34,313 bases of DNA from a virus. Under the pieces are notes generated by a model. The model searched no databases, was not told where the DNA came from, and saw only the letters and a program-made list of their open reading frames with translations. The stretch covers positions 1 through 34,313 of the IMG/VR virus record IMGVR_UViG_3300032011_000057. One strand, 5' to 3'. The first letter of the stretch is position 1. Every line of letters begins with the position of its first letter. The translations under genes and the position numbers were made by a program. Below are positions 1-34,313 of this stretch, one piece after another.

Positions 1-150
1 AACAGGATTATAAACGCAACCTTTGGCAGTCGCTCAAGCTCGTTTATAAAGATGTTATTTAAAAAGATACTCATAATACTCTTTAAGCTCCTGTGCCGTA
101 TCCTTTTTGCCTTGATACTTCTTAACCTGGCCATCATAGAAATCTTTTAA
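1..150. repeat. left copy of 150-bp terminal direct repeat
   Basis: These 150 bases are repeated at 34164-34313. One base differs: c at 127, t at 34290. The difference is synonymous (a Gln codon, CAG versus CAA) in the small minus-strand gene that crosses the repeat. This marks the window as a circular or terminally redundant phage genome. A fixed direct terminal repeat, circular permutation, or an assembler overlap across strain variants would all look like this. Confidence 0.93.
8..49. other. inverted repeat between convergent genes (stem-loop or cruciform)
   Basis: TTATAAACG at 8-16 and its exact reverse complement CGTTTATAA at 41-49 flank a 24-base spacer, which can fold a little further. 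In the circular genome the element lies between the 3' ends of the plus-strand portal gene and the minus-strand gene ending at 55. That is where a two-way terminator is expected. No strong T-run follows, so termination is only inferred; a cruciform or protein-binding site is possible. Confidence 0.5.
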
Positions 151-267
151 ATCCTCCATCGTATTCCGATCTCTGGCCCTCTTAGCATCCTCTAATACTA
201 CATCATAAGCATTAATACTACTTTGTAGCTTATGCATGAATTTGATATGTTTTTGTTCTGTTGTCAT
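55..267 (-). CDS. small charged hypothetical protein (70 aa)
   Basis: I do not recognise this protein. It is helical and strongly charged, rich in Lys, Glu and Asp, with a Tyr-rich C-terminus, and has no signal peptide or membrane segment. A longer reading to 312 exists, but the ATG at 267 overlaps the TGA of the upstream gene as ATGA, the coupling pattern used throughout this genome, so I take that start. It is the last gene of the left operon (2069 to 55). The terminal repeat duplicates its C-terminal third at the right end of the window. Confidence 0.7.
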   Translation of the reverse strand: MTTEQKHIKFMHKLQSSINAYDVVLEDAKRARDRNTMEDLKDFYDGQVKKYQGKKDTAQELKEYYEYLFK

Positions 268-416
268 TTTATGTAGATTTTTTTCTTTAGCTGTCTTAAT
301 ACTCGGTCGCAATGCAGTCTGTCTGCTCCGCTGAATTTTAAGTATTCGTAATGGTCAATCATTTGCAGTATATCTTCTACCCTTAGATTGACTTTCTTGT
401 GTGGTGGTCGTCTCAT
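264..416 (-). CDS. small basic hypothetical protein (50 aa)
   Basis: Unknown function. The protein is Arg/Lys-rich with a helix-prone centre and a Lys-rich end. The frame also opens at a GTG at 458, but that would overlap the end of the small membrane protein gene at 439-522. The ATG at 416 follows that gene's stop by 22 bases and has an A-rich leader (CACTAAAA before ATG), so it is preferred. It is coupled by ATGA overlap to the next gene (55-267). Confidence 0.6.
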   Translation of the reverse strand: MRRPPHKKVNLRVEDILQMIDHYEYLKFSGADRLHCDRVLRQLKKKIYIK

Positions 417-438
417 TTTTAGTGTGTTTATTAGGCTG

Positions 439-522
439 TTAATGATGTTTGTTTTCACTCTCTTTTACTTTCACGTAAACAATAATTCCAATAATCAGAA
501 TCATAAATATTTTTATTATCAT
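439..522 (-). CDS. tiny single-span membrane protein (27 aa)
   Basis: A very short frame, starting 10 bases after the stop of the PP-loop enzyme gene and preceded by TAAAAAGATTGAT. It encodes Met-Ile-Ile-Lys, then a segment of about 13 Ile/Leu/Phe/Val/Gly residues, then a Lys/Glu-rich hydrophilic tail ending in His-His. This is the profile of a one-pass small membrane protein. Its position fills the gap between two genes of the operon without overlap. Function is unknown; the frame could still be fortuitous in such A+T-rich DNA. Confidence 0.5.
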   Translation of the reverse strand: MIIKIFMILIIGIIVYVKVKESENKHH

Positions 523-532
523 ATCAATCTTT

Positions 533-1384
533 TTATAATCCGCAATAACCAGAGTCACATTCGTTGAAATCTGAGTCGAATAATTGAGTTTGTTTGAAGC
601 TTCTTTTTATTTTATCGTAGGTTGTACCGTTTTTGAACGTTCTCTTTCCGTAACCGTTTTGTTCTGCTTCAATAAACCAATCAAATTTGTTTGGGTGTTT
701 TTCGCTCATGTGTTTTAACAAAACAGGCGTTCTATGAAAACACCCTACACAATTGTTCATGTATGCAAATCTCACTGGCTTATCCTTCCAATACTGTTCA
801 ATGGTATCTTTAAATATACCGTTCTCAATCAATGGAAAGGATGGTTTTTGCCATCCTGTATTGGCCCATTTATTACGCTTACCATTTTTAGACTTTCCGA
901 TAATATGTTTGTTTTCTAAAAGTCCTGCTTCATTTGTTTTATGGATCATGGTTTTTGCTCTTGACATCTCATTAGCACGAAATCCAATACGCATTTCAAC
1001 AGGTTCTTTTAAGTGATTTAGCCACCAATCAAATATTGGTTGTACTTTCATCATCTCTGTGCAGAATCTTTGCGTAACATTCGGGAGATATTTTTTATCA
1101 CCTCTTATTATTATTTCATCGAACGTCTTACCTGTTACCCATTCTACTCGTTGCCCAATAAACTGCTCCAAATCAAGCATTGTGTAAATTATAGCATCCT
1201 CTTCCAATGTTCCAATAAACTCTTCTCCAATCCTATCCGAAACATCCTGTCTAATCTTAGCATCTGGAAACATACAACCCTTATCGCTTGTTCGAACTAA
1301 TGCGAATACGTTATAATCAGCAGGATAATTCTTTGCAATATATGCTGATGTTTTTCCTCCACTTATACTGTTAACTGTTTTCAT
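533..1384 (-). CDS. PP-loop ATPase, PAPS-reductase-like (283 aa)
   Basis: The sequence shows the PP-loop SGGKTS at residues 8-13, as in adenine nucleotide alpha-hydrolases (PAPS reductase, DndC, IbrA relatives). A second family-type motif, RIGFRANE, lies at 132-139. Cysteines sit at 37, 108, 212, 215, 276 and 281. The NCVGC pair and the C-terminal CDSGYC could bind a metal or Fe-S cluster. Enzymes of this family activate a substrate by adenylation and often handle sulfur; phage members are usually labelled PAPS reductase without a proven substrate. Start: ATG at 1384, one base after the preceding stop. IbrA-type proteins typically partner ParB-like IbrB proteins, and this phage has a ParB-like protein at 5988-6536, in another transcription unit. 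Sulfur-based nucleic-acid modification or a regulatory role are both possible. Confidence 0.82.
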   Translation of the reverse strand: MKTVNSISGGKTSAYIAKNYPADYNVFALVRTSDKGCMFPDAKIRQDVSDRIGEEFIGTLEEDAIIYTMLDLEQFIGQRVEWVTGKTFDEIIIRGDKKYLPNVTQRFCTEMMKVQPIFDWWLNHLKEPVEMRIGFRANEMSRAKTMIHKTNEAGLLENKHIIGKSKNGKRNKWANTGWQKPSFPLIENGIFKDTIEQYWKDKPVRFAYMNNCVGCFHRTPVLLKHMSEKHPNKFDWFIEAEQNGYGKRTFKNGTTYDKIKRSFKQTQLFDSDFNECDSGYCGL

Positions 1385-1385
1385 A

Positions 1386-1739
1386 TCAATCTAATTTACC
1401 GTAATGTCCGCTTGCCATCTTTCTTCCGAACTCTCTGGATGGCTCAGAAGATAAGCTGATATAATAAGGATCTTTCTTGCCTCCTTCTCCAAAGTATGAA
1501 TTAAGATAAAACTTGTCTACATATCCAAAGTCCTCCTGTTCTTGCAGGGCCTCTTCAATTATTATTTCTGATATATCCTTTAGGTTCTTTTTCCACTCTA
1601 ATTTTACGCAGGCCGGATTAAAGTGTTGTAAACTGCTTTGTACCTTCAAGTATTCAATTGTTTTAGGCAATCTTTTTATTGCCTCTAATAATTCTTCAAG
1701 GCTGTCGCACTCTGCTGAATATCCTCTGTATTTAATCAT
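1386..1739 (-). CDS. hypothetical protein (117 aa)
   Basis: Not recognised. It is an acidic, soluble protein with a helical N-terminal half rich in Glu and Leu, and a C-terminal half rich in Tyr, Gly and Ser. No signal or membrane segment is visible. The start ATG at 1739 has the leader AAAACTATAACAA, a variant of the AAAACATAACA leader found before many early genes here. It lies in the left operon, one base before the PP-loop ATPase gene, so the two are probably co-translated. Confidence 0.75.
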   Translation of the reverse strand: MIKYRGYSAECDSLEELLEAIKRLPKTIEYLKVQSSLQHFNPACVKLEWKKNLKDISEIIIEEALQEQEDFGYVDKFYLNSYFGEGGKKDPYYISLSSEPSREFGRKMASGHYGKLD

Positions 1740-1755
1740 TTGTTATAGTTTTAAA

Positions 1756-1869
1756 TTATTTTTTGTTTTTCTTTAGCTTATTTAAAAAATTTATCTTATG
1801 AAACACCACTAAGAAGAGCAGGTAATAAGATGTTAACTTTACTGTTTCACATATATCTTTTGGCTTCAT
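1756..1869 (-). CDS. tiny membrane protein (37 aa)
   Basis: This short frame begins with an ATG that overlaps the stop of the upstream gene as ATGA (1866-1869), strong evidence for translational coupling. The product has a short polar N-terminus, one hydrophobic segment at about residues 14-23 (SYYLLFLVVF), and a very basic Lys/Asn tail, so positive-inside topology would place the C-terminus in the cytoplasm. It fills an otherwise empty gap of over 120 bases. Function unknown; small toxin-like, superinfection-exclusion or membrane-anchor roles are guesses. Confidence 0.55.
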   Translation of the reverse strand: MKPKDICETVKLTSYYLLFLVVFHKINFLNKLKKNKK

Positions 1870-2069
1870 AAGTCTAATATGTTTTGGAGTTCAATTATTG
1901 AATCTCTGCTCAGAAAGTCCCTGTATTTTAGAACTTCCTTGGCTTCTCTCTGGGCCTTCTCAATCATTACTCTTTTATCTAATTGTAATCCACTAATGAC
2001 AATAAAAGATACGTTAGAGGCCCTTAATAATTTGTCTGATACTTTTTTTAACCGCTTGATGTTTTCCAC
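1866..2069 (-). CDS. small hypothetical protein, GTG start (67 aa)
   Basis: Unknown basic, helical protein. The frame is open further upstream to 2132, but that extension would translate straight through the -7 box and the inverted repeat at 2095-2119. The GTG at 2069 is preceded by AAAACCTAACATC, which resembles the recurrent AAAACATAACA leader, and lies 26 bases from the -7 box, the same distance as in the other three copies. I therefore use GTG. It is the first gene of the left operon. Confidence 0.6.
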   Translation of the reverse strand: MENIKRLKKVSDKLLRASNVSFIVISGLQLDKRVMIEKAQREAKEVLKYRDFLSRDSIIELQNILDL

Positions 2070-2094
2070 GATGTTAGGTTTTAAAGTTATACCC

Positions 2095-2119
2095 CTAATA
2101 TATAAATTAATTTTATATA
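2095..2119 (-). promoter_or_regulatory. promoter with overlapping inverted-repeat operator, copy A
   Basis: On the minus strand there is a -7 box TATATTAG (2095-2102; consensus TAnnTTTG). It overlaps a perfect inverted repeat, arms TATATAAA (2099-2106) and TTTATATA (2112-2119) with a 5-base spacer. The same element occurs at about 7.36, 9.58 and 13.79 kb, each 23-29 bases upstream of a start codon. Confidence 0.68.
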
Positions 2120-2161
2120 AATAAACATCCAAGCAATAAATCTTACAGAAAAGATATTTTT

Positions 2162-2380
2162 TTAATTATGAGGATAAAAGTTTAGAATGTTTTGCAGACT
2201 TCTTTCGGCTTCCTTGATAACTCCTTCCAAGTACTCTTTTGCCCTTTCGTCATCCTTGCATAAGTCTCTTAACTGCTTACGATAAAAAAACACCTGATAA
2301 GGATCAACCTTTGTTTTGTTGCTGAGTAGCTTTGTGTATGATTCGATTTGTGTTTTGATTAAAGGCTGATCCTGGTGCAT
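2162..2380 (-). CDS. hypothetical protein downstream of terminase (72 aa)
   Basis: Unknown. A helical, charged protein with alternating Lys/Glu/Leu that suggests coiled coil, and no membrane segment. It begins 35 bases after the end of the large terminase and probably shares its transcript. Its stop lies about 45 bases before promoter copy A. An overlapping frame at 2304-2495 runs into the terminase gene and was not accepted. Confidence 0.65.
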   Translation of the reverse strand: MHQDQPLIKTQIESYTKLLSNKTKVDPYQVFFYRKQLRDLCKDDERAKEYLEGVIKEAERSLQNILNFYPHN

Positions 2381-2415
2381 GGTGTTTTTGGTTTCCTAAT
2401 ATAAGGAATTTCCCT

Positions 2416-3774
2416 CTAATAATCTTTGAATTTGTTTGAAAATAATCCTTTAATAAACATGGATAAACCTGCAATGCAATCCGGTGCATCATCATTTTTA
2501 TTCTTCCCCTCCTTGTTAAATCCTTCCACGTTCTGCATAAATTGGTAGTACATCTGATTGTTGTTTTCTACAAAATTAAAGCTATTAAGAACAAAACCGC
2601 TTTCCATTATTATTCTTGTAATCTTATTCTTTGTATTATGAACTTGCAGGATCTTTGTGTCTGTCATCTTATCTAAGTTCCTGCTAAACATCGCACCCAT
2701 ACTATTTGATTCTACCCTGCAATATTTTACATCTAATCTGTTCAGCTTCTCAGCACATAACGGTAATGTTATATCGGTGTTGTCCCTTGTAAACAGATAA
2801 TCAACCACATAAACTTCGCTTCCAACTATCCCTCCAATTGCCATTGCTGTGAAATCCTTTCCTTGGTCAGCAACATCTATGTAACCAATATACCCCTCAA
2901 TTCTATCTTTTATTTGCTCAAACTCTTCTTTAGGCATCTTATTCAATCCAGAGAATAAACGGCCTTTCATATCAACAGGTTCTTGCATATATTCGGCTAA
3001 CCAAATATCCGGATTAATTCTTGCTTTAATTTCTTTATACTGCTCTGTGCTCATAACGTCATCACAAAAGGAGTTGCCCTCCTTATCCAGGGCAGGAACA
3101 ATTATACTTAGATCGTATCTTTGGCCCTCTATACTCTTTCCAATAACATCGTTTACGCTCCATCTTGTTCCGATATCTATTACTGAGCAATTCTTTTCCA
3201 ATCTGGAATCGTGTGTTGCCTCCTTCCAAGTAAGGATCTTATCGTTTGTATTATCGCTTAAAGCATCTTCAATACCCCTGTATAAGTCATCAGTGATTGC
3301 CAATTTAGTTGCTCCGAAACCTATTATTGTTCCTCCAACTCCTGCTCCAAAATAACCAACCTGCTTAGATTGGGCTGTGTTCCAACCTAATAGGTTTGCC
3401 TTGTCATCGCTCAATAAAACCTCTGGAAATACTTGCCGAAATTGGCCTGTTTTTAATATGTTTCTTACGTCATAAGAGAATTTAAGATAAAGAGTTGCAG
3501 TACAAGTGTTCCTCATTATACTCTCTTTTGGGTTTCTTCCTAATACCCAGGCACTAAATAAGGTCGTTATAAACGATTTTCCTGCTCTTGGAGGCATTGA
3601 AACCGATAAGCTGCGTATTTCTCCCCCTTCTATTTTTTGGAAGCCTTGTGCTATTTGTTTTAAGAATGGCCTGTTGGTAAAAAACTCTTTGTCGTAAAAC
3701 AAACAGAACTCCCAAAAATCCCTCTTTGCAAGCTCCGCCCTTAATAACTCTTTTATTGCCTCCTTTTTATTCAT
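2416..3774 (-). CDS. terL: terminase large subunit (452 aa)
   Basis: The DNA-packaging motor and headful or end-cutting nuclease, acting on concatemeric phage DNA at the portal. The N-terminal ATPase has Walker A MPPRAGKS at residues 60-67, Walker B with the acidic pair in LAITDD at 158-163, and a coupling motif IGTRW at 201-205. The C-terminal RNase-H-like nuclease has Asp300 in YIDVAD, Glu355 in RVES, and the acidic cluster DDAPD at 428-432. Length is normal for the family. Its start overlaps the end of the small subunit gene by 8 bases. It is encoded on the opposite strand to the portal, which is unusual. Confidence 0.96.
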   Translation of the reverse strand: MNKKEAIKELLRAELAKRDFWEFCLFYDKEFFTNRPFLKQIAQGFQKIEGGEIRSLSVSMPPRAGKSFITTLFSAWVLGRNPKESIMRNTCTATLYLKFSYDVRNILKTGQFRQVFPEVLLSDDKANLLGWNTAQSKQVGYFGAGVGGTIIGFGATKLAITDDLYRGIEDALSDNTNDKILTWKEATHDSRLEKNCSVIDIGTRWSVNDVIGKSIEGQRYDLSIIVPALDKEGNSFCDDVMSTEQYKEIKARINPDIWLAEYMQEPVDMKGRLFSGLNKMPKEEFEQIKDRIEGYIGYIDVADQGKDFTAMAIGGIVGSEVYVVDYLFTRDNTDITLPLCAEKLNRLDVKYCRVESNSMGAMFSRNLDKMTDTKILQVHNTKNKITRIIMESGFVLNSFNFVENNNQMYYQFMQNVEGFNKEGKNKNDDAPDCIAGLSMFIKGLFSNKFKDY

Positions 3775-4114
3775 CCTTTAGTATATCCCTAATTTCATCA
3801 GTAGTTAAATCTGATAGGTCAATACTTGTCTGTTGTTGGTCTATTTGTTGAACTGGTGCACCGTATCCGCTATCCATCAATGCCTTGTATGCTGTTACAT
3901 CTCCCTCTCTTGCCTTTTTGATTAATGCTAAGGTCATTAAGTCCTCTTGACTCATGGTTTCACTATCCCCCGTAATTGGGTTCTTTAGGCTCTGATTAAC
4001 CTCCAGCCAATGCCTTGCAATTGTGCTTCTATTCTTGGCCCCTTTAGGCCTTCCGCCCGGATTTCCGCTTTCCCCTTTTTTCCATGCTGGCCTTAAATTA
4101 TCCTCTTTTGCCAT
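3767..4114 (-). CDS. terS: terminase small subunit, DUF5681 type (115 aa)
   Basis: The basic Gly/Pro motif GESGNPGGRPKGAKN at residues 14-28 is the signature of DUF5681 proteins, which regularly precede the large terminase in phages. The rest is helical. The expected role is recognition of phage DNA and regulation of the large subunit. The downstream terL gene overlaps its end. The start ATG at 4114 has an A-rich leader and a candidate promoter 27 bases upstream. Confidence 0.88.
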   Translation of the reverse strand: MAKEDNLRPAWKKGESGNPGGRPKGAKNRSTIARHWLEVNQSLKNPITGDSETMSQEDLMTLALIKKAREGDVTAYKALMDSGYGAPVQQIDQQQTSIDLSDLTTDEIRDILKDE

Positions 4115-4140
4115 AATCGGTGTAATTTCGGTGTTTTGCT

Positions 4141-4171
4141 AAAATATAATAAACTCATTTTAATTAGGCAA
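4141..4171 (-). promoter_or_regulatory. candidate terminase promoter
   Basis: On the minus strand, TTG (4169-4171) is followed after 20 bases by TATATTTT (4141-4148), one mismatch from the Bacteroidota -7 box TAnnTTTG, at the usual spacing. The -7 box lies 27 bases upstream of the terS start, just after the formyltransferase gene ends. It would let the packaging genes be expressed separately from the cassette. Confidence 0.5.
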
Positions 4172-4172
4172 C

Positions 4173-4838
4173 TTATGGATGCTCTTCGCCCCTTTTATCC
4201 TCTATCATAAGGCAGTCCGGCTTATATATATCTTTAACATCGCATGATGGCTCAAAGGTTGAAACATCGCTTCTTTGATGCTCCCTCCTTATTATTCCGT
4301 TAGATATATCATTTAGCGCCTTTTGGAATAGGTCTATTCCCATGTCGAGAAGCGTATCTCTCCAAAGCTCCCTTGCACCGCCTTTAGGGTCTGACTTCAT
4401 TCTTGGGGGTATCCATGTCCAATCTTGGTACGCAATATCTCCTCTATCAATTCCGGAGTTAAGCCAAAATACTGTACCCCCTGTTATTGCGTCTCCCATT
4501 TTTATTGCCCACTCTATCGAGCTCCTCCCCCTATGCCTTGGAAGCATTGATGGGTGGTAGCCTATCCAGCCGAGTTTTGTTGCATACCTTGCCCTCCTTC
4601 CTATATAATCAAAGCTGTGGGCGGTCATTCCTAAATCCGTGCCTTTTGGCACAGATTCCGATGTAAAACTTCCTGAGCTTGTAATTGGTATATCATTTAT
4701 GCTCGCAAGCCTTCCAATATATTTGTCTCCCTTTGGGCATGATACTCCAACAACCTCATGGCCCAGGTTAAGGCAAAGCCTAAGAGCCTCTTCCCCAAAC
4801 TTCTTTTGTCCACTTATATATATTTTTAGCCTTTTCAC
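4173..4838 (-). CDS. folate-dependent formyltransferase/hydrolase-like protein (221 aa)
   Basis: The fold is that of the formyltransferase N-terminal domain (GART, Fmt, 10-formyl-THF dehydrogenase). The signature YHPSMLPRHRGRSS lies at residues 94-107 and the GIDRGD loop at 129-134, giving His95 and Asp131 as catalytic candidates. The usual Asn two residues before the His is Gly93. The local sequence, including GGTVFW at 120-125, is closest in my memory to the hydrolase domain of 10-formyltetrahydrofolate dehydrogenase, which also lacks that Asn. It starts with GTG overlapping the stop of the GNAT frame as GTGA, so it is translationally coupled to it. It may formylate a base, nucleotide or protein amine, or hydrolyse 10-formyl-THF; the substrate is unknown. 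No C-terminal Fmt tRNA-binding domain is visible, which argues against a Met-tRNA formyltransferase. Confidence 0.85.
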   Translation of the reverse strand: MKRLKIYISGQKKFGEEALRLCLNLGHEVVGVSCPKGDKYIGRLASINDIPITSSGSFTSESVPKGTDLGMTAHSFDYIGRRARYATKLGWIGYHPSMLPRHRGRSSIEWAIKMGDAITGGTVFWLNSGIDRGDIAYQDWTWIPPRMKSDPKGGARELWRDTLLDMGIDLFQKALNDISNGIIRREHQRSDVSTFEPSCDVKDIYKPDCLMIEDKRGEEHP

Positions 4839-5350
4839 CTTTTACCTATGTATTTAAAGCCTTGAACCGCCCTAAAATGTCCACCGTATCCACCGCTTTT
4901 TTCTGACTTGCTTCCTATTGTATTTTTTTTCTTTCCTATTTGGGCTCTTGCAATTGACCCTCCGCTTTTTTTCTTATTTCCTCCATACATTTGTTGGCTT
5001 TTTAATACCCAATTGCTACTCCTGTTAAGATACGCTATAAGCTGGGGGTGGCTTGTATGAAATATTGTCGGTAATTTGTGGCCCCTCCTTCCGTACCCGC
5101 TTTTGTGGTACTCCATAACGTATGTTAAAAACTTTGTTCCTACTCCTGCACCCTGCCACTCTGGAACTGTTACAAGCCTTGTTGCCCTATAGGCGTGAGC
5201 TGTAAACATTGGACAAACTGCCAAGTGTGAAACTGGCTCCCCGTTTACGGTTCCCATAAAGTATTCAGCCGCAGGTGGCATTGGTAGGTCTAAATAATAA
5301 TGCTCTTTAAATATTCCCCAGTAACTTCCTGTGACCTTCCAAATGTCCAA
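4835..5350 (-). CDS. GNAT acyltransferase domain, likely translated as fusion with ABC ATPase
   Basis: A GNAT fold is supported by the acyl-CoA loop WQGAGVG (residues 65-71 counted from the TTG at 5350), the preceding strand RLVTV, and the following helix. The C-terminal 50 residues are Lys/Gly-rich and may bind nucleic acid. No good ATG lies near the domain start: TTG at 5350 or ATG at 5281, which would cut off the first strand. The frame is open upstream to the A10 run at 5380-5389, where it is in the -1 frame relative to the ABC ATPase. Homologous ABC ATPases fused to a predicted acetyltransferase (COG2401) are known, so the natural product is probably a fusion of about 380 residues. Mom of phage Mu, a DNA adenine modifier, is also of GNAT type; whether this one acts on DNA is inference. 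Confidence 0.78.
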   Translation of the reverse strand: MDIWKVTGSYWGIFKEHYYLDLPMPPAAEYFMGTVNGEPVSHLAVCPMFTAHAYRATRLVTVPEWQGAGVGTKFLTYVMEYHKSGYGRRGHKLPTIFHTSHPQLIAYLNRSSNWVLKSQQMYGGNKKKSGGSIARAQIGKKKNTIGSKSEKSGGYGGHFRAVQGFKYIGKR

Positions 5351-5982
5351 TTTGATGTCTGGCCTTGATCCAATTTCGCTTTTTTTTTTACTTCTCCTGT
5401 GGAGGTATCAAGCGCCCAATCTGGCTGTATATACTCAAGCACATCATAATGGCATGATAGCAACACAACCCTTCTACCCTTTGTCCTCCTAAATGACTTT
5501 GAGAATGCCATTGCACCAATTCTTGCAATCTGCCTATCAACAACTGATGTAAACTCATCAACAATAACATCATCCCCCCCATCTGCAAGCACTCTCGCAA
5601 GGCCTGCTCTAAACTGCTGACCGTTTGATAATGCGTGGAACGGTCTCAGCCAAGATGGAACATCTCCAAGTCCAACAGAGGCGAGCAGTCCTGTTACCGT
5701 GTTGAAGTCTCCCTCTGGGCTTATGCAGTCAACTATTGGCTTGTCCTTTTCCCATCCTCCGTACAGGTCCTCAATCTTTCCTCCTCCAAAAAGCTTATTT
5801 CCAATTGATGTCTTTCCACTTCCACTTGGGCCAACAATAACTCCAATCTGCCAATCTCCCTCAACTGGAACATCAACATCAAGATTAAATTCGTCTCCCC
5901 TTTCTGCATTAAACAGGGACTTTACTCTGTTTGCTCGGTAGCTTTTAAAGTTTTTTGTTTTATTTCTTACGCTTACTTTCAT
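5290..5982 (-). CDS. soluble ABC-type ATPase (COG2401-like N-terminal half)
   Basis: All core ABC motifs are present: Walker A GPSGSGKTS at residues 51-59, signature LSNGQQFR at 118-125, Walker B with catalytic Glu in VIVDEF at 139-144, D-loop SVVDR at 146-150, and H-loop His178 in SCHYD. There is no membrane segment, so it is not a transporter subunit by itself. In zero frame the protein continues about 30 residues past a GTA followed by nine A's and ends at 5290. In the -1 frame it continues into the GNAT domain. Soluble ABC ATPases of this kind often dimerise on nucleic acid. The gene follows the ParB-like gene by 5 bases, so the two are co-expressed. Its DNA is visibly richer in G+C than most of the genome. 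Confidence 0.88.
   Translation of the reverse strand: MKVSVRNKTKNFKSYRANRVKSLFNAERGDEFNLDVDVPVEGDWQIGVIVGPSGSGKTSIGNKLFGGGKIEDLYGGWEKDKPIVDCISPEGDFNTVTGLLASVGLGDVPSWLRPFHALSNGQQFRAGLARVLADGGDDVIVDEFTSVVDRQIARIGAMAFSKSFRRTKGRRVVLLSCHYDVLEYIQPDWALDTSTGEVKKKAKLDQGQTSNWTFGRSQEVTGEYLKSIII
5380..5389 (-). promoter_or_regulatory. A10 slippery run joining ABC ATPase and GNAT frames
   Basis: The minus strand reads GTA followed by AAA AAA AAA GCG. A -1 slip, or one extra A added by polymerase slippage, gives Lys-Lys-Lys-Ser-Glu-Ile and enters the GNAT frame without a stop. A-runs of this kind support -1 ribosomal frameshifting (dnaX-type) and transcriptional slippage. A sequencing length error in the homopolymer would give the same picture. 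Confidence 0.6.
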
Positions 5983-5987
5983 GGCTA

Positions 5988-6536
5988 TTATGTTACAACA
6001 ATTTTACACTCAAATCCCTCCTCAGATAGCCTTTTAAATATTTGCTCTTGCTCTCTTTCGCTTACGCACTTAACGATAACCCCGTACTGCTCCTTATAGC
6101 CTACGCCCTCATCACTAAACGCATCCTCTGGTGGAGAGTATGGCTCGCCCAGGTCTCCGCCATCGGACGCCTCTGGCCAAGTATCCAACCCCCACTCCTC
6201 AAGCTTTTCGGCATCCCAATCGGATGCAAGCATATCCCAATCCCATTCTCCTCCGCTTACGTTATCCTTGATAATAAACTGTCTTTGTTCATCCTCTGTA
6301 AGATCCTCTGCTTTTATTATTGGTACTTCCTTTAGTCCGGCCTCTTTACAAGCTTTCAATCTCATGTTCCCCCCTAAAACTATCATATCGTCATTAACTA
6401 CAATAGGACGTATTTTAAGCATCTTAGGAAACTCCTTAATACTATTGACTAACTTTCTAAAGTTGTCATCCTTTATAACTCTGGGATTGTTAGGATTGCT
6501 CTTTACCTCTGATATTTTAACTGTCTCTGTTTTCAT
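5988..6536 (-). CDS. ParB/Srx-fold domain protein (182 aa)
   Basis: Residues 1-90 match the ParB N-terminal nuclease/CTPase-like domain: an opening NPNNPR motif, a helix containing KLVNSIKEF, then RPIVV and the GGNMRLKACKEAG motif at 55-67. A linker with WDAEKLEEWGLD follows, a segment common in phage ParB-like proteins next to DNA-modification genes. The last 35 residues form a predicted alpha/beta unit. There is no central HTH of a true partition ParB and no methyltransferase domain, so a plasmid-partition role is unlikely. Its start overlaps the upstream membrane protein stop as ATGA, and the ABC ATPase gene follows by 5 bases. Possible roles: sequence recognition for the cassette, nuclease, or IbrB-like regulator. 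Confidence 0.87.
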   Translation of the reverse strand: MKTETVKISEVKSNPNNPRVIKDDNFRKLVNSIKEFPKMLKIRPIVVNDDMIVLGGNMRLKACKEAGLKEVPIIKAEDLTEDEQRQFIIKDNVSGGEWDWDMLASDWDAEKLEEWGLDTWPEASDGGDLGEPYSPPEDAFSDEGVGYKEQYGVIVKCVSEREQEQIFKRLSEEGFECKIVVT

Positions 6537-6775
6537 ACTATGATGTTATAGATAAGTATTGGAATTAAGAAGATAAATAACCTTGCAAAGGTGTATTTTA
6601 CGTTAGACATATCTTTGGCCCAGGTTGTGAATTGGTCGTGATGTCTGTGTGGTAATAGGATATGTAAACACCTATCAGCCAACCAAATCACAAAGAGGAA
6701 TACAATTGATAAATACCCTGTTATTCTTAATAAAAAATTTACTTTAGATGATTCTTGAACCTCTGCTTTCTCCAT
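6533..6775 (-). CDS. small two-span membrane protein (80 aa)
   Basis: Two hydrophobic segments are clear, about residues 14-34 and 62-80, separated by a loop with several His and Asp residues; the N-terminus is polar. The C-terminus ends inside the second segment. It is translationally coupled (ATGA) to the ParB-like gene and so belongs to the cassette, not to the lysis genes 7 kb away, although the size and topology would also suit a holin. Function unknown. Confidence 0.7.
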   Translation of the reverse strand: MEKAEVQESSKVNFLLRITGYLSIVFLFVIWLADRCLHILLPHRHHDQFTTWAKDMSNVKYTFARLFIFLIPILIYNIIV

Positions 6776-6806
6776 TTTGTGCGCTTTTTGTGTGTGTTAT
6801 TATGTG

Positions 6807-6837
6807 GAAAAAAGGAGGCACCCCTAAAATCACCTCC
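6807..6837 (-). terminator. hairpin terminator after the RadC-like gene
   Basis: On the minus strand GGAGG (6833-6837) pairs with CCTCC (6814-6818) across a 14-base loop, followed at once by six T's (6808-6813). It lies between the RadC-like gene and the cassette's membrane protein gene. If a -7-like box at 6864-6871 is used, it would act as a leader attenuator for the cassette. Confidence 0.62.
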
Positions 6838-6863
6838 CTCCATCACTTTAAAACATAACTCCA

Positions 6864-6871
6864 CTAATATA
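6864..6871 (-). promoter_or_regulatory. possible -7 box upstream of the cassette
   Basis: TATATTAG on the minus strand, identical to the -7 boxes of promoter copies A, B and D, but without the inverted repeat. It lies just after the RadC-like stop and upstream of the hairpin at 6807-6837. In such A+T-rich DNA a chance match is quite possible. Confidence 0.3.
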
Positions 6872-6890
6872 ATGAAATTATGTTAATTAT

Positions 6891-7334
6891 TTATTCGTTT
6901 ATAATTGATTTGTAAGAATGTTTATTTGCATCGCTGATAATTAGGTGATCCAATAGATTTATCTCAAGCAATTTAAGCGCCTCCCTTGCCTTATTTGTTA
7001 TGCTAATATCTTGTGCGCTTGGCTCGAGGTTTCCGGATGGATGGTTATGGACAAAAATAACACCGGAGGCCAGCGAATCTACTGCCAGCTTTAGGATAAT
7101 TTTTAGGTCTACAACTGTTCCCGCAATTCCTCCCTGACTTATTTTAGCCCAACCTGTTACGGTATTTCTTCTATCAAGTAGCATAATAAAAAAACTTTCG
7201 TAAACTCCTAAGTCATCGTGATAAAATTGCCTTACAAACTTATTGGCATCCCCAGGCTCTGTTATTTTTGTTCTGTTAACCGCTGTTCCCTCTCTTTTTC
7301 CAATGTAATACTCAAATGCTTTTTTAACTTCCAT
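6891..7334 (-). CDS. RadC-like JAB/MPN domain protein (147 aa)
   Basis: The C-terminal two thirds carry the RadC (UPF0758) metallo-motif: Glu46, His96 and His98 in VHNHPSGN, and Asp109 in SAQD, the zinc ligands of a JAMM fold. The N-terminal HhH region of chromosomal RadC is absent; the short form is common on Bacteroidota mobile elements and phages. The biochemical role is not settled (once linked to DNA repair; protease- or nuclease-like activity has been suggested). It has its own promoter-operator (copy B), the leader AAAACATAACACT before ATG, and a terminator on each side, so it appears to be a single-gene unit. Confidence 0.9.
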   Translation of the reverse strand: MEVKKAFEYYIGKREGTAVNRTKITEPGDANKFVRQFYHDDLGVYESFFIMLLDRRNTVTGWAKISQGGIAGTVVDLKIILKLAVDSLASGVIFVHNHPSGNLEPSAQDISITNKAREALKLLEINLLDHLIISDANKHSYKSIINE

Positions 7335-7356
7335 AGTGTTATGTTTTAATTTTTAT

Positions 7357-7381
7357 CTAATATATAAATTTATTTTATATA
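7357..7381 (-). promoter_or_regulatory. promoter with overlapping inverted-repeat operator, copy B
   Basis: -7 box TATATTAG (7357-7364) overlapping a perfect inverted repeat, TATATAAA (7361-7368) and TTTATATA (7374-7381) with spacer TTTAT. The -7 box ends 23 bases before the RadC-like start codon. A terminator at 7394-7418 closes the preceding unit directly upstream. Confidence 0.7.
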
Positions 7382-7393
7382 AAAAAGGATTAT

Positions 7394-7418
7394 AAAAAAA
7401 GAGGAACTTAATCCTCTT
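7394..7418 (-). terminator. rho-independent terminator after the Cro-like gene
   Basis: Minus strand: AAGAGGA (7412-7418) and TCCTCTT (7399-7405) form a perfect 7-bp stem with a 6-base loop, running into seven T's (7394-7400). It ends the recombination/replication unit 6 bases after the stop of the HTH gene. Confidence 0.82.
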
Positions 7419-7423
7419 CTTTA

Positions 7424-7642
7424 TTACTGTGATATTACGTTACCAATCTTCTGCATTGTCGTGAGGTTTAGGCCTCGATCAGCATTTAAAAACAGATACA
7501 TTTGATTGGGATGAACTCCGCACTTTTTAGATAGTGCATGGACTGACATATTGTTTTCAATCATATAGTCCTTTATTTGCATCCTACAATCTTTAATAAG
7601 GTTTTTTAATTGGTGTCTGGATATTGGTTTTATCTTTTCCAT
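7424..7642 (-). CDS. XRE/Cro-like HTH regulator (72 aa)
   Basis: Residues 24-70 fit a lambda Cro/CI-type helix-turn-helix: helix 2-turn-helix 3 in SVHALSKKCGVHPNQMYLFL, then a scaffold helix with MQKIGNVI. No protease, ligand or dimerisation domain follows, so it is a Cro-sized regulator and not a full CI repressor. It is the last gene of the early unit, immediately before a terminator and promoter copy B. It is the best local candidate for binding the four 21-bp inverted repeats, though that is inference. No integrase was found, so a lysogeny switch is not supported. Confidence 0.83.
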   Translation of the reverse strand: MEKIKPISRHQLKNLIKDCRMQIKDYMIENNMSVHALSKKCGVHPNQMYLFLNADRGLNLTTMQKIGNVISQ

Positions 7643-7652
7643 AACTTAAATT

Positions 7653-8051
7653 TTAAAATGGTAATCCGTCATCGTCTTGCGACTGTACTGTGCTAATTGT
7701 ATCCTCCATAAAGTTTGCCTCAATCCCTCCTTTGTTATACTTAGAAGAATGATCTTGGTACGATTCAAAGGACTGTGCAGATTCGTTGCTTACTTTCCAA
7801 GCCTCTAAAGTATTGAAATATTTTACTTCTCCTTTTGGGTTTGTCCAGCTTCTTCCTCTGACGTTTATGAAGGCTTGAACTTCTTCCCCTTCTGCTATGT
7901 TATCAAGCAAAGAACATCTTTCTTGGCTTACCTGTAAGATAACCTCTTGAGGATACTTATCGTTTGTTCTGATTACAAATTCTCTAAGAGCAAATTTATC
8001 TGAAATCTGCTTCTTTGGAAATACTTTGATTACTGTTCCTTTTAAATCCAT
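7653..8051 (-). CDS. DUF3127 ssDNA-binding protein (132 aa)
   Basis: The first 90 residues match DUF3127, an OB-fold-like domain of Bacteroidota phages and elements: an N-terminal strand LKGTVIKVF, the region LREFVIRTNDKYPQEV, and the Trp/Asn-rich RSWTNPKG strand. A disordered linker leads to the acidic C-terminal tip DDDGLPF, closely like the SSB tip that recruits repair and replication proteins. It probably acts as the phage single-strand DNA-binding protein. It overlaps the exonuclease gene by 10 bases and sits with the annealing protein, forming a recombination module. Confidence 0.85.
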   Translation of the reverse strand: MDLKGTVIKVFPKKQISDKFALREFVIRTNDKYPQEVILQVSQERCSLLDNIAEGEEVQAFINVRGRSWTNPKGEVKYFNTLEAWKVSNESAQSFESYQDHSSKYNKGGIEANFMEDTISTVQSQDDDGLPF

Positions 8052-8713
8052 GATTCTTGTTTTTGTGTTTTATTTTCTAATTCTGCCATACATTCTTTAT
8101 AGTACTCGTTGGCAATACTGTACTGTGTCAATATCTCTGATTCTTTTACCTCATCTCTTTCAACCGTTACAGAAGTCATTCTGTTCTGGATGTTGATATG
8201 CCCTACGTCATGAAGATCCAAATTATCCCAAGGACTAAGCAATTCAGCAGGAGTTGTTGTTAGGCAATATATTACCTCTGCTTTAGGCTTGTTATATAAC
8301 ATCATGTAACCCCTCATTTGCCAATCATAGCCGGATTTCTTTACCGACTTCTCTGCTTCCTCCTGGAAAGCCGGAAAGGTTTCGAAGCTCCATGAACATT
8401 TGATATCAATTATCTTTTCTCCTGTATTTATATCGCACTCCCCTGTTAGCCACTCTGTTGTTATCCTTTCTTCGTTCTTTCGGAAGTCCATAAACCTTGC
8501 TTGGTTAACCATCTCGATTCCTACCTCCTCATTTATAATTCCTTTCTCAGTAAACTTATTACTAATATTGGCTTTGATTCCGTAGAAGTCCTCTTTGGCC
8601 TTCTCCATTACAAAGGATTTAGCTGTTTCAGATAATGGACTGCTTTTACTTCTGCTCTTAGTCATAATCTTGCTTAGTGCAGAGCATCTTACAATTAGGT
8701 TTTTACTTTTCAT
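8042..8713 (-). CDS. phage recombination exonuclease, PD-(D/E)XK (223 aa)
   Basis: The motifs are those of lambda-exonuclease/YqaJ-type nucleases: a Glu in EKGIINEEVG near residues 57-66, Asp in LTGECDI, and Asp-x-Lys in IIDIKCSW, followed by a helix with YDWQMRGYM that contains the family's Gln. It would resect double-stranded DNA to give 3' tails for the annealing protein encoded just upstream. An in-frame TTG at 8731 exists, but the ATG at 8713, one base after the annealing protein's stop and with an A-rich leader, is the better start. Confidence 0.84.
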   Translation of the reverse strand: MKSKNLIVRCSALSKIMTKSRSKSSPLSETAKSFVMEKAKEDFYGIKANISNKFTEKGIINEEVGIEMVNQARFMDFRKNEERITTEWLTGECDINTGEKIIDIKCSWSFETFPAFQEEAEKSVKKSGYDWQMRGYMMLYNKPKAEVIYCLTTTPAELLSPWDNLDLHDVGHINIQNRMTSVTVERDEVKESEILTQYSIANEYYKECMAELENKTQKQESWI

Positions 8714-8714
8714 C

Positions 8715-9341
8715 TTAGTATTCTTTTTCAACTTTATCTAATTCGTTTGCTAACTCTGATTTCTCTTCCTGTTCGGTATACAAACCCTTTATGAATTTAT
8801 CCGCTTTCTTGATTTGGGCAGGAGTCAAAATAAATGTATCAATAAGCTTTTCATAGGTATAATTCCCATTTTTAATACTCTCTAATGCTCCGTTAAGTCT
8901 TGCAGTATCTAACTTAGGTTTGACCGGTGCAGGAGGTTCGTAGCCCTCTGGAAGATCCTCTCCTGCATATATGTACAATCCAAGTCCATGTAGGGCCAAT
9001 GCTTTTGTTGCGCTTCTCTGAATAGCTTTGTTTACATCAAAACTTGTTACGTTCTCTAATAGGATGGACTTGTTTCGATAGTCCATTACAGGAAGGTAAT
9101 CGATATGCTCAATTCCTTCTATCGTTACTCCCACTTTAACCCAACAGGATTTGCCATCTGTGAAATAATTGCAACCGTTCTCATTCTCGTAAACAGTTCT
9201 TTGTACCTCCGGATAAAGTTTCTTAACCTCTGCCCAGGCCCACGCCCAAGATAAATAAGTTAAATTGTTTTTCTTTTCTGTTTTGTCATTGACGTTGATA
9301 CTGCTGAGAGTATCGAAAACAGCTTTCTTTTTCTGTGCCAT
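8715..9341 (-). CDS. single-strand annealing protein, DUF1071/Sak3-like (208 aa)
   Basis: The motif LTYLSWAWAWAEVKKLYPE near residues 28-46 is typical of DUF1071 proteins, which belong to the Rad52/Sak group of phage annealing proteins. Later landmarks are the SFDVNKAIQRSATKALALHGLG helix and a Pro-rich linker before a charged helical C-terminus. It anneals complementary single strands during recombination-dependent replication, paired with the downstream exonuclease and DUF3127 protein. I use the ATG at 9341 with leader AAACACAACAAAC; a TTG at 9374 would overlap the upstream gene. Confidence 0.85.
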   Translation of the reverse strand: MAQKKKAVFDTLSSINVNDKTEKKNNLTYLSWAWAWAEVKKLYPEVQRTVYENENGCNYFTDGKSCWVKVGVTIEGIEHIDYLPVMDYRNKSILLENVTSFDVNKAIQRSATKALALHGLGLYIYAGEDLPEGYEPPAPVKPKLDTARLNGALESIKNGNYTYEKLIDTFILTPAQIKKADKFIKGLYTEQEEKSELANELDKVEKEY

Positions 9342-9360
9342 GTTTGTTGTGTTTAAGTGA

Positions 9361-9549
9361 TTATGCTCTTCCAAACTTATTAAGATTAACGTTTAGCTTG
9401 CTTGCCAGAGCAAAAAATTGTTTATCTTTTAATCTTAATAGCTTTGAATCATTGTCAAACTCTTTGTCAAAATTGTTAAACTTTACTTTTGATTGAAGTT
9501 TTGCTCTTAATGAATCTCTTTCCTTTTGTAGTTCTAATAAATTTTTCAT
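9361..9549 (-). CDS. small coiled-coil-like hypothetical protein (62 aa)
   Basis: Not recognised. Heptad-like spacing of Leu with Lys/Glu (LLELQKERDSLRAKL at the N-terminus) suggests a coiled coil; the C-terminus is basic. The leader is AAACATAACAAA before ATG, and promoter copy C lies 29 bases upstream. It is the first gene of the recombination unit that runs to the Cro-like gene. Confidence 0.68.
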   Translation of the reverse strand: MKNLLELQKERDSLRAKLQSKVKFNNFDKEFDNDSKLLRLKDKQFFALASKLNVNLNKFGRA

Positions 9550-9577
9550 TTTGTTATGTTTATCAGTGATTATAATA

Positions 9578-9602
9578 CAAATATATAAATTTATTTTCTA
9601 TA
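9578..9602 (-). promoter_or_regulatory. promoter with overlapping inverted-repeat operator, copy C
   Basis: The -7 box TATATTTG (9578-9585) is an exact match to the Bacteroidota consensus TAnnTTTG. The inverted repeat has arms TATATAAA (9582-9589) and TTTCTATA (9595-9602), one arm mismatch relative to the other copies. The deviation may tune repressor affinity. Confidence 0.7.
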
Positions 9603-9625
9603 AATTACTATAAATTTAATTTTAT

Positions 9626-10057
9626 TTAGGTTTGGCCTGTATTTTTTTGATAACTCTCTTCCCTTTTTAGGTTTGAAATATGTTGGTTCATAGCATCAAT
9701 AATGCTGTTTGTATTATCATAGAATAATCGCATTTGATTAAATAAACCGTCCCATCTTTTTTCCTCTGCGAAATGATCCAGAGAATAAAACTTTCCTAAC
9801 TCGCTTGCTTTACTCATTGGGAAACCTGCATCGAGATACTTTTTTGTGTGTTCTCTTTTTGCTCTCTCTGTCTGGGCCTCTGCATTTTTAAACTCAATCC
9901 TGCATTCTCCCAACTCCGTTGCATAATAACTGAGCAGAGTTACCAATTGTATTCTCTGATACATCAAATCATTTATTCCAGTATAATCCATTGGCAATTC
10001 TCGATACCAATCCACTATTCCATTAATCTGCTCAACTACTTCGTTAAAGTCCTTCAT
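9626..10057 (-). CDS. hypothetical helical protein (143 aa)
   Basis: No family recognised. Nearly all helical by composition, with many Gln, Glu and Tyr residues and no membrane segment. The start ATG at 10057 overlaps the NinG end by 14 bases, indicating co-translation with the replication genes. The stop lies 24 bases before promoter copy C. Similar proteins next to NinG are often unannotated; a role in replication or recombination is only suggested by position. Confidence 0.75.
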   Translation of the reverse strand: MKDFNEVVEQINGIVDWYRELPMDYTGINDLMYQRIQLVTLLSYYATELGECRIEFKNAEAQTERAKREHTKKYLDAGFPMSKASELGKFYSLDHFAEEKRWDGLFNQMRLFYDNTNSIIDAMNQHISNLKREESYQKNTGQT

Positions 10058-10595
10058 AATCTTTTATTTTTTTCTTGTAAATGTTGTATAATTCTTCCAA
10101 CTCCGACTTGCTTAATTTTAGCTTTTTATATCTCTTGTCATCCAACCATTGCAATTCTTCTTTGCTGATCCTATTTGTAATCCTTTTCCTGTATTCGTGG
10201 ATGTTTCCGTGAAGATTTCTATTGCAAGGAACACATTGCCCATGTACGTTATCTTCATGGAATCTTAGGCCCTCATAAGTAGTTGCGTAAAAGTGGCCTG
10301 CATCAAACTTTCTATTCTGCAAAGGAGTTCCACAGCTTATGCAACCCTTCTGCACATCTCTCAACCTGATATACTTGTTAAACACTGTTTGAACCTTTTT
10401 CTTCCAATCGCTCAATGTCATATTATCTTCATAAAACTTCTTTCTTTCTGCTCTGGCAATCTTCTTTGCCTGCCTTCTCATTTGTTCATTAGCGTAATTA
10501 ATAGCGCATTTTGTTGAGCAAACCTTCTGAGTGGTTTTAAAAGGGGTAAACGGGACTCCGCAACATTTACATTTCTTTTGTTTTATAGGCTTCAT
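10044..10595 (-). CDS. ninG: NinG-like recombination nuclease (183 aa)
   Basis: Matches lambda NinG (Rap): an N-terminal Cys cluster KCKCCGVPF with CSTKC near residues 8-30, a basic helix, then CISCGTPL and the HNH-like DAGHFYATT...HGQCVPCNRNLHGN zinc region at about 105-150. NinG/Rap is a structure-specific endonuclease that cuts branched recombination intermediates. The gene overlaps the DnaB stop as TAATG, so it is coupled to the helicase. Confidence 0.93.
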   Translation of the reverse strand: MKPIKQKKCKCCGVPFTPFKTTQKVCSTKCAINYANEQMRRQAKKIARAERKKFYEDNMTLSDWKKKVQTVFNKYIRLRDVQKGCISCGTPLQNRKFDAGHFYATTYEGLRFHEDNVHGQCVPCNRNLHGNIHEYRKRITNRISKEELQWLDDKRYKKLKLSKSELEELYNIYKKKIKDYEGL

Positions 10596-11968
10596 TAAAA
10601 AGGTATTTCTTCGCTGTTTCTTTCGTTAAATCCTGCTGTGTAATCTATTACCTCTACTTGCTTTTTATATCCTTCCTCCTTATCGTTCCACTCTGAGGTT
10701 GCTAATTTTACTTCCATCTGATTAATTCCAATTGCTCCGTCCCTGTTCTTAGCAATTATAAACTCTCCAAGTCCTTCCATGTCGTTCCCCTCTTCATCAA
10801 CTAACTCTCCATAGTATTCCGGCCTATGAAGGAATCCCACAATACTTGCATCTTGTTCTATCTCTCCGCTTTCTTTTAAGTCTGGAAGGCTTGGACGCTT
10901 TCCGGATCTTCCAACATCTCTACTAAGTTGGGCAAGTCCAATGCATGGTATTCGATGGCTCATAACGATTCTCTTTACATCGTTGCTAATCTTAGTTACC
11001 TCGTGATATCTACTTTCTGCTTTGCCCGGCATAATCTTTTGCAGGTAATCAATCATAAATAAATCAACATTTTGTACTCTGTTTTTAACCGTTTGGAGCT
11101 TGGTTTCTATGTCCTTTGTTGTGTGAGATCCATCAAAGATTATTAGATTGTTCCACTTAGGACTGTTTTTAAGTTCCTCAATCCTTTTAATTTCCATGTC
11201 TGAACAGTTCCCATATTTAATATCATTGGAATTTATCCCTGTTATATTGCTTATAATCCTTCTTACAATCCTATCGTGTGCCATCTCTAAGGAGTAGAAA
11301 ACAACCACCTTATTTTCTTGGAAGCAAAGGTTTCTAATTAAAGATATTGCCCAAGCTGTTTTTCCCATTGCAGGCCGTCCACCTACTATCATAACGTCAT
11401 CCGGCTCAAGAATCAGATTACTTTTAAGGACATCCCAACCCAACTCAAGGCCCAAAGGAATTCCCAACTTTGCCTGTTCGTGTTTATGCAATATTTGTTC
11501 TATGCTGTCTATATTCGTTATTTCTTTTACAGCCTTATTTACACTAAGAAGGTCCTTAACTTTTGTAACCTCTTCCAGGATGTAATTACTTCTTGGATTA
11601 ATAGATTGCATTTCTGTGTTAATTTTCTGCACCATCAAAAAAACTTTTCTAACTGAATACTTGTACCAGCATTCGTTAAGGATTCCTTCCTTGTTTAAGG
11701 TTTCTGAAAATTCAACTGAGGAAACTAATTCACTAATTTTTGCAATCGTATCATCCTCTAAGTAATCCTGTTCTCTTAACCATTGCGTTAGGTTTATAAG
11801 ATCTATGAACTCATTGTTTTCACTAAGAGCGTTTATTGCCCTGTATAGTGATTTATGGAAGGTACTTTCGAACCACTCTTCTTGCAGATGGCCTATAAAC
11901 TCTGTCTGCTGTTCGTTGTTTAGGTTTAGGACGATCCCAAAAGCCTTGTCGTAAATGTTATGTTTCAT
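10595..11968 (-). CDS. dnaB: replicative DNA helicase, DnaB family (457 aa)
   Basis: N-terminal helical domain at residues 1-145, then a RecA-like core: Walker A GGRPAMGKT at 196-204, the FYSLEM strand with catalytic Glu, Walker B DLFMIDYLQ, LAQLSR, DLKESGEIEQDA, and the arginine-finger region AKNRDGAIG. It unwinds the phage replication fork as a hexamer. The C-terminus ends in EEIPF, an SSB-like tip that may contact replication partners. The start has the leader AACATAACACT before ATG. The replication initiator is encoded 9 bases upstream. Confidence 0.96.
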   Translation of the reverse strand: MKHNIYDKAFGIVLNLNNEQQTEFIGHLQEEWFESTFHKSLYRAINALSENNEFIDLINLTQWLREQDYLEDDTIAKISELVSSVEFSETLNKEGILNECWYKYSVRKVFLMVQKINTEMQSINPRSNYILEEVTKVKDLLSVNKAVKEITNIDSIEQILHKHEQAKLGIPLGLELGWDVLKSNLILEPDDVMIVGGRPAMGKTAWAISLIRNLCFQENKVVVFYSLEMAHDRIVRRIISNITGINSNDIKYGNCSDMEIKRIEELKNSPKWNNLIIFDGSHTTKDIETKLQTVKNRVQNVDLFMIDYLQKIMPGKAESRYHEVTKISNDVKRIVMSHRIPCIGLAQLSRDVGRSGKRPSLPDLKESGEIEQDASIVGFLHRPEYYGELVDEEGNDMEGLGEFIIAKNRDGAIGINQMEVKLATSEWNDKEEGYKKQVEVIDYTAGFNERNSEEIPF

Positions 11969-11977
11969 AGTGTTATG

Positions 11978-12748
11978 TTATTTAGTGGGAATATAGGATT
12001 TATTTTTTTTAATTACTTCAAAACCATATTTATCTAAGGTTGCTGATCTGCTAAAATATTCCAAAGTGCAGTACTTGTAATTACCCTCAATATGGAAGGA
12101 ATCCTTTTTTGCATTTATCATAGCTTTTAATATATCCTCTTTTTCATAACCTTCTTTAATCCTGGCTTGATACTTCTGTTTAACTGAGCTGTTAACCAAT
12201 CGATTCTTTTTTGCAAAAGTTGTATTATAGAATTCTAATAACTTCCCCCAATCAATAACATCCTTCTTTATATTTATACTATTATATTCTATACTATTAT
12301 ATTCTATTCTATTATGGTTTTCATTCGCTTTCATATTAGGTTTTGATTCGCTTTTATTTAGGTTTTTATTAGGTTTATTTTCGGTTACCTGTTTCTTTGG
12401 ACGGCCTCCTTTTGAACCGTTAATTTTCTTTGATTCCCAGACACCCATTACAGATTTAAGAGCAGGTGAATAAAACTTGTTTTTGCTTTCCTCTAATAAG
12501 CCGAACTTAATGCAGTCATGATACCAATCAATAAATTTTTTGGAGTCCTTACATCCTATTAAATCAGCTAACATAACCAAGTCAAACTCTGTATTGTCAT
12601 ACTCATAGTTTTCGGAATCTCTTAACATTTCAACAACATCCCAATAAATACCTTTACCCCAATGTCCATAAACGTGTGCTATTTTTCTCATTTTTAATCC
12701 TCTCCCTGCTGTGGAATCATGCCGAAACCAGTAGCTATCTTTACTCAT
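11978..12748 (-). CDS. replication initiator-like protein, Lin1244/Lin1753 type (256 aa)
   Basis: The N-terminal 100 residues (YWFRHDSTAGRGLKMR...HWGKGIYWDVVEML) match the Lin1244/Lin1753-like (DUF4373) winged-helix domain of phage replication proteins. The middle at about 115-155 is low-complexity, rich in Asn, Lys and Ser, and contains GRPKKQ. The C-terminal part (DWGKLLEFYN...KAMINAKKDSFH) resembles DnaD-like or helicase-loading tails. Position directly upstream of DnaB supports origin binding and helicase loading. The low-complexity segment is encoded by AT-rich direct repeats, a candidate origin, as in lambda O. Confidence 0.85.
   Translation of the reverse strand: MSKDSYWFRHDSTAGRGLKMRKIAHVYGHWGKGIYWDVVEMLRDSENYEYDNTEFDLVMLADLIGCKDSKKFIDWYHDCIKFGLLEESKNKFYSPALKSVMGVWESKKINGSKGGRPKKQVTENKPNKNLNKSESKPNMKANENHNRIEYNSIEYNSINIKKDVIDWGKLLEFYNTTFAKKNRLVNSSVKQKYQARIKEGYEKEDILKAMINAKKDSFHIEGNYKYCTLEYFSRSATLDKYGFEVIKKNKSYIPTK
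12269..12381. repeat. AT-rich iteron-like repeats, candidate replication origin
   Basis: Two repeat sets lie inside the initiator gene. Three tandem units of 14-15 bases occupy 12269-12282, 12283-12297 and 12298-12312 (consensus TATATTCTATWCTAT). Next, two 22-base units starting ATTCGCTTT and ending TTAGGTTTT occupy 12323-12344 and 12346-12367, with a partial third at 12368-12381. This layout, iterons plus an AT-rich stretch within an initiator gene, is that of lambdoid origins. Low-complexity coding drift is the alternative. Confidence 0.5.
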
Positions 12749-12783
12749 ATTTTAAAATTTTAAACATTATAACCAAAAAAAAA

Positions 12784-12921
12784 CTAACTCCCTTTTTTTA
12801 TTAAAAAAACACTTCCAACCTTCTGGAATTTAACAGTTCCTTTTGCTATCCTACTATAAACCGCCTGTACTGTTATGCCTTCTAAATCCGCATACTCTTT
12901 TACTGATATGTAATTATCCAT
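12784..12921 (-). CDS. tiny excisionase/MerR-like HTH protein (45 aa)
   Basis: A frame too short for usual gene calling, but the product is convincing: YISVKEYADLEGITVQAVYS forms helix-turn-helix, followed by a short wing with KGTVKFQKVGSVFLI, the pattern of HTH_17/excisionase-like DNA-binding domains. A -7 box TATATTTG ends 4 bases before its ATG, so the transcript would be leaderless or nearly so. It sits upstream of the replication initiator gene and may regulate it. Only the DNA-binding domain is present; there is no effector part. Confidence 0.72.
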   Translation of the reverse strand: MDNYISVKEYADLEGITVQAVYSRIAKGTVKFQKVGSVFLIKKGS

Positions 12922-12925
12922 GTAA

Positions 12926-12933
12926 CAAATATA
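12926..12933 (-). promoter_or_regulatory. -7 box directly before the tiny HTH gene
   Basis: TATATTTG on the minus strand, an exact consensus -7 element, 4 bases before the ATG at 12921. Transcription would begin at or near the start codon. The flanking stretch up to about 12950 is an imperfect A+T inverted repeat that could be an operator. Confidence 0.5.
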
Positions 12934-12957
12934 TTTTAAAATTTTAAATATCTTTGA

Positions 12958-13305
12958 TTAAATTTCAATATTTTTTAAGGATGCCAGCATACTTGAGGCC
13001 CTGTCCTTTACTCCTTGTACGTACTTTCTTCTTTCCTCAATATTATTCTCGATGTAATACCCTTTAGAAGATGCCACAAGGTTTTTAATATATCCATGGA
13101 TGCGAATATAATTTATGATCTTTCTAACTTTTGGCCCACTTAACTTCTCGTATCCGATATCCGTTAAAGCTTTAACCATCTTCTTGTTTGTTATGGCTTT
13201 CTTAGGCCCTATCTTTGTGTTTAGTCCTCTGACTATTAAAGGAAGTAAAGTATCCCTTTCATACTCGTTTAACTGCTCTGTGTAATCCTCAAATCCGTTT
13301 ATCAT
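12958..13305 (-). CDS. hypothetical winged-helix-like protein (115 aa)
   Basis: Not firmly assigned. A helical N-terminus (LNEYERDTLLPLIVRGL) is followed by KAITNKKMVKALTDIG, then KLSGPKVRKIINYIRIHG and a two-strand turn LVASSKGYYI, which together look like a winged helix. Similar proteins occur in Bacteroidota phages near replication genes. The leader is AAATCATAACAA before ATG. Likely a DNA-binding regulator or replication accessory. Confidence 0.75.
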   Translation of the reverse strand: MINGFEDYTEQLNEYERDTLLPLIVRGLNTKIGPKKAITNKKMVKALTDIGYEKLSGPKVRKIINYIRIHGYIKNLVASSKGYYIENNIEERRKYVQGVKDRASSMLASLKNIEI

Positions 13306-13308
13306 TTG

Positions 13309-13500
13309 TTATGATTTAATTGTTTCTAAATATTTGTAAAATAATTCTCTGTTGAAACTGCTCCTTATTATCAGCTCATTTTTTTGGGTTTCCCATAGCT
13401 TAATATTTTGCAAGGTTTTCTTTCCTACAAAAATGTTTTTTACCTGGATCTTCTTTTGCTTCACCTTAATGCGAAACATTTTTCTAACTAACTTTTTCAT
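13309..13500 (-). CDS. small basic hypothetical protein (63 aa)
   Basis: Unknown. Strongly basic (Lys/Arg-rich over the first 30 residues), suggesting nucleic-acid binding, with an aromatic C-terminus. The leader before ATG is AAATTTTAAAAC. It lies between two other small early genes with gaps of 3 and 10 bases, so it is part of the same transcript. Confidence 0.65.
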   Translation of the reverse strand: MKKLVRKMFRIKVKQKKIQVKNIFVGKKTLQNIKLWETQKNELIIRSSFNRELFYKYLETIKS

Positions 13501-13510
13501 GTTTTAAAAT

Positions 13511-13765
13511 TTAATCTGTGAATACGAATTCTAATTTTACTCCTGCGATCTCTTTGGTTAGATGTAAATAACCATATACAGATACTTTTTCTTTAAACTT
13601 TCTTTTTTTAAGTTTTTTAATAAGTTCTGCATCGTAGTAACCTTGCAAACAAACCTCAGTTCTGTTTACTGTCAGTCCGTAAAAATTACTGTCATCCTTG
13701 AAGGTTTCAAAAATGTAATTTGCCACCTTTAGGTTGTGCTTTGAAAATAATAATGGGCCTTTCAT
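13511..13765 (-). CDS. first early-operon hypothetical protein (84 aa)
   Basis: Unknown small alpha/beta protein with a Lys-rich middle (LIKKLKKRKFKEK) and no membrane segment. It is the first gene of the replication unit, 26 bases from the -7 box of promoter copy D, with the leader AAAACATAACAAA before ATG. First genes of phage early units are often host-takeover proteins, but nothing in the sequence shows that here. Confidence 0.72.
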   Translation of the reverse strand: MKGPLLFSKHNLKVANYIFETFKDDSNFYGLTVNRTEVCLQGYYDAELIKKLKKRKFKEKVSVYGYLHLTKEIAGVKLEFVFTD

Positions 13766-13790
13766 TTTGTTATGTTTTTAGATTATGCCT

Positions 13791-13815
13791 CTAATATATA
13801 AATTTATTTTATATA
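13791..13815 (-). promoter_or_regulatory. promoter with overlapping inverted-repeat operator, copy D
   Basis: -7 box TATATTAG (13791-13798) overlapping a perfect inverted repeat, TATATAAA (13795-13802) and TTTATATA (13808-13815) with spacer TTTAT, the same sequence as copy B over the repeat. It starts the main early/replication unit, just downstream of the lysis-unit terminator. Confidence 0.7.
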
Positions 13816-13856
13816 AATTGATACTGAGATAAAAATATTTTTTAAATCTGCTGATA

Positions 13857-13886
13857 AATGAAAAGGTGCAACCCGAAAGTTACACC
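13857..13886 (-). terminator. terminator of the late/lysis unit
   Basis: Minus strand: GGTGTAAC (13879-13886) pairs with GTTGCACC (13865-13872) over a 6-base loop (one G-T wobble), followed by TTTT and further T-rich sequence. It lies about 40 bases after the endolysin stop and separates the late genes from promoter copy D. Confidence 0.68.
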
Positions 13887-13928
13887 CTACACACCTTGAC
13901 ACCGCACCCGGGAAAATCAAGAAAAAAT

Positions 13929-14546
13929 TTAAAATTCATCTATCAAGCAGAAACTTACCATAATTTGTTTTCCAGATTCAAGGGAATACTTATAATAATC
14001 TATCTGCTTGATATATTCTTTTCTGTTATTGATAACTTGGCATCCTGCTGACCAATAGCCAATCAGCCAATTTACTACTTTTAAACTCGATTTGCTAAAA
14101 TTATATGTATTTGTATGGTAATTTATTCCAAACCATCCCAATTCATAATCCCCAATCTGCTCTGCCTTCCTGTTTTTATTGCCATCTCGATAAACTTTTA
14201 CCCTTCTTCCTGTTTGTTTTAATGCAGGCATCTTCCCTCGATGCAATCCATAACTCCATACATTGTAATACCATTCTTCGGACTTCAATATTGCTGTTCC
14301 CCTTCTATTATACTTTAGAAATCCACCCCTTAGAACTCCTGCACCTGCGTTTGTAGTTCCTGTTAGAACTCTTATGAACTTTTCTCCTTCGAACTCATAA
14401 AACTTATCATCATAGGTGTTGTAAGTATCCTCATTGGATCGGACTCCCAAGATCCACCTTTGTTTTGGTATTCTTTTAAAGTTTGGAAGGCTTTTTACTT
14501 TCTGGATTAATTCTTTGTCTGTGTAGGATCTTACTTTGGTGCTCAT
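13929..14546 (-). CDS. putative endolysin with L,D-transpeptidase (YkuD)-like motifs (205 aa)
   Basis: Two motifs near the C-terminal end, GINYHTNTYN (140-149, His144) and YWSAGCQVI (164-172, Cys169), have the spacing and form of the YkuD catalytic His and SxGC cysteine. The rest has no recognised cell-wall-binding domain. A peptidoglycan-acting role is backed by context: the gene is coupled by ATGA overlap to a candidate spanin and preceded by small membrane proteins, and a terminator follows. There is no signal peptide, so export would depend on a holin. I do not know a tested homologue; it could instead cleave a peptide-sugar linkage by another fold. Confidence 0.6.
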   Translation of the reverse strand: MSTKVRSYTDKELIQKVKSLPNFKRIPKQRWILGVRSNEDTYNTYDDKFYEFEGEKFIRVLTGTTNAGAGVLRGGFLKYNRRGTAILKSEEWYYNVWSYGLHRGKMPALKQTGRRVKVYRDGNKNRKAEQIGDYELGWFGINYHTNTYNFSKSSLKVVNWLIGYWSAGCQVINNRKEYIKQIDYYKYSLESGKQIMVSFCLIDEF

Positions 14547-15022
14547 GATTTAAGGAATTGCATTACTTTTAACAGGATGATTAAAAGCAAAAGGATTAAA
14601 AAAATAAATAGTAAATAATAACCATTCTTTTTCCAATTGAAATCCTTAACCGTTTCATAGTATTTAACAGGAACTTTTTGCACAATAATTTTATCCAGAT
14701 AAACCGTATCGCAAACAGCATCCACATAAATAGAGTCGTGAATCTGCATTATTTTTACAGTCAGCTTATCTTTTTCTATCGTTATCGTGTCTTTTAAGCT
14801 AACTAAGAAGCTATCTAAGAGCATAACAGTGTCTGTCTGGACTCTTGGCACTTCTATCTTAAAAGTGTCCCTAAAAACAACCGTATCTGTTTGAATCAAA
14901 TAGGGATATCTTTTTATCAATCTTGCATGACGTTTAACAGGAGAGCAGGCCGTCAATGTTAGCAGAATAATTAATGCCAATAATCCAATTATAATTCTTA
15001 TTTGGTTTTTATGTTCTCCCAT
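14543..15022 (-). CDS. lipoprotein with C-terminal membrane span, candidate u-spanin (159 aa)
   Basis: The N-terminus is a lipoprotein signal: basic start, hydrophobic stretch 9-22, lipobox LTAC at 23-26, lipidated Cys26, then Ser27, compatible with outer-membrane sorting. The middle at 45-120 is beta-prone, with repeated TDTV/RDTF-like strands. The C-terminal segment 135-152 is strongly hydrophobic, ending in a short basic tail. An outer-membrane lipid anchor plus an inner-membrane span is the definition of a unimolecular spanin, which fuses the membranes at lysis. Position between a holin-like gene and the endolysin agrees. Lipoproteins of this general type are common in Bacteroidota phages. 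Confidence 0.68.
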   Translation of the reverse strand: MGEHKNQIRIIIGLLALIILLTLTACSPVKRHARLIKRYPYLIQTDTVVFRDTFKIEVPRVQTDTVMLLDSFLVSLKDTITIEKDKLTVKIMQIHDSIYVDAVCDTVYLDKIIVQKVPVKYYETVKDFNWKKNGYYLLFIFLILLLLIILLKVMQFLKS

Positions 15023-15210
15023 ACTGCAACGCCCATTAAAACTAAAATAAATCCTAACAGTTCGCCCAGGATTAAAACAATATTATCTTTATTGGTATAT
15101 CTGACACTTGCATAAATCACTAAACAGGTAACCGATAAAGCAATAAACCTCTTACTTGATTCATTGGATTGTTTTTCAATTAGCCTCTTTATATATCTAA
15201 ATAGCCTCAC
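14998..15210 (-). CDS. small two-span membrane protein, holin candidate (70 aa)
   Basis: Basic amphipathic N-terminus (RLFRYIKRLIEK), then two hydrophobic segments at about 21-37 and 44-63, and a short charged end. Size, topology and location before the spanin and endolysin genes suit a holin. It starts with GTG overlapping the upstream stop as GTGA and overlaps the spanin gene by 25 bases, so all lysis genes are translationally linked. Confidence 0.62.
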   Translation of the reverse strand: MRLFRYIKRLIEKQSNESSKRFIALSVTCLVIYASVRYTNKDNIVLILGELLGFILVLMGVAVWENIKTK

Positions 15211-15497
15211 TTCTTTTTTATTCCATTCTCAGCCAACATAACAACCAGCTGTTGAACGCTATCGGATAAAGTACAAATATTTTTAGTTAATGTTTTTAGT
15301 TCGAATTGTGTTGCGTCCTCAATTCTCTTTATATCGTTCTCCTGCTGTTTTGCAATCAAGTCAATCTTGCCCTTGTTTCTTCCTGTTTGAACAATGCAGT
15401 GCTTTACATCATTGATTAATCGAGTTAGAAAGAACCCCACTATTGCCAACAGAATTGTTATTATTATACTTCCTAATGTGATTGTGCTAATTTCCAT
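15207..15497 (-). CDS. membrane-anchored coiled-coil protein of the lysis region (96 aa)
   Basis: One N-terminal membrane segment (residues 6-26), then a long charged helix with heptad-like spacing and a Lys-rich end. It may be a second holin-type or accessory lysis protein; a single-span protein with a cytoplasmic coiled coil also resembles phage antiholins. The ATG at 15497 overlaps the preceding stop as TGATG; a GTG one codon earlier is less likely. Confidence 0.62.
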   Translation of the reverse strand: MEISTITLGSIIITILLAIVGFFLTRLINDVKHCIVQTGRNKGKIDLIAKQQENDIKRIEDATQFELKTLTKNICTLSDSVQQLVVMLAENGIKKK

Positions 15498-15799
15498 CAC
15501 GAAATTGTTTTTATGTTAGTTCCTACAAATGTTCCGGTATAATCCTGCAACAGCGTTAACAGGCTTGAAACGGTATAAGCAACATCGTCTTGATCAACAA
15601 TTAATCCTGCGTTGATATCTGCAACGGTAACATAAGTTTTCCCAGAAGAAATGTCGTTTACAATCTCAATGGATTCTAAGGAAGATGCTCCAAAACGAGT
15701 GAAATAAAAGCTTCTTCCTTGAGGATATTCATAAGTCTTGGTAACTCCGCTAACATCCCTTTCAATTACCAAATAATTTCCTTTAATTTCTATTTTCAT
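15497..15799 (-). CDS. hypothetical late protein (100 aa)
   Basis: Unknown. Beta-rich and acidic, with no membrane segment. It lies between the tail adhesin genes and the lysis genes and is coupled to the latter, so it is probably a small structural protein of the tail tip. The sequence EYPQGRSFYFTRFG near residues 24-37 has many aromatic residues. Confidence 0.65.
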   Translation of the reverse strand: MKIEIKGNYLVIERDVSGVTKTYEYPQGRSFYFTRFGASSLESIEIVNDISSGKTYVTVADINAGLIVDQDDVAYTVSSLLTLLQDYTGTFVGTNIKTIS

Positions 15800-15812
15800 A
15801 ATTCAAATATTT

Positions 15813-16688
15813 TTAGTAATAAGTTCTCTTATTCTGGTTTTTATCCGTAACCACGCAAGTCAATACCGCTTTCCTTTGATATTCTACTAAGTAATCTATT
15901 TCGGGAGATTCTTGTACGATAACAGGAAGGTCCAGTATTGAATGAGAATGATTAAATACGTTATAGTCCGAAATAAACAATTCATTCTCACTCAGCAAAT
16001 ATAAATCAGTCATCAGGTCGATTATGGTATTCGTGTACGGATCGGTTTTTACCTGATACGTATTTAAGTTTTCTCTAATAACAGATTTCAAAGTCCTATC
16101 CTGATAAATTAGGTTATCAATTTCCATATTCGGTTGACGTTCTCCAATAAAGCCGTTAAACCTAAGAGTATCTTCGACATTAGAATTGGTAAAGTCTATT
16201 CCTTCAATTGCCTGTTTCAAGTTGAATTTCACTCTCAGCCTTGCAGTATGTTTCGCAGTTGCCAAACTATATTCTTTCAACTCGTATATTCCCCAAATTA
16301 AATTTCCTGTTATGCCTCCAATACTGTATTGCAATTCTAATTTGTAACAACCTATTCCGTCACTGGCCAAAACATCTTTCCACTCTATTGTGGTATACCA
16401 TGCGTTAGGCTCATTAGCAAATAATCTTTCAATAGGGATATAATTTGTAACAACCCCGTTCTTAGTCAACACAAAGTCAATCGTATCTGCTCCCCCACTT
16501 AGCTTAATCCATGCGCTTGTAATATCATTTTTATAAGTTTCCGTTTCTGTTGGATGGGCCAACACTAACTGTTTTTCGTCACAGCATCTAAAAGGCTCAT
16601 CGAATTGATTCGTTGTTGCTCCTGCTGGAATCCTTATTGCCTGATACTCGGCAAATCCTCTTTCTTCTATGGTTATACAATCACTCAT
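15813..16688 (-). CDS. putative minor tail/adhesin protein (291 aa)
   Basis: Beta-rich throughout, with many Thr, Ile and Asn residues; the second half includes NGFIGERQPNMEIDNLIYQDRT and a long strand-forming stretch. No catalytic motif is visible. Proteins of this size and look are usual in the tail-tip gene cluster of Bacteroidota siphophages. The start follows directly after the stop of the upstream gene. Confidence 0.65.
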   Translation of the reverse strand: MSDCITIEERGFAEYQAIRIPAGATTNQFDEPFRCCDEKQLVLAHPTETETYKNDITSAWIKLSGGADTIDFVLTKNGVVTNYIPIERLFANEPNAWYTTIEWKDVLASDGIGCYKLELQYSIGGITGNLIWGIYELKEYSLATAKHTARLRVKFNLKQAIEGIDFTNSNVEDTLRFNGFIGERQPNMEIDNLIYQDRTLKSVIRENLNTYQVKTDPYTNTIIDLMTDLYLLSENELFISDYNVFNHSHSILDLPVIVQESPEIDYLVEYQRKAVLTCVVTDKNQNKRTYY

Positions 16689-17351
16689 TTATTCTAATAT
16701 CATAAAAAAATCTCCACTATCTCCATTTGCTGAAGAACTGAGTCCTAAAATTTCTACCCTGTCATTTGTTACACTTCCAAAGGTCGATGTTGTTCTAATG
16801 TTATACGCTCCTGCGCTTTGTCCCGTAGAAATAGCACCCGTACCCACTTGTCTGTTAGTGTTATGAGTAACAAAACTTCTGTTAGTCCCTTGCGGAATTT
16901 GAATTGTACTAATCGCATTTATGGAACACGCTGTTGCCATTATCATACTGTCATCTGAAACGGTTAAACTCTGAGTATTTGGAGTTGATTGACCTCCTGT
17001 TCTACCCTCGTTTCCTACACCTCCACTTCCCGTAAAGTTTCTTGCATGAATGGAGATTGGATTCCATTGACTACCTGAGAAATTAATACGCAAAGTATTA
17101 TTCCCAGTTGGTGGATCTATTAAGTAAAAGAAAGCCATTCTTTGAGAAAGTCCACCTCTGTTCGTAGTGTGAAGCTGAGTCATAGCAACCCCGTTATAAG
17201 TACACCCGGTATAGCTCCTTAAATTAGACATCGTTAATTGGATTACTAACAGCCTATTTGTACCCGATGCTACATTATAACTAAACTGATAAAAGTTGTT
17301 GCCGGGAGTCGGATTTGCACTAAAACTATTTACACTTACAGGTGCTGACAT
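16689..17351 (-). CDS. putative receptor-binding or tail decoration protein (220 aa)
   Basis: Gly/Ser/Thr/Asn-rich and predicted all-beta, with the segment MAFFYLIDPPTGNNTLRINFSG at about 71-92, a pattern I associate with jelly-roll-like surface domains in phage and bacterial secreted proteins. The C-terminus ends in hydrophobic FFMILE. It is encoded among other tail-tip genes and probably contacts the host surface. Confidence 0.6.
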   Translation of the reverse strand: MSAPVSVNSFSANPTPGNNFYQFSYNVASGTNRLLVIQLTMSNLRSYTGCTYNGVAMTQLHTTNRGGLSQRMAFFYLIDPPTGNNTLRINFSGSQWNPISIHARNFTGSGGVGNEGRTGGQSTPNTQSLTVSDDSMIMATACSINAISTIQIPQGTNRSFVTHNTNRQVGTGAISTGQSAGAYNIRTTSTFGSVTNDRVEILGLSSSANGDSGDFFMILE

Positions 17352-17352
17352 C

Positions 17353-17634
17353 TTATAGTTGGTTTATATCGGTTATCTGAATAAGTCCTAAGTCGGAGGC
17401 ATCTTCTATTGTCGCTCTGGCCTCATTAACGAAATCAGTTGTTGCAAAAAAAGTACTTACGCTTACTTCTCCAATTTCCAATTTCGTTCTATTTTCCCCT
17501 AAAAACTTTCCTAACGTTAAATCGTAATCCTCATTGATTTGATTAATAACTGACTCTTCGGAAGTATATCCAACATCAGTGTACTTTAGGTTATCTGTAC
17601 CTTCCAATTCTATTTTGCTAATAATCGTTATCAT
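17353..17634 (-). CDS. hypothetical tail-region protein (93 aa)
   Basis: Unknown acidic protein, mixed alpha/beta, without membrane segments. It is coupled by ATGA overlap to the upstream gene (17631-18017), so both may belong to one small tail subassembly. Confidence 0.65.
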   Translation of the reverse strand: MITIISKIELEGTDNLKYTDVGYTSEESVINQINEDYDLTLGKFLGENRTKLEIGEVSVSTFFATTDFVNEARATIEDASDLGLIQITDINQL

Positions 17635-18017
17635 CCTTCTTCTTCTTCTACTAAAACAACTTTAGAAAGAGCATATCCAAAAGTATCTGCAAGGATCTTC
17701 CTTTGGTCCTCCTTATATGATTGAATACCCCAGTTTGGAACATCTGCTATTGGATAGGTAAAATTAATCAACCTTTCCCATAATAAAACAGGTTCTTCGT
17801 CTGTTCCTGTGTTTACCTCGTGCTCCCCTTTGAAAAAGTACTTTCCTTCTGTATAAGCATCAGCCGAAATATAAACATTGTATTCGCATTTCAATAAGCC
17901 ATCTTCAATAACTCCCTTGTCGCTTACTGCAATTTTAATAATGGGATTTGTAACGCTAACTCCGTAGTCCGCTTTGAACTCTCCTGTTATCTGATAATAA
18001 ATTTTATTTTTAATCAT
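17631..18017 (-). CDS. hypothetical tail-region protein (128 aa)
   Basis: Unknown beta-rich protein with a Glu-rich end (VEEEEG). The segment NVYISADAYTEGKYFFKGEHEV is strand-rich. Its start has the leader ACTAAATAAG before ATG, shared with the gene starting at 22033. It probably belongs to the tail-fibre cluster. Confidence 0.65.
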   Translation of the reverse strand: MIKNKIYYQITGEFKADYGVSVTNPIIKIAVSDKGVIEDGLLKCEYNVYISADAYTEGKYFFKGEHEVNTGTDEEPVLLWERLINFTYPIADVPNWGIQSYKEDQRKILADTFGYALSKVVLVEEEEG

Positions 18018-18039
18018 CTTATTTAGTTTTTATTATTTT

Positions 18040-19707
18040 TTAAGCTTCCTCTTTTACTGCAATAACATCCCATTTAGAGTCCGTAGAATTATATAAACAG
18101 CCTACGTATAAGAGTTTACTTGCCGTTGTTGCCGTTGGCAAAGTTATTCCAATTGCTCTAAATATAGCATTCCACGTCAATGTTCTTGATGTTCCGTCAT
18201 CTGTAAATCTATAAATTAATTTTTGGCCTTGAACGGGAGTTCCTGTTGGACTTGCTATTGTTGTATTTGCAGACATTGCCGTTAAAACACCGTTGGTTTC
18301 TTCATCAGCATTTATTGTAAAAGTTGCCGTTGAAGTCGTTTCTTGTACACTTGGATTAACCACAGAATTTAAAATTCTATTGTTATTCATATCCAATGAA
18401 CCGTCTACTAAAGTATCGCCTTGTAAACTTATTTTTTCTGTACCTAAGATAGCAGAAGCACCAACTATAAACTGATACCCCCCTCCCGGTATATTAAATT
18501 TTGTGGTTATTGGACCTCCACCACCATTTGTTCTAATTTCGTGGTGTAACGCCCCACCACTTCCTGCATTAAAAGATATTTTTTGAGTATCTGTTAACAT
18601 TTGGAAGAATGATGAATTTATTTGACTTGAACCGTTTATTTTTGTTACGCCATTTAAAACTTCAAATTGCCTTGCCCCTAAAGTATTTTGGACGTTAAAT
18701 AAATTTGAAAGTCCTCCCAAAATTTCCACCTCGCCATAATTCTTAATCTTGAAATACGGTTTTGTTCCTGTTCCACCAAGAGGCCTCATTTCGATTAAAA
18801 CAGGTGTTGCTACAACTGCATTACTGGAGTCTAATCTAAACTGTCCATTGTCTAAAATTTCAAACCTTTTGTAAGGAGTCGTATCATTATCGTATAAGGC
18901 TAAAGTTGAACCCGTGGAAGTTCCTGCGCCTTGAATTTCAAACGAACCATTTTTAAATCTTACAGTGTCCGTCAACGTCAATTCTCTACCCGTTCCAATT
19001 GTTCCATTATCTGTGTAAATTGATGAACTCGTGATTCCAGAAATTAAATCGTCTACATATTTTTTAGGCACAAGTGAAGTATCCACCAAAGTTGTGTAAT
19101 TTGCTCCTGTTCCATTTGTTTCAGAAGTTTCCCCAAAACCTATTAATAGAATACCGTATTTGTTGACTGAATTGTCTGTATACCATGTGTTAGTTGAACC
19201 TACTGTACCCAGTTGCAAGGTTCCGTTCCCTGCTGTTAATTGTGTATTTGTACCGTCAATTGAAATATCCGTTCCACCTTCTGATAATGCTATTGAACCG
19301 GGAGAAATATTCAAAGAAGTATAATTCCCTGTTCCATCCGCTATTAATATTATATCTGTTCCAGTGAAATTATAACTTGTTGTCGTTGCTCCTGCCGTAT
19401 CTTCAAGATATCCTACTAAACCTGCGCTTCCAAATCTTGCGTTACCAACTATTGAATTAACAACATCATTTATTGTAAACTTGAATTCCTTATCAGTTAG
19501 ATAATGTTCCCTGTTTGCAGGCAGGTTTAAATTGTTTGTAGTAAAAAGGTTCTCTGAAATTATCCCAGCTTGTATTGCTGTTTTAATTACACTCCCTTTT
19601 ATTTTTGCTGTTTCATAGCTTGAACCCGTCCAATAATCAATGTCATAGTAATCGTCATCTCCGAAAACAAGTCTTTCTAATGGATACTGATGTATTTTTA
19701 TTCCCAT
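18040..19707 (-). CDS. tail fibre-like protein (555 aa)
   Basis: A long repetitive beta protein rich in Gly, Thr, Ser and Asn, with many short strands (for example KNGSFEIQGAG and FEILDNGQFRLDSS), typical of trimeric fibres. The last 90 residues (TPVQGQKLIYRFTDDGTSRTLTW... IGITLPTA) form a compact domain that recurs at the ends of unrelated phage fibres. There is no intramolecular chaperone signature that I recognise. Likely role: host recognition at the tail tip. Confidence 0.75.
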   Translation of the reverse strand: MGIKIHQYPLERLVFGDDDYYDIDYWTGSSYETAKIKGSVIKTAIQAGIISENLFTTNNLNLPANREHYLTDKEFKFTINDVVNSIVGNARFGSAGLVGYLEDTAGATTTSYNFTGTDIILIADGTGNYTSLNISPGSIALSEGGTDISIDGTNTQLTAGNGTLQLGTVGSTNTWYTDNSVNKYGILLIGFGETSETNGTGANYTTLVDTSLVPKKYVDDLISGITSSSIYTDNGTIGTGRELTLTDTVRFKNGSFEIQGAGTSTGSTLALYDNDTTPYKRFEILDNGQFRLDSSNAVVATPVLIEMRPLGGTGTKPYFKIKNYGEVEILGGLSNLFNVQNTLGARQFEVLNGVTKINGSSQINSSFFQMLTDTQKISFNAGSGGALHHEIRTNGGGGPITTKFNIPGGGYQFIVGASAILGTEKISLQGDTLVDGSLDMNNNRILNSVVNPSVQETTSTATFTINADEETNGVLTAMSANTTIASPTGTPVQGQKLIYRFTDDGTSRTLTWNAIFRAIGITLPTATTASKLLYVGCLYNSTDSKWDVIAVKEEA

Positions 19708-19720
19708 AATATTTCTTTTT

Positions 19721-22033
19721 TTATGCTAAAATTTTCGTTTCATCATCTGTTGTTTCTTTATCCTCATTCGCAGTAGTGTTCTTTGGAACTTCTACGATAT
19801 CGAAACAAGTTTGTTTAATCTTTGCTGTTATCTTTACTCCATTAGTAGTATCTATCTTGCTTGGGTCAAATTTACATTTCAATTTAATGGTCGTTGCTGA
19901 AATATAAGAAATTTGACATAATAATCCACTAATTGGTGTTAAAGGATTTGTTGAGTCATTATCGAAATCAACTATTGTTGAAGATATGAAGCGTTGCGCA
20001 CCCTCCTTTGGCTCTACCGTAATCATTCCCCATATTTTTTGAACATCCCAATTCCCCGTAGTCAATACGTGAGTGCTCTCGATGAATAATTGCTCTCCTT
20101 CTGGGATGATACTTACAACACTGTTATCCAATTGCCTCTGCAACTCGATTGTTGTTGTAACATCAGCATTATTGTTATAAGGATTATCAATTAATGTATT
20201 AGTGTGGGTAAAAGCCAATCCACCGTCATCAAGCTCAACAACCATTCTGATCGTCCAATTTCCTAAGTTATCGTACTGTTCCCAATTCTGATTCTCATTT
20301 GGAGCAAAGTCGGTGTTTACTCCTGCCAACGGTAGCCAATATTTCCAATTCAATAAAAATGGATAATATACCCCAACTTCATAAGTCGTAACAGTATCAT
20401 TCCCCGTCAAATTAACAATCGCATTTCGCTTATTGCTTGTAGTCGGCAACCCTGTATTTATCGTCGATGTTTCACTCAAAAGATATTTACCCGTACTCGA
20501 TTGATACGTAACTCCTCCGAAACCGAAGTTAGTTTGTTGTAAATTGAACGTATCTTCTGTAACGGTGTTATATGCCTCCACTCTTAGGTTTATGCTGTTA
20601 TACGTTTGCTTATTGATTTCTAAATTAAACGTTCCATAATACGCAATGTCATCTTCCGTATCTCCCTCAAATCCTACATGACTCGCATTGATTGTTGTAA
20701 CATTCTGCGAATGGTCTAAGAATCCGTAATCGTTAGTCATCGTCAACGGGCCTCCTACCGGGAGTTCTTTGTTTAACTGATTGCTGTATACTAAGTGATT
20801 CGTGTTCCCTACTTTAACCCATAAATAGAATAAACGATCATCTTCAAGTCGTCCATCGAAGAAGCTTTGTAAACTGGCATTACATTGCCAATCTAAATTA
20901 ACAATTGCGTTTCCTCCCGATGGTGTGATACTGTTTACCGTTATTTGCCAATTAGCTCCTGAGTAACTTCCAACCCCGTTATTCGATGTATAGGTGTTTG
21001 TTGCAGAAACAGTAGTAGTTGGCAATAAATAGGTTATATTGTTTTGATTATAAACCTGATTCTTATAATAAGCATCATCCGTACTCACATAAGCTCCACC
21101 AATCGCTAAGTCGGAGATGTTTGTACCTGCCAAATCAACCTCGAAAGAAACAGTATTCGGAGCTACATTAAATTCCAATTCTGAGATCGGAGAAACAACA
21201 CTTCCTCCCGTTGCTATGCTGATATTGTTTGACTCATTAAACCAACCCGTATTTGCCTGATTATCAAACGCAAATTGTACCCGGTCGAAAACTTCTCCCA
21301 CCTTACTACTCCACAGGCCTTTGATGAATAGCTTTAAACAGTCCCCTAATGCGAACCAATCTTGGTTATAAATCCCTGAGTTAGCGAATATAAATGTTAT
21401 TGTATACTGGTTAAAAGTATCTGCATTCGTTCCTAAATACTCGATTTCTACCGATTGAAGGAATTGGCCAGATTCGTTCCCAACTATTGAACCCGTCTGA
21501 GTTCCACCAACTGATAACGCAGAAAGATTGCTAAAGAAAGTATTAGTCAATTCGCCATCGATTAAACTTGCAGAAGAACCACCTTGATTGTTTAAACTAT
21601 GATTAAATTCTAATAATAAATCTTCCCTTCTTCTAACCGCACCGCCAACGGAAACCACAGGAGTAACAACCATTAATTCTCCTGCACCAATATCGTAAAA
21701 AAGATTATTTACCCAAGTATCAACATTTAATTCCGTATCTGTTACGCTTGTTACTGTTGCTGTATGGTCGTGACTAACGCTACCATTAGCACCATATCTT
21801 GCAATGTAAACTAAATCTCCTGCTCTTATTCCTTCATCAAGCCAACTTACGGTAGGACTTGTAAGAATATAAAGTAATGGGTCAAAAGAAAAAGGATTGT
21901 TTAATGTAGATATCCTTATTTGTTCTGCAACCGTTAGTTCTAAAGTAGTGACATCACCTGCGTTAGAAACATAGGTGCTACCCGTATAACCGAAGGCATT
22001 TGTGAACAGACTATTTTCTATTATTACAGGCAT
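19721..22033 (-). CDS. large tail-tip structural protein (770 aa)
   Basis: An extended beta-rich protein with high Asn, Thr, Ser and Gly content and no membrane segment apart from a short one. It carries several Ig-like-looking sections and a charged Glu/Asp/Thr-rich end (ANEDKETTDDETKILA). Position between the tail-tip protein and the fibre suggests a baseplate or adhesion component. No enzymatic motif seen. Confidence 0.7.
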   Translation of the reverse strand: MPVIIENSLFTNAFGYTGSTYVSNAGDVTTLELTVAEQIRISTLNNPFSFDPLLYILTSPTVSWLDEGIRAGDLVYIARYGANGSVSHDHTATVTSVTDTELNVDTWVNNLFYDIGAGELMVVTPVVSVGGAVRRREDLLLEFNHSLNNQGGSSASLIDGELTNTFFSNLSALSVGGTQTGSIVGNESGQFLQSVEIEYLGTNADTFNQYTITFIFANSGIYNQDWFALGDCLKLFIKGLWSSKVGEVFDRVQFAFDNQANTGWFNESNNISIATGGSVVSPISELEFNVAPNTVSFEVDLAGTNISDLAIGGAYVSTDDAYYKNQVYNQNNITYLLPTTTVSATNTYTSNNGVGSYSGANWQITVNSITPSGGNAIVNLDWQCNASLQSFFDGRLEDDRLFYLWVKVGNTNHLVYSNQLNKELPVGGPLTMTNDYGFLDHSQNVTTINASHVGFEGDTEDDIAYYGTFNLEINKQTYNSINLRVEAYNTVTEDTFNLQQTNFGFGGVTYQSSTGKYLLSETSTINTGLPTTSNKRNAIVNLTGNDTVTTYEVGVYYPFLLNWKYWLPLAGVNTDFAPNENQNWEQYDNLGNWTIRMVVELDDGGLAFTHTNTLIDNPYNNNADVTTTIELQRQLDNSVVSIIPEGEQLFIESTHVLTTGNWDVQKIWGMITVEPKEGAQRFISSTIVDFDNDSTNPLTPISGLLCQISYISATTIKLKCKFDPSKIDTTNGVKITAKIKQTCFDIVEVPKNTTANEDKETTDDETKILA

Positions 22034-22034
22034 C

Positions 22035-22247
22035 TTATTTAGTGTATTTTTTTATCAGGTCATCGATGGCATTATAATTACCTTTTTTGAATTCTCTCAT
22101 CATGGTATTTGCATCGATTTGATGTTGTTTAACTTTTTCGTATGACTTCGCATCAAGTTTTGCATAAGCCTCGTTGTTCATCTTGTGAACCTGCTCAAGC
22201 TGTTTTCCTAAATTTGTTATATTTTCAAACTGTTTTTCGAAGTCCAT
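22035..22247 (-). CDS. small helical hypothetical protein (70 aa)
   Basis: A charged, helical protein with coiled-coil character (FENITNLGKQLEQVHKMNNEAYAKL at the N-terminus). It fits tightly between two large tail genes, 1 and 2 bases from its neighbours. Possibly a tail assembly or connector peptide. Confidence 0.68.
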   Translation of the reverse strand: MDFEKQFENITNLGKQLEQVHKMNNEAYAKLDAKSYEKVKQHQIDANTMMREFKKGNYNAIDDLIKKYTK

Positions 22248-22249
22248 CT

Positions 22250-23965
22250 TTATTCATTTATCGTAATAATTTCTACTTTTCCTTGTGCGTATTGGAATGG
22301 CTCTTTATATGAAATGACAGCCTTGCTTAATTCGTCAATGTACCTGATACTCAGGATTTCACATAACACCCCATTAATATAAGCATAATTATTATCTAAT
22401 AAAGATACAAATTCCACCGATTTCAAACGCAATGGAGCTTCCGAATAAATTTTATACCCATTGATATTAATCTCATTTATTTTGTGATAATCTTCATAGA
22501 TTTTACTTGCTTTTATTTTGTTTATATAATTTTCGTTTTGCCTTCCATTGTAACCATAAAGAACCTTCGTTACTGAGTAATATTGCTGAGATATTTGCGT
22601 AACTCCAAGTCTTCCCGTTATCGCAGAAACAAAGTTTGTACCTGTTCCGAATAATCCCGTTAGTCCGTCAATGATCTGGAAGAAATTCATAGCCAATTTT
22701 TCTATCCAATTTAAGTTACTTTTTCTAACTCCTAATGCGAAGGGTATATTGACATCGTTAAACCCTCTTATACTCACTAAATCGCTGTTTATAACGTTTA
22801 ATGGCTCTGTGCTATACTCAGCGTCAGTAGGGTCAAAGAAGTCTAATGTATGAGTATCGGAATAATCCACCTGATAATGAACGTAACTTCTCTTGAAGGC
22901 TTCATCCGTATTCAATGTATATTCATTTTGTCGCTTATCTTGGATGTTTAGCGCAGGAACAGTAGTGTTGGAAGAGATATTTTGCCAATAATCCCTTCTT
23001 TCTATCTGCACAACTCCATTATAGACCTTTGTTCTGGCATTGAACCAGATTTCTACCGCATTAATCAACTCTCCTAACGTTGATACTGTGTCTTGAGCTG
23101 TTGGATATCCCTTAGTGAAGGAGAAATTTAAGTCGTTTTGTATGTAATCGTATATACTCTTTTTTTCTTTTATCAAAGGAACAGGCATAAGAGTCAATTT
23201 ATCCATACTATTAAGCAACGTAGAATCTAAAGTATAACCTAAATACTGGCATCCTTGTTCAATCAGATTTTTAATTGTTGAACCTTTATAATAACGAATA
23301 TCTGGGAAGAGTAATTCCATCATTTGCCGTGCTAACTTAATCAATGCGATGTAAACAGCCAACGTATAAGCTAATTGAGCAAGTACGGCCAATGACAGGG
23401 ATATTATTTCCCCTATTGGGGGAACAGGAGGAATACTTGCATTCGGTGTTGTAGCCTCAACTAAATCTCTTGTTGCACTAATCAAGTCTTTTGTAGCTTG
23501 GATAGACTCCTTAGTCATGACATAGATTGCAATTGAAAGGCTTATTCCCAATTCTACCTGATTCTCAGGAATTATAAGGTATGGAATGTCAATAGTATTA
23601 AATACAACTCCCTTTGCTCTCATCAGTTCAAAGGATAGTGCTTGCGCATTCTCATTGAAGTTGTCAAATCCTTTTCGCTTTTTTATTTTTACTTCTATTT
23701 CAAAGTCCCTATATACCGCACCTTCTGTTAAGTCAACATAGTATTCTAATTTAATCCCCGAATCCATCTCAATCAAATATGGGATGCCCTCAAAAACTCC
23801 CTGAGTCGAAACATGATCCAATATAATTTGACGGGCCTCTCTTGGGAGTACAACAGTATCGGTGTCAATTTGTAATAACTCTGGATTTCCTGTGTAATCT
23901 GTTATTAATCCAATTTCTAATACATTTCTCGGACTTACAATTATGTTGTTTAAGTAATGCTTCAT
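22250..23965 (-). CDS. tail tip/baseplate protein (571 aa)
   Basis: The N-terminal 140 residues are beta-rich; a hydrophobic helical region follows at about 180-245, rich in Ala/Leu/Ile (including PPVPPIGEIISLSLAVLAQL), then a mostly beta C-terminal half. The gene follows the tape measure gene with ATGA overlap, the usual place for the distal tail or tail-associated protein. The internal hydrophobic stretch may be involved in membrane penetration; this is inference. Confidence 0.72.
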   Translation of the reverse strand: MKHYLNNIIVSPRNVLEIGLITDYTGNPELLQIDTDTVVLPREARQIILDHVSTQGVFEGIPYLIEMDSGIKLEYYVDLTEGAVYRDFEIEVKIKKRKGFDNFNENAQALSFELMRAKGVVFNTIDIPYLIIPENQVELGISLSIAIYVMTKESIQATKDLISATRDLVEATTPNASIPPVPPIGEIISLSLAVLAQLAYTLAVYIALIKLARQMMELLFPDIRYYKGSTIKNLIEQGCQYLGYTLDSTLLNSMDKLTLMPVPLIKEKKSIYDYIQNDLNFSFTKGYPTAQDTVSTLGELINAVEIWFNARTKVYNGVVQIERRDYWQNISSNTTVPALNIQDKRQNEYTLNTDEAFKRSYVHYQVDYSDTHTLDFFDPTDAEYSTEPLNVINSDLVSIRGFNDVNIPFALGVRKSNLNWIEKLAMNFFQIIDGLTGLFGTGTNFVSAITGRLGVTQISQQYYSVTKVLYGYNGRQNENYINKIKASKIYEDYHKINEININGYKIYSEAPLRLKSVEFVSLLDNNYAYINGVLCEILSIRYIDELSKAVISYKEPFQYAQGKVEIITINE

Positions 23966-26900
23966 CTCCCTACTCTGTATCTATTAAAAATTTTAGTATT
24001 CCCTTGTTTTGTCCTTCTCGTAATGGCCATCGCACCGTCAATAATCTGCTCCAACTCAATGTTATGTTCTGGCTTACTTGATATCGTTCTTTCTAAGCTG
24101 TCTAATTTATCTGCAAGTATATTTACTCCACTCATGTCCTTAGATAGTGTTAAACCGTCTGCAACGTCCCTTACCAATCCATTCTGATAATTATAAGCAA
24201 GCTGAGAAAGTTCATCATTAGACATTCCACCAATCATTTCGTTATTTTTCTTCGGAATAACTCTTTCGTTAGGGTGTAAAACAGATAAGAAACCTCCTTT
24301 ACCGTCTACTCCTTGTCCATTCCTTCCCGTATCTTCTGTTCCTTCCATGAAACCGGGTAAGGACTTGATAAATTCCGTTAGCAATACCGTATCTGCTATT
24401 GTTTTTTGCAATGGCTTTTTTACATCAGGATCTTGGGAATTACTAAGATATGTTTGGAGCACAGTCGATGCCAAAGTAACTCTCTGTTTCCTTTTTTCCA
24501 TCTGTTCTTTCCTCCTATTTTGCTCTGCAATCAATTTTGCCTCTTCCGCAAGGCTCTCTTTAGCAAGTATGTTTCCGCTACGGGCCAACTCTTCAAATGT
24601 ATCATACCGTTTTTTAGATGCCTCAATTTCCTCATCTATCTTAGCAATTCTACGGTCTGTAAACTCATCATGCAAGTCAGTTAAGGCCTGAGCTATGGCA
24701 ATACCCTCTTCTGCTCTCTCCTTTCTCCTTTGTGCTAATTTATCTTCCTTTTTCTCTTCGTTCTTAATCTCTTTGTCGTCGATATCCTTTTTCTTATCTA
24801 ACGTCTCATTCTCCAATCGAATGATATCATTCGCAAGCTTTTCGTTTATTTCCTTTATCTTTTGCGCTTTCTCATCATCTTCAATGACCTCCTTATCAAC
24901 CAACTCTCTGTCAAACTTCGCTTGGTCTTTTAACTGGGCAATGCGTAATTTTTTTATCTCATTGAGTCTATTTTTTAATTCCTCAACTGACTCTGCTCCT
25001 TTTATCTTTTCATCCTCTAATGACTTTTCCCTTAACTTATTTTCTGCGTCAAACTCTCTTTCTAATAACTCAATCTTTAAGTCGAGATCATCTTGTTCGG
25101 TGTTCTGAATAGATTGTAAAATTTCCTTATTTTTTTGTATTCGCTTGTTTCCTGTTTCATCTTCGATTTCTGCTAAATCTTGAACAACAATTTTTCTCTC
25201 TTTAAGAATATCCAAAATACGTGTTAAGGTAGTTTCATTTAGAACGAATTTTTTTAGAGTTCTTCTTATCTCCGCTTCATCATTCATCTTCAATAACTCA
25301 TCGAAATCAATGCGCTGTTTCGTGTAATCCTGCACCAATTTAACTTGGTTAGCGAATGCGCTGTCAGCAAGCCGAATCGTTTCTTCCGTTAATGCTTCCC
25401 TTTCTGCTAATGTACTTTTTTCATTGTTTATAATCCTTTCGTTAATTGTCTTTTGAACATCGAAGGCGTCTATTGCATAATCTAATTGCTTTTCAAAGTC
25501 ATCCTTAGCCGTATTCCGGGCCTCCATTGCGTTTTTAGCCAATGCACTTGCCAACTCATTATCCTTCGCAATCTGCTCTGTCTTTGCATCTTTTAATTCT
25601 GCAAGGGAGTCGGAGTTAATCTTCATCCAGTCGGATTCACGTTCAAGGAATTCTAAGTTTTTAACCTGCTCAATAGAATATTGCTTTCCTGCCTCAATAA
25701 GCTTCTGTCTTACTTTAAATGCTTGAAGTTCAACATTCATGTCAGCCAATTCCTTTTCCTTTTCGATACGTTTGGTAACAGTCTTATTATACTCTTCCTG
25801 CGCTTGCCTTTGTTGGTCGAAAGATAATGTCATATCTCCTGCCTGTTCCGATAACAATTCCTCCTGACCTCTCAGTCTTTCTATTTCTTCGCTTGTTTTC
25901 GCTAAGGCGTTTTCGTATCTGAAAGTCGCCATTATCGTATCATCTATGTTGTCTAATGTAACTGATATGTCATAGTCTTTTTTACTAAGTGCTTCTAATT
26001 TGCCATCAATTACCTCTAACGCTTTTTGCAATACGGTTTTCTTTCCTTTTGCCCACGGTGGAGTCATAAAGAGATCCATTTCAATTTTTAATTTTTGCAT
26101 GTTTAACTTCAGCATTTCCCCCAAATCCATCATTTTTTGACCGAACATGCTTATCATTGCAGTGGCTTTTTGCATGGTTCCTTGAAGATTTAGAACACCT
26201 TCTCTGGTATCTCCCATGCTACTTACTAATGCTCCTAACATTGCAATTAATAGTCCGATTCCTGTTGCCTTGATTGCCTTACCAATTAATCGAATCTTTT
26301 TTGAAGACGTATCAGCTGCCTTTGCTTGAATCATAAAGGCCTTTGCTTGGTCTTTAATGCTACCAATAGAATCTTTAATTCCTTTTATCATGCCTCCCAA
26401 CTCTCCTGTTGCCTGTTCAATGGATTCGGTATAATTACCCACATTTAACTTTTGCTTTTTAAGAGCATCGGAATTCTCTCTAATAACCTCGTTATTGTCG
26501 TCAAGTTCATCATTTATTTCTTTCAACCGTTTTTTGCCTTCCTCAGTTGCAAGATTTAATTTTGCTCTCTCTCTTCTTAGTTTCCTGTTTTGAGCTGCTA
26601 ATTTTTCTAATGTACCTGCCTGTTTATCTTGCAGAATAAGTTCATCGGTTAAGGCTTTCTTTTGTGCCTGATTTGCCTTCTGGTGTCTAATCTTCCCTTT
26701 TACCTGTTCATCCTCTAATTCAATTAGCTGTTTTTTTAGTTTTTCGCTTTGCCTATCCTCCTTATTCTGTTGTTTAGTTAGCTTAATTTCCTCCTGCGCA
26801 AGTTTGTTTTCTTGGATCTGCGTTTTTATGCGCTCCTGCTCAAGTTTTTCTAATTTGGTTTCTGCATCGATTTGCGTCTTGATGGCTTTGGCCTTTGCTT

Positions 26901-27141
26901 CATCCAACTTTATAGACTGCTCCATCGTTTCATTCATGGTAAAGAATGATGTGTTGAGCTTGCTTAAGCCTTCCATTGTAACTTTTAGAGGATTCTTTAA
27001 TTCACTCTGCAAGACCTTTGCTGTATCTCCTAAAGTATCATTTAGGTATTCGATATGTTCAATTGTTTTCTCTGCTGAATCCCGGATGTCTTTATACAAA
27101 TCCTTTTCAGCAATTTCAGACCTTTTTATTTGCTTTGCCAT
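23962..27141 (-). CDS. tail tape measure protein (1059 aa)
   Basis: The longest gene. Residues 1-235 and 400-930 are almost continuous charged coiled coil (Lys/Glu/Gln/Leu heptads). A hydrophobic segment lies at 284-309 (IRLIGKAIKATGIGLLIAML), and the motif KLNVGNYTESI at 231-241 is one I associate with tape measure proteins of Bacteroidota phages. The C-terminal 150 residues are globular. Using the usual 0.15 nm per residue, tail length would be about 160 nm. It sets tail length and probably enters the host envelope at infection. Overlaps with both neighbours indicate coupled expression. Confidence 0.92.
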   Translation of the reverse strand: MAKQIKRSEIAEKDLYKDIRDSAEKTIEHIEYLNDTLGDTAKVLQSELKNPLKVTMEGLSKLNTSFFTMNETMEQSIKLDEAKAKAIKTQIDAETKLEKLEQERIKTQIQENKLAQEEIKLTKQQNKEDRQSEKLKKQLIELEDEQVKGKIRHQKANQAQKKALTDELILQDKQAGTLEKLAAQNRKLRRERAKLNLATEEGKKRLKEINDELDDNNEVIRENSDALKKQKLNVGNYTESIEQATGELGGMIKGIKDSIGSIKDQAKAFMIQAKAADTSSKKIRLIGKAIKATGIGLLIAMLGALVSSMGDTREGVLNLQGTMQKATAMISMFGQKMMDLGEMLKLNMQKLKIEMDLFMTPPWAKGKKTVLQKALEVIDGKLEALSKKDYDISVTLDNIDDTIMATFRYENALAKTSEEIERLRGQEELLSEQAGDMTLSFDQQRQAQEEYNKTVTKRIEKEKELADMNVELQAFKVRQKLIEAGKQYSIEQVKNLEFLERESDWMKINSDSLAELKDAKTEQIAKDNELASALAKNAMEARNTAKDDFEKQLDYAIDAFDVQKTINERIINNEKSTLAEREALTEETIRLADSAFANQVKLVQDYTKQRIDFDELLKMNDEAEIRRTLKKFVLNETTLTRILDILKERKIVVQDLAEIEDETGNKRIQKNKEILQSIQNTEQDDLDLKIELLEREFDAENKLREKSLEDEKIKGAESVEELKNRLNEIKKLRIAQLKDQAKFDRELVDKEVIEDDEKAQKIKEINEKLANDIIRLENETLDKKKDIDDKEIKNEEKKEDKLAQRRKERAEEGIAIAQALTDLHDEFTDRRIAKIDEEIEASKKRYDTFEELARSGNILAKESLAEEAKLIAEQNRRKEQMEKRKQRVTLASTVLQTYLSNSQDPDVKKPLQKTIADTVLLTEFIKSLPGFMEGTEDTGRNGQGVDGKGGFLSVLHPNERVIPKKNNEMIGGMSNDELSQLAYNYQNGLVRDVADGLTLSKDMSGVNILADKLDSLERTISSKPEHNIELEQIIDGAMAITRRTKQGNTKIFNRYRVGR

Positions 27142-27595
27142 ATTCTTCTAATATTACAAAATACTCTTTTACGGTAGTAGTTTTTTGGTCAACTTTATAT
27201 CCTAAAAACATCCCTAACCACGTCAATATAACTTCTATTTTTTTCCCTTCTGCGAAATGCAATTCTAAATCTTTTATCTTCTGGCTTTGAATTTCTATCT
27301 CAGTCAGCTTGAACCTTTCTTTAGTTATTACATAATCGCTTTGCAATAATGCTCTCTTCCTTTGCGCTTCAAGATACTTTTTGTATCTGACATCTAAGCC
27401 AAATTCTTTCAAATATTCATCGTATAATTTTTTCCAATGGAGATAGTCGTTAATCTTATTTCCCTTTTTACCTTTCCTGGAATATTCTATCTTCCCACTA
27501 TTACATTTAATCCAATTATACAATGGCATCTCGTCAATCGAGTTCCAATACTCTCCTTGCGTAAAGGATAAAATTTTTCTTAACCATCTCAGCAT
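27116..27595 (-). CDS. hypothetical tail protein upstream of tape measure, chaperone candidate (159 aa)
   Basis: The N-terminal region (WNSIDEMPLYNWIKC) resembles a family encoded just before the tape measure in Bacteroidota phages; the rest is helical and basic. Position suggests a tail assembly chaperone. The ATG at 27595 overlaps the upstream gene by 62 bases; a later ATG at 27529 would leave out the conserved Trp-Asn-Ser-Ile part. The overlap would need a +1 shift, not the classic -1 shift of G/GT proteins, so a frameshifted fusion is not supported. Confidence 0.68.
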   Translation of the reverse strand: MLRWLRKILSFTQGEYWNSIDEMPLYNWIKCNSGKIEYSRKGKKGNKINDYLHWKKLYDEYLKEFGLDVRYKKYLEAQRKRALLQSDYVITKERFKLTEIEIQSQKIKDLELHFAEGKKIEVILTWLGMFLGYKVDQKTTTVKEYFVILEEYGKANKKV

Positions 27596-27977
27596 ATAAC
27601 TCAAGATTATCTTCCGTCAATCCTAAAATATCAATGCTCCACCAGTTTTGGTCCTCCATCTTTGCGTAATCTGCATCCACTATAATGGAGTCGGATAACA
27701 CTTTAATAAACATGGACCTAAAAAATGCTCCCGTATCTTTTAGCGTATATGGATCGCCCATTCTTTTTTTACCTCCCGAAAGAACTTCCGTAAGATAGCT
27801 GTAATAACCAATAATGTCCTCATTGCTATCAATACCCTCTTCTTCTAATTGCTCCGTTCTAATCAGGTTTAAAATGTCCTCTTTGACCTCTTTGGTGTGC
27901 GCATCTATCCACGCAAGAGAATCATCCAACAGGATGGCTTTCCGTAAGTGAATGTCGATGTTAGTTTGACCAATCAT
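27534..27977 (-). CDS. putative tail completion/neck protein (147 aa)
   Basis: The segment MGDPYTLKDTGAFFRSMFIKV and the later DILGLTEDNL are typical of small neck or gp10-like proteins of siphophages, which link the tail tube to the head. No membrane segment. It is the first gene after the terminator at 27991-28020. Confidence 0.6.
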   Translation of the reverse strand: MIGQTNIDIHLRKAILLDDSLAWIDAHTKEVKEDILNLIRTEQLEEEGIDSNEDIIGYYSYLTEVLSGGKKRMGDPYTLKDTGAFFRSMFIKVLSDSIIVDADYAKMEDQNWWSIDILGLTEDNLELYAEMVKKNFILYARRVLELD

Positions 27978-27990
27978 TTTTGGTGTGTAT

Positions 27991-28020
27991 AAAAATAAAA
28001 AAGGAGGCCTTTTGACCTCC
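27991..28020 (-). terminator. rho-independent terminator after the tail tube genes
   Basis: Minus strand: GGAGGTC (28014-28020) and GGCCTCC (28003-28009) form a 7-bp stem (one G-T pair) with loop AAAA, followed by TTTTTTATTTTT. It stands directly after the small basic gene at 28026-28199 and should lower transcription of the tape measure and tail-tip genes relative to capsid and tail tube. Confidence 0.82.
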
Positions 28021-28025
28021 CTTCT

Positions 28026-28199
28026 TTACTCCTTAGTTTTCTTGGAAGGCCTTCTTTTGGCCTTTTTTGGATTCGCCTCACTCCATGCCCTTTCCACTAT
28101 TGCCTTATCTATGGACTTAAAACTGCGAACAGCCTTTTCCTTAGATATGCTTTTTAGCGTATTAACATTGAATGAATGTTTACCAATAACTATGTCCAT
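28026..28199 (-). CDS. small basic protein after tail tube (57 aa)
   Basis: Not recognised. Its ATG overlaps the tail tube stop by one base (TAATG), so it is translationally coupled. The product has a short N-terminal beta/helical part (MDIVIGKHSFNVNTLKSISK) and a very basic end with KKAKRRPSKKTKE, and it precedes a strong terminator. A tail assembly chaperone encoded after the tube gene is possible from position; nothing more specific can be seen. Confidence 0.68.
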   Translation of the reverse strand: MDIVIGKHSFNVNTLKSISKEKAVRSFKSIDKAIVERAWSEANPKKAKRRPSKKTKE

Positions 28200-29107
28200 T
28201 ACGCAGTAGCGTTAGCACTTCCCTCGTAACCTGTCTTTGCAACAGCTACTTTCAATACATCTCCTGCCGAAACAGTTCCACCAACGGAATAATCTAAGGA
28301 ATAAGTTCCATCGGGATTCTCTGTTACTGAATCAGGTGCAAAAGAAACAGATTGAGTTACGTTAGTAATTAACCAATCCCCAGTTGCCGTAGCTCCTTTG
28401 TAAAGGATCTTGTTTACCGCTGTTCCGTAGTCTAATTTCGCAGTGAAGGTAGCAACGGTTGTTGATACTGCTAAGCTTAGCAAATTAACATCCTTCAAAC
28501 CTTCTAACTTAGTGAAATCCTGACCAGATTCTTCTACGTTAATCATGTACATAGTTGATTCGTCAAACAATCTATCGAAGTCGAAACCTAACATAATCTT
28601 TTGAGCAGTTGAATCCGTTGCAAAAGCAAACTTAGGATCGAAACTTGGATTGTCTACCGGGATTGGGTAAAGGTATCCTGCCTCTTCGCTTCCGATTAAG
28701 TTACCGTTTACATCCACAATATACATTCCGAAATCAACACATCTATTCATTTGTAACTTTCCTAAGAAAGTCGGTGTTGAATCTTCTGCCCAAAGTTCTC
28801 CGCTGAATGATCTCTTTCCTTGTCTTAAAAATACCATTCTTCCGCTGTTAGCCTCTTCAAATTGTGAGTCAGCCTTTGGCAATTCTACATTCTCAAACGC
28901 AGGAAGTGGAAACCACCTTTTGCTTGAATCAGATTCATTTACCAAAGTACTCCATGTTGGAAGCGTAGTTGATAAATCTATTCCGTTTCTTGTTCCGTCA
29001 GTCGCTATAAGAGGAACCATTATAAAACTTGATGTGATACCAAAGATTGGCACACAGTTAGGTCTACCTGTATTCGATAAACCTGCATCACAATTACAAC
29101 CTATCAT
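28199..29107 (-). CDS. major tail tube protein (302 aa)
   Basis: A beta-rich protein between the connector genes and the tape measure region, of the size expected for a siphophage tube protein. It starts with a short Cys-containing N-terminus and has the run MYIVDVNGNLIGSEEAGYLYPIPVDN in its middle. The last 90 residues (AVSTTVATFTAKLDYGTAVNK...) look like an added Ig-like domain, a common decoration on tail tubes. Followed by a terminator, in keeping with high-level expression. The assignment rests on position and general character. Confidence 0.72.
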   Translation of the reverse strand: MIGCNCDAGLSNTGRPNCVPIFGITSSFIMVPLIATDGTRNGIDLSTTLPTWSTLVNESDSSKRWFPLPAFENVELPKADSQFEEANSGRMVFLRQGKRSFSGELWAEDSTPTFLGKLQMNRCVDFGMYIVDVNGNLIGSEEAGYLYPIPVDNPSFDPKFAFATDSTAQKIMLGFDFDRLFDESTMYMINVEESGQDFTKLEGLKDVNLLSLAVSTTVATFTAKLDYGTAVNKILYKGATATGDWLITNVTQSVSFAPDSVTENPDGTYSLDYSVGGTVSAGDVLKVAVAKTGYEGSANATA

Positions 29108-29119
29108 TTTTTTTAGATT

Positions 29120-29803
29120 TTAACATTTACAATTCTGTTTATATCGGGATAATGTTAATTCCAATGCAACTCCCGATAAGTTAGCATCTAATATATTTTC
29201 AACAACTCCTGTTTCCTGCTCAACACCGAAGCGTGAGAAGGTTTTATAACGATAATTTTCCACTGATTGATACATTCTATCTTCATCAATTTGCTTTAAT
29301 AGCTCCAACATTAGCTTCTGCATTGGAATAACAACCTGCTCTCTGTGGTCTTTAGTGTAGTATTGGCTTGGATCGGTTTCATCAAGAAAGAATAATCTTG
29401 TTTCGATGTCCTTTTCCAGGCTTGAACCCCTTCCATAACCTGTTTCCGAAATAACCTCCAATAACCATATCAAAGGAAGCCTGTTTTCCAAGTTGCTATC
29501 TGCCAAAGTCCACTCCATATTAGTAGCCTTTTTAGTGCCTGTAATGAAGAAAGGATTTATCAAGTAACAAGTACCATCTAAAACCTCTGGGCCTCCGCTT
29601 ACAGGGTCAGCAATTATGAATTCATCATATCCGATTTGCGTTATTTTAAACTTTCTATTTAACGAATCTGTTATCTCTTTCCCAACTCTGGCCCACTTGG
29701 TATTGCACACTAAGGTTTTACCGCTTGCGGAATCATAACTTCCAACTAAGCTGTTATCGATGCTCGATACTAAACCTTTTATGTACTCACTCGCTTCAAT
29801 CAT
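29120..29803 (-). CDS. putative head-tail connector/head closure protein (227 aa)
   Basis: Mixed alpha/beta, acidic, no membrane segment. The central part (RKFKITQIGYDEFIIADP) is strand-rich and the C-terminal part helical. The ATG at 29803 overlaps the upstream stop as ATGA; the TTG two codons earlier is not needed. Position between an adaptor-like gene and the tail tube gene points to the neck. Confidence 0.66.
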   Translation of the reverse strand: MIEASEYIKGLVSSIDNSLVGSYDSASGKTLVCNTKWARVGKEITDSLNRKFKITQIGYDEFIIADPVSGGPEVLDGTCYLINPFFITGTKKATNMEWTLADSNLENRLPLIWLLEVISETGYGRGSSLEKDIETRLFFLDETDPSQYYTKDHREQVVIPMQKLMLELLKQIDEDRMYQSVENYRYKTFSRFGVEQETGVVENILDANLSGVALELTLSRYKQNCKC

Positions 29804-30312
29804 ATCCAATAAGCCGTTCTAATGCCAATTCCGTTATATGTTAAGTAATCTGTACTGTAATCGCAAATATAGTGCTGAATGGCTTTGTAGGTCCTTACGC
29901 TATCATTATAGCGGGTATAAATCATTGAGTTTAATGTCGAAACATTCTCACTATTTTCGCCCATTGGCCTTACGTTACCGGATACAGCAACATTATTTGT
30001 TAGATCCTTTAAATACTGATAATAAACAAATCCTTTTATCATGTCAATTATTCCCTCTGAAATATAAATATTACAGTTCACATTATCATACTCGAATGCT
30101 TCGTAAATCTTGGTATAAATTGCCGTCTGAGGAACTCCGCTAACAAGATCAGCTACAAATAAATTGAACAGCTCAACACCTAATAATTTAACAAGGTATT
30201 GCCTTTCGTATTTATCGATATATGCCTGGATCTTAGCCTGCTCATACATTCCGTGGTGCAATTCAAACTTTCCTTTTCCAAAGTCGCTGTATGTAATATT
30301 CAGTATACTCAT
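29800..30312 (-). CDS. putative head-tail adaptor protein (170 aa)
   Basis: Helical protein (YEQAKIQAYIDKYERQYLVKLLG near the N-terminus, many Tyr), of the size and place of a DNA-packaging adaptor (gp6/gp15-like) between capsid and tail genes. Proteins of this look, DUF6712-like in my memory, are common in Bacteroidota phages. Coupled to the next gene. Confidence 0.66.
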   Translation of the reverse strand: MSILNITYSDFGKGKFELHHGMYEQAKIQAYIDKYERQYLVKLLGVELFNLFVADLVSGVPQTAIYTKIYEAFEYDNVNCNIYISEGIIDMIKGFVYYQYLKDLTNNVAVSGNVRPMGENSENVSTLNSMIYTRYNDSVRTYKAIQHYICDYSTDYLTYNGIGIRTAYWI

Positions 30313-30323
30313 TTCAGTGGGTT

Positions 30324-30351
30324 AAGGCCCCTACTTTTTTGTAGAGGCCTT
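30324..30351 (-). other. strong RNA hairpin between capsid and connector genes
   Basis: On the minus-strand transcript 11 bases (30341-30351) can pair with 30324-30334 around a 6-base A loop, all paired with one G-U. It contains the stop codon of the 73-residue protein and ends 12 bases before the next start codon. There is no T-run after it, so it is more likely an RNA stability or translational element than a classic terminator. Confidence 0.6.
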
Positions 30352-30552
30352 TGGTTTCCTTACCGTTTTTTTAACAGGTGCTTTTTTCTTCTTTTTGCCT
30401 TTGCAATCTTCGCACTCATCACAATTAGAACCACAATCCGATACCACCGCAATTGAATTCGTTAGTAAAAAGTGTGCCTGTTGTTCTGAAACTTCCAAAA
30501 CACTACCTTTTTTAGCACTTCCGTAATCTCTTATTAGTTTTACTTTCTTCAT
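30331..30552 (-). CDS. small head protein with Cys cluster and Lys-rich tail (73 aa)
   Basis: Residues 1-37 form a small beta domain (VKLIRDYGSAKKGSVLEVSE) of the kind encoded after major capsid genes in many phages. It is followed by a cluster of four Cys (40, 44, 47, 50) and a Lys/Arg-rich tail of 23 residues. The Cys spacing could bind a metal; the tail could bind DNA or the capsid's inner face. Function unknown. Confidence 0.72.
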   Translation of the reverse strand: MKKVKLIRDYGSAKKGSVLEVSEQQAHFLLTNSIAVVSDCGSNCDECEDCKGKKKKKAPVKKTVRKPKASTKK

Positions 30553-30570
30553 GGCTCTAAAGATTATTTA

Positions 30571-31797
30571 TTATGGTGCGGTAATTGCAGTTAAAGCAGT
30601 GGCAATATCAGTACATTTCATGAACGCATCTTGATTGATTTGTGCTACATGGAACTGAAGTCTTTCAACAACTTTCAATGTAACAATTTCATGCTCAAAA
30701 TTGTCGTTATTTTCGTATGACATTTCCAAAGTAGCTCCTTGTCTGTCTAAGATTTCTCCTTTAGTAGAATCAAATACATAAAGCGTATTAGCAGTTACCA
30801 ATGGACTTGTAACGATTTTCATCCCATTAAGGATTCCGTCCCCAGCCATAACAAAATTAGGAAGAAGGTAATCTCCTTCGCTATTCTTTTGGTGCATGAA
30901 TTTAACGAAATCGTTGTAATTCATAACAATGGTATCCGCATCCCAAGAGTTCTCTTGTCCAAAAGTGAAGATTTGAGCCTTCATTGCCGCAGTTAATTCA
31001 GCTAATGTTGCAGATTGAAAAGCTCCTGTAAAAGGTGCTAATACGTTTGCCGCATCAAATTCAGAAGCAATTCCGTCAATAGAAAGAATGTTTCCGGAAC
31101 CTAATAGGATTTCTGCTTCTTCCTTCAATTTAACTGATTCGTTTACTAACTGCTCAACCTCGCTTGCTACAAAAGAATAATCGTCAATCATGTCAATACA
31201 GATATCAACGAAATCTCTAATCTTTTGAATTTGTACCGTTCTGTTTACCCAAGTAGTTTTAGTATCAGAAGTTGAAGTCGCACAAGCAACAACCACTTTG
31301 GCATCTCTTGTAACTGCGTTTTGCTCTCTGTATTTAACATACTCAGTTGATACGTTTACTCTTCTAAATAAGTCGATGATTCTTGTTGCTCTTACAGGCT
31401 TCTTGATTGTACCTTCTAAGAATGTTGCGTAATCATCTCTCGTTCCGATGTCTGCTGGATCTTGCTGTGCTTTTAAAGCAATCTCAACTTTTCCTTTTCC
31501 GGACTTAACAACCTCAGAAATCTTATCAGCTTTTTCAGCAATCAATTCCACTAATGACTTTCTTTTCACAGGAGCACTCTTTGACGCCTCCTTAAGTCCT
31601 TTAATTGAAGATTCTAAGTCAACTAATTTAGATTTTAGTTCAACAGTATTATCCTTTTCTGCTAATTCTTTAATGCTTGACAACTCGCTTTTAAGTTGTG
31701 AAACTTCATCAGAAGAAACCAATCCTTTTGTAGCTTCTTCGATTTTACCTTCAAATTTTGACACCATTTCTTCCGGTGTAATGTTTAAATTTTCCAT
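30571..31797 (-). CDS. HK97-fold major capsid protein (408 aa)
   Basis: The N-terminal 100 residues are a charged coiled coil, the scaffolding-like delta domain removed by the prohead protease. The remaining part has the HK97 pattern: N-arm, then the spine helix region (FVASEVEQLVNESVKLKEEAEILLGSG), the P-domain around DADTIVMNYNDFVKFM, and the C-terminal DRQGATLEMSYENNDNFEHEIVTLKVVERLQ, typical of this family. It forms the icosahedral head. The gene directly follows the protease gene and has the leader TTAAAAG before ATG. Confidence 0.93.
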   Translation of the reverse strand: MENLNITPEEMVSKFEGKIEEATKGLVSSDEVSQLKSELSSIKELAEKDNTVELKSKLVDLESSIKGLKEASKSAPVKRKSLVELIAEKADKISEVVKSGKGKVEIALKAQQDPADIGTRDDYATFLEGTIKKPVRATRIIDLFRRVNVSTEYVKYREQNAVTRDAKVVVACATSTSDTKTTWVNRTVQIQKIRDFVDICIDMIDDYSFVASEVEQLVNESVKLKEEAEILLGSGNILSIDGIASEFDAANVLAPFTGAFQSATLAELTAAMKAQIFTFGQENSWDADTIVMNYNDFVKFMHQKNSEGDYLLPNFVMAGDGILNGMKIVTSPLVTANTLYVFDSTKGEILDRQGATLEMSYENNDNFEHEIVTLKVVERLQFHVAQINQDAFMKCTDIATALTAITAP

Positions 31798-31814
31798 CTT
31801 TTAAAAAAATTTAT

Positions 31815-32885
31815 TTAATTGTTTTCGATTTCTTTTATCTTTTTCTCTGTCCAGGATTTCATTGCTTTCCCTCCCCATAACAAGTAAGATATCGTTCCGC
31901 AGGCTTTTGTATCATTTGCATTATAATATTCCTCTGCTCTTGATAAATAGCTATAAGTACGCTTAATAACACTTAAAGAAAGTCCTCTTTTGTTCGCAAT
32001 GTCTTGTGCTCTTTGCTTACCTACATCGGTTGCGCACCTGTTGTTTACTGCTTCATTCAATTCAATTCCTTTTTTGGCATTATTTACCGCTTGTTGTGGA
32101 TAGTCTGCAAATGTTTCCTTAGTCATTAAAAGATCATTTACTTTGCTCCAATCAAAACCTTGTTTATGATTGATTTGCTGAACCTCTTCTGTCTTGGAGA
32201 AAACAGGCTTGGTTAATGCAAGATCAACTAAACGTGAGTTTAAATATTTTAGTTTCATTTCTAAATTGTACATCCTTTCGTCTGTACCTCTTCCATTTAT
32301 CAATGCTTTTGTTACTACGTTAATTTCGTTAGTTAGTTTTCCTAATGCAGATATATTGTCTTGACTTTTACCTACGCTTAGAGTCTCTGTATACTCGTTT
32401 GCTCCAAAGGTAACCGCTGAACCTTCAAACAGCTTTACTTCGTCAATCTGATAATATCCCTTTTCTCCCTGTTCCTCAACCCACTTAACATTATCAGTCA
32501 TATATTGGAATCCAATAGAATGCTCTTTTATAATTCCTTCCTCGTAATCTCTTAGTGCATCCTCTCCTTTTGTGCTTGTACTCAGCTTTGCAACTGCGAA
32601 TAATCCTTTCTGATCTTCTTCTAATTTTAAAAACTTTCCTATTGGGTGTTGCCAATCATGGTATCTAAGGAAGGCAATGTTTCTGTTTGAACTTGACTCT
32701 GGACCTCTCTCACGAATGCTTTTTTCGAATGCTCCTTTAACTATCATATCATTATCAGAGTCGATTGTGTCAAACTTAGATAAGTACATTGCCACTTCTC
32801 GCTTTCCCAGTGAAATATCCTTAATAGAATTGCTAAAAGATTTTATAGAATACTGATTAAAATTCTTGTTCATTGCATTATTCAT
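31815..32885 (-). CDS. prohead protease fused to a C-terminal phage head domain (356 aa)
   Basis: Residues 20-190 match the HK97 prohead protease (S78): a strand-rich start with FDTIDSDNDMIVKGAF, catalytic His in RYHDWQHPIGK, and Ser in KEHSIGFQ. A helical linker follows, then a C-terminal domain at about 265-350 (NNRCATDVGKQRAQDIANKRGLS...YLLWGGKAMKSW) that recurs on phage head morphogenesis proteins. The protease trims the capsid delta domain during maturation. It is the first gene of the minus-strand structural unit, divergent from the portal. Confidence 0.9.
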   Translation of the reverse strand: MNNAMNKNFNQYSIKSFSNSIKDISLGKREVAMYLSKFDTIDSDNDMIVKGAFEKSIRERGPESSSNRNIAFLRYHDWQHPIGKFLKLEEDQKGLFAVAKLSTSTKGEDALRDYEEGIIKEHSIGFQYMTDNVKWVEEQGEKGYYQIDEVKLFEGSAVTFGANEYTETLSVGKSQDNISALGKLTNEINVVTKALINGRGTDERMYNLEMKLKYLNSRLVDLALTKPVFSKTEEVQQINHKQGFDWSKVNDLLMTKETFADYPQQAVNNAKKGIELNEAVNNRCATDVGKQRAQDIANKRGLSLSVIKRTYSYLSRAEEYYNANDTKACGTISYLLWGGKAMKSWTEKKIKEIENN

Positions 32886-32971
32886 TTTATTAATCTCTGC
32901 ATTATAAGGAATTTATTTTTAAAATTAACTATTTTTACCGTTATTGGTAGAAATTTTTACATTTTTTTTGT
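32886..32971. promoter_or_regulatory. divergent intergenic region between protease and portal
   Basis: This 86-bp A+T-rich gap separates the start codons of two divergent structural genes, so it must hold a promoter for each or depend on readthrough around the circle. Toward the portal, a TTG at 32945-32947 and a T-rich -7-like element ending in TTTG just before the ATG are weak matches to the Bacteroidota consensus; the portal transcript would be almost leaderless. No exact TAnnTTTG box and no copy of the 21-bp inverted repeat is present. Confidence 0.45.
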
Positions 32972-34165
32972 ATGCAGAACAATTTTTGGACTAATCTATT
33001 CGGGATATCAAGTGGTAAAAACGACAATTTAATGAAGATGTTGAGCAGAAAGCACAACCAATTTTGGGGGAATACTAAGCCAACTTGGATCGATACTGAT
33101 AAACCTTATGAGCTGTATATACAAATTCCCGAACTAAGAACGGTTATTAATAAGCGTGCAATAATGATGTCAAGTGGTGTTCCAAAAGTTTGTGACTTGG
33201 AAGGTAATCCGGTTGAATCTCATTGGATGCAGGACTTGATTAATCAACCAAACCCAACTCAATCGTGGTCGGATGTAATTTATTCACTCGCTGTTAATGA
33301 TGGACTTTTTAATAATTCTTTTGCCTATTGCCCAAAACGCTCCTTTGATATTCGAAACCTGTTTGTTCCTCTTCCGAGTAATCAAATTAAGATTGTTGGA
33401 ACGGGTAAGTACTTGGATCAGTTGGACACCAATGGATTAATAAAGGAATTCCAATTTTGGTATGATACTCAAAAGAAAGATATTATTGAAGTTGAAGATA
33501 TGGTTTATCTAAACACTCCGGATGGAATAAACCTGTTGAACCCCGTTAATAGAATTGATACGCTTAAATATCCTCTAAGTAATATAATGGCTCAGTATAA
33601 TAAAAGAAATGTTATCCTTGAAAATATGGGTGCAATTGGAATCCTATCAAGCAAGAAAAGTGACATGGGCGGTTCTCTTCCTATGACTCCAGAGGAAAGA
33701 GATGAGATACAGGCAGATTGGTTAAAAAGAAGCAAAGATAAATTGGTTATGACTGAGTCGGATGTTAATTGGACTCCAATGTCTTATCCAACTAAGGATC
33801 TTATGTTATTCGAGGAACTAACGGAAGATAAGATGGCAATCATTGACGCTTATGGCCTTTCTTATTATCTATTTAGTCAAGCAAAGGGATCTACTTTTAC
33901 CAATATAAAGGAAGGAATGAGAATGAGTTACCAGGATACTATTATTCCGGAAACCAATCAGATGTACGCAACTATGAGTCAGCAATTAGGCCTAATCGAT
34001 GAAGGTGTTTATATCAAACCGGATTTCAGTCATATACCAGTATTGCAAGATGATCTAAACGCAGAAGCAAGCGCAATGAATCTTAGGGCCGATGCAGTAA
34101 ACAAAATAATAAATGCAGGTGTTGAGCTGGATGAAGAAGAAAAAAGAAATCTTTTAGGCTTATAA
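32972..34165 (+). CDS. HK97-family portal protein (397 aa)
   Basis: The sequence fits the HK97-type phage portal: helical N-terminal part (WTNLFGISSG), the conserved TVINKRAIMMSSGVPKV region, the NPVNRIDTL segment, and the ring-forming region with YATMSQQLGLIDEGVYIKPDF near the C-terminus. Length is typical. The portal forms the dodecameric ring for packaging and tail attachment. It is the only gene on the plus strand and lacks close co-transcription with terminase or capsid genes, which is unusual for this module. Its stop codon TAA overlaps the first two bases of the right terminal repeat. Confidence 0.94.
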   Translation: MQNNFWTNLFGISSGKNDNLMKMLSRKHNQFWGNTKPTWIDTDKPYELYIQIPELRTVINKRAIMMSSGVPKVCDLEGNPVESHWMQDLINQPNPTQSWSDVIYSLAVNDGLFNNSFAYCPKRSFDIRNLFVPLPSNQIKIVGTGKYLDQLDTNGLIKEFQFWYDTQKKDIIEVEDMVYLNTPDGINLLNPVNRIDTLKYPLSNIMAQYNKRNVILENMGAIGILSSKKSDMGGSLPMTPEERDEIQADWLKRSKDKLVMTESDVNWTPMSYPTKDLMLFEELTEDKMAIIDAYGLSYYLFSQAKGSTFTNIKEGMRMSYQDTIIPETNQMYATMSQQLGLIDEGVYIKPDFSHIPVLQDDLNAEASAMNLRADAVNKIINAGVELDEEEKRNLLGL

Positions 34166-34313
34166 CAGGATTATAAACGCAACCTTTGGCAGTCGCTCAA
34201 GCTCGTTTATAAAGATGTTATTTAAAAAGATACTCATAATACTCTTTAAGCTCCTGTGCCGTATCCTTTTTGCCTTGATACTTCTTAACTTGGCCATCAT
34301 AGAAATCTTTTAA
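34164..34313. repeat. right copy of 150-bp terminal direct repeat
   Basis: Repeats positions 1-150 with a single difference at 34290. It includes a second copy of the inverted repeat (34171-34179 with 34204-34212) and of the 3' end of the minus-strand small gene. See the left copy for interpretation. Confidence 0.93.
34218..34313 (-). CDS. partial second copy of the small charged protein gene
   Basis: The last 31 codons and the stop of the gene at 55-267, cut off by the window end. It encodes the same residues as the left copy despite one base difference. In the real circular genome it is the same gene, not a duplication. Confidence 0.75.
   Translation of the reverse strand, partial: LKDFYDGQVKKYQGKKDTAQELKEYYEYLFK

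Follow-up and report, generated by a model that had tools for sequence, protein, structure and literature searches.

A minus-strand gene cassette beside the terminase genes

The window analysed here is the whole of a 34,313-base virus record, in which a DNA-metabolism block on one side and the terminase genes on the other enclose a group of closely packed minus-strand genes. The locus raises the question of what a phage gains by combining a ParB-like protein, an ABC ATPase, a GNAT domain and a formyltransferase-fold protein (FT). The features of the locus are:

6533..6775, minus strand: two-span membrane protein, 80 aa, overlapping the ParB-like gene
5988..6536, minus strand: ParB-like protein, 182 aa, with ParB_N (PF02195, 2.9e-8) and a C-terminal adaptor
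5991..6104, minus strand: adaptor ('SM') domain, C-terminus of the ParB-like protein (phrog_28816 match, residues 144-180)
5290..5982, minus strand: ABC ATPase ORF, 230 aa, zero frame (PF00005; PHROG_11143 residues 1-196)
5380..5389, minus strand: A10 run with the candidate slip site A_AAA_AAA (GTA AAA AAA AAA GCG in the ABC frame)
4835..5407, minus strand: GNAT reading frame, -1 relative to ABC (own GNAT HMM, 242 bits, model positions 2-171)
5365-4841, minus strand: GNAT domain (PHROG_11143 residues 205-351), with the stop TGA at 4837-4835
4173..4838, minus strand: FT, 221 aa (PF00551, Formyl_trans_N, 4.8e-15; G93-x-H95-P-S ... D131)

The tight linkage described in the initial annotation was confirmed, with an ATGA overlap between the membrane protein and ParB-like genes (6536-6533), a GTGA overlap between GNAT and FT (4838-4835), and a gap of 5 bases between the ParB-like and ABC genes. 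Downstream of FT (4838-4173) lie a DUF5681 gene and then the terminase large subunit. The domains named in the initial annotation were likewise recovered, namely ParB_N (2.9e-8), ABC_tran (4.8e-6), Formyl_trans_N (4.8e-15) and GNAT, the last through PHROG_11143 (3e-43) and weakly in Pfam.

The ABC ORF scored 27.7 bits against PF00005 (cut-off 25), its predicted fold matches ABC nucleotide-binding domains, and the conserved motifs GPSGSGKTS, LSNGQ and VIVDEF (Walker A, signature and Walker B) identify it as an ABC ATPase. The GNAT domain matched general GNAT models only, with a Pfam score of 22.5 that falls under the curated cut-off of 27; nevertheless it keeps the CoA-binding motif QGxGxG (EWQGAGVG), with the G positions invariant in 44 sequences, in line with the acyl-CoA motif Q/R-x-x-G-x-G/A of GNAT acyltransferases. 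PADLOC matches were weak and generic, and membership in a known defence system was rejected.

Conservation of the cassette

Relatives were drawn from phage records, viral contigs and one-per-species bacterial genomes. At least 592 relatives were confirmed among the viral contigs, the best 80 of 592 being used, and 264 among the bacterial genomes, again with the best 80 used; 176 loci were scored using profiles built in this analysis. The adaptor, detected with our own HMM, lies directly upstream of ABC-GNAT in 162 of the 170 loci with enough upstream sequence, and FT lies downstream in 119 of the 135 loci for which 2.5 kb or more of sequence could be scored. Both adjoin ABC-GNAT far more often than expected by chance. 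The loci come from phages and prophages whose hosts span many bacterial phyla. Judged by gene order and sequence, the cassette is real and widespread, and its conserved core is the adaptor (with or without a ParB domain), ABC-GNAT and FT.

The initial annotation had counted four genes that should recur together. This held for the adaptor, ABC-GNAT and FT and failed for the membrane protein, which we place outside the conserved cassette because only the closest relative, L002, has a homologue. FT itself is absent from 16 of the 135 loci and from a distant Streptococcus/Lactococcus branch, which means that the core can do without formyl transfer. In Leptospira phage LE3 (L181:3501-5122), a ParB-like gene and a single-ORF GNAT protein stand a few genes ahead of the terminase and no FT is annotated in the vicinity; spirochaete phages apparently carry a version lacking FT.

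The ParB-like protein and its adaptor domain

A ParB partition protein would carry ParB_N, HTH and dimerisation domains and have a ParA partner; the window protein consists solely of ParB_N and a 40-aa adaptor, and its score lies under the NCBIfam partition cut-off. The adaptor spans about 40 aa with the motif YKxQYGVIVxC...LxxxGxxCKVVxx, and is still recognisable in distant Streptococcus, Lactococcus and Pasteurella versions. In 69 loci it makes up the C-terminal part of a ParB-size ORF, and in 96 it is a short or stand-alone gene, so the constant partner of ABC-GNAT is the adaptor rather than the ParB domain. The inclusion of a ParB-like protein in the set thus stands for its C-terminal adaptor, while the full ParB domain is dispensable. 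The stand-alone adaptor genes of other phages encode about 40–50 aa and overlap or abut the ABC start. In Microbacterium phage Appa, a ParB-like gene is also found beside Mom, and the SM-like domain was not found in that ParB; the adaptor therefore looks specific to ABC-GNAT.

Reading-frame break between the ABC and GNAT domains

The initial annotation had described one ABC ATPase with a GNAT domain. Both domains are present, but in the window they occupy two ORFs in different frames, with the GNAT frame at -1 relative to ABC, the junction at the A10 run (5389-5380, minus strand) and the last ~28 ABC codons overlapping the GNAT frame. ABC-GNAT is a single ORF in 151/176 loci. The split loci comprise the clade holding the window and two members of a sister group; in the tree, 17 split members fall in one clade and two more stand beside fused relatives, always with the break in the -1 phase. 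An in-frame A_AAA_AAA or A_AAA_AAG was found in the short linker of 19/19 split and 3/151 fused loci (Fisher p 2e-22, a value that overstates independence since the sequences are related). The 19 split loci are those of the main family, minus duplicates and two loci (L068, L093) whose breaks lie elsewhere, as expected of ordinary mutation or error.

A homopolymer error made during sequencing or assembly could also produce such a split, since sites like an A10 run are typically prone to indels. We consider this extremely improbable: 19 separate contigs share the phase while their runs vary from A6G to A11 and their ABC identity falls as low as 60%, and the -1 split, mostly without an A-run, recurs in phages of Streptococcus, Lactococcus and Oenococcus that other projects sequenced. 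In these phages, which form a distant branch, the GNAT is also in the -1 frame and the heptamer is mostly lacking.

It is also conceivable that in this clade ABC and GNAT are translated separately, as two genes, and that the A-run is incidental. The domains might function unfused as well as in their single-ORF relatives, and the window does contain an in-frame TTG at 5350. This codon, the sole in-frame start near the beginning of the GNAT domain, lies inside the conserved domain, and in most split loci the -1 frame offers no start codon upstream of the conserved N-terminus of GNAT. Separate translation would furthermore leave unexplained a heptamer kept in all 19 split loci, including three of 54-58% GC, and the uniform -1 phase, which makes it very unlikely.

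The best reading of these sequences is a programmed -1 frameshift between ABC and GNAT, because the heptamer and phase are kept across differing ABC identity (down to 60%), GC content and run length (A6G to A11), with few upstream starts. The slippery heptamer is in frame, it is followed by a -1 continuation, and both are conserved. In dnaX-type programmed -1 frameshifting at A_AAA_AAG, a slippery heptamer in the zero frame yields short and long products. The window heptamer is likewise in the zero frame and would give a short and a long product; unlike the dnaX type, the window clade lacks a consistent stem, has an SD-like sequence in only some members, and contains long A-runs that allow transcriptional slippage. 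The short A-runs found in other members favour slipping of the ribosome rather than of RNA polymerase. A downstream RNA stem as stimulator was rejected, as the region downstream of the slip site gave no general signal and no conserved structure, with only L005 standing out (z -3.2). An SD-like sequence occurs near the slip site in about 7/19 split loci.

Dual coding of the overlap is likewise not claimed, since the 'III*' tail of ABC results from reading the GNAT codons for HYYL in the other frame, and fused relatives have it too. Three loci with a single-ORF ABC-GNAT (L143, L092 and L095) contain an in-frame A_AAA_AAR in the linker, possibly as relics or as sites of shifts to a truncated product. 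In Streptococcus phage Javan420 (L012:4500-5000), a second break lies within the GNAT, likely in a decayed copy.

Branch and chemistry of the formyltransferase-fold protein

By profile comparison, the best solved relative of FT is 4qpd (5e-44), the hydrolase domain of 10-formyl-THF dehydrogenase (FDH), and its predicted fold (model pLDDT 91.6) is closest to 2bw0 (E 2.5e-18, TM 0.80). H95 and D131, which correspond to FDH His106 and Asp142, are invariant in an alignment of 50 FT sequences. The 10-formyl-THF amine formyltransferases PurN, Fmt and ArnA have an Asn two positions N-terminal to the catalytic His; at this position, 149 FTs have G (103), I (36), V (7) or A (3), and none has Asn. Canonical PurN or Fmt function was rejected on the lack of this Asn and on scores below the NCBIfam equivalog cut-offs. 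The closest sequence and fold, the retained His/Asp pair and the replaced Asn place FT in the FDH hydrolase-domain branch. The designation as a folate-type formyltransferase applies to the fold, and amine formylation is made less likely by the lack of Asn in 149/149.

Asn at this position is typical of amine formylators and Ile of FDH (PMC4388273). FDH hands its formyl group to a phosphopantetheine thiol (PMC8748788), and for HypX, a relative, transfer to CoA has been proposed (PMC6802093). Because FT lacks the amine-formylator Asn and is nearest to the thiol-using FDH hydrolase domain, its sequence suggests a thiol acceptor as more likely than direct formylation of DNA. FT shares with the FDH hydrolase domain and the HypX N-terminal domain the fold and the His-Asp pair, and with FDH also the lack of the formyltransferase Asn; it differs from both as a stand-alone phage protein encoded next to a GNAT, without a carrier-protein, aldehyde dehydrogenase or hydratase domain. 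Since this thiol-type FT adjoins a GNAT that would use acyl-CoA, we tentatively propose formyl-CoA as its product, made for the GNAT, although the odds are against this particular donor. A short FT subfamily of about 155-170 aa occurs in L006, L008 and L009, with much of the N-terminal half gone and the HPS and Asp kept.

Exchange with mom

The Mu system offers a comparison for the genomic context, as Com is the translational regulator (activator) of mom in Mu. In 26 Mu-like loci, a Com zinc ribbon lies just upstream of the cassette; in Pseudomonas phage Komp_PAO1_1 it is immediately upstream (PF10122, 9e-21). The right end of Porphyromonas phage 012a holds a Mom gene; in phages 011a and 008a this place is taken by the adaptor, ABC-GNAT and FT (BK068093 vs BK068092/BK068090). 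Identity between 012a and 011a is 88% across 4,755 bp upstream and 81% in the final 91 bp. As their alignment indicates, this is a direct exchange of the cassette with mom between near-identical phages.

Mom was found in 0/27 cassette-bearing records, with 3/3 Mom controls recovered, a result that gives weak support because Mom is rare overall. The window's own phage has no Com or mom context, the place of Com being occupied by the ParB-like gene, and no match to Mom (PF25680) was found anywhere in the window. A profile-profile comparison of the GNAT with four Moms was not significant, so the GNAT was rejected as a Mom homologue; sequence kinship is not detectable beyond the superfamily. Based on the upstream Com, the exchange with mom and the ParB-like gene beside Mom in Appa, we therefore argue that the cassette probably does Mom's job.

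The cassette resembles Mu com-mom (Mom PF25680, Com PF10122) in its right-end or late-region place, a small upstream gene, the Com zinc ribbon, a GNAT-type modifying enzyme and the mutual exchange between near-identical phages. It is unlike com-mom in having a GNAT with no detectable sequence relation to Mom and in adding an ABC ATPase, an adaptor or ParB-like protein and FT.

Proposed function

Taken together with its context, the cassette probably modifies the bases of the phage's own DNA, giving Mom-like protection from restriction with other enzymes. Co-occurrence, Com in 26 loci and the replacement of mom favour the earlier proposal of a ParB-assisted, ABC-powered acyl or formyl modification of DNA; the membrane protein drops out of it, the ParB domain is dispensable and FT more likely loads a thiol. 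Observations that weigh against a Mom-like role are that the GNAT shows no sequence relation to Mom past the superfamily level, that some loci lack FT, that neither Com nor mom accompanies the cassette in the window, and that the slip site has no conserved downstream structure.

Alternatively, the cassette could modify a protein such as host RNA polymerase, the ribosome or a restriction enzyme, with the GNAT acting on a lysine or N-terminus and ABC/ParB choosing the target. There are known cases of phage GNATs acetylating host proteins (Rac, cited in PMC7824862), and this GNAT has no sequence link to Mom. A protein target leaves the upstream Com, the exchange with mom at the same site and the ParB link unexplained, and we judge it quite unlikely.

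For modification of DNA, the following scheme can be drawn. Most ribosomes would make ABC alone and some would shift by -1 at the A-run, or translate transcripts that had already slipped, to make ABC-GNAT, so that a mixed ABC dimer could form. The dimer would grip or move on DNA, and the adaptor or ParB part would dock ABC or switch it with nucleotide. Among the least certain steps, FT would transfer the formyl group of 10-formyl-THF to a thiol, with CoA the simplest choice, and the GNAT would pass that acyl group to the exocyclic amine of a base. The complete relay from folate through CoA to DNA, in which FT makes formyl-CoA, an ABC-clamped GNAT formylates a base amine and the -1 frameshift sets the dose, is speculative and doubtful as a whole. 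To our knowledge, base-amine formylation with formyl-CoA as donor has not been described for any genome; such a relay would take the place of Mom in many phage groups.

FT might instead act after the GNAT, which would attach an aminoacyl-type group to the base that FT then formylates directly from 10-formyl-THF. The gene order, ABC-GNAT then FT, would agree with this, and the absence of FT from some loci fits a tailoring enzyme and makes such a late role possible. The Asn of known amine formylators is, however, gone in all 149 FTs (PMC4388273), and this order of reactions seems unlikely.

Known systems and significance

ABC-GNAT was earlier predicted to be a DNA-base acylator (PMC7824862, citing Iyer 2013), and Tenacibaculum phage pT24 of that paper, which has the same type of ABC-GNAT protein, was among the relatives found. 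The initial annotation, which knew of no characterised system with this set, was correct for the full cassette, for which we found no description in the literature searched; for ABC-GNAT, base acylation had already been predicted in PMC7824862. The review PMC7824862 describes ABC-GNAT only, with no mention of the adaptor, FT, frameshift or mom swap. Within the literature searched, the composition of the cassette, the ABC/GNAT frameshift, the thiol-type FT partner and the exchange with mom look new.

If the proposed function is true, a common phage gene set would have a specific job in anti-restriction DNA modification, interchangeable with mom, possibly with a new acyl donor. The -1 frameshift would then apparently set the ratio of ATPase to enzyme-fused ATPase in phages. 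The analysis also corrects the database annotations 'phosphoribosylglycinamide formyltransferase', 'ABC iron siderophore transporter' and 'acr candidate'. What is labelled 'acr candidate' in L008:4876-5004 and in comparable Porphyromonas records is the adaptor domain. The 172-aa 'DNA modification methylase' of Streptococcus phages is a ParB-like protein only, and their 'ABC iron siderophore transporter' corresponds to the ABC part.

Elsewhere in the window, 533-1384 (minus strand) encodes a PAPS-reductase-like protein (phrog_424) with weak similarity to DndC/SspD; proteins of this type have also been connected with sulphur modification of DNA. L076 has a homologue of this gene, and L006 has, close to FT, a gene that appears similar from reading of its ORF only. 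The portal gene (32972-34165) is on the plus strand, although the minus strand carries the genes for terminase, protease, capsid and tail, which points to an inverted portal or a rearrangement.
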